Source: Komagataeibacter diospyri (lineage in GTDB: Bacteria; Pseudomonadota; Alphaproteobacteria; Acetobacterales; Acetobacteraceae). From it: a stretch of 64,000 nucleotides of DNA. Position numbers and translations under genes: made by a program. The stretch spans positions 62,001 to 126,000 of the forward strand of contig NZ_BDLU01000014.1 of the NCBI RefSeq assembly GCF_006538165.1, in the 5' to 3' direction. Below, piece after piece: positions 1-64,000 of this stretch. How positions within the stretch are numbered: position 1 is the stretch's first letter; the number at the start of each line of letters is the position of its first letter. The notes beneath the pieces were generated by a model that did not search any database, was not told the DNA's origin, and saw only the letters and a list, made by a program, of their open reading frames with translations.

Positions 1-216
1 GGTATGGATGGGTGCGCAGGCGGGCTCGGCATCCGGGCTGGACGCACCGACCTTCCACCCGCCAACCGGGCCAAGGGACCGCCCCACCGTATCCTGCACT
101 GCATAGGCATCAGCTTCCGTATCCGGTACCAATGCCCCGTCCACGCTGGCGGGTGGCGGCAATTGGCCACGGCGTATGGCAAGGAGCAGTTCAGGCAGGC
201 TGGTGGTGCTGGGCAT
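1..216 (-). CDS. 2-keto-4-pentenoate hydratase-like protein (partial, runs off left edge)
   Basis: The first 72 codons of a leftward gene are present and the frame is open to the window edge. The translation starts MPSTTSLPELLLAIRRGQ and carries AYAVQDTVG followed by GGWKVGASSPDAEPACAPI. That order is typical of the N-terminal part of fumarylacetoacetate-hydrolase-related 2-keto-4-pentenoate hydratases/decarboxylases, which act in catechol and sugar-acid meta-cleavage pathways. The catalytic metal-binding part lies outside the window, so the exact reaction cannot be read. The ATG lies about 12 bases after a GGGGGAA stretch. It is co-oriented with the ABC transporter genes but separated from them by about 200 bases containing a repeat, so it need not share their transcript. 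Confidence 0.55.
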   Translation of the reverse strand, partial: MPSTTSLPELLLAIRRGQLPPPASVDGALVPDTEADAYAVQDTVGRSLGPVGGWKVGASSPDAEPACAPIHT

Positions 217-330
217 GGAAATGGTGTTCCCCCGATACGGTCACGGCTGCGTCACGATGGCACATCACATCGCCCCACGCCATGCCGGGGCCGGAGATGT
301 GCCTTGTGGTTGCGGGTAAAACGTCCCGTA

Positions 331-392
331 GATCATCAAAATTTTTTGGTGAAGCTTTTTTCAAAAAGGCGGCATCTCCAAATTTTGATTAT
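331..392. repeat. Two-hairpin intergenic repeat, partial copy
   Basis: A short AT-rich stretch reads GATCAT, then TTTTTTGGTGAAGC, then TTTTTTCAAAAAGGCGGC. It is a shortened copy of the element seen complete at 4699-4785: the second arm of the first palindrome is missing and the sequence jumps straight to the GGCGGC arm. It lies just downstream of the ABC transporter operon and may help end transcription. Confidence 0.6.
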
Positions 393-424
393 TTATCAGA
401 ATATTATTTTGAAAATGGGACCCA

Positions 425-1417
425 TCACGACGGGGGCAGGGGAAAGTGGCACGCCGCTTCATGACCGGGACGGATGGGGCGCAGGACGGGTGCCTCCATC
501 CGGCAACGGTCCTGCACGTATGGACAGCGGGTATGGAAACGGCACCCGGCGGGGCGGTTGACGGGACTGGGTATGTCGCCACCCAGCGGCGGCGGGGGCG
601 TGGCGCCCACCACGGGGCGGGGCACGGCTGTGGTCAGGGCGGCGGTGTAGGGATGGGCGGGCTGGTGCAGCACGTCATCTGTCGCCCCCATTTCGACAAT
701 CGCGCCCAGATACATGACAGCCACCCGGGTGGAGACCTGACGCACCACCGCAAGGTCATGCGCCACGAACACATAGGTCAGCCCCAGGCGTGTGCGGAGG
801 TCTGAAAACAGGTTGACGATCTGTGCCTGCACCGACACATCCAGCGCCGAAACCGGTTCATCCGCCACCACCAGCCGGGGGGACAGGGCAAGCGCGCGGG
901 CAATGTTGATGCGCTGGCGCTGGCCGCCGGAAAATTCATGCGGATAGCGCGTCAGCGCTGCAACGGGCAGGCTGACCAGTTCCATGAGATCACGCACGCG
1001 CCGTTCAATATCCGCTGCCTGCCGCCTGCGCTGATCCGGGCCGGGATGGACACGCAGCGGTTCGGCCAGAAGGTCCCCGATGCGTCGGCGCGGATTGAGG
1101 CAGGCGCTGGAATCCTGAAACACCATCTGCATCCGGGGGCGTAACGGACGCAGTCGGCGCTCGGGCAGGGTGGTGATGTCACGCCCTTCAAACATCACCT
1201 GTCCCGCTGATATGTCCGTTAGCCGCAGCATGCACCGTCCCAGCGTTGACTTGCCGCAGCCGGACTCCCCCACCAGTCCCAGCATTTCGCCCGGCATGAC
1301 CGACAGGGATATGCCATCTACCGCCACCAGACGGTGTCCGCCGCCCACACGATAGCTCTTGGACAGGTTGCGCACTTCCATCAACGGGGCAGGGGATTGC
1401 GTATCGGTCATGGGCAT
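425..1417 (-). CDS. Peptide/nickel-type ABC transporter ATP-binding protein (DppF/OppF-like)
   Basis: This 330-residue protein is the second ATPase of a DppBCDF-type importer in the inner membrane. It shows Walker A GESGCGKST near residue 50, the signature FSGGQRQR, Walker B LVVADEPVSALD and a C-terminal HPYTAAL segment, as in the oligopeptide-importer C-terminal domain. The cysteine-rich tail (CRFHTRCPYVQDRC) is usual for DppF/OppF proteins, some of which carry an Fe-S cluster there. The start overlaps the end of the upstream ATPase gene by 10 bases, so the two are translationally coupled. It is the last gene of the four-gene unit. The substrate cannot be told from ATPase sequence; dipeptides, oligopeptides or nickel are all possible. 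Confidence 0.9.
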   Translation of the reverse strand: MPMTDTQSPAPLMEVRNLSKSYRVGGGHRLVAVDGISLSVMPGEMLGLVGESGCGKSTLGRCMLRLTDISAGQVMFEGRDITTLPERRLRPLRPRMQMVFQDSSACLNPRRRIGDLLAEPLRVHPGPDQRRRQAADIERRVRDLMELVSLPVAALTRYPHEFSGGQRQRINIARALALSPRLVVADEPVSALDVSVQAQIVNLFSDLRTRLGLTYVFVAHDLAVVRQVSTRVAVMYLGAIVEMGATDDVLHQPAHPYTAALTTAVPRPVVGATPPPPLGGDIPSPVNRPAGCRFHTRCPYVQDRCRMEAPVLRPIRPGHEAACHFPLPPS

Positions 1418-2457
1418 GCATCCCCGATGGTGTCGATGGGCCAGTCCGCCGCAGTGCGGGGCGGAAGCGGTGTGCCCTCGGCTGGCAGGACGCAGGCGGC
1501 TTCATGGTCGGGACCCAGCGGCAACAGCGCGGGCGGTGTGGTGGTGCATGCCGCATGGACATGGGCGCAGCGTGGGCCGAATGCACATCCGGGCGGTCGC
1601 GCCATGGGCACAGGGGGGGCCCCGGCAATGGCAGGCAGCCTGTCGGGCCGTGGACCATATAGCGGCGGGATGGAGTCCAGCAGTGCTGCGGTATAGGGGT
1701 GGCCGGGATGGCTGAATACCCGGTCCGATGGCCCTGTTTCCGCAACCCGGCCCGAATACAGCACCAGCGTGCTGTCACAGGTCTGGGCCACAACGCCCAT
1801 GTCATGCGTAATCAGCAGCACGGATGACCCGTACGTGCCGCGCAGGGAGCGGATCAGGTCAAGGATCTGCGCCTGTACTGTTACATCCAGCGCGGTTGTC
1901 GGTTCATCGGCAATCAGTAGCGTGGGATTGCAGGACAGCGCCATGGCGATCATCGCACGCTGGCGCAGGCCGCCTGATAGCTGGTGGGGATAACGCCGTG
2001 CCATGCGTTCGGGATCGGGTACGCCCATTTCACCCAATATTCGTACGGTACGTGCCCGCGCCTGCGTGCGGGAGATGCGTTCATGGGCGCGGATCTGCTC
2101 ATCAATCTGCCAGCCGATGGTATAGACGGGGGTGAAAGCCGTCATCGGGTCCTGGAAGATCATGGCGATGTCCCGCCCGCGCAAGCGACGTATCTGCCGG
2201 GGTGGCAGCCCGACCAGTTCCCGACCGCGAAAGCGCACCGATCCGCTGACCCGCACTCCCGGCGTGTCAATCAGACCCATGATCGCCATGGCGGTGACGG
2301 ATTTGCCGGACCCGGATTCCCCCACCAGCCCCAGTATGCCCGCTTCCGGCAGCGTGAAGGAGACATGTTCGACAATCGGCACCATGCGCCCGCCTGCGGG
2401 AAAGCTGACACACAGGTCACTGACATCCAGCAGCGGGATCGTGGGGTCAGCTGGCAT
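1408..2457 (-). CDS. Peptide/nickel-type ABC transporter ATP-binding protein (DppD/OppD-like)
   Basis: This 349-residue ATPase pairs with the next gene. Walker A is [10 protein letters not shown], the signature is LSGGLRQR, Walker B is [12 protein letters not shown], and the C-terminal [12 protein letters not shown] plus [15 protein letters not shown] match the family tail. I chose the ATG at 2457 ([10 protein letters not shown]) because it overlaps the permease stop by 11 bases and gives the usual DppD N-terminus; a start nine codons upstream is possible. It sits in the middle of the operon and overlaps genes on both sides, so the four products are probably made in fixed ratio. Confidence 0.9.
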
Positions 2458-3418
2458 CACGCACCCGTGGGTCAAGGAACACATAGATCACGTCCACCGC
2501 CGCATTGGCCAGTACCACGAAAACGGCGGAATACATGACGGTGGCCATGATGACGGGCAGGTCCAGCGTGGTCAGTGCGCGATAGGTCAGGCGACCGACA
2601 CCGGGCAGGCCGAACACCACTTCCGTCAGCAGCGCGCCACCACCCACCAGTTGGGCAAAATCCATCCCGAACAGGGATACGAAAGTAACCATGGATGTCC
2701 GCAGCCCATGCCACAGCAGCACGCGTATGGGTGACAGCCCCTTGGCGTGGGCCGTACGGATGAAGTCCTCGCCTGCTAGTGTTACAAGGTCCGTACGTAG
2801 CACGCGGCTGTAGATGCCAATGAACATGACCGCCAGCACGGTCCACGGAATGACCAGCGCCCTGAACCACCCCAGCGGGCTTTGGCTGAACGGCACGTAA
2901 CCCAGCCCCGGCACCCATGAAAACAGCCATGTGTCGTGATAGCGGTTCTGGGTGACAAGGTTGGCGACCTCCCCCAGCCAGAACACGGGAATGGAAATCC
3001 CCACCAGCCCCAGCATCATAAGCCCCCGGTCCACCCATGTATCCTTCATGGCCGCAGCCACCGTGCCCATGGCGATGGACATTGTGACCCAGATGAACGC
3101 CGCCCCACAGACAAGGCATGCCGTGACGGGCGCCGCCTGCATGATTTCGGGCACCACCCGTTCGCCACGGTTGGCATAGGATGCAAGGTCGCGGGTAATG
3201 AACAGCTTCTTCATCATGATCACGTACTGCACCGGCAGCGGCCGGTCGAAGCCGTATTCATGGCGCACTTTTTCCATGATCTGCGGCGATGCGTTCCGTC
3301 CGGCGATACGGGCCGTGGGGTCCGCGCCGGGCGTTGCGAAAAAGACGCCGAACACCAGTACTGACACGCCAAACAGTACCAGCAGCGTCTGGCCCGCGCG
3401 ATGCAGCAGGGCGGTCAT
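2447..3418 (-). CDS. Peptide/nickel-type ABC transporter permease (DppB-like)
   Basis: This is a 323-residue inner-membrane protein with an N-terminal transmembrane segment (LLVLFGVSVLVFGVFFATP), a periplasmic loop containing YGFDRPLPVQYV, and five more hydrophobic stretches. This is the classic DppB/OppB layout. The EAA-like loop that contacts the ATPase is visible around DFIRTAHAKGLSPIRVL. The reading frame overlaps the start of the next ATPase gene and its own start overlaps the upstream permease stop (ATGA), so translation is coupled throughout. Length and topology match the family. Confidence 0.9.
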   Translation of the reverse strand: MTALLHRAGQTLLVLFGVSVLVFGVFFATPGADPTARIAGRNASPQIMEKVRHEYGFDRPLPVQYVIMMKKLFITRDLASYANRGERVVPEIMQAAPVTACLVCGAAFIWVTMSIAMGTVAAAMKDTWVDRGLMMLGLVGISIPVFWLGEVANLVTQNRYHDTWLFSWVPGLGYVPFSQSPLGWFRALVIPWTVLAVMFIGIYSRVLRTDLVTLAGEDFIRTAHAKGLSPIRVLLWHGLRTSMVTFVSLFGMDFAQLVGGGALLTEVVFGLPGVGRLTYRALTTLDLPVIMATVMYSAVFVVLANAAVDVIYVFLDPRVRDAS

Positions 3419-4416
3419 GAACGCCGCCCTTCATCGCGCACGTCCAGCGCGTCACGTAACCCGTCGCCAAGGATGTTCAGCGCCAGCACCACGACCACGA
3501 TCGCAATTCCGGGCGCTACGGCCACCATGGGGCGGGTGTAGATCAGGCCTTCGCCATCCTGAATGATGGTGCCCCATGAAGGTTGCGGCGCCTGCACCCC
3601 CAGCGAAAGAAATGACAGCGCACTTTCCGCCAGCAGCGCCAGCGCCATCAGCAGCGGGCCGAGTGTTATCAGTGTGGTCATGACATTGGGCACGATGTCG
3701 CGCAGCATGATCCGCCATCCCGGCACGCCCAGACAGCGCGCTGCGGTCACGAATTCCTGCTGCCGCAACGCCATGACCCGCCCGCGGATGGGGCGTGCGG
3801 CATAGGGCACGTACACCAGCGCGATGATCATGACGGGGATGAACAGGCTGTCCGCCCGCAGCACGAACGGGCCAAGGCGGACCTGCTGGCTGGTCATGAC
3901 AATGGAAAGCGATATGGCGAACAGGTAAACCGGCACCGCCCACATGATGTCCATGAGCCGCGAGAGGACGGTATCGACAACCCCGCCAAAAAAGCCTGCC
4001 ATAATTCCCACGCCCGTTGCCAGCAGCAGGCATACAATGGCCGCTCCCGCTGAAATCAGCAGTGAATTGCGCCCCCCATACAGCAGGCGGGCCATTACGT
4101 CGCGCCCCTGGCTGTCGGCACCCAGCATATACGTGGTGCGCCATGTTGGCCCGATGGGGCTGAGGCCAAGGTGCAGCGGGTTGTCATTGGGTTGCATGAT
4201 GTCCACTTCACGCCCGTCCAGCATGATGGTGCCGGCCACGGTGGACTGGAACGGATTGGTCCGCGCAACACTATGGGCATAGAACGGGGCCAGAAGGCAC
4301 GCCATTGTCATGACCACAAGCACACCAAGCGCCACCATGGCCGACGGGATGCGCGCAAGATTGCGCGCGGCCTGCCGCCAAGGGCCGGGGGATGTGGGCT
4401 GGGTCTGGGCGGGCAT
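3415..4416 (-). CDS. Peptide/nickel-type ABC transporter permease (DppC-like)
   Basis: This 333-residue second permease has one N-terminal membrane segment (AMVALGVLVVMTMACLLAPF), then the DppC hallmark THxLGTDxxGRD-like stretch, here TYMLGADSQGRDVMARLLYG, and a C-terminal five-helix core with the EAA loop QEFVTAARCLGVPGWRI. It is the first gene of the unit. No substrate-binding protein gene lies in front of it: the next gene upstream is an unrelated epimerase beyond a repeat. The importer may use a binding protein encoded elsewhere. Confidence 0.9.
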   Translation of the reverse strand: MPAQTQPTSPGPWRQAARNLARIPSAMVALGVLVVMTMACLLAPFYAHSVARTNPFQSTVAGTIMLDGREVDIMQPNDNPLHLGLSPIGPTWRTTYMLGADSQGRDVMARLLYGGRNSLLISAGAAIVCLLLATGVGIMAGFFGGVVDTVLSRLMDIMWAVPVYLFAISLSIVMTSQQVRLGPFVLRADSLFIPVMIIALVYVPYAARPIRGRVMALRQQEFVTAARCLGVPGWRIMLRDIVPNVMTTLITLGPLLMALALLAESALSFLSLGVQAPQPSWGTIIQDGEGLIYTRPMVAVAPGIAIVVVVLALNILGDGLRDALDVRDEGRRS

Positions 4417-4698
4417 GATGGTATGGCACTCAGAAACTTGGGATCAGGACACGGATGCAGGGTGGCACCATATCCCCCGCTTGCGAAGGGGCTGGCGCAT
4501 TTTATCCGATTTGACCGGCAGGCCGGGCATGATGACCTGTTTCATGACGGGCAGAAAGGGGACATGCATCCATGAAGACCGCGATATGTCCATGACCGCT
4601 TCCGGTTGATCGCCCTGACTGAAATCGGCGGCGGAGTGTGGATCATGCAATGTGGGTCTGGCTTTTTCATGCGCAGACAGGTTCAGGCCGCGGATTAC
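4417..4698. other. Intergenic region ahead of the ABC transporter operon
   Basis: Together with the repeat that follows, this forms a 370-base gap. I see no credible gene on either strand. It should hold the promoter and 5' leader of the leftward permease-ATPase operon, but no clear -35/-10 pair stands out. Confidence 0.5.
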
Positions 4699-4785
4699 AG
4701 GAAGTTTTTGGTGAAGCTTTTTTCAAAAAGCTTCAAAGAACGCCGCCTTCTTGAAAAAAGGCGGCACCCGGAAACTTTCATTGTT
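4699..4785. repeat. Two-hairpin intergenic repeat, complete copy
   Basis: The best-preserved copy in the window. It begins GGAAGTTTTTGG, then the palindrome TGAAGC-TTTTTTCAAAAA-GCTTCA at 4712-4735, a short linker, then GCCGCCTT (4742-4749) pairing with AAGGCGGC (4758-4765), and ends near GGAAACTTTC. Both palindromes can fold as hairpins and the A/T runs make the element terminator-like on either strand. Related copies lie at 331, 22281, 25811, 38541, 50839, 52594, 52939 and 55163. Confidence 0.8.
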
Positions 4786-4786
4786 T

Positions 4787-6106
4787 TCAGGATGTGCGGA
4801 AAAAGTCCGGAAATTCAGGCGTGTCACGTGCCTTACCGTGATTTTCCAGCAGGGCGACAGCGGTGGCGAAGCTGGGGGCAAGCGGCAGGAGCGGGGTCAT
4901 GGTCGCCTGCCATGCATGGTACAGGTCGGCCTTGCCTTCATACACCACGGCGGATGGCCGGTTGTTGCGGTCCAGTTCCTGTATCCACCCGCCATGCCTG
5001 CGGTCGATCATGAAGGTGTCGATATAATCCCACAACGTGCGGTACCACTGTTCATACTGCCGGTGGCCCGTGCGTTTAAGCAGGGCGGCCGCCGCTGTCA
5101 TGGCTTCCGCCTGGCACCAGTGGGGGCGGTTATGGACCACGGGATCATGGTTCCAGTCGATCGTGTAAACCAGCCCCGGCGCCCCATCGCGGGCCCATCC
5201 CGCTGTCATGCCGTTATGGAACATCTCGGTGGCGTCTTCCAGCAGCCATGCGGGCGCGCGGCCATCGGCGCGCAGCAATGCCGCCTCCAGCTTCAGCAGC
5301 AGATGCGCCCATTCCGTGAAATGGCCCGGCGTCATGCCATAGGGACGTAGCGGGTCAGCGGGCCGGTCGCGGTTGTAATCATCCAGCCGCCGCCAGTTGC
5401 GGTCGTAGTGTTCGGGCAGGCTGTAGCCCGCATCGCGCGCCAGTGTATGGATGAAGCGTTCGGCCACGCGCAGGCCCCGGTTGCGCCAGACGGGGTTGCC
5501 GGTTACATCGGCAGCCGCCATGCAGGCTTCAAGCGAATGCATGTTGGCGTTGGCGCCCCGGTAATCTTCCTCATCCGACCAGTCGGCGGCGAAACTTTCG
5601 CGGAAAACGCCTTCTTTCTCGCTCCAGAAATACCGTTCCCATACCGCAAGCGCCTTATCCAGCAGCCTGCGCGCGTCCGCAATCCCCGCAACCGTGGCGG
5701 ATGAGGCGGCCAGCACGACAAAAGCATGCAGGTACGCCTGCTTACGCCCGGCGTCGGACGGTTGGCCATCGGCGGGAGGAGCAGGAAACCAGCCGCCATT
5801 TTCATGGTCCGCCAATGGCCCCAGCAGGCAGTTGACCCCATGGGCCGCAAGCGGTCCGCAGCCGGGCAGCCCGCGTCCCGTCGCCACGGCATAAACATGG
5901 GTCATCCGCGCGCCCAGCGTGGTGTCGGCCGTGGAATCGGGCGGCAGCTCGCCCTGATCGTCCAGGGCTGCGAACCCGCAGGGCACGCGGGCAGCTCTGG
6001 AAAAATCCAGCAGTCGCTGTCCCTGCGTGTCCAGCCAGTGTCGGTGGGGCGAAAGGCGCAACCATGACGACGCCGGCACCATGAGTGAGGGCAGGGCTTC
6101 ACCCAT
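4787..6106 (-). CDS. AGE-family (N-acylglucosamine 2-epimerase / mannose isomerase type) protein
   Basis: This 439-residue protein has the alpha/alpha-barrel pattern of the AGE family: repeated aromatic and histidine segments such as GGWF, WSDEEDYRGANANMHSLEA, HFTEWAHLLLKLE and HWCQAEAMTAAAALLKRTG. The conserved histidines in NMHSLEA, FTEWAH and HWCQAEA fit the catalytic set that interconverts epimers or aldose/ketose at C2. Family members include N-acylglucosamine 2-epimerase, mannose isomerase and cellobiose epimerase; the sequence alone does not decide among them. Its start overlaps the stop of the upstream SDR gene by eight bases, so the two are cotranslated and may act on related sugars. 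Confidence 0.8.
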   Translation of the reverse strand: MGEALPSLMVPASSWLRLSPHRHWLDTQGQRLLDFSRAARVPCGFAALDDQGELPPDSTADTTLGARMTHVYAVATGRGLPGCGPLAAHGVNCLLGPLADHENGGWFPAPPADGQPSDAGRKQAYLHAFVVLAASSATVAGIADARRLLDKALAVWERYFWSEKEGVFRESFAADWSDEEDYRGANANMHSLEACMAAADVTGNPVWRNRGLRVAERFIHTLARDAGYSLPEHYDRNWRRLDDYNRDRPADPLRPYGMTPGHFTEWAHLLLKLEAALLRADGRAPAWLLEDATEMFHNGMTAGWARDGAPGLVYTIDWNHDPVVHNRPHWCQAEAMTAAAALLKRTGHRQYEQWYRTLWDYIDTFMIDRRHGGWIQELDRNNRPSAVVYEGKADLYHAWQATMTPLLPLAPSFATAVALLENHGKARDTPEFPDFFRTS

Positions 6107-6959
6107 TGATGATCATGCCCCCGTTCACGTGCAGTGTCTGCCCGGTCATGTATGATGAATCCCGCGCCGCAAGGTAAACATAGGCCGGACCAAGCTCACT
6201 GGGCTGGCCAATGCGACCCATGGGGGTGTCCTTGCCAAGGTTGGCGACCGCTTGCGGGTCCACAGGCCCCCAGCTTGCAGGTTGCAGGGGAGTCCAGACC
6301 GGGCCGGGGGCAACCGCGTTGACCCGTATGCCCTTGGGCGCAAGCTGCAATGCAAGTGCCCGGGTAAAGCCCATTTCCGCCCCCTTGGTCGTGGTATAGG
6401 CGACCAGTGAGGCATTGCCCGCAAACGCATTGACCGAGGACGTATTGATGATCGCGCTGTCGCGTTCCAGATGCGGCAATGCCGCGCGGGTCAGGTAAAA
6501 ATAGCCATTGATGTTCACGTCCATGTGACGCTGCCATGTTTCATCCGTAATATCGGTCAGGTCACTGCTGACGTATTGGACGGAGGCGTTATTGACCACG
6601 ACATCAAGCCCGCCAAAGGCCTGTACCGTACGCGCCACCGCGTCATCGCATACCTGGCTGCATGATATATCGCCGCGTATGGCCAGCGCGCGCGCCCCTT
6701 CGGCTTCGATCAGGCGCACCGTTTCGTTGGCATCCTCGTCTTCTTCCAGATACACGATGGCGACATCGGCCCCTTCACGTGCGAAATGCACGGCGGCGGC
6801 GCGCCCTATGCCACTGTCACCACCGCTGACCAGCGCCCTGCGTTCCTCCAGCTTGCCGCTGCCCCGATAATCAGCGCGGATATGTTCCGCTGGCGGATCA
6901 AGCAGGCGCTCGATGCCGGGCTGGTGGGGCTGGCTCTGTGCGGGAATGCTGTGGGACAT
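6099..6959 (-). CDS. Short-chain dehydrogenase/reductase (YhdF/YghA-like)
   Basis: This 286-residue classical-type SDR has a long N-terminal extension. The cofactor loop is SGGDSGIGRAAAVHFAREGA, the NNAG-type motif appears as VVNNASVQYV, and the catalytic pair is YTTTK preceded by the serine in INTSSVNAF. The C-terminal GQTLHVNGGMIING is usual. The N-terminal HIRADYRGSGKLEERRALVSGG is typical of the YhdF/YghA group of general-stress oxidoreductases. Substrate unknown. It is the first gene of a two-gene leftward unit with the AGE-family enzyme. Confidence 0.9.
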   Translation of the reverse strand: MSHSIPAQSQPHQPGIERLLDPPAEHIRADYRGSGKLEERRALVSGGDSGIGRAAAVHFAREGADVAIVYLEEDEDANETVRLIEAEGARALAIRGDISCSQVCDDAVARTVQAFGGLDVVVNNASVQYVSSDLTDITDETWQRHMDVNINGYFYLTRAALPHLERDSAIINTSSVNAFAGNASLVAYTTTKGAEMGFTRALALQLAPKGIRVNAVAPGPVWTPLQPASWGPVDPQAVANLGKDTPMGRIGQPSELGPAYVYLAARDSSYMTGQTLHVNGGMIING

Positions 6960-7025
6960 GCGCGAACTCCGTCATGTGGTTTGCAGGGTGTGCCCATAAG
7001 GGCATGTTGACGGGGAAACCCTCCG

Positions 7026-7427
7026 TCACGCCCCCATGCCCGCCTTTTTCACGGCATGCGTACACGCATCGCGTCGCGCCGGGATATCAAGGTCGGTCAT
7101 GCGGGGCACGTTGCCGGCACCGGGTTGCAGGATACCCGCCGTGCCATAGGCATAATCCATGTTGCCGTGTTCATCGGGCGGGACCGCGCCGGTATTACGG
7201 ATCAGCGTATTCATGAGCGGCGTGGCGTCGGCATGCCCAGCCAGGCCATTTTGAATGCAGAAATTGAGGTAACCCGCCAGTCGCGCGCCCGGTGCCACAT
7301 CGATCATGGCCTCTGGTTTGCCGGTCGTTGGCATGACCATATCGCGCGCCATGACGGGAAGCATGCCTCCTCCGAACACGACGCTGATTGTCATGGCGGA
7401 CAGGGTTATCATTGGACGGTACGACAT
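7026..7427 (-). CDS. Secreted small protein, DUF2501-like
   Basis: This 133-residue protein starts MSYRPMITLSAMTISVVFGG and then has a likely Ala-type signal cleavage near PVMARD, so it should be periplasmic. The mature part contains NFCIQNGLAGHADATPLMNTL, YGTAGILQPG and a second cysteine near the end (DACTHAVKKAG). That pattern recalls the DUF2501 (YjjA) family, in which a Y-C-I/V-K-N motif and a C-terminal CDxVL-like segment carry the two cysteines. The match is from memory and not verified. Function unknown. It stands alone between the SDR and the msrC-like gene. Confidence 0.65.
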   Translation of the reverse strand: MSYRPMITLSAMTISVVFGGGMLPVMARDMVMPTTGKPEAMIDVAPGARLAGYLNFCIQNGLAGHADATPLMNTLIRNTGAVPPDEHGNMDYAYGTAGILQPGAGNVPRMTDLDIPARRDACTHAVKKAGMGA

Positions 7428-7690
7428 TGTTGCATCCTGCTGGCGGGACGTGAAATGACGTGGCAGCGCGGAATGGTGCGTTAGGGCAGTCTTTTTGCGG
7501 CCATCATGTGTTGCGTATTAAACCCGCTTCACGGCGACAGGTTGCATCAGGTGGGACAGGAAGCCGGAAGCTGCCGGCGCCGCGTGGTGGTTTACTGTCT
7601 GTATGGCCGGGCGGATATGGACTATGTTTCAGGGCAGGGGAGCGGACATCATAGTCCGTTGCCCAATGTCGTGCAGGAAGGAAAAAACCG

Positions 7691-8170
7691 ATGTCGGCAC
7701 CCCCGCAGCGCCTGCGTGCAGACGAACTGATGTCCGCCGTGGCATCAGTCGTGGCGACGGAACCGGACATGATCGCGGACATGGCCAATATCGCAGCCAT
7801 GATTTTCGAGGCACTGCCCGACCTCAACTGGGCAGGATTTTATATCTGGAAAGAAAACCAGCTTGTGCTGGGGCCGTTTCAGGGGCGGATGGCCTGCACC
7901 CGCATTGCCTATGGCAGGGGCGTATGCGGGACAGTGGCGCGGGAACGGCGGAGCCTTGTCGTGCCCGACGTGCACGCCTTTCCCGGTCATATCGCCTGTG
8001 ACGCCGCCTCGGCTTCCGAAATCGTGGTGCCGGTCATTGCGGGCGACCGGTTGCTGGGCGTGCTGGATATCGACAGTCCGGTGCGCGACCGTTTTTCCGA
8101 TGCCGACCGGATCATGCTGGAAAAAATCGTGGACCTGCTGGTACAGGCCATCTCGGCCACGGCTGTATAG
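7691..8170 (+). CDS. msrC: Free methionine-(R)-sulfoxide reductase (GAF domain)
   Basis: This 159-residue cytosolic GAF-domain enzyme reduces free L-methionine-(R)-sulfoxide. The family hallmarks are all present: LNWAGFYIW, LVLGPFQGRMACTRI, GRGVCGT, VPDVHAFPGHIACDAASASEIVVPV and GVLDIDSP. The cysteines in MACTRI, GVCGT and HIACD correspond to the catalytic and resolving set. A strong ribosome site (AGGAAGGAAA) precedes the ATG. Length equals the family norm. It is monocistronic and ends facing a leftward hypothetical gene across a hairpin. Confidence 0.92.
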   Translation: MSAPPQRLRADELMSAVASVVATEPDMIADMANIAAMIFEALPDLNWAGFYIWKENQLVLGPFQGRMACTRIAYGRGVCGTVARERRSLVVPDVHAFPGHIACDAASASEIVVPVIAGDRLLGVLDIDSPVRDRFSDADRIMLEKIVDLLVQAISATAV

Positions 8171-8195
8171 AAAAACCGTATCCGCATGTGAACGC

Positions 8196-8227
8196 TTCCG
8201 CCCGGCCCATGACCGGGTCAGGCGGAA
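8196..8227. terminator. Hairpin between convergent genes
   Basis: TTCCGCC (8196-8202) can pair with GGCGGAA (8221-8227), with further pairing inside the loop (CCCGG/CCGGG). It sits 26 bases after the msrC stop and just before the stop of the leftward gene at 8233. There is no strong T-run, so Rho-independent function is uncertain. Confidence 0.45.
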
Positions 8228-8232
8228 AGGGA

Positions 8233-8565
8233 TCAGGAATTCCCATACCTGATATAATCGGTCAGTTCACCCAGCAGGCTGTCAAGGAATGTGTGCGGCT
8301 GGGGCCTGTCGGATGTCGCGGCGGGATCGACGGGCGGAACCGGGGTCTTGCCAGATGCAAGCTGCCACAGATATTCCGCCCACAGCCGTTCGGCCTGCAT
8401 GGAAACAGCCGCCTTGCGCAGGTTGTCCAGTGCGCTGACCGCATCTGCATCGCCGCGTTTGACAAGGGGGATCAGGGCTTCAGCCGCATCACTGACGCGG
8501 GCCTGGCTTTCCTCGATCCGGGTGCCCAGCGTGAAGTAGGCTTCAGCAATGGTCCTGGTGTCCAT
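8233..8565 (-). CDS. Hypothetical cytosolic alpha-helical protein
   Basis: This 110-residue protein of no recognised family has no signal peptide or membrane segment. The first 75 residues look helical (RIEESQARVSDAAEALIPLV and LDNLRKAAVSMQAERLWAEY), followed by a proline-rich linker (TPVPPVDPAATSDRP) and a short acidic-aromatic tail. I chose the ATG at 8565 because AAAGGAAG lies just upstream; the open frame extends 46 codons further but that part reads like noncoding sequence. It faces msrC and is alone in its unit. Confidence 0.6.
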   Translation of the reverse strand: MDTRTIAEAYFTLGTRIEESQARVSDAAEALIPLVKRGDADAVSALDNLRKAAVSMQAERLWAEYLWQLASGKTPVPPVDPAATSDRPQPHTFLDSLLGELTDYIRYGNS

Positions 8566-8685
8566 GATATGATCTTCCTTTCCCGGATATAGGGTGCATG
8601 AGCTTAACGCACCCGTGCCACAGTCGCCAATCAGGGGAGGTATGCCCTGCGCACGCCCCGTGGCGACGGGATGGGTGTGGACATG

Positions 8686-8716
8686 AAAAAAGCCCGGCAG
8701 CACTGTGCCGGGCTTT
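8686..8716 (-). terminator. Rho-independent terminator
   Basis: An 11-bp perfect stem AAAGCCCGGCA/TGCCGGGCTTT (8689-8699 with 8706-8716) is followed, on the minus strand, by a run of T. It lies 20 bases after the stop of the 44-residue membrane-protein gene and fits as the end of the small leftward unit starting near 9041. Confidence 0.85.
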
Positions 8717-8736
8717 CGTTGTGTGGGGTGATGTTT

Positions 8737-8871
8737 TCAGAACAGGAATATCAGCGCCGTTGAAAGGGCGAATGCGGCGGCGATCAGTGCCGGTCCCGCA
8801 ATGTCCCAGCTCTCAAGACGTCCGGTCCGTGGTGCGCCAGCAAGGCGCTGGCGGCGCAGGTGTATCCACAT
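8737..8871 (-). CDS. Small single-pass membrane protein (44 aa)
   Basis: A 44-codon gene starts MWIHLRRQRLAGAPRTGR and ends with one hydrophobic helix (AGPALIAAAFALSTALIFLF) that stops at the C-terminus. The arginine-rich N-terminal half should stay in the cytosol. GGAGG lies seven bases before the ATG, and a good terminator follows the stop. These signals, and a second tiny membrane-protein gene immediately upstream on the same strand, support a real gene. I recognise no family; small respiratory-complex subunits are of similar size and topology, but that is only a size comparison. Confidence 0.6.
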   Translation of the reverse strand: MWIHLRRQRLAGAPRTGRLESWDIAGPALIAAAFALSTALIFLF

Positions 8872-8933
8872 TGTAGCCTCCGGCAGAAGCATTCAGGCCA
8901 GCTTGCGTCCCGATCCGGACGCGGACTGAACCA

Positions 8934-9041
8934 TCATATGAAGATAAACGACAGCCATAGTGCAAGCGTGAGCAGGACCATGCCAATGCCAATCATGTCA
9001 ATGACATCGGGATTGGAGCGGTAACGGGTTCCCCGATCCAT
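8934..9041 (-). CDS. Small single-pass membrane protein (35 aa)
   Basis: A 35-codon gene: MDRGTRYRSNPDVIDMIG, then one hydrophobic helix (IGMVLLTLALWLSFIFI) ending at the C-terminus. GGAGGTCACC stands directly before the ATG, an almost ideal ribosome site. The stop is 62 bases before the start of the 44-residue gene, so both probably share a transcript ended by the terminator at 8686-8716. Both proteins have a charged, Arg-containing N-terminus and a C-terminal membrane anchor. No family recognised. Confidence 0.6.
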   Translation of the reverse strand: MDRGTRYRSNPDVIDMIGIGMVLLTLALWLSFIFI

Positions 9042-9249
9042 GGTGACCTCCAGTCCGGGCGACGAAAAATCACCCGATGCAGCCGATGTAGGCAGGCAGG
9101 GGTCGACAGAGAAGGGCCAGTCATGCTCCCAAGCGGGGAGGCAGCCCGATTGTTCATCACGTTTGTGACATCATGCCCGTCAGGCCGCGTCGCATCCGGT
9201 GCGCCTGCCTGACAGGGGATGGATAACAAAGGGCTGGTGGAGGGACGGG

Positions 9250-10278
9250 TCAGTCGCCGGCCTGCTCCAGTTCATCATTGATCTTCAGCGCCAGGCGCGC
9301 CATCTGCAGCGCCCCTTCCCGGCTGCCCGCGCCACAGATGAAGCGGGCGGGATGGGCGAATACCGCGTCTGGCACGCCCGATACTTTGGCCAGTGTTTCC
9401 CCATCCAGTCCGCGCCAGGCTTCAGGCAGGGAGACACGCTGCCCGAAATCGCCGCGTACGGGTGGCACTGCCTTGACGTTCCAGCGGTCGGGGGCCGCGG
9501 GCGAGACGACATAGACGACGGGCAGGTCGTTTTCGAAAATGACCTTTTCGGTCGGCATGCCCGTATCCATCAGCAGGATGCGTTTGTCCTCGGCGGCTTC
9601 ATAGGCGGTCATGACCCGGGCTGCCGCCTTCAGGCTGGCGCGCACGCGGTCCACCACATTGACCAGATGGGAGGCGACGGTCGTCGCAGCATTGGCGAAG
9701 CCCAGCGTCTCGCGCCGTTTTGCTTCTTCGGGTCCATACAGTTCAATGGTGTCCCATGCCGGGCGGCACGACGACACGATATCGGCCAGCGACAGCTTGC
9801 CCATTTTCACGACGCCATTGTCATCTTCGTCAATTGGCAGGACCAGCGATTTGTCGATGGCCTGCCATATGGCGGCGATGTCCGCTTCATCCACCTGTGT
9901 CTGTACAATATTGCGGATGGCGGCAATCCCGTAATCCTTCCACAGCAGGCCCGCGGCACTGTAGGGCGTTCCGTCATCACGCAGGGGCTTGTCCTTCATG
10001 TGATGGTCGTAACGACCCTTTGCCGGGGCATACTGGCCACCCACGTCAAACACGATATGGGACGCCGCGATCTGTTCGGGCGAGCGTGAACGGATGAATT
10101 CCAGCCGGTCGGCAGGCCCGTCCCCCAGAATACGTGCGCGCAGGTCCCCCCCCGGTGCAAGGGCGTAGTGAAGGATGACATAGCCCAGCGTCTCATCAAC
10201 GTGGAAATTCCCCGAATGGGTCAGCGCCCGGACGGGGGCGGCCGCGTTATCAAGACCAATGGGGGTATGTTCGGACAT
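9250..10278 (-). CDS. MYG1 family protein (UPF0160, DHH-like hydrolase/exonuclease)
   Basis: This 342-residue cytosolic protein has the MYG1 pattern: an N-terminal THSGNFHVDETLGYVIL segment, IVFDVGGQYAPAKGRYDHHM with the DHH metal-binding motif, and YSAAGLLWKDYG. Family members are Mn-dependent phosphoesterases; human MYG1 is a 3'-5' RNA exonuclease. The bacterial role is unsettled. The metal ligands (HxD in FHVDE, D in FDVG, DHH) are intact. I chose the ATG at 10278, 24 codons inside the longest frame, because the family N-terminus begins just after it. Confidence 0.85.
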   Translation of the reverse strand: MSEHTPIGLDNAAAPVRALTHSGNFHVDETLGYVILHYALAPGGDLRARILGDGPADRLEFIRSRSPEQIAASHIVFDVGGQYAPAKGRYDHHMKDKPLRDDGTPYSAAGLLWKDYGIAAIRNIVQTQVDEADIAAIWQAIDKSLVLPIDEDDNGVVKMGKLSLADIVSSCRPAWDTIELYGPEEAKRRETLGFANAATTVASHLVNVVDRVRASLKAAARVMTAYEAAEDKRILLMDTGMPTEKVIFENDLPVVYVVSPAAPDRWNVKAVPPVRGDFGQRVSLPEAWRGLDGETLAKVSGVPDAVFAHPARFICGAGSREGALQMARLALKINDELEQAGD

Positions 10279-10476
10279 GGAAAACCTGCTGACAGACAAG
10301 AATGGAATTCTGATATGCCCCCTCATGCCGCAAAGGCCAGCCCAAGACAACAGACTTCATCACCGCGTTACGGGAAGAAGGAGACGGGCGAAAGCCGGAA
10401 GACAGGCATATGTCATGCCATTGGCGGCACCAGAAAATTTCTTAATGATTGCCGGATTGTTCAGGACGGCACTGTC

Positions 10477-10626
10477 TTAATATGCGCCACGACCGCCATG
10501 CGGGTGATGTTCTCCATGCTGCTGGTTTTCATGCCAGTAGAGCGGATGATCCCGATGTCGGTCATGGCATCCCGCAAGGCAGATGATGATGGCGCAGGCC
10601 ATGAATATCCAAGGAATATGGCGCAT
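10477..10626 (-). CDS. Small His-rich lipoprotein
   Basis: This 49-residue protein starts MRHIPWIFMACAIIICLAGC, a lipoprotein signal with lipobox LAGC, then a short tail rich in His, Arg and Gly (CHDRHRDHPLYWHENQ...). The mature lipoprotein would be only about 31 residues. A purine stretch (AGGGGGC) precedes the ATG. A similar protein (MRHIIRFSAILITLSATGC) is encoded at 25500-25658. Function unknown; the His-rich tail could bind metal, but that is speculation. Confidence 0.6.
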   Translation of the reverse strand: MRHIPWIFMACAIIICLAGCHDRHRDHPLYWHENQQHGEHHPHGGRGAY

Positions 10627-10723
10627 GACAGGCCCCCTGTTGCTACGCCTGCAACGCGGGCACAGGGGGAAGGTTTGAAGGGGACGATCCTTGCTGTTCG
10701 GGATGGATGTGATCCGCTGCAGG

Positions 10724-12199
10724 CTATGGCGTATCACGCCATGTGCTGACGGCATCCATACCAATTTTCAGCAGGTCCGTCGTGCGCGCAGGGCTGTCGC
10801 TTTCCACATACACCCGCAGTTCCGGCGCGTTGCCTGATGGACGCAGGTGAACGATTTCCCCATTTTCAAAGGTCATGCGCAGGCCATCGGTTTCATCAAC
10901 ATGCGCAAGCCCGCCGCAGGCATCCAGCAGCCCCAGTGCTGCGACCCCTTTGGCCGGGTCCGCCCGCAAGGCGGTAATCCGCGCCTGACTCTGCGCAGTC
11001 GGCATTTCCACCAGCCGGTCGCTGAGCGTGAAGCGCGGGGGCAGGGTGGCCACAAGCCCGGCCAGATCCACACCCTGCTGCCGTGCCGCGACAAGGGCGC
11101 AGATCATGGGCAGCATGGAATCCCGCGTGGGCAGTGCGCCAAGGGTGCGCGCGCCCTGGGTCACGTCACTGGCCAGCAGGAAACCGCCATTGGCTTCATA
11201 CCCGACGGAGGGCAGCAGCCCGGCCTCAGCCGCCTCGGTCATGGCCGCGACGACAAAGGGGGAGCCGATGCGGGTGCGCCGTATGTCACGGACGAAACCA
11301 GCCTGTTCCAGTGCGGTGTTGCTGCTGACCGGTGTGGTCACGGCGGCCGCGCCCAGGAAGCGCGCGGCAATAATTCCCAGCACGTCCCCCCGTAGCCAGT
11401 TACCATGTCGGTCCGCCAGCAGCGGACGGTCGGAATCGCCATCGGTGGTCAGGATGGCGTCCAGCGTGCCATCGCTGGCCCATTCGCGTGCCAGGGCCGC
11501 ATCTTCGGGGCGCACGGCTTCGGTATCGACGGGAATGAAGTCATCCTTACGGCCCAGCGGGACGGCGGTGCCGCCCAGTGCCTCGACAATTTCCACCATC
11601 ACGTCACGCCCCACGGCGGAATGCTGGTAAATGCCCAGTTTCAGGCCGGACAGGGCATCAGGGCCAAAAAAATCCTGGTAACGGGCAACAAAGCCCGGCA
11701 CGACATCCGTGATAACCGGTAGCGTGATGTCACGCGCCAGCGCCCCGTCCGTGTCAAACCAGCCATCGGGCAGGGTCACATCCTGTTCGCGCATAGTGGC
11801 TTCATCGGTCTTGAGGAATTCACCACGCGCGCGGTTGAACTTGATACCATTGCGATCAGCCGGGATATGGCTGCCCGTCACCATAAGTGACGGAATACCC
11901 AGCGTGAATGCATGCAGGCACAGCGCGGGTGTCGGCACGTACCCGCAGAAAACCGGCACACCCCCCATATACGTGATGGCCGCGACACAGGCGCGCAGGA
12001 TGCGCGGCGTGCTGGGGCGCAGGTCGCCTGCCACCGCGACCTGCGTGCCGGGCAGGAATTCACCCAGACTGGCCAGATGTTTGAGATAGCCCACCGTATA
12101 GGCAAAGCAGACGGAATCCGTCATGGCGGTCACAAGGCCACGTGCGCCGCTGGTACCGAAGGCGACACCGGACTGCTTCATCCACTGGGCTATTTTCAT
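10724..12199 (-). CDS. Phosphomannomutase / phosphoglucomutase-type phosphohexomutase
   Basis: A 491-residue alpha-D-phosphohexomutase. Domain 1 carries the phosphoserine loop VTGSHIPADRNGIKF, domain 2 the metal loop TTDGDSDRPLL, domain 3 the sugar loop GYEANGGFLL and domain 4 the phosphate loop RPSGNAPELRVY. All four active-site loops are intact. The N-terminal FGTSGARGLV is usual. The likely reaction is interconversion of mannose-6-phosphate and mannose-1-phosphate, feeding GDP-sugars for exopolysaccharide. Preference for mannose, glucose or glucosamine phosphate is not decided by these motifs. It stands alone; the neighbours are unrelated small genes. Confidence 0.87.
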   Translation of the reverse strand: MKIAQWMKQSGVAFGTSGARGLVTAMTDSVCFAYTVGYLKHLASLGEFLPGTQVAVAGDLRPSTPRILRACVAAITYMGGVPVFCGYVPTPALCLHAFTLGIPSLMVTGSHIPADRNGIKFNRARGEFLKTDEATMREQDVTLPDGWFDTDGALARDITLPVITDVVPGFVARYQDFFGPDALSGLKLGIYQHSAVGRDVMVEIVEALGGTAVPLGRKDDFIPVDTEAVRPEDAALAREWASDGTLDAILTTDGDSDRPLLADRHGNWLRGDVLGIIAARFLGAAAVTTPVSSNTALEQAGFVRDIRRTRIGSPFVVAAMTEAAEAGLLPSVGYEANGGFLLASDVTQGARTLGALPTRDSMLPMICALVAARQQGVDLAGLVATLPPRFTLSDRLVEMPTAQSQARITALRADPAKGVAALGLLDACGGLAHVDETDGLRMTFENGEIVHLRPSGNAPELRVYVESDSPARTTDLLKIGMDAVSTWRDTP

Positions 12200-12512
12200 G
12201 TGTTTCTCTCACGACTGTGGTGTGGTTCGGGGCGAATGTTCACCTGATGGCCTGTCCGGCCTGAACACATGCGACGCGACGGGGTTGAGACACATGATCG
12301 TGCCCACCCGCAGGATTGCCATGGCGACAGGCTGGTTTTCGCCCGTCATGTGCCGCTGGTCTGGACATGTCATGCCGTTTTGTCGCCACGTTCCATCAGG
12401 ATCATGTCGTCCAGTGAATCATGAAAATGCGGCTGGAAAAAGCCCCGGTCCCACGCGGCGCGAAAGGGACGGCCACGCCCCATGGCACAGCGCATGACAC
12501 GGAGGCCGGGCA
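12200..12512. other. Gap without a recognisable gene
   Basis: About 310 bases. Open frames exist on both strands but their translations (Arg/Pro/Cys-rich, no motif, no ribosome site) look like noncoding sequence. It contains the promoter of the leftward phosphohexomutase. Confidence 0.5.
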
Positions 12513-12881
12513 TCAATCCAGTGTTGCCGGCACGACCGCCACACCGGCACCCGGGCATGATTTTGCGATCTGCATGCGCTGGATGGCTTCCATCTTGTCC
12601 TTTTCACGCGCCAGAACCCCCGCCACGTCTGATCCGGTCATTTCAGACAGCGGCACGCCCAGCGCCAGCACACCCCACGTATCGGTCTTGTGCGCCCGGC
12701 GCTGCTTGTTGGTCAGGGTTTCCAGCGTATCGCCTTCCTTCAGTTCTTCCTGGCCGAGCTGCTGGCAGTCCATGCTGGCATAGGCGGTATCCGGAACATA
12801 AGTCGCCTTGACGTTCTTCGGGCTGGATGCGCACCCGGCCAGCAATGCAAGACCCGACAGGACAAAAAATCTTTTCTTTAC
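12513..12881 (-). CDS. Lipoprotein with intact signal but no standard start codon
   Basis: The protein reads VKKRFFVLSGLALLAGC, a textbook lipoprotein signal with lipobox LAGC, followed by a mature part with DCQQLGQEELKEGDTLETL, a Lys/Arg-rich stretch, WGVLALGVP and a final cysteine near KSCPGAG. The codon where initiation is expected (12879-12881), a few bases after GGAGAG, is GTA rather than GTG or ATG. The nearest in-frame standard start is TTG at 12845, inside the signal peptide, which would lose the basic N-region. So this may be a single-base start mutation, a sequence error, or rare GTA use. Family resemblance: conserved hypothetical lipoproteins; function unknown. Confidence 0.55.
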   Translation of the reverse strand, partial: VKKRFFVLSGLALLAGCASSPKNVKATYVPDTAYASMDCQQLGQEELKEGDTLETLTNKQRRAHKTDTWGVLALGVPLSEMTGSDVAGVLAREKDKMEAIQRMQIAKSCPGAGVAVVPATLD

Positions 12882-12987
12882 GTTCTCTCCATAAACGGAG
12901 AGGTTGTGTTACATACCGTCACATTGTCAGGTAGCCGGAAACTGCATGGCTGTGACGCATGCATCAGGTCCTGTCATGGGGATAAGG

Positions 12988-13009
12988 GCACCCTGAGCGG
13001 GCAGGGTGC
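12988..13009. other. Perfect inverted repeat
   Basis: GCACCCTG and CAGGGTGC form an 8-bp stem around a six-base loop, between the lipoprotein gene and the pirin gene. There is no T-run. It may be a weak terminator for the leftward pirin gene or an operator. Confidence 0.4.
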
Positions 13010-13169
13010 ATCATCGCTTCATGAAAAATCATGGCTTCCTCGCCTTCTGCGCCGCATTACCGGGCTTCAGTCGGGGTAATGACGGGGACGCGCCAGCCCG
13101 GAACCGCCATCTGTATCAAAATCTGTCAGTGGCGATTGGCCGGATTGCGCGCGTCCCCTTCACATCCGG

Positions 13170-13871
13170 TTACGGGGCAGTATCGACCAGCACGATTTCG
13201 CTATCCTCCAGTGCGCGGACACGCAGCGTTTCGGTGTCGGAAATGGCGGCGCCGTCACGTTCATGCACTATCGTGCCCTCGATTTCCACACTACCGCGCG
13301 CGGGCACCAGATAGCCAAGCCGGTCCGTGCCCAGCGGGTAATCGGCAACCTGTCCCTTCTTCAGCGTCGCCCCCAGTACGCGGGCATCGGCATTGATCGG
13401 CAGGGCGTCGTCATCTTCCCCCCGGCCCGAGGCAAGGACCACGAAACGTCCCGCCCGGTCCCCCTTGGGAAAAGATCGCGTACCCCATGATGGCACATGG
13501 CCCGCACGGTCGGGCATGATCCAGATCTGGAACAGGCGGGTGGCCACGTCCTCGCGGTTGTGTTCGGCATGGCGGATGCCGGTGCCCGCCGACATGACCT
13601 GAACATCACCCGCATCTGTCCGTCCGGTATTGCCAAGGCTGTCGGTATGGGTAATCGCGCCTTCGCGGATATAGGTGATGATTTCCATATCCCGGTGCGG
13701 ATGGGTGCCAAAACCGGTGCCGGGCGCGATCATGTCATCATTCCATACCCGCAGCGCGCCCCAGTTCATGCGGTCGGGGTCGTGGTAATGTGCGAACGAG
13801 AAATGGTGGCGTGCATCCAGCCAGCCATGGTCGGCGTGGCCCAGCTGGCCAAAGGGGCGAACTTCAATCAT
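13170..13871 (-). CDS. Pirin family protein (YhaK-like bicupin)
   Basis: This 233-residue bicupin has the pirin motifs LDARHHFSF, GFGTHPHRDMEIITYI and SAGTGIRHAEHN. The metal ligands are the histidines of THPHRD, the histidine of RHAEH and the acidic residue nearby. Bacterial pirins such as YhhW and YhaK act as quercetinases or redox-sensing proteins. It diverges from the LysR gene at 14059, and a WrbA quinone reductase lies just beyond; this grouping suggests a quinone/flavonoid stress response controlled by the LysR protein. Confidence 0.88.
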   Translation of the reverse strand: MIEVRPFGQLGHADHGWLDARHHFSFAHYHDPDRMNWGALRVWNDDMIAPGTGFGTHPHRDMEIITYIREGAITHTDSLGNTGRTDAGDVQVMSAGTGIRHAEHNREDVATRLFQIWIMPDRAGHVPSWGTRSFPKGDRAGRFVVLASGRGEDDDALPINADARVLGATLKKGQVADYPLGTDRLGYLVPARGSVEIEGTIVHERDGAAISDTETLRVRALEDSEIVLVDTAP

Positions 13872-13940
13872 CGGTTTTTCTCCAGTTGGCTGCGTTGACT
13901 ATGGGGTCACGTTAGCGTCTGGCCGGTATTGCGTATATGG

Positions 13941-13968
13941 AAATGGAAGAAAGGTATTGTTTCCATTT
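13941..13968. promoter_or_regulatory. Inverted repeat in the pirin/LysR divergent promoter
   Basis: AAATGGAA (13941-13948) and TTCCATTT (13961-13968) are perfect inverted arms 20 bases apart, centre to centre. The site lies about 70 bases before the pirin start and 90 bases before the LysR start, where LysR-type regulators usually bind. Binding is inferred from position and symmetry. Confidence 0.5.
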
Positions 13969-14058
13969 ATTGATCATAAGGGATGGCAGGGAGGGAGACA
14001 CGCCGGGGTCGATAAGTTATGGAAACATGCAATGGGAATCATTGCGTGGGATTGTGCA

Positions 14059-14976
14059 ATGCGGCTGCCGGATTTTGAGGCATGGGCCATTTTTGCAAAG
14101 GTGGCGGAACGCGGTTCGTTTGCGCGCGCGGCGGAGGACGTGCAACTGTCCAAACCCACCGTGTCCAAGGCCATAGGCCGGCTGGAACAGTCGCTGGGTG
14201 TTGCCCTGTTCAATCGCAATTCACGCCAGATGTCGCTGACCGAGACGGGGCGGATGCTGCTGGGGCATGCCAGCCGGATACTGGCGGAAGCCGAAGCCGC
14301 AGAAATGGAAGCCCGTGGGGGGACCCTGACGCCATCGGGCCTGATCCGGGTCGCGGCCCCAATGGTGTTCGGGGTCCGGCATCTTGCCCCGCTGTTGCCG
14401 GATTTCCTTGTGCGTCATCCCGAAATAGACATCACCATCGATTATAGTGATGCCATCGTGGATCTTGTCGCGGGTGGATACGACATGGCGCTGCGGATTG
14501 CGTCGCTGGCGGATTCGGCCCTGCTGGCGCGGCGGCTGTGCACGGTGCGGCTGCTGCTTGTGGCAACCCCGGGATATGTGGAGCGGATCGGCCATCCTGA
14601 TGACCCTCGTGCGCTGGAAGGGCACAGGAGCTTCGTTTACACCAATACTTCCGCTCCTGGCATGATCCGCCTGCGGCATGAGGGGAACGGGCGAGAATTC
14701 GTCCTGTGCCAGACCGCCCGGCTGCGCGCGGATAATGCCGAAACTTTCCTGCCTGCGCTTGAAGCTGGTCTGGGTTTCGGGCTGTTTCCGGAATTCATGG
14801 TGTGGGACGGGCTGAAATCAGGCAAATTTACACGGCTTCTGCCCCAATGGGAGGCTCCGCCAGTGGCCCTGTACCTGGTCACCCCCGCCAGCACCCTGCG
14901 GCCCATGCGGGTTACGGCTTTCATTGATTATCTGGTGGGTGCGTTCGGTCACCCGCCATGGGCGAAGGCAGGCTGA
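14059..14976 (+). CDS. LysR family transcriptional regulator
   Basis: This LysR-type regulator of about 305 residues has an N-terminal winged helix (FAKVAERGSFARAAEDVQLS, KPTVSKAIGRLEQSLG) and a periplasmic-binding-protein-like effector domain (RHLAPLLPDFLVRHPEIDI). It resembles the CrgA/DmlR subgroup. I chose the ATG at 14059 (MRLPDFEAWAIF) because helix-turn-helix spacing from there is normal; an ATG at 14032 is an alternative and neither has a strong ribosome site. It diverges from pirin and converges on wrbA, so both are candidate targets. Confidence 0.88.
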   Translation: MRLPDFEAWAIFAKVAERGSFARAAEDVQLSKPTVSKAIGRLEQSLGVALFNRNSRQMSLTETGRMLLGHASRILAEAEAAEMEARGGTLTPSGLIRVAAPMVFGVRHLAPLLPDFLVRHPEIDITIDYSDAIVDLVAGGYDMALRIASLADSALLARRLCTVRLLLVATPGYVERIGHPDDPRALEGHRSFVYTNTSAPGMIRLRHEGNGREFVLCQTARLRADNAETFLPALEAGLGFGLFPEFMVWDGLKSGKFTRLLPQWEAPPVALYLVTPASTLRPMRVTAFIDYLVGAFGHPPWAKAG

Positions 14977-14988
14977 CGGATGGGATAG

Positions 14989-15017
14989 GGCACGCCCGGC
15001 GACAGGCCGGGCGTGCC
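14989..15017. terminator. Strong hairpin between convergent LysR and wrbA genes
   Basis: A perfect 12-bp stem, GGCACGCCCGGC with GCCGGGCGTGCC, closes a five-base loop. It starts 12 bases after the LysR stop and ends eight bases before the wrbA stop, so it can serve both strands. The T-run is weak. Confidence 0.7.
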
Positions 15018-15024
15018 AGATGGG

Positions 15025-15648
15025 TCAGGAGGCCAGTTTTTTGGCCAGTCCCGCCACGTGCTGGCCCAGGAAGCGCGCGCCATCCAGTTCAGTGGCGCTG
15101 GGCTGACGCGACCCGTCACCAGCAGCGATCGTGGTTGCGCCATAGGGCGCGCCACCGGTCACTTCATCCACCTTCAGCTGACCCTGAAACGTGTAGGGCA
15201 GGCCGGTGATGACCATGCCGTGGTGCAGCAGGTTGGACATGAGCGAATACAGGGTGGTTTCCTGTCCGCCATGCTGTGACGCGGTAGAGGTAAAGACCGC
15301 GCCCACCTTGCCAACCAGCGCACCCTTCAGCCACAGGCCGCCCGTCTGGTCCCAGAAATTGGCCATCTGTGACGGCAGCCGTCCGAAACGTGTCGGTGCG
15401 CCGACAATGACTGCATCATATTCGGGCAATTCCGCCGTGGTGGCGAGGGGAGCAGCCTGTTCGGTCTTGAAATGATGGGCTTTCGCCACGTCTTCGGGCA
15501 CCAGTTCGGGTACACGTTTCACGTCCGCTTCCAGCCCTGCCGCGCGAACCCCTTCCGCCACGGCGTGGGCCATGGTCTCAATATGACCGTAGGTGGAATA
15601 ATACAGTACGAGAACCTTGGACAATTTCGTAATCCCTTGCTGTGTCAT
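15025..15648 (-). CDS. wrbA: NAD(P)H:quinone oxidoreductase WrbA
   Basis: This flavodoxin-fold enzyme of 200-207 residues carries out two-electron reduction of quinones with FMN. The motifs are [22 protein letters not shown] (FMN phosphate loop), [47 protein letters not shown] and [20 protein letters not shown], all diagnostic of WrbA. The ATG at 15648 gives nine extra residues; a TTG ten codons in, preceded by AAGGGA, would give the usual N-terminus SKVLVLYYS. It sits beside pirin and LysR as a likely redox-stress group. Confidence 0.93.
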
Positions 15649-15762
15649 GGACTGTTTCCCGCAGGAACCTTCCTGACAATACGTCCCGCAGCAGGGCTGA
15701 ATACGCCAAAATCGGAAACGCTCCGTTTCCTGTCTTTACGTACCGCACGTGCGCAGGCGGGA

Positions 15763-16449
15763 TCAGGTGTCCGCAAGTGGTCGCCAGCCGCCATCGGTCC
15801 GGCCAAACATGGGGATATGGCCAAGGGCATGCACCAGTCCCGGCATATCGGGGCCTGAGCGTTCCAGTTCGGCCTGCCACGCCCAGCCTTCGGTCAGGAC
15901 TGCCGTGATGCCGATAACCTGTGCCTCTACCTTCTGCATGAGCTGGATGGCTGCGGCCGCGGTCCGGCCGGTGTTCAGCACGTCGTCCATGACCACGACA
16001 CGCCTGCCGCGCACCCGTTCGACAAGGGCGGGATCAAGATACAGGTGCTTGGCCCGATCAGGGCTGGTGGACGATGTCAGGCATTGCGACAGCGCATCAT
16101 CATACCAGAATTTGCGTGAATGCCCCAGCGCGACATAGTCACTGAACCCAAGGTTTTCCGCCACGGGCCGGGCATAGGCCAGCCCCATGGTCGGCACGCC
16201 CACGATCACCTCCGGCGCCAGTTCCCGCACCATGTCGGTCAGCAGGCGGACCAGGGCACCTTCGACGGCAAATCCCGTCTGGTTGGACATAAGCAGCGCA
16301 ATGGCCTTTTCCCCACCGGGTAGCGGGCGCAGCGGCAGGATCAGTGTCGATCCGTCCACCAGCCGCACGGGATAGGTGGTATCATTGCACGTCCGCTCTT
16401 CTGTTACGGAATGTGGGTGCCATTGGGCGTGATAGGGTGGTATCTGCAC
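15763..16449 (-). CDS. Phosphoribosyltransferase (APRT-like type I)
   Basis: A 228-residue type I phosphoribosyltransferase. The PRPP-binding motif VVVMDDVLNTGRTA is clear, preceded by a PEVIVGVPTMGLAYARPVAENLG pyrophosphate/hood region and HSRKFWYDDAL, as in adenine/xanthine phosphoribosyltransferase relatives. It salvages a purine-like base using PRPP in the cytosol; the base is not certain. Translation starts at GTG, with GGAAGA seven bases upstream. It is a single-gene unit. Confidence 0.82.
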   Translation of the reverse strand: MQIPPYHAQWHPHSVTEERTCNDTTYPVRLVDGSTLILPLRPLPGGEKAIALLMSNQTGFAVEGALVRLLTDMVRELAPEVIVGVPTMGLAYARPVAENLGFSDYVALGHSRKFWYDDALSQCLTSSTSPDRAKHLYLDPALVERVRGRRVVVMDDVLNTGRTAAAAIQLMQKVEAQVIGITAVLTEGWAWQAELERSGPDMPGLVHALGHIPMFGRTDGGWRPLADT

Positions 16450-16539
16450 GAATATCTTCCGGTTGGGGCTGTCAGGACGACAGCCTGTCTACACGTTACG
16501 ATATCCGGACGGATTTCGGTGCGCCAGTCCCTCCGCGTG

Positions 16540-16860
16540 TTATCGCCACGCGCCACTTTCGATCATGCACTGCGTGTAGAAATTACGGCGCGAGGACCTG
16601 CTGACGCCGATCGTCACACTTTGCGTGGTGACGTTATTCAGTCCACGGCCGGCGCATTTGGCATCCATGTTGCGATATGCACTGCTGTCAGGGGACAGGA
16701 CGGCGGCATGGCCGCGTATGTAGCCCATTTCCGTGTTGACTTCCTGCACGTGATGGCTGGCTGTGGGGACGTGGATACGGTACGACCGGGCCTGCACCGG
16801 AACACAGATGCCAATCACCAGCAGGGCGAGTATACTGGAAAATGCGATTTTCAGGGTCAC
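16540..16860 (-). CDS. Secreted hypothetical protein
   Basis: This 106-residue protein has a signal peptide (LKIAFSSILALLVIGICVPVQARS) and a mature part with two cysteines (DAKCAGRG and YTQCMIES) that could form one disulfide. No family recognised. Start is GTG; an overlapping ATG nearby leads to an immediate stop, so GTG is the only sensible choice. It lies alone between the phosphoribosyltransferase and molbindin genes. Confidence 0.6.
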   Translation of the reverse strand: MTLKIAFSSILALLVIGICVPVQARSYRIHVPTASHHVQEVNTEMGYIRGHAAVLSPDSSAYRNMDAKCAGRGLNNVTTQSVTIGVSRSSRRNFYTQCMIESGAWR

Positions 16861-17026
16861 AGGGGCATTACCTTAAAGGTTGGTTGATCGCATGTTATGC
16901 GCCCAACGTGGCCAGCCTGTGTCTGGATCCTGTCTTTTTGTATCCCGCAGGTTAGGGATTGTTCATGTTGGAAAAAGGGGAATGCCGCCCGTCCATATGG
17001 ACAGACGGCGCGTGGGTCCGTGCCCC

Positions 17027-17230
17027 TTAAACGCCCACCATGACATCGGACGCCTTGATGATGGCAGTTGCATGTTCACCAACCTTCAGATTCAGGTCGG
17101 CAACCGCTTCATTGGTGATCGAGGCCGTGATGATGGTGCCGCCAATATCGATGCTGACATGGGAAGTGGTCGCGCCCTTGGTGATGGACGTGATCTTGCC
17201 TGCGATCTGGTTACGTGCGCTGATTTTCAT
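17027..17230 (-). CDS. Molbindin (single TOBE/Mop domain)
   Basis: A 67-residue protein consisting of one Mop/TOBE domain: MKISARNQIAGKITSITKGA, a central IDIGGTIITASITNEA and a final ATAIIKASDVMVGV. It binds molybdate (or tungstate) as an oligomer in the cytosol for storage or homeostasis. The SARNQ motif is the usual N-terminus. Length is exactly that of one-domain molbindins. No modABC genes lie nearby, so it is isolated from the transporter. Confidence 0.9.
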   Translation of the reverse strand: MKISARNQIAGKITSITKGATTSHVSIDIGGTIITASITNEAVADLNLKVGEHATAIIKASDVMVGV

Positions 17231-17486
17231 TGTCTATCTTTCTTTTCCGGTTGCGTCATGCTGGCTGTAATCACGAAACGGGCAGCAAATCAAACCATGC
17301 CCTGTTGCGCGATCAACCGGGAGGAATGCCTGCCATTGTCGGTCGTTCCTGCCGGATTGCAGTGAGACCTTGATAAGGTGCCTGTTCCCATTCCTGCGGT
17401 TGTGGCCCGTGTCGCTGCATGGGCCATCACCTGCAGTAACTCCCCTGGTTTGAGAAGCCGCGTGCCGTCCGGATTATGGACGGTTG

Positions 17487-18293
17487 TTATGCAGCCGCAT
17501 GCTTTATCACGACCGAGGCTTCGGTTGTCAGCACGCGGAAGGTGAAGCTTTCCTGCAGGTACAGTTCCACTGCCGTGGCGGAATGGCTGCTGTAACCGAT
17601 GGAGACATCCTGCCCGATATCCAGTTCAAAATCACCGCCACGGGTGGACAGGATATAGGCGCCTTCAATGGCCGGGGCGCAGATGATCTTGCCCTCGATC
17701 ATCCGTTCCAGGTGGCGCAGGACAGGGTAGCCTTCCTCGTTCCCACCGCTGACGGCAGCGAACGCCCGGGCGCCAAGCACAATCGAATAGGGGCCGTTTA
17801 CGCCTGAAATACGCAGTTCATTCAGGCCATCGGCAATAATGGCGGGATAGTCGCGGGCGGATGCGGGCAGCGAGAACTGGCCGTTGGACGTGTCCTGCCC
17901 GATCCCCCGGATTCCGGCTGCGGCATAGCCGTCAAATATCGCGCGGTCCTCGGCATAGGCGATTTTCTTTGCCGCGTCCTTCAGCGGCTGCCAGTCGGAA
18001 TCCAGCGCCCCGCGTTCCACATCGTCAATCGCATCGCGGCTGAGCGAGAAGGGGACACGGAGTTCCACCAGCGGCAGGACCTTGCGCTGTAGTGCCTGCA
18101 CCCCGTCTGCCGGGCTGTTGATACGGGCGGTGTGGCCGGTATCGACGGCGGCAAAGCCGACGCCACGGGCTTCGGGCACGTCCACGACGCGCCGGCCGGC
18201 AAGGTAGCGGCGCAGCGTGCGGGATGCTTCCTGTTCGATATCCGCCCATGCGGCGTCGGAAATGGGGGCTAGGTTGCGGTGCAGATTGTTCAT
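17487..18293 (-). CDS. Encapsulin nanocompartment shell protein
   Basis: A 268-residue family 1 encapsulin, an HK97-fold shell protein that self-assembles into a protein cage in the cytosol. It starts NNLHRNLAPISDAAWADIEQ and shows RRVVDVPEARGVGFAAVDTG, the E-loop region and the C-terminal DIGQDVSIGYSSHSATAVELYLQESFTFRV typical of the family. It begins two bases after the stop of the DyP peroxidase gene, so the two are coupled. The peroxidase carries a C-terminal targeting peptide, which identifies it as cargo. Length matches the Thermotoga/Brevibacterium type. Confidence 0.95.
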   Translation of the reverse strand: MNNLHRNLAPISDAAWADIEQEASRTLRRYLAGRRVVDVPEARGVGFAAVDTGHTARINSPADGVQALQRKVLPLVELRVPFSLSRDAIDDVERGALDSDWQPLKDAAKKIAYAEDRAIFDGYAAAGIRGIGQDTSNGQFSLPASARDYPAIIADGLNELRISGVNGPYSIVLGARAFAAVSGGNEEGYPVLRHLERMIEGKIICAPAIEGAYILSTRGGDFELDIGQDVSIGYSSHSATAVELYLQESFTFRVLTTEASVVIKHAAA

Positions 18294-18294
18294 G

Positions 18295-19335
18295 TCAGAC
18301 TTCTTCCTTCAGTGACCCGATACCAAGTGAACCGCTGGCGGCGGGGGATGGTCCGGCCGGTGCGTCTTCAGTGCTGTCCGCTGGTGCGGCGGCCGCTTCG
18401 CCATATGTGGGGGCGGCATCAAGGAAATCGGCAGCGGGAATAAAAAACAGCACGCCCGTTACCGCGCGGCTGACATCCAGCAGGCGGTCGTAATTGCCCG
18501 GCGGGTTGCCAATGAACATGTTGTCCAGCATCCGCTCCACACGGGTTGGGGTTTTTGCGTATCCTATGAAGTAGGTTCCGAATTCACCCTTGCCCACTTC
18601 GCCAAAGGGCATGTTGTCGCGCACGATCTGCAGTTGCTCGCCATTTTCCTCGATATTGGTCAGGACATTGTGGGCATAGCTGGGCTTGGCGGCTTCGGGC
18701 AGTTCAATGTCGGACAGTTTTTTGCGGCCAATGATCTTTTCCTGCTGTTCGACGGGAATGGCGTCCCATTTTTTCAGGTCATGCAGGTATTTCTGGATGA
18801 TGACATAACTGCCGCCTGTAAAATCGGGGTCTTCATCACCAATCACGGTGGCATCGGTCGCGGCCTGATTGACCGGGTTTTCCGTGCCATCGACAAAGCC
18901 CAGCAGGTCGCGGGCATCGAAATACTTGAACCCGTGGACTTCATCCACCACCCGCGCAACGCCTTCCAGCCGGGCAGTGATGGCGGCTGCCAGTTCAAAA
19001 CACAGGTCCATGCGCGTCGCACGGATGTGGAACATCAGGTCACCGGGAGTGGAGGGTGCTTCATGCACCCCGTGGATGGCGCGGAAAGAGTGGAGTTCCT
19101 TCGGTTTTGGTTCCCCGAATACGCGTTCCCAGGCATCCGATCCGATCCCCGCGATACAGGACAGCCGCCCGTCGGGAATGCGGAAACCCACCCCACGCAC
19201 CAGTGATGACAGGTCGCCATACAGGTCACGAACCACGGCGCCATCATCTCCATCGCCAGGATCCAGCGTGAAGATCAGGAAAATCGCGGCACTGGTCAAT
19301 GTGGTGTCAACCGGCTGTGGTGTAGCTGAAGGCAC
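18295..19335 (-). CDS. DyP-type peroxidase, encapsulin cargo
   Basis: A 346-residue class B (YfeX-like) dye-decolorising heme peroxidase. The hallmark GXXDG appears as LLGFVDGTENP; a candidate proximal histidine lies in SYAHNVL; and the distal arginine/phenylalanine region is GTYFIGYAKTPTRVERMLDNM. After about residue 310 there is an Ala/Pro/Glu-rich linker ending GSLGIGSLKEEV, the encapsulin cargo-loading peptide. Start is GTG after GGGAGTAAGG. It heads a two-gene operon with the shell gene and should protect against peroxide inside the cage. Confidence 0.95.
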   Translation of the reverse strand: MPSATPQPVDTTLTSAAIFLIFTLDPGDGDDGAVVRDLYGDLSSLVRGVGFRIPDGRLSCIAGIGSDAWERVFGEPKPKELHSFRAIHGVHEAPSTPGDLMFHIRATRMDLCFELAAAITARLEGVARVVDEVHGFKYFDARDLLGFVDGTENPVNQAATDATVIGDEDPDFTGGSYVIIQKYLHDLKKWDAIPVEQQEKIIGRKKLSDIELPEAAKPSYAHNVLTNIEENGEQLQIVRDNMPFGEVGKGEFGTYFIGYAKTPTRVERMLDNMFIGNPPGNYDRLLDVSRAVTGVLFFIPAADFLDAAPTYGEAAAAPADSTEDAPAGPSPAASGSLGIGSLKEEV

Positions 19336-19597
19336 GCCTTACTCCCTGCATGGCGCCATGAAGAACATGTGGCAGGCCCGGCGCGGCGTAGGTCTGCGGA
19401 TGATGAGTGATTCTATACACTTCGCGCCGCCAGCAAAAGGGCCGCCACGATGATTTCTCCCTGTGTTCCGCTGTGGCATGATCCGGATGCATCCCTGAAC
19501 CCCGTCCGGACGTTGGCACATGGTTTCCCGCAACCGTGCGGGAATATTGCAACCTGCAGCGCGAAAAGCTGCCATGCCGGCGAAAGGGGGAGAAAGG

Positions 19598-20377
19598 ATG
19601 TTCATGCATGACTGGCTGAAATATATTTCCGCGCCTCAGCCCAACTTCAGGGAAATGCATGTGGTGAAAAAGAAGACCATTTATCATTTGACCAAGAACC
19701 TGCGTGACTGGGTGGATACTTTCATCATGCGGTTCTCCCTTCTGCCGGATCAGGCTCTTTTTGATCCCCATATCATGCAGTGGGTGCATGACCTGGAACA
19801 GAACTGGGAAAGAATTCGTGACGAGGCGCTGCAGATTGCGGCGACCGATATTCCTTCCCTCGGGGACATATCGCCCGATCACGGGCGTATTGCTGCTGAC
19901 CGCCGCTGGCATTCCTTCTTTCTCGAAGGATATGGCTACAGACGGCAGGAAAACCGGGCGCATGTGCCGACTGCCGCGGCGCTGATCGACCGGATCCCCA
20001 ATTTGTGCACCGCCAGCTTTTCCGTCCTGGAAGCGGGCTGCCATATTCCCCGTCACCGTGGCATGACCAAGGGCATGCTGACCTATCATCTGGCGCTGCA
20101 TGTTCCTGCCGATCGTGAAAACTGCTGGATCCAGTTCGAGGAAGGCGACAGGTTGCATGTCTGTCCATGGACCGAAGGCAGATCGATCCTGTTTGACGAT
20201 ACTTACAACCATGAAGTGTGGAACAACACGACCGACACCCGCTACGTCCTGCTGATTCAGGTCAGGCGGCCCTGCCGCTGGCCTGCACGCCTGCTGATGG
20301 ATGTTTTCTTTCGGGGTGTTCGGTACTCACGCTTTGTCCAGGACATTCGTAAAAATCTGGATCAACGTCAGTCATAA
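19598..20377 (+). CDS. Aspartyl/asparaginyl beta-hydroxylase family (LpxO-like)
   Basis: A 259-residue Fe(II)/2-oxoglutarate dioxygenase domain protein. The motif line includes IPRHRGMTKGMLTYHLALHV (first metal His and 2-oxoglutarate segment), WTEGRSILFDDTYNHEVWN (second His) and YVLLIQVRRP. LpxO enzymes hydroxylate the secondary acyl chain of lipid A; other members act on ornithine lipids or proteins. Here a hydrophobic C-terminal segment (WPARLLMDVFFRGV) may tie it to the membrane. I chose the ATG at 19598 after GGGGGAGAAAGG. It is divergent from the encapsulin operon. Confidence 0.85.
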   Translation: MFMHDWLKYISAPQPNFREMHVVKKKTIYHLTKNLRDWVDTFIMRFSLLPDQALFDPHIMQWVHDLEQNWERIRDEALQIAATDIPSLGDISPDHGRIAADRRWHSFFLEGYGYRRQENRAHVPTAAALIDRIPNLCTASFSVLEAGCHIPRHRGMTKGMLTYHLALHVPADRENCWIQFEEGDRLHVCPWTEGRSILFDDTYNHEVWNNTTDTRYVLLIQVRRPCRWPARLLMDVFFRGVRYSRFVQDIRKNLDQRQS

Positions 20378-20797
20378 CCTGTAACAGCCCCCATTGCTGC
20401 CCCGTGGTTCATGCCTGCGGGGCCAAAACATGCCGGGACATGCGCAGAATGTCCCGCGCCGCCACGAAGATGGCTGCAGGGGCGGAAATGGCATGGGATC
20501 GCAACACACGGCACTTGTATAACACGACGGGTCTGAACCTGACGTGCGCCATGACAGCGTGGCAATCAGCGCATACCGGATGTCGTGGGTCTTATGGTCC
20601 GGCAAACTGAAAAAACAGTATTTTTCATCTGGCGCCCGACGGGTTTTCTGGCCGGTTTTTCCCGCAGCGATTTCCCTTTGATAATTTTGTTCCATCGAAA
20701 GGGCAAAACGTGAAATACGCCTATTCCATGGGGATGCGGAAAGTGCAAAAAGGCACCGAAAAATCGACGTCATAACATATGGCGCAATCCAAAGCAG
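20378..20797. other. Gap without a recognisable gene
   Basis: A 420-base spacer before the MFS gene. Open frames on either strand translate to Met/Cys/Arg-rich sequence without motifs or ribosome sites, and I take them as noncoding. It turns AT-richer toward the MFS start, where a promoter is expected. Confidence 0.5.
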
Positions 20798-20803
20798 GTG
20801 AGC

Positions 20804-22000
20804 ATGCTGTTCAAGACACTTTCCACGGGCGCCGTGATCGGGCTGTGCGCCCTGTTTGCCTGTACATTTACCGCCCTGACCAGTGAAGTCGCCCCCGTGG
20901 GTATCCTGATTGAAATGGCGCGCGACTTCCACATTCCCGAAGGACAGGCAGGGTTGTCCGTCAGCGCCTTTGCGCTGATGGTCATGCTGGGTGCCGTGCC
21001 GCTTACGATCATGACAGCGCATATCGACCGCAAGCGGCTCGTGCTGCTGTCCCTGCTGGGCTATGTCGTGTCCAACCTTGCGGTGACGGTGGCGCCGACC
21101 TTCCTTATCCTGTGCGCGGGGCGTCTGGTCGGGGGGGTGGCACATGCGCTGCTCATGTCCATTGCAGCGGCCTATGCCGCGCGCCTGGTACCGCAGAACA
21201 TGACGGGACGGGCCATTTCATTCGTCTATGGCGGGACGTCGCTGGGCATGATCCTGGGGGTGCCGGGGGCGGCAGCGATCGGGCATCTGGCAGGGTGGCG
21301 CGTGGCCATGGGCGTCATGACCGTTCTGGCGGTGATCCTGACGGTGTGCATTGCGTTTTTCCTGCCGCCGGTCACGTCGCCGGTGCAGGTAAGGGAAGGG
21401 CTGCCCACTATCGGGGGCAGGCGTGCAATGCGCATATTCCTTGTTGTTGTAATGGTTGATGCGGTGTTCTTTTTTTCCCATCACCTGCTGTACACGTATA
21501 TTACGCCTTTATTACTGGCACATGGGCTGTCGGTGGGAACGCTCAGTATCGCGCTGCTGCTGACGGGTGGCTTCAGCATCCTTGGCCTGTGGGGGGCAGG
21601 GCAGGTGGTTGACAGCAGGCCCGCAGCCGGCTTGCTGGGCAGTGGGCTGGCCATGCTGGTGGGCATGGGGCTTATGTACGGGCACATCCTGTCCGGCTGG
21701 ATGGCGGTTGCGGCTGTTGGTCTGTGGTGTATCGGCTATGCCGCCATCGTGCCTTTTGTCATGTCGGGCGCAATCCGGGCGCGTGCGACACGCCCTGATG
21801 TTGCGGGGGCTGCGATCAATGCCGCATGTAACGCGGGTATCCTGCTGGGCTCCGCCGCAGGGGGACAGGTCCTGTCCCATGGCGGGTTTGCCGTCCTGGT
21901 CCCGCTATCCTGCTGCATGGTGCTGCTGGGGATCGTGCTGGCCTTTTTCAATCCCGCGGCTTTCCCCCGTGCATTGATACCTGCTGATGAGGAAGGATAG
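20804..22000 (+). CDS. MFS transporter, DHA1/AraJ-like efflux family
   Basis: A 398-residue, 12-helix major facilitator protein of the inner membrane. The N-terminal VAPVGILIEMARDFHIPEGQ and the loop HIDRKRLVL between helices 2 and 3 are typical of AraJ/NepI-type sugar or drug exporters; helix 4-5 has the motif GGVAHALLMSIAAAYAARLV. The central loop is short. A GTG six bases upstream is an alternative start. Substrate unknown. It is a single-gene unit upstream of a small Tudor-like protein gene. Confidence 0.85.
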   Translation: MLFKTLSTGAVIGLCALFACTFTALTSEVAPVGILIEMARDFHIPEGQAGLSVSAFALMVMLGAVPLTIMTAHIDRKRLVLLSLLGYVVSNLAVTVAPTFLILCAGRLVGGVAHALLMSIAAAYAARLVPQNMTGRAISFVYGGTSLGMILGVPGAAAIGHLAGWRVAMGVMTVLAVILTVCIAFFLPPVTSPVQVREGLPTIGGRRAMRIFLVVVMVDAVFFFSHHLLYTYITPLLLAHGLSVGTLSIALLLTGGFSILGLWGAGQVVDSRPAAGLLGSGLAMLVGMGLMYGHILSGWMAVAAVGLWCIGYAAIVPFVMSGAIRARATRPDVAGAAINAACNAGILLGSAAGGQVLSHGGFAVLVPLSCCMVLLGIVLAFFNPAAFPRALIPADEEG

Positions 22001-22064
22001 CCCCGACGCGCATAGGGGCCGGTTTGGGTAATGTTGGACGGATACGAAATAAAGGGATGCAGAC

Positions 22065-22274
22065 ATGACGGTATTTCACGTTGGAGACACAGTCTCATGG
22101 CCCTATGAAGGGGGACGCACCCATGGCACGGTCATTGGCGTGCATACCGTGCCATTTCAGGTCAGTGGCTATACCCATCACGCCACGGTGGATGAACCGC
22201 AATATGAAATCCGCTGTATCCGCACTGGGCATGTAGCCTTTCACAAACCGTCCACCCTGACCCGTGAAACGTAA
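22065..22274 (+). CDS. DUF2945 (hypervirulence-associated TUDOR-like) protein
   Basis: A 69-residue cytosolic protein. F-x-VGDTVSWPYEGGRTHGTV, then VSGYTHHATVDEPQYEI and a final HKPSTLTRE match the DUF2945 Tudor-like fold almost end to end. Members are small SH3/Tudor barrels of unknown function. It follows the MFS gene by 64 bases on the same strand and could share its transcript. Confidence 0.88.
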   Translation: MTVFHVGDTVSWPYEGGRTHGTVIGVHTVPFQVSGYTHHATVDEPQYEIRCIRTGHVAFHKPSTLTRET

Positions 22275-22280
22275 GCGACT

Positions 22281-22312
22281 GTTTGAAAATAGCTTCACCA
22301 GAAACTTTTTTC
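22281..22312. repeat. Two-hairpin repeat, fragment in reverse orientation
   Basis: GTTTGAAAATAGCTTCACC followed by AGAAACTTTTTTCAG is the reverse complement of the left part of the element at 4699-4785. The overlap with the acyltransferase stop shows that the copy touches the end of that gene. Confidence 0.5.
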
Positions 22313-24407
22313 AGTGAATGGCGACCTGTGTCGCTGCGGATACGGGCAGCGGTGTCGTGGGGATGGGGGGCTGCGCCGCAATCCGTGCCATGCCCTCGCC
22401 CATGACAGGTAGCAGTCCATCAAGCCGCGCCAGCAGGAAGTCGGCCCCCGCGCGCGACAGGTGTTGCGGATCAACGTAGAACGGGTTGTCCCCGTCGCGG
22501 AATTTGCATCCTGCGGATGAACACAACCCATCAGCCAGTGAAAAATAAATAATGTCCTGCCTGTCGGTCACCGCATTGTGTACCAGAACCGGGACAGGTT
22601 GGGTGGGCAGGGTAAGAAGTTCCACAGGTGCGATTTCCCTTACTGTCTGGAATGACGGGTCCAGCGCGCGTTCGGCCCTCTGGCGCATGGGCATGAACGC
22701 GGTCACTGCTTCCTTGGCGGGATCGAAGCGGAACTGGGGCACATCCCCCAGTACGACAACATGCTTGTGCGCATTGACCAGTACCTGCGTTGTATTGCGT
22801 AACGCAATGTCCAGCCGCGCAAGGCTGGCGGGCACGCCATGGTCCATCATGTCATGTGGGTCGGTATAGGCATCCCGCCCGGCGTCAGTGGCAAAGGGCG
22901 CGGCCCAGTAACCCGCCAGCACGACCGTCTGGACACGTGGGTCATGCATGATGGCGGCGAAGGCCTGTTCGTTATACTGTGCGCACTGCATGGCATGGCC
23001 GGGATGGGCAGGCATAAGCCGCGTGGTCCCCAGCAGAGGCGGGCAGGAGGATTTCGTGAACTGCACGAAATCAAATCCTGCCTGATCAGCCATATGGGAC
23101 AGGGATGCGGCAAGTGCGGATGCATGACTGTCTCCCAGCAGGGCGACGCGGGGGCGTCCCGTATCGTGTACGCAGCGTGGCGACATGTTCAGGTTGGATA
23201 TCCCGTAATTGGCCAGGCAGGGTTCACCCCGTCCCTGCGCCAGAACCTGTTCCGCAATAACCAGGGCCGGGTCAAAACGCCGGGGCAGACCATTGGATAC
23301 ATAGACTGCGGCCAGCATGCTGACACCCAGCGCAAGGCTGCCTGCGTACCGTAGTACGACGACAGGGTTGCTTCCACCACCCCGACGGAATGGCTGTTCG
23401 ATATAGCGCCATGACAGTGCGGCCGGCACCAGTGACACAATGCCCGCGCCCGCAAGCAGCAGTGGGGACGGTGCGCGTGCCGAACACAGCCAGATGAACG
23501 CCATAAGCGGCCAATGCCACAGATACCACGAATACGATATGCGTCCGATCCATATGAATGGCGGCGTGGACAGGATGGCGCGGTTGACGAAACTGCCATC
23601 CGACAGCAGCAGCGCCAGCGTGCCCCCAACCGGCAGGAGTGCGGCCAGACCGGGAAAGGGCGTATGTTCATCAAAAATGAATATGGATAGCCCGATAAGA
23701 AAAAGCCCCGTCCAACCAATTAAATGATTGACGGGGCGGGGAAAGGATAAAGTATAGTTCGATTTCGCTACGGCAAGGAACGTGCCCATGCCCATTTCCC
23801 ACGCCCGTGTGGGCAGCAGATAGAATACTGCGGCAGGCCACCGGCCCAGCCCGAACTGCGCCATGCACAGCGATCCAAGGCACAGCGCCCCGATAACGCA
23901 CAGTACAACGAGATGCCGCAACCGGCCGATCATAAGTAGAAGAAGCGGGAAAAACAGGTAAAACTGTTCCTCAACCCCCAGCGACCATGTCATGAGAAAC
24001 GGGTTGAGATGGGCATCGGGGGAAAAATAACTGATCTGTTTCCAGAACAGTATGTTGGACCATCCAAGTAACGCGCTTATGGCCCCCATACTGGTCTGTC
24101 GTAATTCCGCCGGGCTGGAAAGCAGCAGTCCCACCAGCATGACAGAGGCGATGACGGCCATGAGTGCCGGCAGGATACGCCGGGCACGCCGGGCGTAAAA
24201 CCCGGTAAAGCTGAAAGTCCCCCGCCCGATATCCCTGTAAACGATGCCACCGATCAGGAAACCGGAAATAACAAAGAAAATATCCACGCCAACAAATCCT
24301 GACTGTACAGGATAGACGCTGGCATGAAAAAGCACGACGGACGTTACCGCGATTGCGCGAAGGCCATCAATATCGCGCCGGTAATTGGCGTGCAAATTCA
24401 GGCTCAT
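22311..24407 (-). CDS. Acyltransferase-3 / SGNH-domain O-acyltransferase (OafA-like)
   Basis: This 698-residue protein has an N-terminal acyltransferase-3 domain of about ten membrane helices starting YRRDIDGLRAIAVTSVVLFH, with the family motif FVGVDIFFVISGFLIGG and the catalytic-region WSLGVEEQFYLFFPLLLL. A C-terminal periplasmic SGNH domain of about 300 residues follows, with the block I motif VALLGDSHASALAAS and a late DPQHLSRAGA (Asp-x-x-His). Such proteins transfer acetyl or other acyl groups to exopolysaccharide, O-antigen or peptidoglycan at the outer face of the inner membrane. I chose the ATG at 24407 because the domain begins there. The target glycan is unknown. Confidence 0.9.
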   Translation of the reverse strand: MSLNLHANYRRDIDGLRAIAVTSVVLFHASVYPVQSGFVGVDIFFVISGFLIGGIVYRDIGRGTFSFTGFYARRARRILPALMAVIASVMLVGLLLSSPAELRQTSMGAISALLGWSNILFWKQISYFSPDAHLNPFLMTWSLGVEEQFYLFFPLLLLMIGRLRHLVVLCVIGALCLGSLCMAQFGLGRWPAAVFYLLPTRAWEMGMGTFLAVAKSNYTLSFPRPVNHLIGWTGLFLIGLSIFIFDEHTPFPGLAALLPVGGTLALLLSDGSFVNRAILSTPPFIWIGRISYSWYLWHWPLMAFIWLCSARAPSPLLLAGAGIVSLVPAALSWRYIEQPFRRGGGSNPVVVLRYAGSLALGVSMLAAVYVSNGLPRRFDPALVIAEQVLAQGRGEPCLANYGISNLNMSPRCVHDTGRPRVALLGDSHASALAASLSHMADQAGFDFVQFTKSSCPPLLGTTRLMPAHPGHAMQCAQYNEQAFAAIMHDPRVQTVVLAGYWAAPFATDAGRDAYTDPHDMMDHGVPASLARLDIALRNTTQVLVNAHKHVVVLGDVPQFRFDPAKEAVTAFMPMRQRAERALDPSFQTVREIAPVELLTLPTQPVPVLVHNAVTDRQDIIYFSLADGLCSSAGCKFRDGDNPFYVDPQHLSRAGADFLLARLDGLLPVMGEGMARIAAQPPIPTTPLPVSAATQVAIH

Positions 24408-24699
24408 GGGGATCACCCTATAGAAAGCTGCGTGAAAACAGATTGGGGTGATCTTGCGATCCCACACAATTTGTTAACATTAATAAAATGAAAAGGTTGA
24501 TGCCGGTTCCACCCGGTATATAAATTTATTTATAAATAGAAACCATTGTGTTCGGCCTGCATCAGGGGGCTGCGCAAGGTAGCAGGCACTGTCGGTGCAT
24601 GCATGGTTTCTACCCCACAGAATTATGAAAGGCAGGGATGGCCCGATCCCCCTAATATACCCCGGATATTTCATGAAAAGAACCGGAGCCCACGCTGCC

Positions 24700-25485
24700 A
24701 TGCTGCTCAATACCATAGAACTCGGCCCTGAAAACGACGACCTGTCCCAGCCGCCCGTTGTCTTCCTGCACGGGTTGTTCGGGCGGGCACGCAATTTCGG
24801 TTTTTTCCAGCGTCGTATCGCAGCAACCCGCCGCACGCTGGCGCTGGACCTGCGCAATCATGGCGCAAGCCCGCATGGTCCGATGGACTACCCGACCCTT
24901 GCCGCTGATGTATGCGAAACACTGGCGGCCCATAACGCACTGCCCGCCACCGTGGTGGGTCATTCGATGGGGGGAAAGACCGCGATGATGCTGGCGCTCA
25001 GCTTTCCGGCCGAGGTGCATTCACTGATGGTGGTGGATATTGCACCGGGCGAGGGTGGCTTTTCCCAGTCCCATGAACTGGCCCGCAAACTGGCTGACCT
25101 TCCGTTGCCGGATTTCCTTGATCGCGCGGGGGCGGATGCCTGGCTGGGGCAGGTGATCCCTGAAAAATCCGTACGAGACCTTATGTTGATGAATCTCGAT
25201 CTGGGGGAAAGGCCGCGCTGGAATATCGGGCTGCGGGAAATAGTGGCATCAATGCCCGTCATCATCGGGTGGCCCGATCTTCAGCCCGGTATCCATTATG
25301 ACGGGCCAACCCTGTTTGTAGCGGGTGGACGCTCACACTATATCCAGCCCGATAACTATCCCGCCATGCGTCGGCTGTTTCCACATTACCGGCTGGAAAC
25401 CATACCTGATGCCGGGCATTGGGTGCATGCACAGGCGCCGCAGGCGTTTTTGACCGCGCTGGAACATTTCCTGCGCGTTGCCTGA
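24700..25485 (+). CDS. Alpha/beta hydrolase, YbfF-type esterase
   Basis: A 261-residue alpha/beta-hydrolase. The oxyanion segment is PVVFLHGLFGRARNF, the nucleophile elbow GHSMGGKTAMMLAL (Ser), the acid lies in the later strand and the catalytic His is in PDAGHWVHAQAP. LDLRNHGASPH is characteristic of the YbfF/ABHD11 group, which hydrolyse acyl-CoA or small esters. An ATG at 24673 is an alternative start; 24700 fits the family N-terminus (MLLNTIEL). It diverges from the acyltransferase gene across a 290-base AT-rich promoter region. Confidence 0.87.
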   Translation: MLLNTIELGPENDDLSQPPVVFLHGLFGRARNFGFFQRRIAATRRTLALDLRNHGASPHGPMDYPTLAADVCETLAAHNALPATVVGHSMGGKTAMMLALSFPAEVHSLMVVDIAPGEGGFSQSHELARKLADLPLPDFLDRAGADAWLGQVIPEKSVRDLMLMNLDLGERPRWNIGLREIVASMPVIIGWPDLQPGIHYDGPTLFVAGGRSHYIQPDNYPAMRRLFPHYRLETIPDAGHWVHAQAPQAFLTALEHFLRVA

Positions 25486-25499
25486 ATGGCGCAACCGGT

Positions 25500-25658
25500 T
25501 CAGTGATCGGTGTGGGGGCCACGGCTCCAGTGCTGGTTGGGGTTGCGATAATCCGCCGCTGTGCCTTCGTCACGGTAGGGATGGTGACGTTCGGGGCCGT
25601 AGCAGCCTGTGGCAGACAGGGTGATGAGGATAGCGGAAAACCTGATGATGTGGCGCAT
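25500..25658 (-). CDS. Small lipoprotein, similar to the one at 10477-10626
   Basis: A 52-residue protein starting MRHIIRFSAILITLSATGC (lipobox SATGC), followed by a short His/Pro/Tyr-rich tail with GPERHHPYRDEGTAADY. AGGAGG lies seven bases before the ATG. It shares the start MRHI, the size and the His-rich tail with the lipoprotein at 10477-10626, so they may be distant paralogues. It converges on the esterase gene. Function unknown. Confidence 0.65.
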   Translation of the reverse strand: MRHIIRFSAILITLSATGCYGPERHHPYRDEGTAADYRNPNQHWSRGPHTDH

Positions 25659-25810
25659 CGCAACCTCCTGCGGATGCGGTCTGAACGTCCGTGCGGCAGG
25701 GAAGTTTGTCCGGGGCACGTCATATGGCCCGCTGGTTGACGTCATGGCGTGGGGGCGGGATCCGAAAGGCATTTCTGAAGCCTGCCCATGAAACATCCGT
25801 GGGAATTCAA

Positions 25811-25893
25811 AGGTGTTTTTGGTGAAGCTGTTTTTTCAAAAAGCTTCAGGAAATACCGCTTTTTTGAAAAAAAGGCCGCACGCAAAGACTTTT
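25811..25893. repeat. Two-hairpin intergenic repeat
   Basis: GTTTTTGGTGAAGC, TTTTTTCAAAAAGCTTC and CCGCTTTTTTGAAAAAAAGG follow the same order as the complete copy at 4699-4785, with a few substitutions that weaken the second stem. It abuts the stop of the thiopurine methyltransferase gene, and the first hairpin can act as its terminator. Confidence 0.7.
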
Positions 25894-26560
25894 ATCCATT
25901 TCTTATCAATGCTTCTGCCCCGTAGCGCGGTTTCATGACCCATACGCTTTCCGTTGCGGGACAGCTTCCCTTCAGACCGCCCGGTATGGTTCTGTGCGCC
26001 ACGCGGTCCAGCGTAAATGTATCGCGATAATACTGTCGCAGCGCATTTTCATCGACCGAAAATGGTGGTCCTGCCTTGCGCGACTGGTCATATTCCATGC
26101 TGATCACCAGTTCAGGTGCCGCCTCGGTAATGGTGATGAGATGCCGGGCATAGGCCACGCGGGTGGGCGCGGGCAGGGCGATGAGCGCCGCACGGTCATA
26201 GACAGCGTCAACATGGCCCAGTTCCGTCCGCGTCAGGCTGAAGACGTTGCCTGTGAAAACACACAGAGACCCCGCTTCGTAACGTAACAGTGGGCCGGCC
26301 GGTGAAATGCGGGGTGCAAGCCCCAGTTCGAAAAAAATCTGGGTTACGGCAATAGGACTCAATTCGATGCCTGCAACCTGATACCCATATTCAAGCAGCC
26401 AGTGAATGTCGCGGCTTTTCCCGCATAATGGCACAAAGACCCGCGCGCCGACAGGCAGACGCAGGGCCATGAAATTATCAGTCAGCAGTGCATTGGGCCA
26501 TGGCTCGTGAAAGCCAATTTCATTGCGCTGCCATTTGCCATGCCAGAAGGTTTCATCCAT
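25892..26560 (-). CDS. tpm: Thiopurine S-methyltransferase family protein
   Basis: A 222-residue class I SAM-dependent methyltransferase. Start MDETFWHGKWQRNEIGFHE and the SAM-binding segment ARVFVPLCGKSRDIHWLLEYGYQVAGIELS are diagnostic of bacterial TPMT, which methylates thiopurines and, in some bacteria, tellurite or selenite. DAVYDRAALIALP is the motif following the SAM site. I chose the ATG at 26560 because the upstream extension would start at TTG. It is divergent from the disrupted SGNH-like gene. Confidence 0.92.
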   Translation of the reverse strand: MDETFWHGKWQRNEIGFHEPWPNALLTDNFMALRLPVGARVFVPLCGKSRDIHWLLEYGYQVAGIELSPIAVTQIFFELGLAPRISPAGPLLRYEAGSLCVFTGNVFSLTRTELGHVDAVYDRAALIALPAPTRVAYARHLITITEAAPELVISMEYDQSRKAGPPFSVDENALRQYYRDTFTLDRVAHRTIPGGLKGSCPATESVWVMKPRYGAEALIRNG

Positions 26561-26711
26561 TGCGTCGTATGCCTTCAATCCGCTTCATGTCCACAATACC
26601 GCTATCTTCCTCGGTGCGAAAGGCGGGCTCCATCACCCGTGCCGGGTTGCACGGGTGGGGGAATTATGGTTTCCACACACTGTCATCCAGGCGTTCGGAA
26701 CAGATGGATCG

Positions 26712-27736
26712 GTGCAGATACACAACAGGAATATCTGGTATCAGTTCTGTCTGGTATGTCTGGCCACGATCGGGGCTGTGGGCGGGTGTCTCTATCTGTT
26801 CGTGGTACTGGTCGATCCGTGGGACGGGCTGCCCCTGTCGCTGCCACTGCATCGCCTGCCGGTAACAAGCAACGCGCGCTTTACCATGCCCATGCTGGCG
26901 CGCAGGTCACGGTTTGATGGACATCCACGGGCCGCCTGATACAGCCTGCGGTAATGGATGCTCCGTTCGGGGCGCATTTCCTTAATATGGCGATGAATAA
27001 TGCGCAGCCCCATGAGCAGTACCGCCTGTTGTGGGAATTTACGCGCCATCATCCCGATCCGAAGGTATTGATGGTCGATATTGACCGCGCATGGTGCCTG
27101 TATGGTCCCAAACAGGTGCCCCTGAACGAGGAGCCATGGTCTGACTGGATCTATCAGGGATCACCATGGATGGGTTACCTGCATATGGCCAACCTGTATG
27201 CCCTGCAGGAAGCCGCCAATGAATTCATGGTGCAGACAGGGCTGCACCATGAACATTACGGGGAAGATGGCTATACCAGTTTCGTAGGGTCGGATGCCAG
27301 CTATACCCGCGCACGTGCGGACAGGCTGTTTGTCCACTGGGGGCCTGACCTCATGCGGCCTCCACCGGGTCCCGTGGCTGCTGCCCCCGCCATGCAGACG
27401 TACCTGCCCCTTGTCCTGCATGCGGTGCCGGATACCACGCTGCGTGTCATCTGGTTTCCCCCGGTACAGGCCATCCGGCATAATCCGCAGGGGTCGATGT
27501 ATGACAGCATGTTCAGCGCCTGCCACCGTTATGTAGCGTCGGTTGCCGGAAACATGCCCAATACGCTGGTGATCGATTTTGATATTTCCGGCCCGATCAT
27601 CAATGATCGTGATATGTTCTGGGACCCGATCCATTACCGGCTCATGACGGCGGACCGTATCATGAATGATATCATTATGGCGTTTCATGACCGGGCATAT
27701 AAGTCTGCGGACTATACTGTCATATCGGGGCCATAG
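26712..27736 (+). pseudogene. Membrane-anchored SGNH-like protein, disrupted by a small deletion
   Basis: Two consecutive frames form one protein. The first part (to 26939) has a membrane helix (VCLATIGAVGGCLYLFVVLV) followed by DPWDGLPLSLPLHRLPVTSN and RRSRFD. The second frame picks up as TSTGRLIQPAVMDAPFGAHF and runs to 27736. In relatives these parts are joined by about five residues (of the type V-I-I-G) leading into the G-T-S-T block. Here only two bases lie between RFD and TSTG, so about 13 bases seem lost and the frame shifts. The downstream part could still be translated from ATG 26954, but without membrane anchor or block I. The upstream start is uncertain (GTG at 26712 taken). Confidence 0.65.
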
Positions 27737-27759
27737 GGGGCAGCCGGGCAGAGGCTGCG

Positions 27760-27777
27760 CGTCACGAATGCGTGACG
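27760..27777. promoter_or_regulatory. Perfect inverted repeat upstream of the xylitol dehydrogenase gene
   Basis: CGTCACG-AATG-CGTGACG, 7-bp arms. It lies 24 bases after the preceding gene stop and about 150 bases before the dehydrogenase ATG. It could be an operator for the polyol cassette or a weak terminator. A second small hairpin (GCGCCC-AAA-GGGCGT) sits just before the gene start. Confidence 0.4.
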
Positions 27778-27923
27778 TTCCGCCATTTTCGGGCGGAAAT
27801 GCGCGGATGTCAAAAAAGTATCATTTTCCGGCAAAAGACGGGCTAGACGCGATGCCTCCTGATCTTTTCATATGATTTCGCCAAAACAAAAAGAAGGGGC
27901 GCCCAAAGGGCGTCAGGAAATAA

Positions 27924-28994
27924 ATGGCGGAAGCTCTGGTCCTTGAACGCCAAGGCGTTCTTTCCATCCGTAATATCGACCTGCCGCAGGAACTGGGGCC
28001 TGATGACGTGCGCATCAGAATCCATACAGTCGGGATCTGTGGCAGCGATGTCCATTACTACACGCATGGGCGCATTGGTCCCTTTATTGTCAACGATCCG
28101 ATGGTCCTGGGACATGAAGCCGCAGGCACGGTCACTGAAATCGGATCATGTGTCAGGAACCTGAAAATCGGTGATCGCGTATGCATGGAGCCGGGCATTC
28201 CCGACCCCATATCGCGCGCGTCCCGCATGGGGATCTATAATGTCGATCCCGCCGTGACCTTCTGGGCGACACCGCCGGTTCATGGCTGCCTGACGCCAGA
28301 AGTGGTCCACCCGGCCGCCTTTACCTATCGTCTGCCCGATAACGTGTCCTTTGGTGAAGGGGCCATGGTCGAACCCTTCGCCATTGGCGTGCAGGCCGCC
28401 GTCAAGGCTGCGATCAGACCCGGTGACACCTGCCTGGTGACCGGGTGCGGACCGATTGGATTGATGACGGCACTGGCCGCGCTGGCATCCGGGGCAGGGG
28501 TGGTCTTCATATCCGATCTGGCCGCACCGAAACTGGAGATTGCCGGTCGTTATGACGGGCTCGAACCAATCAATGTCAGTGACGAAAACCCGCGTGACGT
28601 CATCTCCCGCCATGTTGGTGCCGATTGGGGTGCGGATGTGGTGTTCGAGGCCAGCGGCTTTGCCGGTGCGTATGACGATGTCCTGTCCTGTGTGCGTCCG
28701 GGTGGGACGGTCGTGTTCGTGGGAATGCCGGTGGAAAAGGTGCCCTTTGACATGGTGGCGGCGCAGGCAAAGGAAATCCGCATGGAAACGGTTTTCCGCT
28801 ACGCCAATGTGTACGAACGCGCCATTGCCCTGATCGCGTCGGGCAAGGTGGATCTGAAACCCCTTATTTCGGAAACATTTGCATTCAAACGGGGTGTTGT
28901 CGCGTTTGAACGTGCGGCATCGGCCTGTCCTGCGGATGTAAAGCTGCAGATCACGATGCCGGAAATCACGATGTCAGGGACAACCGGCACCTGA
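27924..28994 (+). CDS. NAD-dependent xylitol/sorbitol dehydrogenase (Zn-type MDR)
   Basis: A 356-residue medium-chain dehydrogenase. Catalytic zinc ligands are in [17 protein letters not shown] and GHEAAG, with the Glu of [11 protein letters not shown]. The nucleotide-binding motif is [21 protein letters not shown]. The structural-zinc cysteines of many MDRs are absent from the loop after [10 protein letters not shown], as in some sorbitol dehydrogenases. The sequence fits cytosolic xylitol dehydrogenases that oxidise polyols at C2 to ketoses. It heads a rightward unit with a polyol-type MFS transporter and an AraC regulator, which supports a polyol substrate. Confidence 0.87.
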
Positions 28995-29072
28995 TCGCCT
29001 GCGTGGCGTAGCGCTACTTACGGCATGCGGCATGCAGGCTGTCTGCCCAATAAAAACAAAAGGCATGAAAAA

Positions 29073-30458
29073 ATGAATGCCATGAACAATTCCGCCGGTA
29101 ATGGCGGTGCATCCATGAATCCCCCTGCATCCCCGATCATATGGGGTATGCCGGTGGCGCTGTTCTGGGGTTATGTCGCGGTTGCGCTGTATATGACCGG
29201 CGACGGGATCGAGGTCGCGTTCCTGTCCAAATACGTGACGGGCATAGGGTTTTCCGCCCGTCAGGCTGGGCTGCTGTTTACCGTGTATGGGGCGACTGCG
29301 GCAGTGGCAAGCTGGCTGTCCGGCGTGCTGGCGGAAGTGTACGGCCCCCGCCGGATCATGGCCATCGGGACGCTGTGGTGGGTGGTATGCCATGTCGCGT
29401 TCCTGTCCGGCGGGGTCATGCGGCATGACTTTGTGCTGATGCTGGTATTTTACGGATTGCGTGGGTTCGCCTATCCATTGTTTTTCTATGCATTCTTCTT
29501 CTGGATCGTGCAGCGCACGCCTGACCACAGGCTGGCTTCGGCCATTGGCTGGGTATGGTCCATGTTTACGATCGGCTATGGCATCATTGCCTCCTTTCTG
29601 CCCAGCTTCACCATTCCCGCCATCGGTTTCCTGCCAACGTTGTGGATGTCGCTGGCATGGGTCGGGTGTGGCGGCCTGCTGGCGTTTCTTGCCATACGCG
29701 ATGATGCGCCTGCCGCGATCGACAGTCACGAAGGACGCAGCCTGCGCCATCAGTTGACCGAAATCAGCCGGGGTCTGACGCTGATCGTCCATAACCGTGA
29801 TATCGCGCTGGCGCTGGTGACACGGATCATCTGCAACCTGTCGCTGTTCGGTTTCCCGGTCGTCATGCCGCTGTTCTATACTTCAGCCGAAGGCGGGTTC
29901 ACCATGCCGCAATGGCTGCGGATATACGGCATATTCTTTCTGGTACAGCCCTTTACCAATGTCATGTGGGGGATCGTAGGCGACCGGATCGGCTGGTTGC
30001 GGCAGATGCGCTGGGTCGGCTTCGTGGGCTGCGGCATTGCAACGCTGGCGTTCTACTACCTGCCGCACGCCGCCCCGGGCAATATGGTAGTGGCGATCTT
30101 CGCGGCCCTTCTGTTTGCACTGACGATCACGTCATTCGTGCCAATGGGGGCGATCTTTCCCATGCTGGCACCCGAACACAAGGGTGCGGCGGTATCGGTG
30201 CAGAACCTTGGGGGCGGTCTTGCCAACTTTGCCGGGCCGGCACTGGCGACGGTGCTGGTGGCGGGATATGGGACGCAGGGCGTGGTCGTGACCTTTGCCA
30301 GTCTGTATTTTCTTGGCGCGGTGCTGACATGCTTCATCCGGCTGGTGCAGCCACGTGGCGTCCATGCCATGGATGTTGCTTCCAGTGCCAAGGCGCAGGC
30401 GGTGCGTGACGGGCTGGATATCAGCCATTCTGACCCGTCGCCCACGCCGGCGGAGTAA
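29073..30458 (+). CDS. MFS transporter, polyol (RbtT/DalT-like)
   Basis: A 461-residue inner-membrane 12-helix transporter. WGYVAVALYMTGDGIEVAFLSKY, VYGPRRIM, GLRGFAYPLFFYAFFFWIV and VSVQNLGGGLANFAGP match the ribitol/arabinitol permease group. Position between a xylitol/sorbitol dehydrogenase and an AraC regulator fits import of a pentitol or hexitol. The stop overlaps the regulator start by one base (TAATG). I chose the ATG at 29073; further Met codons at +4 and +15 are possible. Confidence 0.85.
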   Translation: MNAMNNSAGNGGASMNPPASPIIWGMPVALFWGYVAVALYMTGDGIEVAFLSKYVTGIGFSARQAGLLFTVYGATAAVASWLSGVLAEVYGPRRIMAIGTLWWVVCHVAFLSGGVMRHDFVLMLVFYGLRGFAYPLFFYAFFFWIVQRTPDHRLASAIGWVWSMFTIGYGIIASFLPSFTIPAIGFLPTLWMSLAWVGCGGLLAFLAIRDDAPAAIDSHEGRSLRHQLTEISRGLTLIVHNRDIALALVTRIICNLSLFGFPVVMPLFYTSAEGGFTMPQWLRIYGIFFLVQPFTNVMWGIVGDRIGWLRQMRWVGFVGCGIATLAFYYLPHAAPGNMVVAIFAALLFALTITSFVPMGAIFPMLAPEHKGAAVSVQNLGGGLANFAGPALATVLVAGYGTQGVVVTFASLYFLGAVLTCFIRLVQPRGVHAMDVASSAKAQAVRDGLDISHSDPSPTPAE

Positions 30459-31435
30459 TGCATGCCCATATGGGGGAAAGCCGCGCGGTACGCCCCCCGG
30501 TATTCGAGGTCATACAGCCCGGTCCCCGGCAGAGTTTTGTCTGGCATCGCCACGACTACCCAGCCGCCTGCGCGCGGTGGAACTATCACCCTGAATATGA
30601 ACTGCACCTGATTACGGCCGGGACAGGGCATTTCATGGTGGGTGATTTTCTGGGCACGTTCGCCCCCGGCCATCTGGTGCTGGTGGGGCCGGACCTGCCG
30701 CATGGGTGGTTCAGTGACCTGTCGATGGGCGAACGGATTGCAGGACGGGATATCGTAATGCAGGCCCGTGGTGACTGGTTGCGCCAACTGGTGGGCCTGT
30801 GTCCGGAACTGGAAGCGGTGTCCACCCTGCTGGCGGATGCACGGTACGGGGTTGTGTTTACCGGGCCAATGGTGCCCGTGCTGGCTGCCCGACTGGCGGC
30901 GATGGGGGGCATGAACGACGCCGCGCGCCTTGCGGCCCTGATCGGGCTGCTGTCGGGTCTCGCCGCATGTCCACGCCAGCGGCTGACCGGCATTGCTCCC
31001 TTTGGCGCGGAAGGGCAGGCCAGGGTCGCGGATCGGGACCTTGAACGCATGGACCGGGTGATCCGTCACCTGCTGTCAGGCGGTCCGCATGATATCCGGC
31101 AGGCGGACATGGCCCGTCAGGTCGGGTTGAGCGGTCCTGCGTTTTCACGCCTGTTCCGCCGGGCGACGGGTTCGACATTCGTGTCCTTCATGCGCAGGCT
31201 GCGGGTCAGTCACGCCTGCCGCATGCTGGCAGAAACCGATGCGTCCATCGCCGAAATCAGCAGTGCCGCGGGCTTTGCCAACCTGTCCAACTTCAACCGG
31301 CAGTTTCTGGAGATATGCCGCACGACGCCACGGTGCTACCGCCGTGATGTCCGCAACCTCAGCCGCGTGGATGACCCGATCGAACGCACTGTCATGCAGG
31401 AGCGTGGCCCGGATCAACCAGTTGATAGAAAATAA
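30458..31435 (+). CDS. AraC family transcriptional regulator
   Basis: A 325-residue regulator with an N-terminal cupin sensor (WHRHDYPAACARWNYHPEYELHLI, GHLVLVGPDLPHGW) and two C-terminal helix-turn-helices (QADMARQVGLSGPAFSRLFRR and IAEISSAAGFANLSNFNRQF). It overlaps the MFS transporter stop, so it is cotranscribed with the dehydrogenase and transporter and probably controls them in response to the polyol. The last 40 residues after the second helix-turn-helix are longer than usual. Confidence 0.88.
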   Translation: MHAHMGESRAVRPPVFEVIQPGPRQSFVWHRHDYPAACARWNYHPEYELHLITAGTGHFMVGDFLGTFAPGHLVLVGPDLPHGWFSDLSMGERIAGRDIVMQARGDWLRQLVGLCPELEAVSTLLADARYGVVFTGPMVPVLAARLAAMGGMNDAARLAALIGLLSGLAACPRQRLTGIAPFGAEGQARVADRDLERMDRVIRHLLSGGPHDIRQADMARQVGLSGPAFSRLFRRATGSTFVSFMRRLRVSHACRMLAETDASIAEISSAAGFANLSNFNRQFLEICRTTPRCYRRDVRNLSRVDDPIERTVMQERGPDQPVDRK

Positions 31436-31639
31436 AACTTTCCAGACACTGATTTCCAGTCCCCTGTCCGGGGCAGCCGGCGGCTGGGCGTATTCCCGTT
31501 TTCGCGCAACAGGATATCCCGCTGCACGGCCATGTTTAACATGGGTGGCACGCTGGCATATCAGGTCGTCTCATCCAATGTTGGCCCTGACCTTCTTTTG
31601 CATTCATACTGTCCGCTTCTCCGGCTACGGGCAACGCAG

Positions 31640-32590
31640 ATGAACATGTCTTTCTTTACCTCGGGGATGATGCTGGCCTTTGCGGCATATTCCTCCTTTT
31701 CGATCAGTGATGCGTATTCAAAGCTGCTGGCCGGTCAGCTTGATCCCTTCGAGGTCGCGTTTTCCGGTGGCGTGTTCGGTTTCCTGATCATCCCGTTCAT
31801 CCGCAAGCCCGATGAATCCCTGCGCGATATTTTCTCCCCCCAGCGTCCGGGCATGTGGGTGGTGCGCGCGATCGCCATCTTTGCTTCCACCGCGGCCAGT
31901 GTCGAAGCCTTCATGCTGCTGCCCATGCCCGAAGCGCTTTCGCTCATGTTCCTCATGCCGTTTTTCGTGACGGTCCTGTCGGTCACGCTGCTGCGTGAAA
32001 AAGTCTCGGGCTGGGCGTGGCTGTCGGTCATTCTGGGGTTTGTGGGCGTGCTGATCGTGCTGCGGCCCGGCGTGCGGGCGCTGCATCTGGGACATCTGTG
32101 CGCCGTGATCGCGGCGGTGGCCAACGCCGTTGGTGTCATTGCCTATCGGCTGGCGGGCAACAATACGCCACGGCTGTCGCTGTTCGGATCCAGCCTGTTT
32201 GGCCCGCTGGTGGGGGATGGGCTGCTCATGGTGGGGCATGCGCACTGGCCGCATGGGCTAAAGACGTGGCTGTTCCTGTTCGGTTACGGGTTTCTGGCCG
32301 CACTGGGCCAGTTGTTGATGATGATGGCGACAGCCCGCGCGCCCGCCAACCGTGTGGCCCTGCCGCAATACAGCCAGATGCTGTGGGCCGTGGCATTCAG
32401 CTATTTCCTGTTTCGCCAGCCGCTGGACAACTGGACGATTGTCGGCATTATCGTCGTAACCTTTTCAGGCATGCTGAACTGGATACGTCAGCGTATCCAT
32501 TTCGAACGCCTCGCTATGGAAGAGTGGCGGGCGCGGCGACACATGCATGATTCCACCCGCGGCGTTACCGTTCAGGCGCCCGTGGAATAA
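31640..32590 (+). CDS. EamA/DMT-family membrane transporter
   Basis: A 316-residue protein with ten predicted membrane helices in two EamA repeats: AAYSSFSISDAYSKLLAGQLDP starts the first; GHLCAVIAAVANAVGVIAYRL starts the second. Such drug/metabolite transporters export amino acids, metabolites or nucleotide sugars; the substrate is not evident. I chose the ATG at 31640 because upstream codons do not look coding. It follows the AraC gene by about 200 bases on the same strand. Confidence 0.83.
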   Translation: MNMSFFTSGMMLAFAAYSSFSISDAYSKLLAGQLDPFEVAFSGGVFGFLIIPFIRKPDESLRDIFSPQRPGMWVVRAIAIFASTAASVEAFMLLPMPEALSLMFLMPFFVTVLSVTLLREKVSGWAWLSVILGFVGVLIVLRPGVRALHLGHLCAVIAAVANAVGVIAYRLAGNNTPRLSLFGSSLFGPLVGDGLLMVGHAHWPHGLKTWLFLFGYGFLAALGQLLMMMATARAPANRVALPQYSQMLWAVAFSYFLFRQPLDNWTIVGIIVVTFSGMLNWIRQRIHFERLAMEEWRARRHMHDSTRGVTVQAPVE

Positions 32591-32625
32591 CCTGATCCGT
32601 CCGCTCCGGGTAACGTGGCGGCCCT

Positions 32626-33219
32626 TCAGTAACGCCATTCCCGCGTCGTGGGGCCATGTGTCCCCATAACCGGATCGGAAGCGGGAAAGGGCAGGGACGC
32701 CAGCCGGGCGCGCTGTGGCCCGCTCGGGGCGTCGCGCACGATGTCGAAATCCTGTCCCGGTGGATATGCCCCCACTACGGCGAAATCAGGGCTGGACCCC
32801 ATATTCATATGCCCGGTGCCTGCGGGCAGCAGGGCGATGTCGCCTGCCCGCACGTCTACCACCCGCCCGTTCGCACCACCCAGCATCAACTGCGCGGAAC
32901 CACCATAAAATCCCAGAACCTCGTGCCCCATGGTGTGATAATGGTGGAAGGAATAGACCCCGTTGCGCCATTGTGGCGGCCAGCCATTATGCTGGAACAG
33001 GCCCTCGAACACCGTTGCCGGGTCATTCCCGCTTACGGGCAGGGCGTTACGGTACAGGATAACCGGCAGTTTCGGATTGTTGGGCACCCAGTCATTGGCG
33101 CACAGAATGAAACTTTCACTCCGGACCGGTGGCGGCGCGGCAGCAGCCCGCCCGTGGGCGCCACCAAGGGAAAGCCACAGTCCCGTCAGGATGGAATTGA
33201 AGGAACGCCGTTCCATCAT
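32626..33219 (-). CDS. Exported cupin-domain protein (YjlB-like)
   Basis: A 197-residue protein. [20 protein letters not shown] looks like a signal peptide (possibly TAT-like: RRSF). The mature part contains one cupin: [31 protein letters not shown] (metal His), [15 protein letters not shown]. It resembles the YjlB cupins; function unknown. The ribosome site GGAGG precedes two adjacent ATGs. It converges on the EamA gene with a gap of 35 bases. Confidence 0.75.
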
Positions 33220-33439
33220 GTTGCCTCCATGTATCCGCGGAATTCAGGCTGGCGGTTACGGTCCCCCGGCTGCTGGTGAAACGCGATTGGTAAGATGTCT
33301 GAGCAGCTACGTCGTGTCGCCTGTCGTCACATCACCCGTAACCTGACACTATGCATGGGGCAGGCATGTGACAAGGGGCAGGGCTGTCCGCGGATATGGC
33401 AGCAATGCTATGGTTGGCAAAACAAGGGGAACCGTCGTT

Positions 33440-34027
33440 ATGATAACACTTTACGGCATGTCCTTATCGGGTCATGTGCACCGCGTAAGGCTGCTTCTGT
33501 CGATGCTGGGCCTTGAGTATCATTTCGAGGTCGTGGACGCCTCCTCATCGGAACTGAGGCACCTGAACCCGTTGGGGCAGGTTCCGGTCCTGCGTGATGG
33601 GGATCTGGTGCTGGCGGACAGCAATGCGATCCTTGTCTATCTGGCGAAGGCCTATGGCGCGGGCACGCAATGGCTGCCCGATGATGCCGTCGGGGCAGCG
33701 CATGTGCAGCGATGGCTGTCGATCGCGGCAGGGGAACTGCGACAGGGGCCGGCAGCGGCCCGCATGGTGGCGTTGTTCCATAAGAAAGGTGAACCGGCCG
33801 ACGCCCGGGCGCGGGCGGCAACGTTACTGGGTTTCATGGATGCGTATCTGTGTGACCGCGCATATCTTGCGGCCGACTGCCCCACGCTGGCCGACCTGGC
33901 CTGCTACAGTTATACCGCCCATGCACCCGAAGGCGGCATTTCCCTTGATCCCTATCCCGCTGTCAGGGCGTGGCTGGAACGGATCGAGGCATTGCCGGGG
34001 TTCGTGCCCCTGCCATGGCGGGAATAA
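33440..34027 (+). CDS. Glutathione S-transferase family protein
   Basis: A 195-residue GST. The N-terminal thioredoxin-like domain starts MITLYGMSLSGHVHRVRLLL and has LRHLNPLGQVPVLRDGDLVLADSNAILVYLA (the G-site P-V-L and D-S motif). The C-terminal helical domain has LADCPTLADLACYSY (N-capping motif). The short length and Ser/Gly at the active site suggest a beta- or Phi-like bacterial member. It conjugates or reduces electrophiles with glutathione in the cytosol; substrate unknown. AAGGGGA precedes the ATG. Confidence 0.9.
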   Translation: MITLYGMSLSGHVHRVRLLLSMLGLEYHFEVVDASSSELRHLNPLGQVPVLRDGDLVLADSNAILVYLAKAYGAGTQWLPDDAVGAAHVQRWLSIAAGELRQGPAAARMVALFHKKGEPADARARAATLLGFMDAYLCDRAYLAADCPTLADLACYSYTAHAPEGGISLDPYPAVRAWLERIEALPGFVPLPWRE

Positions 34028-34078
34028 GGTTGCGGTTTCCCTGGACAGGGGAAGATACGGAGAATGGGGAGGGGGCGG

Positions 34079-34720
34079 TCAGATAATCGCCCCGATCCTG
34101 TCGCGGTCTAACTTTATGCGCTGGGCAGACAGACGCTGTATCAGGCCCATATCCTCCAGTTCCTTGAGTGTGCGGCTGGTGGTTTCAATGGCAAAGCCCA
34201 GGTAGTCGGCAATATCCTTGCGGTCCATGGCCAGCGTCAGGATATTGGACTTCCGGTCAAAAAAATCCGCCTGCCTGCTGCATTCCAGCAGGAAACCGGC
34301 CAGCCTTTTGACCACAAGGGGATAGGTTGCCAGCAGCAGGTGACGTTCCGTCGTTTTCGCATAATCCAGCGCCTGCTGTAAGAACAGCGTCTGTACACGG
34401 GGGTACACCTCCACCAGACTCTTGAGTGCGGAATAGGAAATCTGGAACAGATATGTATCCACCAGGGTAATGGCGGACGTATGGTACAGCCCGCCTTCCT
34501 GGGTGCCAAACATGTCATCGGGCCACAGGAAGGCGAAAATCTGGTTACGTCCGTCCTTCAGCTGGTGTTCCAGGCGCACGGCGCCCGAACGGATACGATA
34601 GATGTAGTTCCCCGGATCCCCCTGGGTATAGATACGGCGCTTTGCAGGCCGGTGTATTCTGGTCGAGATCGCATTCAGCGCCTCCCGTTCCGCACTGGTC
34701 AGTTTAAAACTACTGAACAT
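34079..34720 (-). CDS. Crp/Fnr family transcriptional regulator
   Basis: A 213-residue regulator: a cyclic-nucleotide-binding beta-roll (RIYTQGDPGNYIYRIRSGAVRL, FLWPDDMFGTQEGG), a dimer helix and a C-terminal winged helix (MDRKDIADYLGFAIETTSRTLKELED). No Fnr-type N-terminal cysteine cluster is present, so it is not an Fe-S sensor. The recognition helix ETTSRTL matches the FixK/Fnr branch (E-x-x-S-R). A 10-bp palindrome lies just upstream, a candidate site for self-regulation. Confidence 0.88.
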   Translation of the reverse strand: MFSSFKLTSAEREALNAISTRIHRPAKRRIYTQGDPGNYIYRIRSGAVRLEHQLKDGRNQIFAFLWPDDMFGTQEGGLYHTSAITLVDTYLFQISYSALKSLVEVYPRVQTLFLQQALDYAKTTERHLLLATYPLVVKRLAGFLLECSRQADFFDRKSNILTLAMDRKDIADYLGFAIETTSRTLKELEDMGLIQRLSAQRIKLDRDRIGAII

Positions 34721-34748
34721 TATGAATATCTATTTCTCTATCGTCATT

Positions 34749-34772
34749 ATTCATGGTGCATCCACCATGAAT
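34749..34772. promoter_or_regulatory. Perfect palindrome ahead of the Crp/Fnr gene
   Basis: ATTCATGGTG-CATC-CACCATGAAT: 10-bp arms around four bases, 29 bases upstream of the regulator ATG. Symmetry and position suggest an operator. It does not match the FNR consensus (TTGAT-N4-ATCAA) well. Confidence 0.55.
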
Positions 34773-34856
34773 GGCCGTATGGACTGAAATCCTGAACCGG
34801 CCCGTTGCCCCTGATCATACGATGGGGCCGGGGGTGGTACTCATGAATTATATATA

Positions 34857-34874
34857 CGATACCGTTTCGTATCG
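34857..34874. promoter_or_regulatory. TetR-type operator-like site 1
   Basis: CGATAC-CGTTTC-GTATCG, 6-bp arms. With one flanking base, the 19-base core starting ACGATACCG shares 14 positions with the site at 36273-36290, giving a common core ACGANNCCGTTTCGT. It lies between the Crp/Fnr gene and the tetR stop. Confidence 0.5.
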
Positions 34875-34987
34875 CAACATGGCATGTAATTGCATCATGA
34901 AAAAACCAGCCTGAACGCGGGTGTCAAATGGGATGGAAGCAGCCCGGATCACGTGGCCCTTCATGTTCCGTGCCGGGAGGAAAGACG

Positions 34988-35641
34988 TCAGGGCGCCGTG
35001 CGGCTGATGCCCGATATGAAGATCTGCCATGCCCGTTCGAAAAAGCGCTGGCGCATCTGTGGATCAAGCAGCTTGTTCTGTCCCAGCAGGGTATTCTGCA
35101 ATGGCCATCCAAGGACAAGGCCCATCAGGACACGCGTGGTTTCTTCATGGTCTATGGACTCAATATGTCCCGCATCGGCGGCGGCTTTCAACAGGCGGCT
35201 GATGGTTGCGACAAACGGTTCCACGCTTGTCGCCATCATGTCATCAACCACGGAAGGGATGCGGTGTCCGTCGGCAATGACGATCCGGTAGGCTTCCACC
35301 GTTTCGGGACGAAGCATGAAGGTCAGGAAGAACTGGGCGATTTCCTTTGTCGCCAGCAGCGGATTTTTTGAAGAGGCCTCGACCGCGCGGGCTTCCTCCA
35401 GCAGGTGCTTGCCGCGTGCGGCCACCACCGCCTTGAACAGGGCCGCCTTGGAGGAGTAGCGCCGGTACAGGCTGGCCTTGCTGCATTCCGCGACGCGGGC
35501 AATCTGTTCAAGGGATGTCGCGGCATAGCCCTGTTTTACAAACAGCGTGGTCGCGACCTCAAGGACATGCCGGTCAAGCTGCGCTGACCCTTCCGGTGTC
35601 GGACGTCCCCCTGTATGTGGCGGTCGTGGTGGTACAGGCAT
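34988..35641 (-). CDS. TetR/AcrR family transcriptional repressor
   Basis: A 217-residue regulator. The N-terminal helix-turn-helix is clear: ATTLFVKQGYAATSLEQIAR, then CSKASLYRRYSSKAALFKAV. The C-terminal ligand domain belongs to the AefR-type group (helices around RPETVEAYRIVIADGHRIP). A Pro-rich tail precedes the DNA-binding domain. It follows a secreted-protein gene on the same strand (119-base gap). Two matching palindromic sites flank this gene pair (34857 and 36273), which suggests autoregulation and control of the secreted protein. Confidence 0.88.
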   Translation of the reverse strand: MPVPPRPPHTGGRPTPEGSAQLDRHVLEVATTLFVKQGYAATSLEQIARVAECSKASLYRRYSSKAALFKAVVAARGKHLLEEARAVEASSKNPLLATKEIAQFFLTFMLRPETVEAYRIVIADGHRIPSVVDDMMATSVEPFVATISRLLKAAADAGHIESIDHEETTRVLMGLVLGWPLQNTLLGQNKLLDPQMRQRFFERAWQIFISGISRTAP

Positions 35642-35760
35642 GCTTCCGTCCTTAACTACGGTCGATCAGTCAGGATATGCAAGCACCCCACGTCATTCAC
35701 AGGCCCGAAGCACGACATATCCGCATCGGGATGCCAGAACTGACGTTTTCATTCAAACGG

Positions 35761-36222
35761 TCATTGCGAATGGGTGGTCTCCAGCAGATGGAAGGAAAGG
35801 CGGCCAACCTGACCTGATACCTGCGCGCCACGGGTTTTTGCCTTCAGGTTGATATCGACGCCGTGGGCGTTTTCCATGACAACACCTGCCGTGCCATGAT
35901 GAAGTGTCGCAGTCCCCCCCACGGTCCAGTATGTGCCATTGAAATCGCGCACGCGTGGCAGGTTGCGCACGCAGCCCTGACCCGACAGGGCAATGCCCCC
36001 AAGGCTGAACGCGCCCCCGCCGCGCACGGTAAAGGGATAGGTATGCGTGCCGTCATATAACGTGCCTTTTCCCCACAGGTAGCCGATACCCGCACCCACC
36101 TGATGGGCTGACATATCAATCCGTGCGTCCGTGTCCGCGCATCCTGCCTGCGCGCGGGCCATGCCATGACCGGCAAGGAAGCCCGCAAGGACCAGGAGGC
36201 CCAGATGCCTGAAACAGTTCAT
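35761..36222 (-). CDS. Secreted hypothetical protein (EipA/DUF1134-like pattern)
   Basis: A 153-residue protein with a signal peptide (LLVLAGFLAGHGMARAQA) and a Gly-rich beta-type mature part: VGAGIGYLWGKGTLYDG, YPFTVRGGGAF, RDFNGTYWTVGG, GQVGRLSFHLLE. The layout G-x-G-x-x-W-G-x-G-T-L ... YPF-x-V-x-G ... DFNGTY recalls the EipA/DUF1134 envelope-integrity family; the match is by eye and weak. It precedes tetR on the same strand and has a TetR-operator-like site about 50 bases upstream of its start, so it is a candidate target. Confidence 0.6.
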   Translation of the reverse strand: MNCFRHLGLLVLAGFLAGHGMARAQAGCADTDARIDMSAHQVGAGIGYLWGKGTLYDGTHTYPFTVRGGGAFSLGGIALSGQGCVRNLPRVRDFNGTYWTVGGTATLHHGTAGVVMENAHGVDINLKAKTRGAQVSGQVGRLSFHLLETTHSQ

Positions 36223-36272
36223 GATGTGTCCAACGTAAAAAGGGATATGACATATTCGCGTCCTCTAACAGA

Positions 36273-36290
36273 ACGAACCCGTTTCGTTTA
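36273..36290. promoter_or_regulatory. TetR-type operator-like site 2
   Basis: ACGAACCCGTTTCGTTTA, with inverted arms AACGAA and TTCGTT when the preceding base is included. It is the second copy of the ACGANNCCGTTTCGT core found at 34857-34874, and is 51 bases upstream of the secreted-protein ATG, within its expected promoter. Confidence 0.55.
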
Positions 36291-36474
36291 ATTTAGGCAA
36301 AAAGACCCGTCAATTATAAAATCAGCGCCAGACGGCCGCAGGATCAATGCCCATGCGCGACGGGCAAAACCCTTACCCGGTATCCAGATGATGCGCGAAG
36401 CGGCAGAATGCATCATCCGTCACCCCACCGCCTGTCATGCCAGTAAATAACCTTAGCGATGCATGACGTGATGG

Positions 36475-37521
36475 TTATCCACGGAATGCAGCCGTAACCA
36501 CCAGCAGGCTGATACCCAACAGGCCACAAAGGGACAGCATGACGGTCAGGGCCAGCGGCCGCCCCGTTCGAAGGACCGAACGGATATCCACACTCAGTCC
36601 CAGCGCCGCCATGGCGAGGACGGTCAGGACCGCCGCTGTTGTATTGATCGGTCCCACGGCCATTGCCGGGATCAGGTGCAGTGACCGGACGGTCATCATG
36701 GCCATGAACCCCGTGATATACCATGGTACCAGGCGGGTAAGGGCGTATGGCCGCTTCCCATGTTTGTCCCGCCCGGTTTCAGGCCGGACGGACAGTATGG
36801 ACAGGATGACACATACCGGCCCCAGCATCAGCACCCGCACCAGTTTGACCAGCATGCCCATATGGATGGCGCCCGCACCGAACGGGGCGGCCGCGGCGAC
36901 AACCTGCGGCACCGCATAAACGGTCAGTCCCGCAAGGGCGCCCTGCGCCATGTCACTCATGTCCAGAAACGGTCTCAGCAGCGGTATGCCGATAACGATC
37001 ACCAGACCGCCCGCAGCCGTGAATGTAATGGTGACTCCAATATCGCGTTCCCCGGCGCGGATAACGGGGGCCGCCGCCATGATGGCGGAATTGCCGCAGA
37101 TGGAATTGCCACACGCGACCAGCAGGGTCTGACGGGTATCCAGCCCCATCATGCGTCCGATGCAGCATGTAAAAACCAGACTGAAGGCCACGACTCCCGC
37201 AACGGCCACCAGAACCCACGGCCCCACGGAAAAGACCGTGTCAATGCTGAAAGACGTGCCCAGCAGCACAATGGCGACATTCAGCAGCGTGCGTGAACAG
37301 CACCGGATGCCCGGCATCCATACCGGACCCGGCACATGCATGGCCCGGAAGGCGAGACCGGCCAGCAGGGCCAGATTAAGTGTTTCCAGCCATACCCTGC
37401 CCAACACCATTCCTTCCATGCGTTCAAGCAGGCAGGCGAGACCCGTAATCACCAGACATAGCCCGATGCCCGGTACCTGCCGTGCCCCGATGGGCAGGGA
37501 CCACCGTGGCAGGGTTGTCAC
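36475..37521 (-). CDS. yeiH: YeiH/UPF0324 family membrane protein (putative sulfate exporter)
   Basis: A 348-residue inner-membrane protein with about ten helices. LLNVAIVLLGTSFSIDTV, LLVACGNSICGNSAIMAAAPVI, TAAGGLVIVIGIPLL and LTVYAVPQVVAAAAPFGAGA match the YeiH family in order. Members are annotated as putative sulfate exporters; direct evidence is limited. It diverges from a LysR gene of the YeiE/CysB type, the standard neighbour of yeiH. Confidence 0.9.
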   Translation of the reverse strand: MTTLPRWSLPIGARQVPGIGLCLVITGLACLLERMEGMVLGRVWLETLNLALLAGLAFRAMHVPGPVWMPGIRCCSRTLLNVAIVLLGTSFSIDTVFSVGPWVLVAVAGVVAFSLVFTCCIGRMMGLDTRQTLLVACGNSICGNSAIMAAAPVIRAGERDIGVTITFTAAGGLVIVIGIPLLRPFLDMSDMAQGALAGLTVYAVPQVVAAAAPFGAGAIHMGMLVKLVRVLMLGPVCVILSILSVRPETGRDKHGKRPYALTRLVPWYITGFMAMMTVRSLHLIPAMAVGPINTTAAVLTVLAMAALGLSVDIRSVLRTGRPLALTVMLSLCGLLGISLLVVTAAFRG

Positions 37522-37567
37522 GGCATTCTTCCTTTCGCCACGCAGGTTAGGGGAAGGGCATTACATA

Positions 37568-37602
37568 ATTCCAATTCATAGTTCTTCTGATTCCAATCGG
37601 AA
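37568..37602. promoter_or_regulatory. Repeated ATTCCAAT boxes in the yeiH/LysR divergent promoter
   Basis: ATTCCAAT occurs at 37568-37575 and again at 37590-37597, 22 bases apart (two helical turns). The second box extends into the inverted repeat TTCC-AATC-GGAA (37591-37602). This fits the recognition and activation sites of a LysR-type regulator between divergent genes. Confidence 0.55.
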
Positions 37603-37630
37603 ATCGTGATTGATCGTGGTATGGGTAGTC

Positions 37631-38509
37631 ATGACCCTGGAACAGCTTCGTCTTTTTATCGCCGTTGCGGAACGTGAACATGTCACGGCGGCCAGCCGTG
37701 CCCTGAATGTGACCCAGTCCGCCGTATCGGCCGGCATTGCAACGCTGGAGGAACGGCACGGGGTCAAGCTGTTCCATCGTGTGGGACGTGGTATCCGCCT
37801 GACCGAGGCTGGACGGCTGTTCCTGCCCGAAGCCCGGGCCGTTCTGGCCCGCGCCAGTGCAGCGGAAGCCGTGCTGGAGGAATTCAGCGGTTTGAAGCGG
37901 GGCACGCTGCGCGTTGTCGCCAGCCAGACCATCGCGGCGTACTGGCTGCCTGTTACCCTTGTCGCGTTCCGACGGAAATACCCGCACGTCGCAGTCGAAC
38001 TGGCGATCACCAATACGGAAGAAGCCGCTACCCGCGTCAGGGACGGGGAAGTGGATCTGGGCATTGTCGAGGCGATTGTCGATGATCCAGTTCTGGCGCA
38101 ATGGCCCATCGGGACCGATCGCCTGACCATCATACAGGCCAGTCCATGCCTGCCGGACGCGGTCGATGCGCAGTGGTTGCGCGCCGCCAGCTGGGTCATG
38201 CGTGAACCGGGATCGGGTACCCGCGCCACGCTGGAACACAACCTGCGCCAGTTCGGGATAGAACCGGCGGAACTGAACGTAAGCCTTGTCCTGCCATCCA
38301 ACGAGGGGGTGCGAACCGCGATCGAAGCCGGGGCAGGCATTGGCGCGCTGTCGTCACTGGTTGTGACCCCCGCGCTGCACGCGGGTACGCTGCATGCCGT
38401 GCCGCAGGCGCTGGGAATCCGGTCATTCTACGGCCTGCGGCACAAGGAACGGTATCGAAGTCCGGCAGCCGAAGCCCTGCTGTCCCTGATTGCCGATCGC
38501 TCCCTGTGA
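37631..38509 (+). CDS. yeiE: LysR family transcriptional regulator, YeiE/CysB-like
   Basis: A 292-residue LysR regulator: helix-turn-helix LRLFIAVAEREHVTAASRAL, NVTQSAVSAGIATLEERHG; effector domain with LRVVASQTIAAYWLPVTLVAF and GAGIGALSSLVV. The sequence and its place opposite yeiH agree with the YeiE branch, which senses sulfite in some bacteria. The ATG at 37631 gives the family start MTLEQLRLF. Confidence 0.9.
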   Translation: MTLEQLRLFIAVAEREHVTAASRALNVTQSAVSAGIATLEERHGVKLFHRVGRGIRLTEAGRLFLPEARAVLARASAAEAVLEEFSGLKRGTLRVVASQTIAAYWLPVTLVAFRRKYPHVAVELAITNTEEAATRVRDGEVDLGIVEAIVDDPVLAQWPIGTDRLTIIQASPCLPDAVDAQWLRAASWVMREPGSGTRATLEHNLRQFGIEPAELNVSLVLPSNEGVRTAIEAGAGIGALSSLVVTPALHAGTLHAVPQALGIRSFYGLRHKERYRSPAAEALLSLIADRSL

Positions 38510-38540
38510 TGCGGAGTAGATCTGCATAGTATAAAGAAAT

Positions 38541-38611
38541 TTTTATTTAAAATTTATTCAAGAAATATTCAAAAATGCCGCCTTATTAAAAAGGCGGCAC
38601 TGGAATTTTTT
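38541..38611. repeat. Degenerate two-hairpin repeat with terminator hairpin
   Basis: An AT-rich left part (TTATTTAAAATTTATTC) and then TGCCGCCTT (38576-38584) pairing with AAGGCGGCA (38591-38599), followed by a T-run near GGAATTTTT. It lies between convergent genes (LysR and cytochrome c) and should terminate both. The second hairpin is the best-kept part of the repeat family here. Confidence 0.7.
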
Positions 38612-38664
38612 ATTTAAATGTAATTGTAGGCATTATCCCATCATTTTATTTCCTAAAACAATCA

Positions 38665-39933
38665 TCAATGCCAGACAGCCTGCTGGGCATCGATGGCCTT
38701 GCGTGCCCGTCCGACATCGCTTGCCAGAACCGCGGGGGCCGCGTTGCCCATGCTGTTGCGGATATAGGTCAGAATGCCGGCGATCTGGTCATCATGCAGT
38801 TTCCAGCCAAAGGACGGCATCGCAGCCCCGGTCGGGTTGGCTGCCGTTACCGGGCCATTGGTGCCCCTGAGCACGATGTTGATAAGGCTGTCCGGGTTGG
38901 GCGCGTTGACTGCCGGGTTGTTCTGCAGCGTGGGAATCATGTTTGCAATACCTGCACCATTACTGACATGGCAGGCGCTGCACTGTACGACGAATTCCCG
39001 TGCGCCCGTCATCATCTGCCGGTTGCCGGGGGGCAGGGGCGTAGGGACCGTAACGGTGCGCTGCGGCAGGGATTTGAAATAGGCGGCAATGGCCTGCAGG
39101 TCCGCATCCGTCAGGTGCTGGGTAGAATTTTCGATCGTCTCCGTCATTGGTCCCGATGCCGCCGTGTGGCGGTTGGTGCCAGCGCGCAGGTAGGTTACGA
39201 TGTCATCCGCACTCCATCCACCCAGACCCGTATGGGTATTGTTGCTCAGATCCGGGGCATACCATCCCTGCAGCGACGTGCCCTGATAGGCGGCCCGTGT
39301 GTCACCACCAAAGGCATTCTTGGTGGTATGGCAGGTGCCGCAATGTTCCAGCCCTTCGACCAGATAGGCACCACGGTTGACCTGCGCACTTTTGGACGTA
39401 TCCGGGGTGAAGGGAGATCTGTTAAAGAACAGCATGTTCCACCCGATCATGAGCGCGCGGATATTATAGGGAAATGGCAGCTTGTTCGCGACAACCCTGT
39501 TGCTGACCGGTGGAATGGTCCGGATATAGGCCCACAGGTCGGCAAGGTCCGCATCCGTGATCTTGACATAGGCGGTATAGGGCATGGCGGGATAAAGGTA
39601 CCGGGTCGGGCTTTTGCCATGCCGTACCGCGCCGTCAAACTGCTGCAGCGTCCATGACCCTATACCCGTTTCCCTGTCTGATGTGATGTTGCTGGCGGTG
39701 ATGATGCCAAAAGGCGTCTTCAGGTCCAGACCACCCGCGAATGGCTTGCCGCCAGGGGCGGTATGACAGGCCAGGCAGTCGCCCGCTATCGCCAGATAGC
39801 GGCCGCGTTCGATCTGCGCATCGGCGGCCCCGTCCTGTGCTTTCGCGCCGTGGGCCATAAAAGTAACCGCGGAAAGGAGCATGCCACCACGCATGCAGGT
39901 GCGCAGTGCATTGCGAAGCAGGTTTTTTGCCAT
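38665..39933 (-). CDS. Membrane-bound dehydrogenase cytochrome c subunit (triheme)
   Basis: A 422-residue periplasmic/membrane protein with a signal peptide and three heme motifs: CLACHT, CGTCHT and CSACHV, each with a downstream Met-containing region as sixth ligand. It is the cytochrome subunit of gluconate/sorbitol/ketogluconate dehydrogenase complexes, moving electrons from the flavoprotein to ubiquinone. I chose the ATG at 39933 (MAKNLLRNAL), eight bases after AAGG. It begins two bases after the GMC-subunit stop and is the last gene of the three-gene unit. Confidence 0.92.
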   Translation of the reverse strand: MAKNLLRNALRTCMRGGMLLSAVTFMAHGAKAQDGAADAQIERGRYLAIAGDCLACHTAPGGKPFAGGLDLKTPFGIITASNITSDRETGIGSWTLQQFDGAVRHGKSPTRYLYPAMPYTAYVKITDADLADLWAYIRTIPPVSNRVVANKLPFPYNIRALMIGWNMLFFNRSPFTPDTSKSAQVNRGAYLVEGLEHCGTCHTTKNAFGGDTRAAYQGTSLQGWYAPDLSNNTHTGLGGWSADDIVTYLRAGTNRHTAASGPMTETIENSTQHLTDADLQAIAAYFKSLPQRTVTVPTPLPPGNRQMMTGAREFVVQCSACHVSNGAGIANMIPTLQNNPAVNAPNPDSLINIVLRGTNGPVTAANPTGAAMPSFGWKLHDDQIAGILTYIRNSMGNAAPAVLASDVGRARKAIDAQQAVWH

Positions 39934-39935
39934 GA

Positions 39936-41711
39936 TCATAGCCTTACCAGCGGGCCGGGGTTCTTGAGATACAGGTCCTTGATCGCTGTTGCGGTCCACA
40001 GGGTCGTGGCCCCCACGGCGACTGTCGGGTTGTAGCCGGCATTATTGGGAAAGGATGACGCGCCGAGGACAAACAGGTTGGGGATATCCCAGTTCTGCTG
40101 GTACCGGTTCTGCACACTGGTGCGCGGGTCTTCACCCATGACGACACCACCCTGTACATGCGATGAATCCCATGGCGTATAACCGGAATAGGGCCGATCG
40201 GCGAAGGAATCCCCCCCGACCTGCGTTGCCCCCATCTCACGCGCGATTTCAACGCACTTGTCGCGGATGAACCGGCCCGAACGGCGGTCGTTTTCATTAT
40301 AGTCAAACGTAATGCGCAGCAGCGGCTGGCCGAAACGGTCCTTGTATGTCGGGTCAAGGTCAAGGAACTGTTCGCGATGGGCGAAGCTTGTGCCCTGTCC
40401 CTGAATCTGCGCGTAATTCTGGTAGCCTTTCTGGAAGGCCTGTTTCCAGCCCTTGCCCCATTGCGGGCTGCCCTGTGGCAGCAGGCCCGCCATGCCGATC
40501 GGCAGGCCCTGGTTGCTGAGCGACTGGATACCAGCCCCCCCGATAAAACCCAGGCCCGTATGGTCGAAGTTGTCGCCGTTGAAATCGTCGATCTGGGTCG
40601 CAAGGGCGCCGGTGTTCATGAACGGGTTGAGGTACTCGTTTTCAAAGAACATGAAGCCCCACGACAGGGTCTGGAACGTAAAGGCCCGCCCGACAACACC
40701 CTGTCCCGATGCGACATCATACGGTGTGCTGATGCCCGACAGAAGCAGCAGGCGCGTATTATCCAGTGTAAAGGTCGCGGTGATGACAATATCGGCAGGC
40801 TGTTCGCCAATATTGCCGTCGGAATCAACAAACGTCACCCCGGTTGCCATTTTCCTGTCAGGCGTCGTGTTGATACGGATGACCTCGCATTCCGTCACAA
40901 CTGTGAAATTCGGGCGCTGCATCAGTACCGGCAGGATGCAGATATTGGGGCTGGACTTTGACCAGTTACCACAGCCGTACAGCTGGCAGTACCCGCAATA
41001 GGTGCATGGCGCCAGGTTCAGGCCCAGCGCATTTTTATAGGGCGCGCCAATCATGGCCGACGGCACGGGAAAGGGATGGTAGCCCAGCCGCGTCGCCGCT
41101 TCCGCAAACAGCACGTTGGCGCGCGATCGTTCCAGCGCGGGCGTGGGGTAGGGGGCGGTGCGCGATCCCTCGAACGGGTTGCCACCGGGCTGGCGTTGCC
41201 CGTTGACCACGCCGGCGGTGCCGGATGTACCCGCGATTTTCTCGAACCGGTCATAGAAGGGTTCAAGGTCGTCATAGGTCACCCCCCAGTCCTGAAGGAT
41301 CAGGCCATCCACCAGCTGTCCTGCGCCATAGCGTTGCATGACATGGCTGTAGGGCTGGTGATCGAATGGCAGCCACCGCCAGCTTGCACCCGCCCAGTGC
41401 GTGCCTGCGCCGCCCACGTTATTGCCCAGTGTCAGGTTGTGGTATTTGCGCATGGGCAGGGCGGTCTGGCCAACCTTGTTGCGCACGGTATAGGTTTCGG
41501 TTACCGGGGCCTGCAGGATTTCCTTGCGCACGGACCCGCTGAGTTCATCGGGATCGCGTGTGGTGGGAAAACTGGTCGAGGTATCACGCCATGCCCCACG
41601 TTCGATCGCGACGACCTTCAGCCCCGCACGGGTCAGTTCTTCCGCCATTGTGGAGCCGGACCAACCCAGCCCGATAATGACCACATCGGCCTTTGGCCTT
41701 TTGTAATTCAT
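39936..41711 (-). CDS. GMC-family flavoprotein large subunit (gluconate 2-dehydrogenase type)
   Basis: A 591-residue GMC oxidoreductase. FAD-binding VVIIGLGWSGSTMAEELTRAG; the motif GNNVGGAGTHWAGASWRWLP; a cysteine cluster APCTYCGYCQLYGCGNW that may bind an Fe-S centre, as in FAD-dependent sugar dehydrogenases; the active-site region SSHVQGGVVMGEDPRTSV; and the C-terminal NPTVAVGA. It oxidises a sugar acid or polyol at the periplasmic face. No own signal peptide: export probably rides on the TAT signal of the small subunit. It may act on gluconate, 2-ketogluconate or a related substrate; sequence alone does not decide. Confidence 0.92.
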   Translation of the reverse strand: MNYKRPKADVVIIGLGWSGSTMAEELTRAGLKVVAIERGAWRDTSTSFPTTRDPDELSGSVRKEILQAPVTETYTVRNKVGQTALPMRKYHNLTLGNNVGGAGTHWAGASWRWLPFDHQPYSHVMQRYGAGQLVDGLILQDWGVTYDDLEPFYDRFEKIAGTSGTAGVVNGQRQPGGNPFEGSRTAPYPTPALERSRANVLFAEAATRLGYHPFPVPSAMIGAPYKNALGLNLAPCTYCGYCQLYGCGNWSKSSPNICILPVLMQRPNFTVVTECEVIRINTTPDRKMATGVTFVDSDGNIGEQPADIVITATFTLDNTRLLLLSGISTPYDVASGQGVVGRAFTFQTLSWGFMFFENEYLNPFMNTGALATQIDDFNGDNFDHTGLGFIGGAGIQSLSNQGLPIGMAGLLPQGSPQWGKGWKQAFQKGYQNYAQIQGQGTSFAHREQFLDLDPTYKDRFGQPLLRITFDYNENDRRSGRFIRDKCVEIAREMGATQVGGDSFADRPYSGYTPWDSSHVQGGVVMGEDPRTSVQNRYQQNWDIPNLFVLGASSFPNNAGYNPTVAVGATTLWTATAIKDLYLKNPGPLVRL

Positions 41712-41773
41712 TCAGGTGCACCTTGGTTTTTATTATAATCGTGCTTCTCATCACCATGCCGGACATGGCGCAA

Positions 41774-42499
41774 TCAGGCGCGGCCCAGCAGGCTTATGGG
41801 GTGGATATCAATTTTCTTGCCCCGTTTTGATACGATCCAGTCGCGATAGTCATAAATGGCGCCGGGAAATCCGACCAGTTTCCAGCCCACCATGTCGCGG
41901 TTGCCGCCATACATGGGATCGGCCAGGTAGCCTTCACGCACATTCTGCAACAGCAGCACGAAAAACTGGTCGGATTTCAGGGTATCGAATGCGATCGCGC
42001 CACTTTCGATACTTTTAAGAAACGCAATTTTCTGTTCTTCGGACAGATCAGTAAATGATTTATCGAATTTCGCATGCACGGCCTGTTCGAATTCAGCCAG
42101 TCCCTTCCGGTAGATTTCCGCAGGTGTCATGATGCTCTGGGGGCCCTGCTGGGGCAGGCCCTCGACGACCGGACCAAGTTTGTAATCCTTTGCCGCCGTG
42201 CCATACGGGCCTGCCAGCTGGTGGTCCAGAAAAGTTACGCAGCCTGCTTCTGTCGCACCCATCCCCAGTTCATCAGCGGGGATAAGGACATCGAATATGG
42301 CACCAACCAGTCTGGCTTCATCTGCTGTCAGGTAAACCAGCCGGCTGCCATCAACCACCGACAGGGGTGGGGGCGGCGTGGCCCGCCAGGCACCGCTGCC
42401 GCCGACATAGGTTTTGGAATAGGCTGGTTTGTATATGGAGGCCAGCGTGGAGGTCGCCATCAGCACCAGGCCGCCTTTTATTACGTCACGCCGCTTCAT
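41774..42499 (-). CDS. Gluconate 2-dehydrogenase subunit 3 family (small subunit)
   Basis: A 241-residue small subunit. Start MKRRDVIKGGLVLMATSTLA is a TAT-type signal. The mature part has VYLTADEARLVGAIFDVLIPADEL, GCVTFLDHQLAGPYG and a C-terminal MVGWKLVGFPGAIYDYRDW, the standard order of the Gluconate_2-dh3 family. GGAGAG precedes the ATG, which I chose over an upstream start. It heads the three-gene unit and should escort the flavoprotein through the TAT system. Confidence 0.92.
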   Translation of the reverse strand: MKRRDVIKGGLVLMATSTLASIYKPAYSKTYVGGSGAWRATPPPPLSVVDGSRLVYLTADEARLVGAIFDVLIPADELGMGATEAGCVTFLDHQLAGPYGTAAKDYKLGPVVEGLPQQGPQSIMTPAEIYRKGLAEFEQAVHAKFDKSFTDLSEEQKIAFLKSIESGAIAFDTLKSDQFFVLLLQNVREGYLADPMYGGNRDMVGWKLVGFPGAIYDYRDWIVSKRGKKIDIHPISLLGRA

Positions 42500-42680
42500 T
42501 ATTGTTCTCTCCAGACAGGCATTGCCACCATATCCCTGCGGGACCATGCTTCGGGCGAGCAGGGCGAGGCGCGCCAGAAAAGATCCGTCCACACGGAATC
42601 TGTTCAACGTGTTTACTTTTAATTGGTGGTATTATTATAGGTAAACGTATGTGGTTATTAATAATTACACGGAGGGGAGA

Positions 42681-43868
42681 TCACAAACTGCTCACCACTC
42701 CACCCAGTTTGTGCCCATCCAGCATATCCGGCAGCGGGAAGCCAAGGCTGATGAAAGGCAGCTTCAGGGCATTTACGCCAGCATTGTTGGCGGGCAGGCG
42801 TTCCGTCTGCGCAACCGGCACCAGCATGCGTCGGTCCGCCGTGATAAACAGGGCGTCGCCGTCAACCAGGCGTGCGTCTTCAAATAGCGTAAGCTGTTTC
42901 TTTTCCGGTGTCAGGACAACAATCCGTCCATGTTCGGCATCGGCAAAGTACAGATTGCCCAGCGTGTCGATGGCAGTCCCCATGATTGTCGGCAGGTCGA
43001 TGACCTTCTCGATCCGTCCGGCCCGCTGGCCATCGGTCAGGCTGGCATCCAGCAGGATATCAGTCGGGATGCGGCGCAGCGGACCGGAGGGGGTGGAGAA
43101 ATAGAACCATTTCCGGTCAGCCGTGATTTCCAGCATATCTGAATGGACCAGTGGCCGTTTGCCAGTGCTGTCGCGCAGTATATGCCCGTCACGCCCGCGC
43201 AGTGGCTTGTCCGGCGTTGCCCGCAGCAGCGGATGTTCCGACAGCCTGCGCACCGTCTCACCACTGCGCATGTTGTGGATGATGATCCCGCCCAGACCTG
43301 AATCGGTCACGAACATAAGGTCGCCCGCAATGCGCAGGTCATTCATGGCCGAACCCGGCGGCAGGATATCATTACCCCAGCGCAGGATCTGCAGCACCCT
43401 GCCGTCATGGGGATCAAGCTGCACCAGTTTCTGGCCGCCCGGCACGGATGTGCTTTTTGTCGGGTCGATCCCCTGATCGACGACCCATAATGTATCGTCG
43501 CTGAAGATATGCAGGCCATTGACCATGACAAAGGCGCTGGCCGCATCGGCGCCCGGTTTCCATTCGTTCCAGCTACCGCCCGGAAAGGGCTGGAGCATAC
43601 CATCCGACGTAACACGGAACACGCTGGGCGTATCTGCCATAAGATCCCACCGGGGCGCGCCAAGGAACAGTGTTCCGTCACGTGTCGCGGCCACCGCATT
43701 GCATAGATAGCGCGGGGAGGTGGCGATAACGGTCGCATGCACGGATGCCGCCGCTGCCTGCGGGATGCGGACCGCGTCAAGTCCCGCCAGCGCCAGTCCA
43801 CCGGCCAGCCCACACAGGGCGGCCCGCCGGGACAGGCCGTGGTCCAGGGCATCGGTAATGTATGTCAT
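42681..43868 (-). CDS. TAT-exported beta-propeller (MRJP/yellow or SMP-30-like)
   Basis: A 395-residue protein. LSRRAALCGLAGGLALAGLDAV is a TAT signal. The mature part repeats propeller blades (YLCNAVAATRDGTLFLGAPRW, GDLMFVTDSGLGGIIIHNM, IDTLGNLYFADAEHGRIVVL), resembling major-royal-jelly/yellow and gluconolactonase-type propellers. A lactonase that opens sugar lactones made by the adjacent dehydrogenase is a reasonable guess, not shown. It precedes the dehydrogenase unit on the same strand (181-base gap). Confidence 0.8.
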   Translation of the reverse strand: MTYITDALDHGLSRRAALCGLAGGLALAGLDAVRIPQAAAASVHATVIATSPRYLCNAVAATRDGTLFLGAPRWDLMADTPSVFRVTSDGMLQPFPGGSWNEWKPGADAASAFVMVNGLHIFSDDTLWVVDQGIDPTKSTSVPGGQKLVQLDPHDGRVLQILRWGNDILPPGSAMNDLRIAGDLMFVTDSGLGGIIIHNMRSGETVRRLSEHPLLRATPDKPLRGRDGHILRDSTGKRPLVHSDMLEITADRKWFYFSTPSGPLRRIPTDILLDASLTDGQRAGRIEKVIDLPTIMGTAIDTLGNLYFADAEHGRIVVLTPEKKQLTLFEDARLVDGDALFITADRRMLVPVAQTERLPANNAGVNALKLPFISLGFPLPDMLDGHKLGGVVSSL

Positions 43869-43964
43869 GAAGATTTTCTCTTGCTTATTGTTTGTTATTA
43901 CTTGTGTCTATATTTATGTCGTCTGTCGCTACACAATAAAGTGCAGGAAAGCGATGGAACCGAT

Positions 43965-45335
43965 TCACACCGGAAGGGAAAGACGCCTGATCTTTCCAAC
44001 CACGAACAGGTACAGCAGGATCGCCACGACACAGTGACCTGCCACAAACAGCAGCGCACCATTGTAGGATTTTGTTATTGCAACGATATAGCCGATCACG
44101 ATGGGCGTCACGATCCCGGCGATATTCCCGATCCCGTTGAAGATGCCCGCAGCCAGGCCCGGCGTTTCCCTGGGGGCTATGTCGGATATGACCGCCCAGC
44201 CAATGGCGGCGACACCCTTGCCAAAGAATGCAAAGGACATGATGAGGACAATTACCCAGGCGGACTGGACAAAATTGCACAGGCAGATGGTGGATGCGAT
44301 TGCCATGCCCACAACATAGGGCGTCTTGCGCGCGACGTTTTCCGATTGTCCCCTGCGTAACAGCATGTCCGACAGCGCCCCGCCCGAGATCGCACCCGCC
44401 AGCCCGCACAACGCGGGCACGCTGGCCGCCAGCCCGGTCTGCGTCATGGACAGCCCGCGCGACTGATGCAGGTAAAGCGGGAACCACGTCAGGAAGAAAT
44501 ACAGGATTGCGGTAATGCAGTATTGTCCCCCGTACACCCCCACCAGCGTCCGGTCCGTCAGCATGAAGCGCACCTGCCGCCATGTCAGCGGCCTGCGCAG
44601 CCGCCTGGTGCGGTCATCGATATCGACCAGCGCGCCACCCGTGCGGATGAACGCAAGCTCCGCCGCATTGACGCCAGGATGGGTGGCGGGTGGACGCATG
44701 CGCATGAGCCAGACTGTAGCAAGCACTACCCCCGCTATACCCATGACGGCAAAGATGTATTCCCAGCCGAACTGCTGGGTAATCCACCCCATGAGCGGCG
44801 CAAAGAACGCGACCGCGACGTATTGCGCCGAATTGAAGATGGAGGTAGCAAGGCCGCGTTCCGCCGTCGGGAACCAGCTTGATACAATACGGCTGTTGGC
44901 GGGAAACGTCGGTGCCTCCACCAGTCCCAGCCCGGCCCACAGCACGAACAGCACGGGAAAGGCGATGGTGTGGGGAACATGGCCCACGCCTGCAATGAAC
45001 AATGTGCAGACCGACCACGCCAGCAGGCTTGCGCCATAGACACGGATGGAACCAAAACGGTCCAGCAGCCAGCCACCGGGCACCTGGTTCATGACATAGG
45101 CCCAGCCGAAGGCGGAAAAGATGTAACCCATCATGACCGGGCTTAATCCGAGGTCGTGCGAGATGGATGACCCCGCGATCCCCAATGTCGCGCGATCACC
45201 ATAGTTGATCGCCGTGATGATGAACAGGAACGCAAGGACACTGTAACGGACGGCGGTGCGTGGGGCCGCATGGGATACGCCTGCGGCAATCGGTGCATGT
45301 GTGGCGGTGGGGCCTGTGGTTGGCCCTCTTGTCAT
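43965..45335 (-). CDS. MFS transporter, ACS family (sugar-acid type)
   Basis: A 456-residue 12-helix transporter of the anion:cation symporter family. YGDRATLGIAGSSISHDLGLSP, GWAYVMNQVPGGWLLDRFGS, VEAPTFPANSRIVSSWFPTAERG and GFLA-type helix ends match galactonate/glucarate/gluconate importers. The long upstream extension of the frame to 45911 has no membrane or family features and I leave it out. It lies between the propeller gene and LysR regulator on the same strand, so uptake of the sugar acid produced in the periplasm is likely. Confidence 0.88.
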   Translation of the reverse strand: MTRGPTTGPTATHAPIAAGVSHAAPRTAVRYSVLAFLFIITAINYGDRATLGIAGSSISHDLGLSPVMMGYIFSAFGWAYVMNQVPGGWLLDRFGSIRVYGASLLAWSVCTLFIAGVGHVPHTIAFPVLFVLWAGLGLVEAPTFPANSRIVSSWFPTAERGLATSIFNSAQYVAVAFFAPLMGWITQQFGWEYIFAVMGIAGVVLATVWLMRMRPPATHPGVNAAELAFIRTGGALVDIDDRTRRLRRPLTWRQVRFMLTDRTLVGVYGGQYCITAILYFFLTWFPLYLHQSRGLSMTQTGLAASVPALCGLAGAISGGALSDMLLRRGQSENVARKTPYVVGMAIASTICLCNFVQSAWVIVLIMSFAFFGKGVAAIGWAVISDIAPRETPGLAAGIFNGIGNIAGIVTPIVIGYIVAITKSYNGALLFVAGHCVVAILLYLFVVGKIRRLSLPV

Positions 45336-45529
45336 GGTCACCCTGTTTTCTCCCCTGATACGCGGACCTGCACGGTGGGGCCGGGGTTTTGCCCGGTCGC
45401 CCTGCGACCGCATCGGGTCCTGTGTGCAAGGGAACGCGTGAAAAAGGCAGGAAGTCCAAATCAAACTGCGCATGGATTGATGCACTGGCGGCATCACCCA
45501 CAAAACCATCGCGGTTCTGGAACGCCCCG

Positions 45530-46444
45530 TCAGGGCTGGGGCCGGGGCGGGATCTGCGTTTTGGTCATCCGGGATACGATATCCATGACATTGCCCAGCA
45601 CCGGGCTGACATCCTGCGCGCGGTGGACCATGAACAGTTCGGCCATGATGTTCTCGCCAAACGCCAGCGGACGGTAGATGACATTTTCGATACCAAGCTG
45701 TGACGCCGATTCCGGGATCAGGGCGATGCCAACCCCGGTCCTGACCATGGAAAGCAGGGCGTGAATCTGGGTCAGATGATGGATCAGGTGCGGCCGGATA
45801 TGCGCGCTGACCAGAAGGCGCTGCACAAGGTCGTGAAAATAGCCGCCCCCCAGGATCGAATACATGATGAGATCCTGCCCCTCCATATCCGCAGGCGTCA
45901 GTGCGCTGCATGCGACCAGAGGGTGATCGTGGGGCAGGGCGGCCACCATGGGTTCGGCCCGGACCTTGCGTGCGCAGGTTTCCTTTGATTCGAACGGCGG
46001 GCGAACGAAAGCAAGGTCAATCCGGTGGGAGGCAAGGGCTGCGATCTGGTCGCGGGTGATCATTTCCTCCAGCGTAAGTTCGATATCGGGATAGGCCGCC
46101 CGCAGCCCATGGATCAGCCGGGGCAGAAAGTCATAGCTGCTGGATGGCGTGAACCCGATCGCGACCTGGCCCAGCGCACCGCGCCGCGCACGGCGGGCCA
46201 GAAGGACCGCGTCTTCCGCGCTGCGCAGCAGGCGGCGGGCCTCGGGCAGGAAGATCGCGCCCGCGGGCGTCAGCCGGACGCTGCGGCTGTTGCGCTCCAG
46301 CAATTCAACGCCAAGCGCGTGTTCCAGCAGCTGGACCTGTCGGCTCAGCGGCGGCTGGGTCATGTTCAGCCGTGCTGCAGCACGCCCGAAATGCAGTTCC
46401 TCCGCCACCGTGACAAAACACCGGACCTGCGTGAGCTGAAGCAT
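45530..46444 (-). CDS. LysR family transcriptional regulator
   Basis: A 304-residue LysR protein: LTQVRCFVTVAEELHFGRAA, RLNMTQPPLSRQVQLLEHALG; effector domain with IGFTPSSSYDFLPRLIHGLRAAYPDIEL. It is close to the BenM/CatM-like and sugar-acid regulators. It diverges from the dehydratase gene at 46578, with an inverted-repeat site between them, so it probably controls the dehydratase and the MFS transporter downstream. Confidence 0.9.
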   Translation of the reverse strand: MLQLTQVRCFVTVAEELHFGRAAARLNMTQPPLSRQVQLLEHALGVELLERNSRSVRLTPAGAIFLPEARRLLRSAEDAVLLARRARRGALGQVAIGFTPSSSYDFLPRLIHGLRAAYPDIELTLEEMITRDQIAALASHRIDLAFVRPPFESKETCARKVRAEPMVAALPHDHPLVACSALTPADMEGQDLIMYSILGGGYFHDLVQRLLVSAHIRPHLIHHLTQIHALLSMVRTGVGIALIPESASQLGIENVIYRPLAFGENIMAELFMVHRAQDVSPVLGNVMDIVSRMTKTQIPPRPQP

Positions 46445-46480
46445 CGATATCAATCCTGTCTTAATCCATGCCGTATCTAA

Positions 46481-46495
46481 TCTGGACACTCCAGA
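46481..46495. promoter_or_regulatory. LysR-type operator-like site
   Basis: TCTGGA-CAC-TCCAGA is a perfect inverted repeat (T-N13-A form), 36 bases upstream of the LysR start and 83 bases before the dehydratase start. The position suits control of both. Confidence 0.55.
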
Positions 46496-46577
46496 ACTGT
46501 CTTGCCCTAACTGCAGTAATAAACACCCTTGTTATCAGGCCATTGTGACCGACCGGGGGCGCAGGGAGAACAAAAGC

Positions 46578-48359
46578 ATGACGGAAGACGCCGGTACACA
46601 TCCTGATGGCGGAAATACGGCAGGACAGGCGAAACGCAGGCTGCGTAGCGCGCGGTGGTTTGGTCCTGCCGACCTGCGCAGCTTCGGTCATCGTTCCCGC
46701 GCAATGCAGATGGGCTATGACCCACAGGACTGGGAGGGCAAGCCCGTCATCGCCATCCTGAACACATGGTCCGACATCAATCCGTGCCATATGCATTTTC
46801 GCCAGCGTGTGGAGGATGTAAAGCGGGGCGTGCTGGAAGCAGGCGGATTTCCCATGGAGCTTCCTGCCATCTCGCTGTCCGAAAATTTCATGAAGCCCAC
46901 CACCATGCTGTACCGCAACATGCTGGCGATGGAGGCGGAAGAACTGCTGCGCGCCTACCCCGCCGATGGTGCGGTGTTGATGGGGGGGTGTGACAAGACC
47001 ACGCCCGGCCTGCTGCTGGGGGCGACCAGCATGGATATTCCGGCAATCTATGTGCCGGCGGGACCGATGCTGCGCGGGAACTGGCAGGGAAAGACACTGG
47101 GTTCGGGTTCGGATTCATGGAAATACTGGGATGAACTGCGCGCGGGCAAGATCACGCCCGAAGACTGGCAGGGGGTTGAAGCCGGGATCGCGCGTAGTGC
47201 GGGCACCTGCATGACCATGGGCACGGCCAGCACCATGACCGCCATTGCCGAAGCGATCGGCCTGTCCCTGCCGGGGGCCAGTTCAATTCCGGCGGTTGAT
47301 TCCAACCATATCCGCATGGCCAAGAGTTCGGGACGGCGGATTGTCAATATGGTGTGGGAGGACCTGAAACCATCAAAAATCCAGACCCATGCCGCCTTTC
47401 GTAACGCCATTGCGGTGGCGATGGCAATGGGGTGTTCGACCAACGCCATCATACACGTTATCGCCATGGCGCGGCGCGCGGGCGTTGACATCGGGCTGGA
47501 TGATTTTGACCGCGCCAGCCGTGATGTCCCGGTCATCGCCAATGTCCGGCCAACGGGCACGACCTATCTTATGGAGGATTTCTACTACGCTGGCGGGATC
47601 GCCGCGCTGATGAACCGGATTTCCAGCTTCCTTGATCTGGGCTGCCTGACAGTGACCGGACGCAGCGTGGGGGAAAACATCCGTGATGCAAAGGTCTGGA
47701 ACGATGATGTCATAAGACCACTGGACAGACCGATGTTCACGGGGGAAGCTGGTGGCGCGCTGACAGTCCTGCGCGGCAACCTGGCCCCTGATGGCTGCGT
47801 GATGAAGCCTGCCTGCTGTGACCCCAGGTTCCATAAACACAGGGGACCGGCGCTGGTGTTTGACGATTATCCCACCATGAAGAAAGCGCTGGATGACGAG
47901 ACGCTGGATGTAACCCCCGATCATGTCCTTGTACTGCGCAATGCCGGGCCGCTGGGCGGTCCGGGCATGCCGGAATGGGGGATGCTGCCCATGCCCAAAC
48001 GTCTGGTGAAGGAAGGTTACCGGGATATGCTGCGCCTGTCCGATGCCCGGATGAGTGGCACAAGCTACGGCGCATGCATCCTGCATGTCGCCCCTGAAAG
48101 CTATGTTGGCGGTCCACTGGCGTTGCTGAAGACGGGCGATATCATCGCGGTGGACGTGGCGGCGCGTTCCGTCAACATGGAAGTATCCGACGCGGAACTG
48201 GCACGCCGTCGTGCGGCATGGACACCACCCGCACCGCGTTACGGGCGTGGATATGGCTGGATGGCCGCACACCACATGCGTCAGGCGAATGAAGGATGTG
48301 ATTTCGACTTCCTGCAGACAGATTTCGGCCCGCCAGTGCCCGAACCGGTCATTTATTGA
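46578..48359 (+). CDS. IlvD/Edd-family sugar-acid dehydratase
   Basis: A 593-residue Fe-S dehydratase. Cysteines expected to hold the [2Fe-2S] cluster lie in INPCHMHF, GGCDKTTPG and AGTCMTMGTAST. The Mg/lysine region (CSTNAIIHVIAMARRAG) and the C-terminal DARMSGTSYGACILHVAPES follow. In this subfamily (L-arabinonate/xylonate/galactonate dehydratases) the reaction is removal of water from a C5/C6 sugar acid to a 2-keto-3-deoxy acid; the exact sugar is not decided. The ATG at 46578 follows GGGAGAAC. It diverges from the LysR gene. Confidence 0.9.
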   Translation: MTEDAGTHPDGGNTAGQAKRRLRSARWFGPADLRSFGHRSRAMQMGYDPQDWEGKPVIAILNTWSDINPCHMHFRQRVEDVKRGVLEAGGFPMELPAISLSENFMKPTTMLYRNMLAMEAEELLRAYPADGAVLMGGCDKTTPGLLLGATSMDIPAIYVPAGPMLRGNWQGKTLGSGSDSWKYWDELRAGKITPEDWQGVEAGIARSAGTCMTMGTASTMTAIAEAIGLSLPGASSIPAVDSNHIRMAKSSGRRIVNMVWEDLKPSKIQTHAAFRNAIAVAMAMGCSTNAIIHVIAMARRAGVDIGLDDFDRASRDVPVIANVRPTGTTYLMEDFYYAGGIAALMNRISSFLDLGCLTVTGRSVGENIRDAKVWNDDVIRPLDRPMFTGEAGGALTVLRGNLAPDGCVMKPACCDPRFHKHRGPALVFDDYPTMKKALDDETLDVTPDHVLVLRNAGPLGGPGMPEWGMLPMPKRLVKEGYRDMLRLSDARMSGTSYGACILHVAPESYVGGPLALLKTGDIIAVDVAARSVNMEVSDAELARRRAAWTPPAPRYGRGYGWMAAHHMRQANEGCDFDFLQTDFGPPVPEPVIY

Positions 48360-48518
48360 CCATGCTGGCGAACCCGATCCGCCATTTCGATCGTTCAGCA
48401 TGCATGACGCAGGAATGGAGACATCAATACACATGACAGGTCGGGCGGGAACATGACCCCGCCCATGACCCGAAATAGATGAAACACGGTTCGACACCAG
48501 TCAAAGAAGAAAAATAAA

Positions 48519-49394
48519 ATGTACATGAAGTCGAATACGGTCCCACCGTCGTTCGCGGCATTGCGGCCGCGTTTTGTGCCTTACTGGCTGTTGTGGCTGG
48601 CGCTGGCTGGCACGACTGCCGCCATGATCTATTCGTCCTTTATCGTGCCGGTGATACCGGACCTTGCCTGCCTGTCCACCATCGGGCTGGATGGTCTTGC
48701 GCTGGTTATCACGGTTGTGGTGATGCCACGGAATTTCGTGGTCGGTTTCCTTGGTTCGCTCCTGCCGTTCGTCATAAGCTGGCGGGTGGCGGCCATTCAT
48801 GGATCAGTACCGGGCATGGCCTGTTCCACGGCCACGTTCATCATCTATCTTTTACTGTATGCGGACTGCATGGCCCGTGACTGGACAGCGCATGGCATTG
48901 ATGGGTGGAATAACCACCTGCAATGGCAGACGGCAATACTGCGCATATATTTCGGTTTCGACATGGTGGGGCATTTTGCCGAAAAACTTTTTGCGGGCAT
49001 ACATTCATTCCATCATATGGAATATGTCTTTGTCGGATTCGGGTTTCCGCCAGACGGGCAGGCTGTTATTATTGGTGGATTATGTGAACTGTCGGTGGCA
49101 ATTGGCGTAGGGATGGGATTCATGACCCGTCTGGCCGGAATCGGTGGGGCGGCCTATTACCTGATTGCCAATCATTACGGCCGACATTTCGGTGACGGAT
49201 TTACCTGGAACAATGCCCCTGTCGGCGGTTGGGAATATCCGATGCTGATGATTGTCGCCTTTGCCAGTTTTTCGATTGCGGGGGCGGGCAAGTTCTCGAT
49301 TGATGGCTGGCTGATCGACCGTGGCCTGCTGCCTGGATTCCTGTTGCCGTTATGTGTATCTGCGCCCCCGGATCATGCACCGCGTGATATCTGA
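48519..49394 (+). CDS. Integral membrane protein with DoxX-like C-terminal half
   Basis: A 291-residue membrane protein of about eight helices. The first 120 residues have four helices without a family I recognise; the second half resembles DoxX (LRIYFGFDMVGHFAEKLFAG, FVGFGFPPDGQAVIIGGLCELSVAIGVGMGFMTRLAGIGG). DoxX proteins are linked to thiosulfate oxidation or sulfur redox in some bacteria; elsewhere the role is unclear. It follows the dehydratase by 159 bases and precedes two GlcG/HbpS proteins on the same strand. Confidence 0.7.
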   Translation: MYMKSNTVPPSFAALRPRFVPYWLLWLALAGTTAAMIYSSFIVPVIPDLACLSTIGLDGLALVITVVVMPRNFVVGFLGSLLPFVISWRVAAIHGSVPGMACSTATFIIYLLLYADCMARDWTAHGIDGWNNHLQWQTAILRIYFGFDMVGHFAEKLFAGIHSFHHMEYVFVGFGFPPDGQAVIIGGLCELSVAIGVGMGFMTRLAGIGGAAYYLIANHYGRHFGDGFTWNNAPVGGWEYPMLMIVAFASFSIAGAGKFSIDGWLIDRGLLPGFLLPLCVSAPPDHAPRDI

Positions 49395-49548
49395 ATCAGG
49401 TTGTGATGGCATCGTTATTCAATACTTTTTCTGTCCATATTTTTTATACGGTAAGAATATCCATTATTCGTAAGAAGGTGATGTAATTTATCACATGCAT
49501 GCGATTTGTTGATTGTTATTTGTATGTGCACAAAAAATCTGTAATAGA

Positions 49549-49569
49549 ATGTCATGTGCGATATGACAT
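49549..49569. promoter_or_regulatory. Inverted repeat ahead of the GlcG/HbpS pair
   Basis: ATGTCAT-N7-ATGACAT is a perfect 7-bp inverted repeat in the AT-rich 297-base gap before the first GlcG/HbpS gene. A second weaker repeat GTGAT-N7-ATCAC lies at 49478-49494. Both are candidate operators; no regulator is identified. Confidence 0.45.
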
Positions 49570-49691
49570 GGGTTCTATCGTATAATCTGAACTGAACGAC
49601 GTCTTTACTGTCCATGTATGTGCCGGTCCGGCCAAACATGAAGCGTCGTCAGGGGTTCAATAATAACATTGAGAATAAGGTAACCCTTGAA

Positions 49692-50171
49692 ATGAAGCAT
49701 CTGCTTAAAGCCCTTGCGGTGCTGGCGTCGTGCGCGACCCCCGCGCTTGCGCAGCCGTCATCTTCCTCCACCGCGCCGCAGCTTAACATCACGACCGATG
49801 CGGCAATGGATATGGCGCATTATGCAGTTGGCCTGGCAGAAAACCGGCATCTCAAGCTGTGCATAGCGGTCGAGGATACGGATGGAAACCTGGTGGCCTT
49901 CATCCGTATGCAGGGCGCCTATGCCGGGTGTGTGGAAGCCTCGATCGCAAAGGCGAAATCGGCGGCACGGTTCGCCCGTAACACGATCGAGTTCTTTGAT
50001 GCCGTGCGCACCCAGAACCTGCCCATTGGTTTTGTGCCCGGTATCCTGCCATCAGCGGGTGGCGCGGTTTTCAGGCAGGGTGATGTTGTCGTTGGCAGTA
50101 TCGGCACCAGTGGCGATACCAATGAAAATGAACAGGCACTTGTTATCGATACGGCCAGGCACTTCCGCTGA
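49692..50171 (+). CDS. GlcG/HbpS family exported protein 1
   Basis: A 159-residue protein with a signal peptide (LLKALAVLASCATPALAQ). The mature domain contains LCIAVEDTDGNLVAFIRMQGAYAG, AKAKSAARFARNT and FVPGILPSAGGAVFRQGDVVVGSIGTSG, as in GlcG/HbpS (heme-degrading or heme-binding) domains. The HbpS protein of Streptomyces binds heme and iron outside the cell; the role of proteobacterial members near dehydrogenases is unknown. It is followed by a paralogue after 65 bases. Confidence 0.85.
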   Translation: MKHLLKALAVLASCATPALAQPSSSSTAPQLNITTDAAMDMAHYAVGLAENRHLKLCIAVEDTDGNLVAFIRMQGAYAGCVEASIAKAKSAARFARNTIEFFDAVRTQNLPIGFVPGILPSAGGAVFRQGDVVVGSIGTSGDTNENEQALVIDTARHFR

Positions 50172-50236
50172 TACGGACCGAAAATGGCCCCGAATATAAA
50201 ACAGAGTATCCAGACAATCTTGCATCAGGATTTCCC

Positions 50237-50722
50237 ATGAAGATCAGACATATTGGGCCACTGGCCATTCTGGCGTGCCTTCCTGCATTTGGCGTGGCGC
50301 ATGCTGATGACGCCAAACTGCTGACCCGTCCGCAGCTTAGCAATGCCGGTGCGAAAAGCCTGCTGAATGCCGCCGAGGAGGAAGCACGACAGAAGGGCAT
50401 GCAGGTCAGTATTGCGGTAGTGGATGCATCAGGCAGGCTGCTTGCATTCACCCGCATGGATGATTCCCAGACCGGAACGGATGAAACAGCCATAAAGAAG
50501 GCCCGGACGGCTGCGCTGTATCATTCACCGGGCAAGGTACTGGCCCAGCGCATCAGTCAGAATCAGGCGTTTCTGGCAACATTGCCCGGTATTACGGCAG
50601 TACCCGGGTCCTGCCCGGTCATGAGTGGCAAATACCTGATCGGGGCAGTGGGCGTCAGTGGGGCTACGGATGATCTGGACAACGCAGTTGCGACCGATAC
50701 GGCAACCGGATTTCATTCATAG
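50237..50722 (+). CDS. GlcG/HbpS family exported protein 2
   Basis: A 161-residue paralogue of the preceding gene. The signal peptide is GPLAILACLPAFGVAHAD; the mature part reads EARQKGMQVSIAVVDASGRLLAFTRMDD, KKARTAALYHSP, LPGITAVPGSCPVMSGKYLIGAVGVSGATDD. Both share the V-x-D-x-x-G-x-L-x-A-F-x-R-M strand. A Rho-independent terminator follows, so the pair forms a unit. Confidence 0.87.
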   Translation: MKIRHIGPLAILACLPAFGVAHADDAKLLTRPQLSNAGAKSLLNAAEEEARQKGMQVSIAVVDASGRLLAFTRMDDSQTGTDETAIKKARTAALYHSPGKVLAQRISQNQAFLATLPGITAVPGSCPVMSGKYLIGAVGVSGATDDLDNAVATDTATGFHS

Positions 50723-50766
50723 GATGGAGCAGGCCGGATAACAACGGCGAGTTTCAAAAATTAAAG

Positions 50767-50808
50767 AATACAGGCTATCCTTCACCTGAACAGAAGATGG
50801 CCTGTATT
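50767..50808 (+). terminator. Rho-independent terminator of the GlcG/HbpS pair
   Basis: AATACAGGC (50767-50775) pairs with GCCTGTATT (50800-50808), followed by TTATTATTTT. It is 45 bases after the second gene's stop. Confidence 0.75.
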
Positions 50809-50838
50809 TTATTATTTTGAATGTAAAGGAACAATATA

Positions 50839-50955
50839 AAGGGACTGTTTTAAAAACTGACTGCAAATCATGATGAAATTTTTGATGCCACCTTCCCCAA
50901 AAAGCTTCAGAGAAGCGCTGCCTTTTTTTTAAAAAGTAGTATCCAAAATATTTCA
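50839..50955. repeat. Two-hairpin repeat, degenerate copy with leader
   Basis: It begins ACTGTTTTAAAAACTGACTG, then CAAATCATGATGAAATTTTTG, a decayed first palindrome (AAAAAGCTTCAGAGAA) and a second (GCGCTGCC... AAAAAGTAGT). The same leader (TGTTT-AAAA-CTG-GATCATGAA) precedes the copy at 52594, so the full element is longer than the two hairpins. It lies between the GlcG pair and the oprB stop. Confidence 0.65.
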
Positions 50956-50987
50956 CCATATCATTGATAAGTTGTGTTGAAATATTC

Positions 50988-52361
50988 CTAGAAGGTAAAG
51001 CCAGTTTTCATACCGATAACCGTAACCAGGTCGCGCTGGGTATAACCGCCGGGATTAACCCAGAACTGGACGTTTGGCTCGATATAGACCCACGGCCTGA
51101 ACTGGATTGTGTAGTCTGTTTCAATGGCAAATTCGGAATCCCGTCGCGGTCCTTTTTTACCGGCCTGATACCATTCCAATGTAGCAAGGCGTGAATTGAC
51201 GTGATTGGTACCAAAGGCAAGTGTCACGGCATCATGCCTGCGCCATGGCAGTCCAAGATAACGCAGGCTACCTGTCACCTGCGATGAAACGGGACTTGTT
51301 TTCTTGTCGACCATGGTCAGTGTGACATACGCGGTCAGGCCCTGCAGGACGACCGGATCCTGTCCGGATTTTTCGCTGAATGTACCCGTCAACTGCTGCT
51401 GGAACCATAGATAGCCACCATGGGAACTGCCCCGTTCCAGCATTGGCAGTCCACCAGTAACAGCGGGCTGCCCATTGGTTGCCAGCAAGATATCCGGTGC
51501 GCTGGCGGTATTGATCCATCCGCCAATACGGTAAACCCCTGGATAGCGGTGTGATCCCATATGCAGGCGTAATCCGGTTTCGAACGGCAGCAGGGCACCG
51601 GTTGCCCCATGAACGTAACCAAGGAAAAACTTGTTATCCAGATTGCGCATGTTCTGTTCATAAGCGCCGGCCTGCAGGTACCACAGGGGACTGTTGTATT
51701 TAAGATAGCCGCCCCAGGTACTGACAGGCCAGTTCAGCCAGCGATTGCCATCCATGTTCCCCGTTGTCGCACCGCAGAAATAGTTGACCATTGTCAGGCA
51801 GGGCACATTGTCAAAATCGGCACCGGTTGGCAGGCGTCCAATCTTGAAACTGAAGTGATTCCCCAGTTTCTGATTATACCATAATCCGGTCAGTCGGGTG
51901 GTCTGCCCGCGTCCCCATACTTCCTGTGGCTGTTGCAGGGTATACAGGCCCGCCCGTGTAATCAGGTTGGTGCCCCAACGGCTGGTAAAGGTGAAATTGA
52001 AGGTTGCCCCTTTCCATTTCACCAGTTTTTCCGCGTCGATATCCATAATGGCCGCGATCTGGTTGGTTTCGGCGGCAGTGCGCCGGTCCCCGCCTGTCGT
52101 GTTGCCGGCGGTTTCGTTGGTCCATGTCGCAGCCAGGTCTATTCCCCTGTCGCGCAGATAGGTTCTGTAACCACCCCAATCCCCTGTCATGGTCGATGCC
52201 GGGTGCTGGGCGCTGTTACGCAGGGCATAACTGGCGTCATTCCCCTGGTTTCCATTGAAAATGCCATTTGCGGGCGATTCATGTGTGCCGATAGCTATAT
52301 ATATGGAAAATCCGAAATACAGTATCGAAAATCTTCCACGTCGATGCGTAAAATATTTCAT
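50988..52361 (-). CDS. oprB: Carbohydrate-selective porin OprB
   Basis: A 457-residue outer-membrane beta-barrel. Hallmarks: GDWGGYRTYLRDRGIDLAAT, an early VFNFT-type strand (GATFNFTFTSRWG), KIGRLPTGADF, GYLKYNSPLWYLQAGAYEQN, and a terminal aromatic (GFTF). An N-terminal basic stretch plus hydrophobic segment (GRFSILYFGFSIYIAIG) is the signal peptide. OprB lets sugars cross the outer membrane; here it sits with periplasmic dehydrogenase and dehydratase genes, fitting substrate entry. It has a long AT-rich upstream region. Confidence 0.92.
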   Translation of the reverse strand: MKYFTHRRGRFSILYFGFSIYIAIGTHESPANGIFNGNQGNDASYALRNSAQHPASTMTGDWGGYRTYLRDRGIDLAATWTNETAGNTTGGDRRTAAETNQIAAIMDIDAEKLVKWKGATFNFTFTSRWGTNLITRAGLYTLQQPQEVWGRGQTTRLTGLWYNQKLGNHFSFKIGRLPTGADFDNVPCLTMVNYFCGATTGNMDGNRWLNWPVSTWGGYLKYNSPLWYLQAGAYEQNMRNLDNKFFLGYVHGATGALLPFETGLRLHMGSHRYPGVYRIGGWINTASAPDILLATNGQPAVTGGLPMLERGSSHGGYLWFQQQLTGTFSEKSGQDPVVLQGLTAYVTLTMVDKKTSPVSSQVTGSLRYLGLPWRRHDAVTLAFGTNHVNSRLATLEWYQAGKKGPRRDSEFAIETDYTIQFRPWVYIEPNVQFWVNPGGYTQRDLVTVIGMKTGFTF

Positions 52362-52593
52362 TTGACGGCCACTGATATATTATTGGTTTTATTTATGTGG
52401 CAACTAAACGAATTTATACGGATATAGTTTTCTGTTTAATATATTAATTTATTGTGCATCGCGGTATATGTTTTTTAAATTTCGTTTTTTAAGGAAAATT
52501 ATTGACGGAATTGAGTTCCGCATAGGTGAAAATATTTTCTGGGAAAATTTTTCCAGCTTGAAAACCGTATTTTGATATTTGGTTTTCAGTAAG

Positions 52594-52720
52594 GAGTGTT
52601 TCAAAAATCTGCCTGAAAGTGTTCTGCAGATCATGAAAAGGTTTCGGTGAAGCCTTTTGAAAAAAGCTTCAGGACGCGCCACCATTTTGGGAAAAGGAGC
52701 CGCCTTGGAATTTTATTATA
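52594..52720. repeat. Two-hairpin repeat with leader
   Basis: GGAGTGTTTCAAAAATCTG..., CAGATCATGAAAAGG, TTTCGGTGAAGCC, TTTTGAAAAAAGCTTCAGGA and AAAAGGAGCCGCCTTGGAA follow the family order. The second stem is decayed. Confidence 0.65.
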
Positions 52721-52747
52721 TTCCTGAAAATAATTTTTTATAATATC

Positions 52748-52777
52748 ATATATATAATACTAAAGTATTATATATAT
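52748..52777. other. Perfect AT-rich inverted repeat (possible cruciform)
   Basis: ATATATATAATACT and its exact complement, 14-bp arms with two bases between. It sits upstream of oprB and downstream of nagB. It may form a cruciform, a bent binding site or a transcription end signal. Confidence 0.6.
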
Positions 52778-52938
52778 TTTTATTAAGTAACGATATGTGT
52801 GGCAAATGCATGTCGTGCTCATATTCCTGCCACGCGATGGAAAACAGGACCGGCCAATCATTGAAACGCGCCGTCCTGAACCACCGGCCCTGACGAGAAA
52901 ATTATGTGGAGTTTTTGAAATATACTGAAAATCATTAA

Positions 52939-52990
52939 GCAGTTTTCCGTGAATATTTTTTCAAAAAAAAGCAGAATCAAAAACTTTCAT
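52939..52990. repeat. Two-hairpin repeat, fragment
   Basis: GCAGTTTTCCGTGAA, TATTTTTTCAAAAAAAAGCAG and AAAACTTTCA follow the outline of the repeat, strongly decayed. It directly abuts the nagB stop. Confidence 0.4.
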
Positions 52991-52995
52991 TTTTA

Positions 52996-53772
52996 TCAAT
53001 AAGTCAGTGACGGGACGTATTCCGCCATCCATCGGCATTCATCCGACAGGTCCATGGCTGCATCTTCATCCAGTACAAATGTGCAATCAGGATGGAAATG
53101 CAGCGCGGAGGCGCTGGTCATGGGTGAAATAGCCCCTTCGATCACGCGGGCAATGATTGCAGCCTTGCCGGGACCTGTCGCCAGCAGGACGGCGCGCCTG
53201 GTTTCCAAGATTGTCCCGACACCAACAGTCAGCGCATGGTGCGGCACATTGTCCGGACAGCCGCCAAACATTTCCGCATTCTGGGCGCGCGTCGCGGGGG
53301 CAAGCCTGACACGACGGGTACGGGACGCGAAAGAAGAAAGAGGTTCGTTAAAACCGATATGGCCCGTATGACCGATCCCGAGCAGTTGCAGGTCAATACC
53401 GCCCGCGGCGCGGATCGCGGTTTCGTACCGTGCACAGGCGGCTGTTGCATCATCGGTATCACCGGGTGGCAGGTGCGTCTGCGTTGGGGGAATATCCAGA
53501 TGGCGGAACAGGTGGTGCTGCATATAGGCGCGGTATGAATGCGCCGTCCGCGCAACGAACCCGCAATATTCATCCAGATTGAACGTCGTGCAATTTGCAA
53601 GGTTGACTGGTGCATCATGAATGCGACGGACAAGCCTTCCATAAACCTGTTCCATCGTGCGCCCGGTTGCAAGTCCCAGAACGGCAGCAGGGTTATGCGC
53701 GCAGCATGTATACAGCATGTCCGCCACATGAGCGCAGGCGCTGGCCTGATCCGGGGTGATGACAAGTTTCAT
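52996..53772 (-). CDS. nagB: Glucosamine-6-phosphate deaminase
   Basis: A 258-residue enzyme converting glucosamine-6-phosphate to fructose-6-phosphate and ammonia. Motifs: LGLATGRTMEQVYGRL (phosphate loop), TTFNLDEYCG (Asp72-type general base), LLGIGHTGHIGFNEP (active-site His/Glu), LTVGVGTIL. At the E. coli Asp141 position this protein has Thr (IGHTGHIGF), where other bacteria have Asp or Asn. GGGAGGCATTC precedes the ATG, which overlaps the anmK stop (ATGA). Together they would turn recycled anhydro-MurNAc and amino sugars into glycolysis intermediates. Confidence 0.9.
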   Translation of the reverse strand: MKLVITPDQASACAHVADMLYTCCAHNPAAVLGLATGRTMEQVYGRLVRRIHDAPVNLANCTTFNLDEYCGFVARTAHSYRAYMQHHLFRHLDIPPTQTHLPPGDTDDATAACARYETAIRAAGGIDLQLLGIGHTGHIGFNEPLSSFASRTRRVRLAPATRAQNAEMFGGCPDNVPHHALTVGVGTILETRRAVLLATGPGKAAIIARVIEGAISPMTSASALHFHPDCTFVLDEDAAMDLSDECRWMAEYVPSLTY

Positions 53773-54899
53773 GAATGCCTCCCGCTGGTTGCATGGACCC
53801 ATGATGGTACAGGCATAAGCCCGGCACAGGTCAGGCGGCCACCGGACAGGCCATTCGGTCCTCCCGTGATCGTGGGTGCGGATAGCGGCAGTCCGCGCAC
53901 ACTGCGTGCGGCAAGAAAGCCGAAACATTGCGCTTCCAGCGTATCACCGTTCCAGCCAAGATGATCCACTGTTTCGACCGGAACCTGCAATGCGGCCTGC
54001 AATCCCTGCATGAGCACAGGATTATGTCGCCCACCGCCACAGACATACCAGCGTGTGGGTCTTGCGGGCAGCGGCGTGCGACGGACAGCTTCGATGGTGA
54101 AGGCGGCGAGTGTCGCTGCACCATCCACCGGTGTGCAGGCGGCCACCCGATCCAGGGCCATGGCAAATGTCTGGCGATCCAGTGATTTTGGGGCAGGGCG
54201 GGCAAAATAGGGGGCAGACAGCAACTGTTCCACAATAGCCCAGTTGACCGTGCCCGCGCGCGCCAGTTGCCCGTCAATATCGCATGCCGTGCCGGTATGG
54301 CACAGTGCCCAGTCATCAAGCAGGGCATTGCCCGGTCCGGTGTCACAGGCATGGATCGTACCGTCCGCATCAATAAACGTAACATTTGCAACGCCGCCGA
54401 TATTCAGCACGGCAACCGGCCCCGGTACGCCATGCAGCAGGGCTGCGTGAAACCACGGCACCAGTGGCGCGCCTTCGCCGCCTGCGGCTACATCGGCGCT
54501 ACGGAAATCATGGATGACAGCCTGTCCTGTCGCCCGTGACAGCATTTCCGCATCGCCAATCTGCCATGTCCGGTGGCGATCAGGCGCATGCAGGATGGTC
54601 TGGCCATGAAAACCGATCAGGTCGATACCCGGCACAAGGGCCTGTAACTGCCGCACCGCGTTGATATGATGACGGGTAATGTCCTGTTCGACCGCTTTCA
54701 GTTCGGGATCATCGAAGGACAGGGTGGGCGCTTGGTCCAGGATGCGGCGCGCGCGCTGACGCAAGTCTGCCGTATAGGGCAGGCTGGTATCCGGTCCCAA
54801 CCCTGTGATCCGCTCACCATCGGTGTGGATCACGGCGGCGTCCACACCGTCAAGTGACGTACCGCTCATAAGACCAATGACCGTAAGCATAGGCTTCAT
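53769..54899 (-). CDS. anmK: Anhydro-N-acetylmuramic acid kinase
   Basis: A 376-residue sugar kinase. GLMSGTSLDGVDAAV (phosphate-1), LNIGGVANVTFIDADGTIHACDTGPGNALLDDW and YVCGGGRHNPVLMQGL are diagnostic. It opens the 1,6-anhydro ring and phosphorylates anhMurNAc to MurNAc-6-phosphate, the substrate of MurQ encoded 3.3 kb away. It overlaps nagB by four bases. Length matches E. coli AnmK. Confidence 0.95.
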   Translation of the reverse strand: MKPMLTVIGLMSGTSLDGVDAAVIHTDGERITGLGPDTSLPYTADLRQRARRILDQAPTLSFDDPELKAVEQDITRHHINAVRQLQALVPGIDLIGFHGQTILHAPDRHRTWQIGDAEMLSRATGQAVIHDFRSADVAAGGEGAPLVPWFHAALLHGVPGPVAVLNIGGVANVTFIDADGTIHACDTGPGNALLDDWALCHTGTACDIDGQLARAGTVNWAIVEQLLSAPYFARPAPKSLDRQTFAMALDRVAACTPVDGAATLAAFTIEAVRRTPLPARPTRWYVCGGGRHNPVLMQGLQAALQVPVETVDHLGWNGDTLEAQCFGFLAARSVRGLPLSAPTITGGPNGLSGGRLTCAGLMPVPSWVHATSGRHS

Positions 54900-55162
54900 G
54901 CCTGATCCTCGACACCCTGAATTTCACCGCGGTATTATAAAGATCAATGCGATGGAATGAAAATGTGACGTAATCATCCTGTTATGCGGGGCAGGGGAGG
55001 GCGTCTCTATTTTTGCATGAAGCAGTGTGTAAGGTTCAGCATGCCTGATGTAGATATTCCGCCATGATCTATGTCATGGCCGCCATATTGCGTAGGTTTT
55101 CCTGTTATTACTCATGTTCCAAAGGGAGGTCATGCAGATGAGGCACGATCATGAACCCAAAA

Positions 55163-55215
55163 TAGTTTCCGGTGAAAGGAATGGCCACGCTCCTTAAAGG
55201 CTTCGAAGAACGTCA
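55163..55215. repeat. Two-hairpin repeat, remnant
   Basis: AGTTTCCGGTGAAAGG, CTCCTTAAAGGCTTC and GAAGAACGTCAG resemble the repeat's AGTTTTTGGTGAAGC ... GCTTCAAAGAACGCC order. Strongly decayed. Confidence 0.35.
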
Positions 55216-55457
55216 GTTTATAGACTAATAAGTATATTAATAGCAATATCACAGCATGCTTTATATACGACTGATCTGTTTATATATTCGTGCCGGTAAT
55301 GTTCGTTCTGATATAATAATGTAATTATTGTATGTTCCCTGTGGAATAATGGCTGTTATTTGATTCCCTGATCAGGAAGGGATATAAAGAACTTATGCTA
55401 TACATGCATGAAAAACATATCAGGAATGCTTCAAAATTATAACAACATGTTATTACG

Positions 55458-55463
55458 TATAAT
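55458..55463 (+). promoter_or_regulatory. Candidate -10 element of the H-NOX unit
   Basis: TATAAT occurs 45 bases before the H-NOX ATG inside an AT-rich stretch (ATTACGTATAATATATAC). A -35 at the usual spacing is not clear, so an activator may be needed. Confidence 0.4.
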
Positions 55464-55508
55464 ATATACACCTTTATAAATCAGAACATTCCAAGGGGAT
55501 CGGGATAA

Positions 55509-56039
55509 ATGAAGGGTGTTGTTTTCAATATTCTTGAAGAAGTCGTGGAAAAGAATCACGGCGCAGAAGCATGGGACGAACTGCTTGACGCCGCCAACGT
55601 AGGCGGGACCTACACTTCACTTGGCAGTTACCCCGACACGGACATGCTGGCCCTTGTGCAGGCGGCTTCAGCCCATCTGGGCATAACACCGGCAGAACTG
55701 CTGCATCGCTTCGGGCGTGACGCCATGCCCATTCTCAAGGAACGCTACCCCGCACTGTTCAATGCGCATCCCAATTCACGCAGCTTCATCCTGAGCGTGA
55801 ACAGCATCATCCACCCCGAGGTGCTCAAACTCTATCCCGGTGCCATATGTCCGCACTTCCAGATGAAGGAAAATGCGGATGGCACGCTGGATATGACATA
55901 CAGCTCCCAGCGCCATCTGATCGACCTTGCGCAGGGATTCATACTTGGCGCCGCCGACGTGTTTGGCGAACGGGCGACTGTCGAACGTTTTCCACCCGGT
56001 TCGGACAAGGAAAACGTATTGCGGGTAAAATGGCAGTGA
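55509..56039 (+). CDS. H-NOX heme NO/O2-binding sensor protein
   Basis: A 176-residue cytosolic H-NOX domain. MKGVVFNILEEVVEKNHG is the family start; the proximal heme ligand is His102 in NSIIHPEVLKLYP; Pro115 is conserved; the heme-propionate motif Y-x-S-x-R is Tyr131-Ser133-Arg135. In bacteria such proteins bind NO with high affinity and regulate a partner kinase or c-di-GMP enzyme encoded next door. Here the partner GAF-GGDEF-EAL gene starts ten bases before this stop, so the two are translationally coupled. The usual distal Tyr of O2-binding H-NOX proteins was not identified. Confidence 0.95.
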   Translation: MKGVVFNILEEVVEKNHGAEAWDELLDAANVGGTYTSLGSYPDTDMLALVQAASAHLGITPAELLHRFGRDAMPILKERYPALFNAHPNSRSFILSVNSIIHPEVLKLYPGAICPHFQMKENADGTLDMTYSSQRHLIDLAQGFILGAADVFGERATVERFPPGSDKENVLRVKWQ

Positions 56040-57936
56040 GCGCGCATCCTGCACCGGCGGCAGATACGCCGGATTATGAAGCCCTGTACCAGCGCATCCG
56101 GCGGCGCTATGAACGTGAACGCATGGTTCGCAAGGAAGCCGAACGCATTGCGGAAGAGGGCCTGAGCCAGCTTTACGCCCGCAACCGCCAGCAGGCCCTG
56201 ATGGAAGCCGTGGCGGCACAGGCCAATAGCGGTGCGTCGGTGGAGGATATCATACGCTTCGCCTTTACGCAGGCGTGTGAGATGGGGCCATGGTGCATGG
56301 CGCTGGCATGGATGCCTGATGCAGCGGGCAACAGCCGCATGTTCAGGCTGGCCGATCGCTTTTCTTCAGGCCATGAACATGCGGCGGCGGGGCGCGCCAT
56401 GCCTGTGGGCCGGGACAATGTGCTGTTGCCAAGCCTGTGCGCACGCCTGCAGATCGAGACAGGGCCGCTGTGGCTGGTTGGCGAAGGCACGCGCGCAGGC
56501 ATGCAGACGGTGGTGCTGGTGCCGGTCATGGTTATGGGCCGTATGGCGATCGTGCTGGAATTTGGTGCACGGTCCCGGCAGGAAGACGATCCGTATTCCC
56601 TTGCCATGTTCTCCAACATCGGCCGTCAGCTTTCCCATGTGCTGGAGCGCCGTGAAACCGCCGAACGCCTGCAGTACGAAGCCACGCACGACGCCCTGAC
56701 CGGCCTGCCCAACCGCAAGGCGTTCCTGGCCCGGCTGGACGCCCTCATGACAGGTGACCGGGCTACGGGCCGCGACCATGCCGTCATGTTCATCGATCTG
56801 GACAAGTTCAAGCTGGTGAATGACAGCTTTGGCCACCATACGGGTGATCTTTTCCTGATCGAGATTGTAAGCCGCCTGCGCCGGGTGTTCGAGACGGAGC
56901 AGGACTGCTTCATGGCCCGTCTGGGGGGGATGAGTTTACCGCCATCATCAGTGTAGCCCGCGATCGTGCGGCGCTGGGGGATATTGGCACGCGAATCTGT
57001 CAGGAACTGGAAGGTGAGATGGTGATTGACGGCCATCATCTGCAGCCATCGGCCAGTATCGGTATTGTCACGTCGGACCATGACCACACATCCTCGGCTG
57101 ACATCGTGCGCGATGCGGACCTGGCGATGTATGAGGCCAAGCGGCGTGGTGGCGACCGGGTCATCCTGTTCACGCCCGACCTGCTGGCACGCATGCACCA
57201 TGCCCTGATTTTACAGAGCGAACTGCCAGACGCACTGCAACGCAATGAATTCGTGCTGCACTACCAGCCGATAATGGACGTATCCGACGGGCGCGTGACC
57301 GGGCATGAAGCGCTGCTGCGCTGGCGTGACCGTCGTGGCGTGCTGCATGACCCGGCAGCCTTCATCCGCAATGCGGAAGAAACGGGGTTGATCGTGCCCA
57401 TCGGCCACTGGGTGCTGGAACAGGCCATGCACCATGCGGTTGCCTGCAATCAGGCACAGCCTGCGGGGCAGGCCATTGCCGTGCATGTCAACTTGAGCGC
57501 CAGCCAGTTGCGTCTGTCCGAACTGCCTGGACAGTTACGCCAACTGCTGGAGCGGACCGGCGCACGCGCCGAATGGATCGTGCTGGAAATAACCGAGGAT
57601 GCACTTCAGCCGGACATGGATGCCTCGATCCGCTCCCTTTCCGCCCTGCGTGGTGCAGGGACGCGTATTGCCATAAACAGTTTTGGCAGCGGGCAGAGTT
57701 CCCTGTCACATCTGGGCATCATGCCGTTTGACATGATCAAGACTGATCGCAGCTTTGTAAAGACCATGGGCACGCATGGTCATACGCAGGACATACTGCG
57801 CCTGATCGCTGACCTGGGCCAGCAGCTGGGCAAGGACGTGATTATCGAAGGAGTCGAGACACAGGCGGAACAGCACAGGCTGACCGCGCTGGGTTTCCGT
57901 TACATGCAGGGCTTCCATATCGGCCGCCCGGCCTGA
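56030..57936 (+). pseudogene. GAF-GGDEF-EAL c-di-GMP protein, frameshifted inside the GGDEF codons
   Basis: The ATG at 56030 (MAVSAHPAPA) begins a coiled-coil (IRRRYERERMVRKEAERIAE), a GAF-like domain (about residues 50-205), then a GGDEF domain (ATHDALTGLPNRKAFLARLD, MFIDLDKFKLVNDSFGHHTGD). At FMARLGG the sequence has seven Gs (56923-56929). Eight would read LGGDEFTAIISVARD; with seven, translation ends at 56956. The second frame carries the rest of GGDEF (SIGIV) and a whole EAL domain to 57936 (QPIMDV, HEALLRWRD, IIEGVET, MQGFHIGRP). The loop normally DDFGTG is NSFGSG, so the EAL active site looks impaired; the I-site RxxD is TEQD. With the G restored the protein is 635 residues and likely a diguanylate cyclase. 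Confidence 0.85.
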
Positions 57937-58112
57937 GACGGATGCCGGCAGCACCTGTATGGTGTTACCGGCAGGCGGCCTGTGCCTGTGCTCTTTTGTG
58001 CGGCCTGAATATGTTGGCCGTGAATTTTCACCATGGCCCTGGGCAGACCCCACCATGTGCCACGTCGGGATTACCTATCCACGGCACACCAGTCGTTAAT
58101 GGAAAACAGAAG

Positions 58113-58151
58113 TTTTGGGTGCTGGCTTTTTTGTAAAGCCAGCACCCAAAA
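58113..58151. terminator. Strong bidirectional terminator
   Basis: A 17-bp perfect stem (TTTTGGGTGCTGGCTTT with its complement at 58135-58151) around five bases, with T-runs on both strands. It lies between the convergent GGDEF-EAL and murQ genes. Confidence 0.9.
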
Positions 58152-58165
58152 ACCGCCTGTCATAT

Positions 58166-59122
58166 TCATATGCAGGCAGTTTTGTCATCAGGCTTTCGCA
58201 GCGGTCTTCTGGCAGGTTGTCCAAGGATCGAACGCAGGTTGCCATCATGCGCCCTGAGCAGCGTTTCAATCTGATCGGCGGGAATGCCCGAACAGATCAT
58301 GACGGCACGTTTGACATTGAACCCCGTGGCATCCAGGGCGTGCAGCGCCTGCTGTTCAGTGCTGCCGGTCAGGCTGCGGACCATGCGGCACGCTCTGTCC
58401 CGCAGCTTGGCATTGACCACCCGCATGTCAACCATCTGTCCCCGATAGGCATGGCCCATACGGATCATGAGTGTTGTGGAAATCAGGTTAAGGGCGGCTT
58501 TCTGCGCGGTGCCAGCCTTCAGCCTTGTTGATCCGGAAATGACTTCCGGCCCCGTTACCACCGCAATGCCCTGTTCCGCCACGTCCAGCAGCCTCCCGCC
58601 ACGATTGCACGCGATGCCGATGGTCAGGCTGCCGGCAGTACGCGCTGCCATAATCGCGGCACAGGTATAAGGGGTGGACCCACTGGCCGCGATGCCCAGC
58701 ACCACGTCATCGGGGCCGGGATTATGGGCCAGTATGTCCGTGCGGGCCACGTCCTCGCGGTCCTCGGCTCCTTCCGCTGCCTGATGGACAGCGTCGTTCC
58801 CGCCCGCCAGCAGCAGGACAAGGCGTTCCGGCTCCCAGCCAAAGGTGGGAAGCAGTTCCACTCCATCCTGCATGCCGATCCGCCCGGACGTACCCGCACC
58901 GACATAGAACAGCCGTCCCCCCGCCAGAAGCCGGGGCAGGGCGCTGTTCACCGCGCGTTCCAGTTCCGGGGTCGTGGCCCGGACGGCGGCGATGGCGCTC
59001 ATCTGTGATTCCACCAGCGCATCCAGCACCGAACCGACAGGCCAGATGTCCACATCCGCGTAACGGGGGTCCTGCCCTTCTGTCGCGATGGGCGGGGTAG
59101 GAATGTTGTGGTTAAGGGTCAT
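58166..59122 (-). CDS. murQ: N-acetylmuramic acid 6-phosphate etherase
   Basis: A 318-residue SIS-domain enzyme. LFYVGAGTSGRIGMQDGVEL, LAGGNDAVHQAAEGAEDREDVAR (catalytic Glu region), VVLGIAASGSTPYTCAAI and GTAQKAALNLISTTLMIRMGH are diagnostic of MurQ. It cleaves the lactyl ether of MurNAc-6-phosphate to GlcNAc-6-phosphate and lactate, downstream of AnmK. It follows the beta-lactamase-family gene after 37 bases and is followed by the terminator at 58113. Confidence 0.95.
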   Translation of the reverse strand: MTLNHNIPTPPIATEGQDPRYADVDIWPVGSVLDALVESQMSAIAAVRATTPELERAVNSALPRLLAGGRLFYVGAGTSGRIGMQDGVELLPTFGWEPERLVLLLAGGNDAVHQAAEGAEDREDVARTDILAHNPGPDDVVLGIAASGSTPYTCAAIMAARTAGSLTIGIACNRGGRLLDVAEQGIAVVTGPEVISGSTRLKAGTAQKAALNLISTTLMIRMGHAYRGQMVDMRVVNAKLRDRACRMVRSLTGSTEQQALHALDATGFNVKRAVMICSGIPADQIETLLRAHDGNLRSILGQPARRPLRKPDDKTACI

Positions 59123-59159
59123 GTAACCTGACTTGCTGCAAGTGAATGAAATAAAGGCA

Positions 59160-60344
59160 TCAGCCCCGGGACGGGATCAGCGCAAGGGCCGCGGCTGTCG
59201 CAACATCATGGCGCAGGCGCACGACATTGCCGTGACCATCCGGATGCAGGCGACTGGTCAGGATCACGACATAGCTGTCACTGCCCGGATCCAGCCACAG
59301 CGACGTGCCGGTAAATCCGGTATGGCCGAAAGACCCCACGGGAAACCTGTCCCCCCGGGCGGAGGAATAATGCGTGGAAATATCCCATCCCAGCCCGCGC
59401 AGGTCGGTTTTGCCCTGTGGCTGCCCTGCGGTGGTCATCAGCATGACGGTGTCGCGTTTCAGGGGATAGGCCGATGGTCTGCCTGCACGGCGGTCCAGCA
59501 GCGCCTGTGCATACAGACACATGTCGCTGGCCGTGGAAAACAGGCCCGCATGGCCCGCGACCCCGCCCATCCGCCTGGTCGAGGGATCATTGACCTGACC
59601 GCGCAGCATACGGCCCCGTTCATCGGTCTGGGTGGGGGCAATGCGCGCGGACCATGTGGCGGGTGGCAGGAACCGTGACTGCCGCAGGTCCAGCGGCGTC
59701 AGGAGGAAACGCGTGGCATAGGCATCCAGCGTCATGCCGGACAGTTTTTCCACCAGGAAACCCAGCGTAATGAAATTGATGTCGCTGTAAACGAACCCGC
59801 TGCCCGGTGGCTGCGTGGGGGCAGCCTGCATGGTCAGGTCGAAGGCCGCGTCATGTCCCTGCCACGGGTGGGTCAGGTCCAGGTCGGGCGGCAGGCCGGA
59901 ATAATGGGTCAGCAGATGCCGGATGGTAATGGTGGATTTCCCCGCGGCGGCAAATTGCGGCAGGTAGCGCGAGACAGGATCATCAAGCCTGAACCGGCCC
60001 TGTTCCCATAACTGCATGATACAGGGCGCTGTAATGACCGGTTTGGTCAGGGACGCCATGTCGAACACCGTGTCCCATGTCATGGTCTCAGGGGTCGGGG
60101 TTACGACGCGTCTGCCGTACACGGCCCGATGCACGACCTGCTGGTCATGGCCTATGGCGCAGACAACGCCGGGTGCTTCCCCCTGTGTCACGGCCAGCTG
60201 CAACCGGCGGTCCACATCATGCATGTCCGGGGCAGGTGGCGGCCCGCCATGCGCATGCGGGGCACAGGCGGTCAGGGTCGCGGCACCTGTCAGCATCAGG
60301 ACATGACGGCGCTTCAGCCGGGGGGCGGCTGGAAAAACATGCAT
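59160..60344 (-). CDS. Serine beta-lactamase-family hydrolase (lipoprotein)
   Basis: A 394-residue class C-type serine hydrolase. After a lipoprotein-like signal (RRHVLMLTGAATLTACAP) come the nucleophile motif DMASLTKPV (S-x-x-K), FVYSDINFITLGF (Y-S-D) and FGHTGFTGTSL (H-T-G). Related proteins in murein recycling clusters of other bacteria (for example Bacillus AmlB/YbbE) sit beside MurQ, and the same pairing here suggests a role on muropeptides rather than antibiotic resistance. I chose the ATG at 60344 at the start of the signal peptide. It probably shares a transcript with murQ. Confidence 0.85.
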   Translation of the reverse strand: MHVFPAAPRLKRRHVLMLTGAATLTACAPHAHGGPPPAPDMHDVDRRLQLAVTQGEAPGVVCAIGHDQQVVHRAVYGRRVVTPTPETMTWDTVFDMASLTKPVITAPCIMQLWEQGRFRLDDPVSRYLPQFAAAGKSTITIRHLLTHYSGLPPDLDLTHPWQGHDAAFDLTMQAAPTQPPGSGFVYSDINFITLGFLVEKLSGMTLDAYATRFLLTPLDLRQSRFLPPATWSARIAPTQTDERGRMLRGQVNDPSTRRMGGVAGHAGLFSTASDMCLYAQALLDRRAGRPSAYPLKRDTVMLMTTAGQPQGKTDLRGLGWDISTHYSSARGDRFPVGSFGHTGFTGTSLWLDPGSDSYVVILTSRLHPDGHGNVVRLRHDVATAAALALIPSRG

Positions 60345-60623
60345 GTTGCAAAAGATCCGTTGAAAGGCGACATGCCAGATGCCTGATCCATAAACGATAC
60401 CATCATCCCCGCTGCCATGACAACGATCCGTTCCGCCAGACGGGCCGGGGGCAGCAGGCTGCACGAAAGCGGGAAAAGCCCGTCCGGATACGGTGACATG
60501 ACCGGGTGGACCGGACCTGTGCGCAGGGCGGGGATTAAACCGTTCCGGTTTCGGGCGGTCCGGCTCTTTCATATGGGAATGCTCTGGCCATATGGTGTGC
60601 CTTCATGACGTGATGGAACCGGT

Positions 60624-62087
60624 ATGTCCGCAACTGATCTCTCGATTATCTGTATCTATTGCCTGACCCTGCCCTTTGTTGCGTTTGCCCTGTCGGGGCG
60701 GCAGGATTCCGTTTCCACCTATGTCGGCGGCAGGCATGATCTGCCATGGTGGGCCATCTGCCTGTCTCTTGTCGCGACGGAAACTTCCACCCTGACCATC
60801 ATCAGCATACCCGGCATCGCCTATGGCGGCGGCATGGTGTTTGCGGGACTTGGGGTGGGGTATGTCATCGGGCGCGCCCTGGTGGCGTGGCTGTTCCTGC
60901 CGCATTATTTTTCCGGACAGGTGGGCAGCGTATATCAGTATCTGGGCCAGCGTTTCGGGCAGGCGATGGAGCGCACCGTATCCGTCACGTTCCTGGTAAC
61001 GCGCGTACTGGCCGAAGGAATCAGGCTGTTTGCGGGCATGCTGCCGGTTGCGGCCATCCTGTCCGCCATGGATTTCCCGCTGCCACAATGGCTGGTCATG
61101 GTGGCGATTGTCGGGCTGACGCTGGGCTACACGATGCTGGGTGGCCTGCGGGCCGTGGTGTGGTCCGATGCGATACAGCTGGTCGTGTACGTGGTGGGGA
61201 CGGCGGCCTGTATCGTAATGCTGTACCATCATGCAACGGACCTGCAGATCCATATGCTGCGTCATTCCAACAGGTTCCATCTGTTCCATAAATCCCGCCT
61301 GTATTTCCTTGATCCCTATACGCCGTACGCCGCCATGATCGGTGGGGCGATCATGGCCATGGCGTCGCACGGCACGGACCAGTTGCTGGTGCAGCGCGTG
61401 CTGGCGGCGCGAACGCTGGCGGATGCCAGAAAGGCGCTGGTGGGCAGTGGTGTCGTGGTTGGCTGCCTGTTTGCCATGCTGTCGCTGGTGGGCATGCTGC
61501 TATGGGCGCGTAATGACGAACGCCCGCTTGCCGCCATGGGGTTGCCGACGTCGGACGCGCTGTTTCCTGATTTTATCGTGCATGGCCTGCCACAGGGGCT
61601 TGCGGGGCTGCTGGTCGCGGGTCTGCTGAGTGCGACGATGGGCTCGCTTTCCGCAACCCTCAATGCCATGACCAGTGCGACATTGCTGGATTTTTCCACG
61701 CCCTGCCGAACCATGGCGCGGTGGGTGCGCCTGTCTCCGCTGGGCTTCGCACGGTTGGTGACCGTGCTGTGGGCGGTCGTGCTGGTGCTGGCCGCACTCG
61801 GGTTTGCCCACAGCCATGGCCCGGCGGTGGTATTCGGCCTGTCGGTGGCGTCATGTGCCTATGGGCCGATGCTCGGGGCTTTTGCATTCGCCATGTTCAG
61901 TCGGCAGGCGGACAGGCGTGACGTGCTGCCCGCGTTCATCGTGACACTGGCGGTCGTGTGCGGCGCCATGGTTTTCTGGCGGCCGTATGGCCATGCCATC
62001 GCCTTTACGTGGCTGGTGCCGCTGGGTGGCGCCATCATGCTGGCCTGCGTGTGGTTCATGCGGGGTATCCGGCAGGGACGGGCGTGA
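60624..62087 (+). CDS. Sodium:solute symporter (SSS) family transporter
   Basis: A 487-residue protein with about 13 membrane helices. STYVGGRHDLPWWAICLSLVATETST is the N-terminal SSS pattern; GVGYVIGRALVAWLFLPHYF, GGLRAVVWSDAIQLVVY and HGTDQLLVQRVLAARTLADARKA follow in the family order. Members carry sugars, amino acids or sialic acid with Na+. It diverges from the beta-lactamase-family gene of the murein-recycling set, so MurNAc, anhydro-sugars or a muropeptide part is a plausible load. Confidence 0.88.
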   Translation: MSATDLSIICIYCLTLPFVAFALSGRQDSVSTYVGGRHDLPWWAICLSLVATETSTLTIISIPGIAYGGGMVFAGLGVGYVIGRALVAWLFLPHYFSGQVGSVYQYLGQRFGQAMERTVSVTFLVTRVLAEGIRLFAGMLPVAAILSAMDFPLPQWLVMVAIVGLTLGYTMLGGLRAVVWSDAIQLVVYVVGTAACIVMLYHHATDLQIHMLRHSNRFHLFHKSRLYFLDPYTPYAAMIGGAIMAMASHGTDQLLVQRVLAARTLADARKALVGSGVVVGCLFAMLSLVGMLLWARNDERPLAAMGLPTSDALFPDFIVHGLPQGLAGLLVAGLLSATMGSLSATLNAMTSATLLDFSTPCRTMARWVRLSPLGFARLVTVLWAVVLVLAALGFAHSHGPAVVFGLSVASCAYGPMLGAFAFAMFSRQADRRDVLPAFIVTLAVVCGAMVFWRPYGHAIAFTWLVPLGGAIMLACVWFMRGIRQGRA

Positions 62088-62117
62088 CCTGACCCCTCCC
62101 TGCCGTGCCCGGCCTGT

Positions 62118-63863
62118 TCAGATCAGTCCGTAGCGTTCCAGCAGGGTGTCCACTTCCGTCCCGTCCGTCAGGCGCCGGATCAGGGTCGAGGCCGGTATCT
62201 TTTTCCCGTCGCGCATTTCCGCTGCCGCCTGCACCAGCATGAGCGCGTCATAGACGCTGCCAAACACTTCCGGCACGGCGCGGTCGATATCCAGCAGCGT
62301 ATAGACTGCCTCCATCGCAGTACGGACGGAATATTCCGTCGTGAACACCGTATCACGCGGCGTTTCGGCAAACTGGCCCAGGAAGGCGAGGTTGACACTA
62401 CCATCGGGCACGACCTTTGGCCGGTCGCCCACGGCGCGCGGCATGAACTGCGCCGTGATGAAGGGCATCATGCACGGGTGGGTAATCGCGCCCGTGGCCG
62501 CCATGTCGTCAATCCCTGTCTCGGGTACGCCCATGTGGAACAGCCATTCGCGGGTGATTTCCTCGCCCGTGCAGTCCTGCATGGGCTTTTTTACGTAATC
62601 GCCCGGCACGTTGCTGAACAGGCCATACAGCCATGCCACCATCTGGCCTTTGGGCTGGCCCTTGAAATGCGGCTGGCGGCTGACGACCCAGCTCATCAGC
62701 CACGCGGAATCCGCGATCGTGACCGGTCCCCCCGTTACGGTCCGTCCGGAGAAGGGATCACGTCCCGTCACCTTGTGCACAAGGGCCGGGATGCGGGCAT
62801 CCAGCGTGGTGACGGTGGCGGATTCCCAGCGTGATTTCGTGGTGTCGCCACAAAACACGTCCGGCTGGCCGAAAGCCGGGTCCTGTGCCGCGATGTTGCG
62901 CCATAGCTGCCAGACATTGCCCTGCGCGATCGTGGCGTCTATCGGCGCGGGGGTGTGATGGTCACCCCAGCGGGAGTTTTCAACCATGGAGCCATTGGTG
63001 ACGAACACCAGATCCCGCGCGCCGACTGCGGTGCCACCTGTCGCGCCATTTTCCAGCCAGTCGATATGGGTCGCCACCTTTTTCACACCCGATGTATCGA
63101 TGCGCACATTGGTCACCTGCACCCCGTGACGAAACACCACGCCCTGATCGGTCAGCCAAGTGGCCAGCGGCAGGCTGAGGGATTCCTGCTGGTTGAAGCG
63201 GGTGAATTTCAGCGTATGCAGGTCCTTCAGCCCAAGGATCTGGTGCACGAAGCGGGCAAGGTAGCGCTTCATCTCGATCGCGCTGTGCCATGTCTCGAAC
63301 GCGAACATGGACCGCCAGAACAGCCAGAAATTCGATTTCATGAAATCCGCGGACAGGACATCGCTGATTGTCCTGCCATTCAGCTTTTCCTCATCCGTCA
63401 GGACAAGGGAGATGATTTCGCGCCGCGCTTTCCCAGTCAGCTTCAGGCTGTTGCGCGCGGGCAGGGGCTGCCCGCGTCCGCACATGGCCCGGACCGGGCT
63501 GGAGGACGGATCGACGCGGTTGAGGCGATAGAACTCATCCAGCACCGATGCGCCGGGTACCTCCAGCGAGGGGATGGACCGGTACAGATCCCACAGACAC
63601 TGGAACTGTTCCTCCATTTCCCGGCCGCCACGGATCAGCCAGCCGGTTTCGGCATCACCCGCGCCATCCAGCGCGCCGCCATTGGCGTCCGATGCCTCAA
63701 GGATGGTAATTCTTGACGGTGTCATTCCCGCGTCACGGATCAGGAAAGCGGCTGCGGCCATGCCGCCCAGGCCGCCACCGACAATCCAGGCCGAACGGGT
63801 GTCGATCCCGACCGGTTTTTCAGGGCGTACGAAGGCTTCGAAGTTACTGTGGGCATATCTCAT
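62118..63863 (-). CDS. ohyA: Oleate hydratase
   Basis: A 581-residue FAD-dependent fatty acid hydratase (67-kDa cross-reactive antigen family). SAWIVGGGLGGMAAAAFLIRD binds FAD; WLIRGGREMEEQFQCLWDLY contains the conserved active-site Glu region; FTRFNQQESLSLPLATWL, NGSMVENSRWGDH and TGEEITREWLFHMG are family motifs. It adds water across the double bond of oleate to give 10-hydroxystearate, thought to detoxify unsaturated fatty acids. It converges on the SSS transporter gene with a 30-base gap. Confidence 0.95.
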   Translation of the reverse strand: MRYAHSNFEAFVRPEKPVGIDTRSAWIVGGGLGGMAAAAFLIRDAGMTPSRITILEASDANGGALDGAGDAETGWLIRGGREMEEQFQCLWDLYRSIPSLEVPGASVLDEFYRLNRVDPSSSPVRAMCGRGQPLPARNSLKLTGKARREIISLVLTDEEKLNGRTISDVLSADFMKSNFWLFWRSMFAFETWHSAIEMKRYLARFVHQILGLKDLHTLKFTRFNQQESLSLPLATWLTDQGVVFRHGVQVTNVRIDTSGVKKVATHIDWLENGATGGTAVGARDLVFVTNGSMVENSRWGDHHTPAPIDATIAQGNVWQLWRNIAAQDPAFGQPDVFCGDTTKSRWESATVTTLDARIPALVHKVTGRDPFSGRTVTGGPVTIADSAWLMSWVVSRQPHFKGQPKGQMVAWLYGLFSNVPGDYVKKPMQDCTGEEITREWLFHMGVPETGIDDMAATGAITHPCMMPFITAQFMPRAVGDRPKVVPDGSVNLAFLGQFAETPRDTVFTTEYSVRTAMEAVYTLLDIDRAVPEVFGSVYDALMLVQAAAEMRDGKKIPASTLIRRLTDGTEVDTLLERYGLI

Positions 63864-64000
63864 GGAAGTTCTGCCTCTTTCTGGGACTGTCCGTGGTCCG
63901 GCGGATCATGCCGGATACAAAGTTCTGCTGTATGCAGCTGGCTTCTTTGTGACCGTCGTCGTTGAGATGCGTTAATCCGGCATGCCGGCCCGACCTGCAT

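Follow-up and report, generated by a model that had tools for sequence, protein, structure and literature searches.

The locus considered here raises the question of how an intact H-NOX gene comes to be followed by a partner gene whose frame is broken, apparently by a single base, in the run of Gs that encodes its GGDEF motif. Such a break could be one position of a switch, a fault of the assembly, or the mark of a gene that its bearer is losing. The matter bears on cellulose, since the cellulose synthase of Komagataeibacter is described as being under c-di-GMP control (PMC7347698), and, in Legionella and Shewanella, the response to NO is described as the action of H-NOX on a DGC/PDE enzyme (PMC8738867). 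The window, by which we mean the whole stretch analysed, is 64,000 nucleotides of Komagataeibacter diospyri (NZ_BDLU01000014.1, positions 62,001 to 126,000), and its relevant features, numbered from its first letter, are as follows:

55509–56039, plus strand: intact gene for a 176-aa H-NOX (haem NO-binding) protein (ORF, Pfam HNOB, match to 6ocv)
56030–56956, plus strand: upstream fragment of the partner, with a weak GAF_2 and the first half of GGDEF (ORF, Pfam)
56923–56929, plus strand: run of seven Gs on the GGDEF codons, site of the frame change (letters, run check)
56923–57936, plus strand: downstream fragment of the partner, in the other frame, with the GGDEF motif, the second half of GGDEF and the whole of EAL (ORF, Pfam)
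57019–57936, plus strand: candidate internal start ATG, with GGAAGGTGAG just before it, which would give a 305-aa EAL protein
54972–58217, no strand: operon and flanks, the stretch missing at the corresponding site in relatives (blastn, gene spacing)

The product of the first gene matches HNOB (PF07700) with 139.4 bits against a cut-off of 25.5, over positions 1–162 of the 163 in the profile, and matches 6ocv with an E value of 2.5e-23, IHPEVLKLYP and YSSQR being aligned with IHVEVYKLYP and YQSKR. The aligned histidine and YSSQR we take to be the haem-ligand and YxSxR positions. With HNOB present at full length, together with the His/YxSxR motif, the gene is predicted to encode a binder of haem and NO. 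The ATG of the partner, at 56030, overlaps the end of this gene. The arrangement resembles that of Legionella pneumophila (LPG1056/LPG1057) and Shewanella woodyi (SWOO_2751/SWOO_2750), in which an H-NOX gene lies immediately 5' of a GGDEF-EAL partner, and that of another alphaproteobacterium, Paracoccus denitrificans (PDEN_3719/PDEN_3720), in which H-NOX adjoins a diguanylate cyclase (all in PMC8738867). Unlike the Legionella and Shewanella pairs, the partner in the window strain is broken and the Komagataeibacter operon is known from its genes alone; unlike the Paracoccus pair, which is listed with a DGC partner, the partner here is a GGDEF-EAL protein, and a broken one.

The break itself can be read directly from the letters, which give exactly seven Gs at 56923–56929, over the GGDEF codons. 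Upstream of it, the partner contains GAF_2 at 26.6 bits, a weak match under its 28.6 cut-off, and positions 1–81 of the GGDEF profile; its frame then reads ...FMARLGGMSLPPSSV and meets a stop at 56954–56956, so that the truncated product has 308 aa and its C-terminal end lies inside GGDEF. The frame whose codons begin at 56923 reads GGDEFTAII... and stays open until the stop at 57936, and the ORF from 57019 within it contains positions 117–160 of the GGDEF profile and the EAL domain. GGDEF and EAL, which share one open frame in K. xylinus CGMCC 21569 (G018), are therefore split in the window strain at the G-run. The first-pass annotation had described just this: seven Gs where the GGDEF motif of the partner starts, a shifted frame that ends at a stop at 56956, and another frame in which GGDEF is completed and EAL is full-length. 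The letters, the ORFs and the Pfam matches agree with it, and the operon is an H-NOX gene with a GAF-GGDEF-EAL partner broken on its catalytic motif.

What the partner could have done when whole is less clear on the EAL side. Loop 6 of the downstream fragment reads INSFGSGQSSL, and the intact G018 partner has NSFG at this point, as against the usual DDFG, found in 5m3c, although 4rnf, the second-best PDB match, has NNFG. A degenerate loop 6 is reported to abolish the activity of a K. xylinus EAL domain (PMC10333796), and the PDE domain of the Legionella partner is described as likely inactive (PMC8738867). The EAL domain may have been inactive even before the break, and an EAL-only protein from the ATG at 57019 is possible. 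The genome contains one copy of the operon; a second was looked for, and none was found. It has 20 GGDEF loci (21 matches, two of which are the halves of the split partner), and the other 19 are unsplit, so the total of c-di-GMP need not change.

Is the missing base real? A run of seven Gs is by itself nothing unusual, given that the same assembly has 86 G or C runs of at least seven in 657,275 bases at 61.3% GC; the exceptional feature of this run is the gene that it breaks. We scored the coding frame on both sides of each G or C run of at least six in four contigs (657 kb). There were 364 such runs, of which 215 were unclear, hence uninformative, and 149 lay in confidently coding sequence on both sides; 145 of these 149 were in frame and four were shifted. 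Three of the four shifts fall at the ends of adjacent genes, which we take to be accB/accC, sdhA/sdhB and yebC/ruvC (recognised from their translations rather than by family searches), and the fourth is the tract at 56923–56929, the only shift within a gene among the 149. A general homopolymer error of the assembly was rejected on this count, and a systematic fault is unlikely.

An error confined to this one tract, with the partner whole in the cell, is a different matter. The assembly is a draft in 105 contigs from an unknown platform, and the downstream half of the partner looks as if nothing had broken it: it runs for 337 codons without a stop, and its dN/dS against G018, K. nataicola LMG 1536 (G006) and G017 is 0.095–0.100, compared with 0.083–0.099 for H-NOX and 0.120–0.133 for the upstream half against the same three relatives. 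An open downstream half with a low dN/dS means that the lesion is recent, or reversible, or not real. Against the last of these stand the 145 confident runs in frame, with the three further shifts at gene ends, all 10 of the confident runs of at least eight in the same assembly, which are in frame, and the C37 DGC of the same genome, in which the eight-G form of LGGDEF, CTG GGG GGG GAT, is read in frame. An isolated error is on this evidence unlikely, although it deserves to be kept in mind, and the seven-G break looks like a real and recent lesion.

Whether the tract is more than a lesion can be judged from the same operon in other species. HNOB was found in six of the 19 Komagataeibacter species genomes, the window genome included, either in the operon or in a remnant of it. 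Only G018 has both genes whole, with a partner of 634 aa; the other five carriers are broken, each by a lesion of its own, and, with one genome per species, any of these lesions may be a trait of the strain rather than fixed. Besides the seven-G break of the window strain, there are four differing lesions: G006 has a TGA within H-NOX and an open partner; G017 has a transposase gene (DUF772 and DDE_Tnp_1) inside the partner; G003, in which matches to the operon cover no more than its first 950 bases, has a transposase related to that of G017 at a different point of the partner; and G013 retains only the first ~50 residues of H-NOX, followed by IS21-like genes, which presumably correspond to istB and istA. 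A nonsense codon and insertion elements are not reversible by slippage. Farther afield, HNOB is present in 15 of 299 genomes of the family, and partner-like sequence adjoins H-NOX at four of the six more distant loci examined.

The first-pass annotation had seen in the tract a slippage site that would turn the cyclase on or off and had proposed comparing it across the genus, mixed codons at the motif being named there as evidence to the contrary. Mixed codons are what the comparison gives: the three relatives that retain this stretch (G006, G017 and G018) all have CTG GGC GGT GAC, and a G-tract conserved in the operon, as would be expected of a phase-variable locus, was found in none of them. 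Together with the nonsense codon and the insertion elements that break the operon elsewhere, this tells against an evolved on/off switch.

The position of the operon also sets the window strain apart. The operon lies between an anmK-like gene (53769–54899, minus strand) and a murQ-like gene (58166–59122, minus strand), and blastn pieces against relatives end at 54971 and restart at 58218. Both anmK and murQ are present in 13 of the 19 genomes, and the operon is between them only in the window genome; in the other 12, the spacing is 29 to 914 bases, save in G006. There, 3,795 bases separate the two genes (G006:C105:72952-76746), and the H-NOX gene is on another contig. The neighbours at 52996–62087 resemble an amino-sugar or MurNAc recycling cluster; the names, nagB-, anmK-, murQ-, beta-lactamase- and transporter-like, are ones that we presume from the translations. 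A strong inverted repeat, GGGTGCTGGCTTT...AAAGCCAGCACCC, unscored and with T and A runs, lies at ~58140–58165, between the operon and murQ, and is probably a two-way terminator.

G018, G006, G017 and G013 have a common neighbourhood for the operon, which differs from that of the window, and an 18-kb piece of G003 matches G018 in the operon alone. The dS of H-NOX between G018 and G006, G017, G013 and G003 is 0.080, 0.052, 0.062 and 0.148, respectively, compared with 0.259, 0.216, 0.257 and 0.775 for two core DGC genes in the same pairs. Among these five species, the synonymous divergence of the operon is therefore below that of the two core genes, which argues for transfer among them. Between G018 and G006 or G017, the operon is 96–97.5% identical, and most flanking pieces are 83–92% identical. 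A recent transfer involving the window genome was not seen: against G018, its H-NOX dS is 0.946 and its core dS 0.791, which gives its operon no younger an age than that of the core genes. In the tree of two DGC genes that was used for event counts, the carriers fall in three parts of the genus. These comparisons indicate that the operon has moved between species and has settled at differing sites.

There remains the possibility that the G-tract matters in cyclases at large rather than in this operon. The 19 genomes were searched with a pattern in which CTG and seven Gs are followed by at most two further bases and then AYGARTT; this pattern takes in only leucine coded CTG ahead of the Gs. Eleven matches were found in nine genomes, all of them in cyclases; nine have eight Gs and are in frame, and the two with seven Gs are both broken. 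The second broken tract (L152, G012:C1:1562234-1562249, minus strand) belongs to a different cyclase, a relative of the C37 gene with an N-terminal membrane region and GGDEF-EAL, in which the downstream frame is open for 374 codons. In the family of C37 and L152, with 18 loci in the genus, the motif has eight Gs in frame in four (window genome, G010, G001 and G008), mixed codons in 13, and seven Gs in G012; in another cyclase family, an eight-G LGGDEF is present in five of 19 loci, always in frame. G012 has, beyond the search pattern, a further eight-G run at an RSGGDEF motif, again in frame. A frame check of 400 kb of G012, a stretch picked for containing the seven-G tract, gave 296 G or C runs, 92 of them confident, with 88 in frame and four shifted; three of the four shifts are at gene ends, judging by the translations, and the L152 cyclase is the one shift within a gene.

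The pattern was also taken beyond the genus. In a phylum sample, 35 matches were found in 26 of 398 genomes, 33 of them outside the window genome. Among these 33, 29 have eight Gs, and all 24 of those with loci encode LGGDEF in frame (the five without a locus were left out of the inspection); the others are a nine-G WGGDEF in frame, two cases of seven Gs followed by C, with WGGDE in frame, and one seven-G match in a non-cyclase. Slipped tracts as a phylum-wide habit were rejected on the strength of the 24 inspected loci. One cyclase of this sample (L237, in G402) has an eight-G LGGDEF with a stop 42 codons past the motif and is possibly broken further downstream. A family search (397 genomes) added four matches beyond the genus, one an eight-G cyclase in frame and three non-cyclases, so that, beyond the genus, none of the 25 inspected eight-G cyclase tracts is broken at the motif. 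The enrichment of slipped tracts in the genus (two of 11 versus none of 25 inspected outside) is not significant (Fisher p 0.087), nor is the comparison of the two of 11 with none of 16 other in-frame runs of at least eight, a loosely pooled set (p 0.157). The contrast between the genus and the outside is suggestive only.

LGGDEF written as CTG GGG GGG GAY may all the same be a point at which cyclases break recurrently. A stronger version would make of it an eight-G slippery tract, built in over the catalytic site, that serves the genus as a recurrent, possibly reversible off-switch; it would strike one cyclase in one species and another in the next, with replication slippage pruning or flickering the c-di-GMP inputs, that of NO among them. 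This version is kept alive by two unrelated cyclases with a seven-G break, by the nine eight-G tracts in frame and by the open frames downstream, and we hold it to be doubtful. The narrower idea of a phase-variable contingency locus, in which slippage in the G-run turns the cyclase off and on within a population, draws on the position of the run at the very start of the catalytic motif, on the clean and conserved frame beyond it, on the unrelated G012 DGC with its seven-G break and the four genomes with eight Gs in frame, and on precedent in the same genus, in which bcsB/bcsC frameshifts turn cellulose off and further indels restore it (PMC7347698). It has to face the absence of the run from the operon motif in the three relatives that retain this motif, its presence in only five of 18 and five of 19 loci of the other two DGC families (the seven-G one counted), the single tract length in the assembly of the strain, and the weak contrast between the genus and the outside given above. 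Moreover, in the serial culture of K. intermedius described in PMC13068021, the DGC/PDE genes were unmutated save for one late event. A contingency locus is possible, but conservation lends it no support, and we regard it as improbable.

Slippage could also act on the product rather than on the gene, during transcription or translation at the G-run, so that some full-length partner would be made. The long and conserved downstream frame is what such a leak would maintain, yet a G-run that is unconserved in relatives is hard to reconcile with it, and we give it hardly any credence.

The reading that we prefer, with a probability of about 0.62, is that of an accessory NO-sensing H-NOX/diguanylate cyclase operon that moves from one species to another and is time and again broken or lost, here by a recent one-base change in a G-run. 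The operon looks like an often-lost module rather than a built-in switch. A dispensable accessory input of this kind would be lost through whichever mutation arises first, and, in the window strain, this would have been a change in length of a G-run that happens to fall on the GGDEF codons. If the base change is real, replication slippage is its most likely cause; this part of the first-pass annotation has fared better than the evolved switch, which is not supported, since the eight-G form is in frame in the C37 DGC and in other species, making a contraction plausible, and a different gene in another species (G012) likewise has the broken seven-G form. The 308-aa truncated partner, deprived of the GGDEF residues and of EAL, would have neither enzyme activity, which would leave H-NOX without an enzyme to act on and NO sensing by this H-NOX uncoupled from c-di-GMP.

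Related events are on record. In Komagataeibacter, small indels break and restore bcsB/bcsC (PMC7347698); there, the target is the machinery of cellulose export and synthesis and reversion was observed, whereas the present case concerns a signalling enzyme, for which no reversion was seen. Frameshift and slippage events are described for shaken K. intermedius (PMC13068021), and those homopolymer indels that PMC8115180 discusses are mostly intergenic. In Shigella and Yersinia pestis, genes for c-di-GMP turnover have been inactivated repeatedly, as pseudogenes or by IS elements (PMC10333796), but those losses are linked to a shift in host lifestyle, and here it is one accessory operon of a non-pathogenic cellulose producer that is concerned. 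Among open-licence papers, Komagataeibacter and H-NOX occur together in only one review, each term mentioned once, and nothing was found on H-NOX with Gluconacetobacter and c-di-GMP or on a DGC with a slipped-strand poly-G.

If the pattern is real, the input of NO to c-di-GMP would be a module that these cellulose producers keep gaining and discarding. Its role is open to experiment in K. xylinus CGMCC 21569, which retains an intact copy. The finding also suggests that the G-runs of LGGDEF motifs are a place to look when production strains lose or change their cellulose output.
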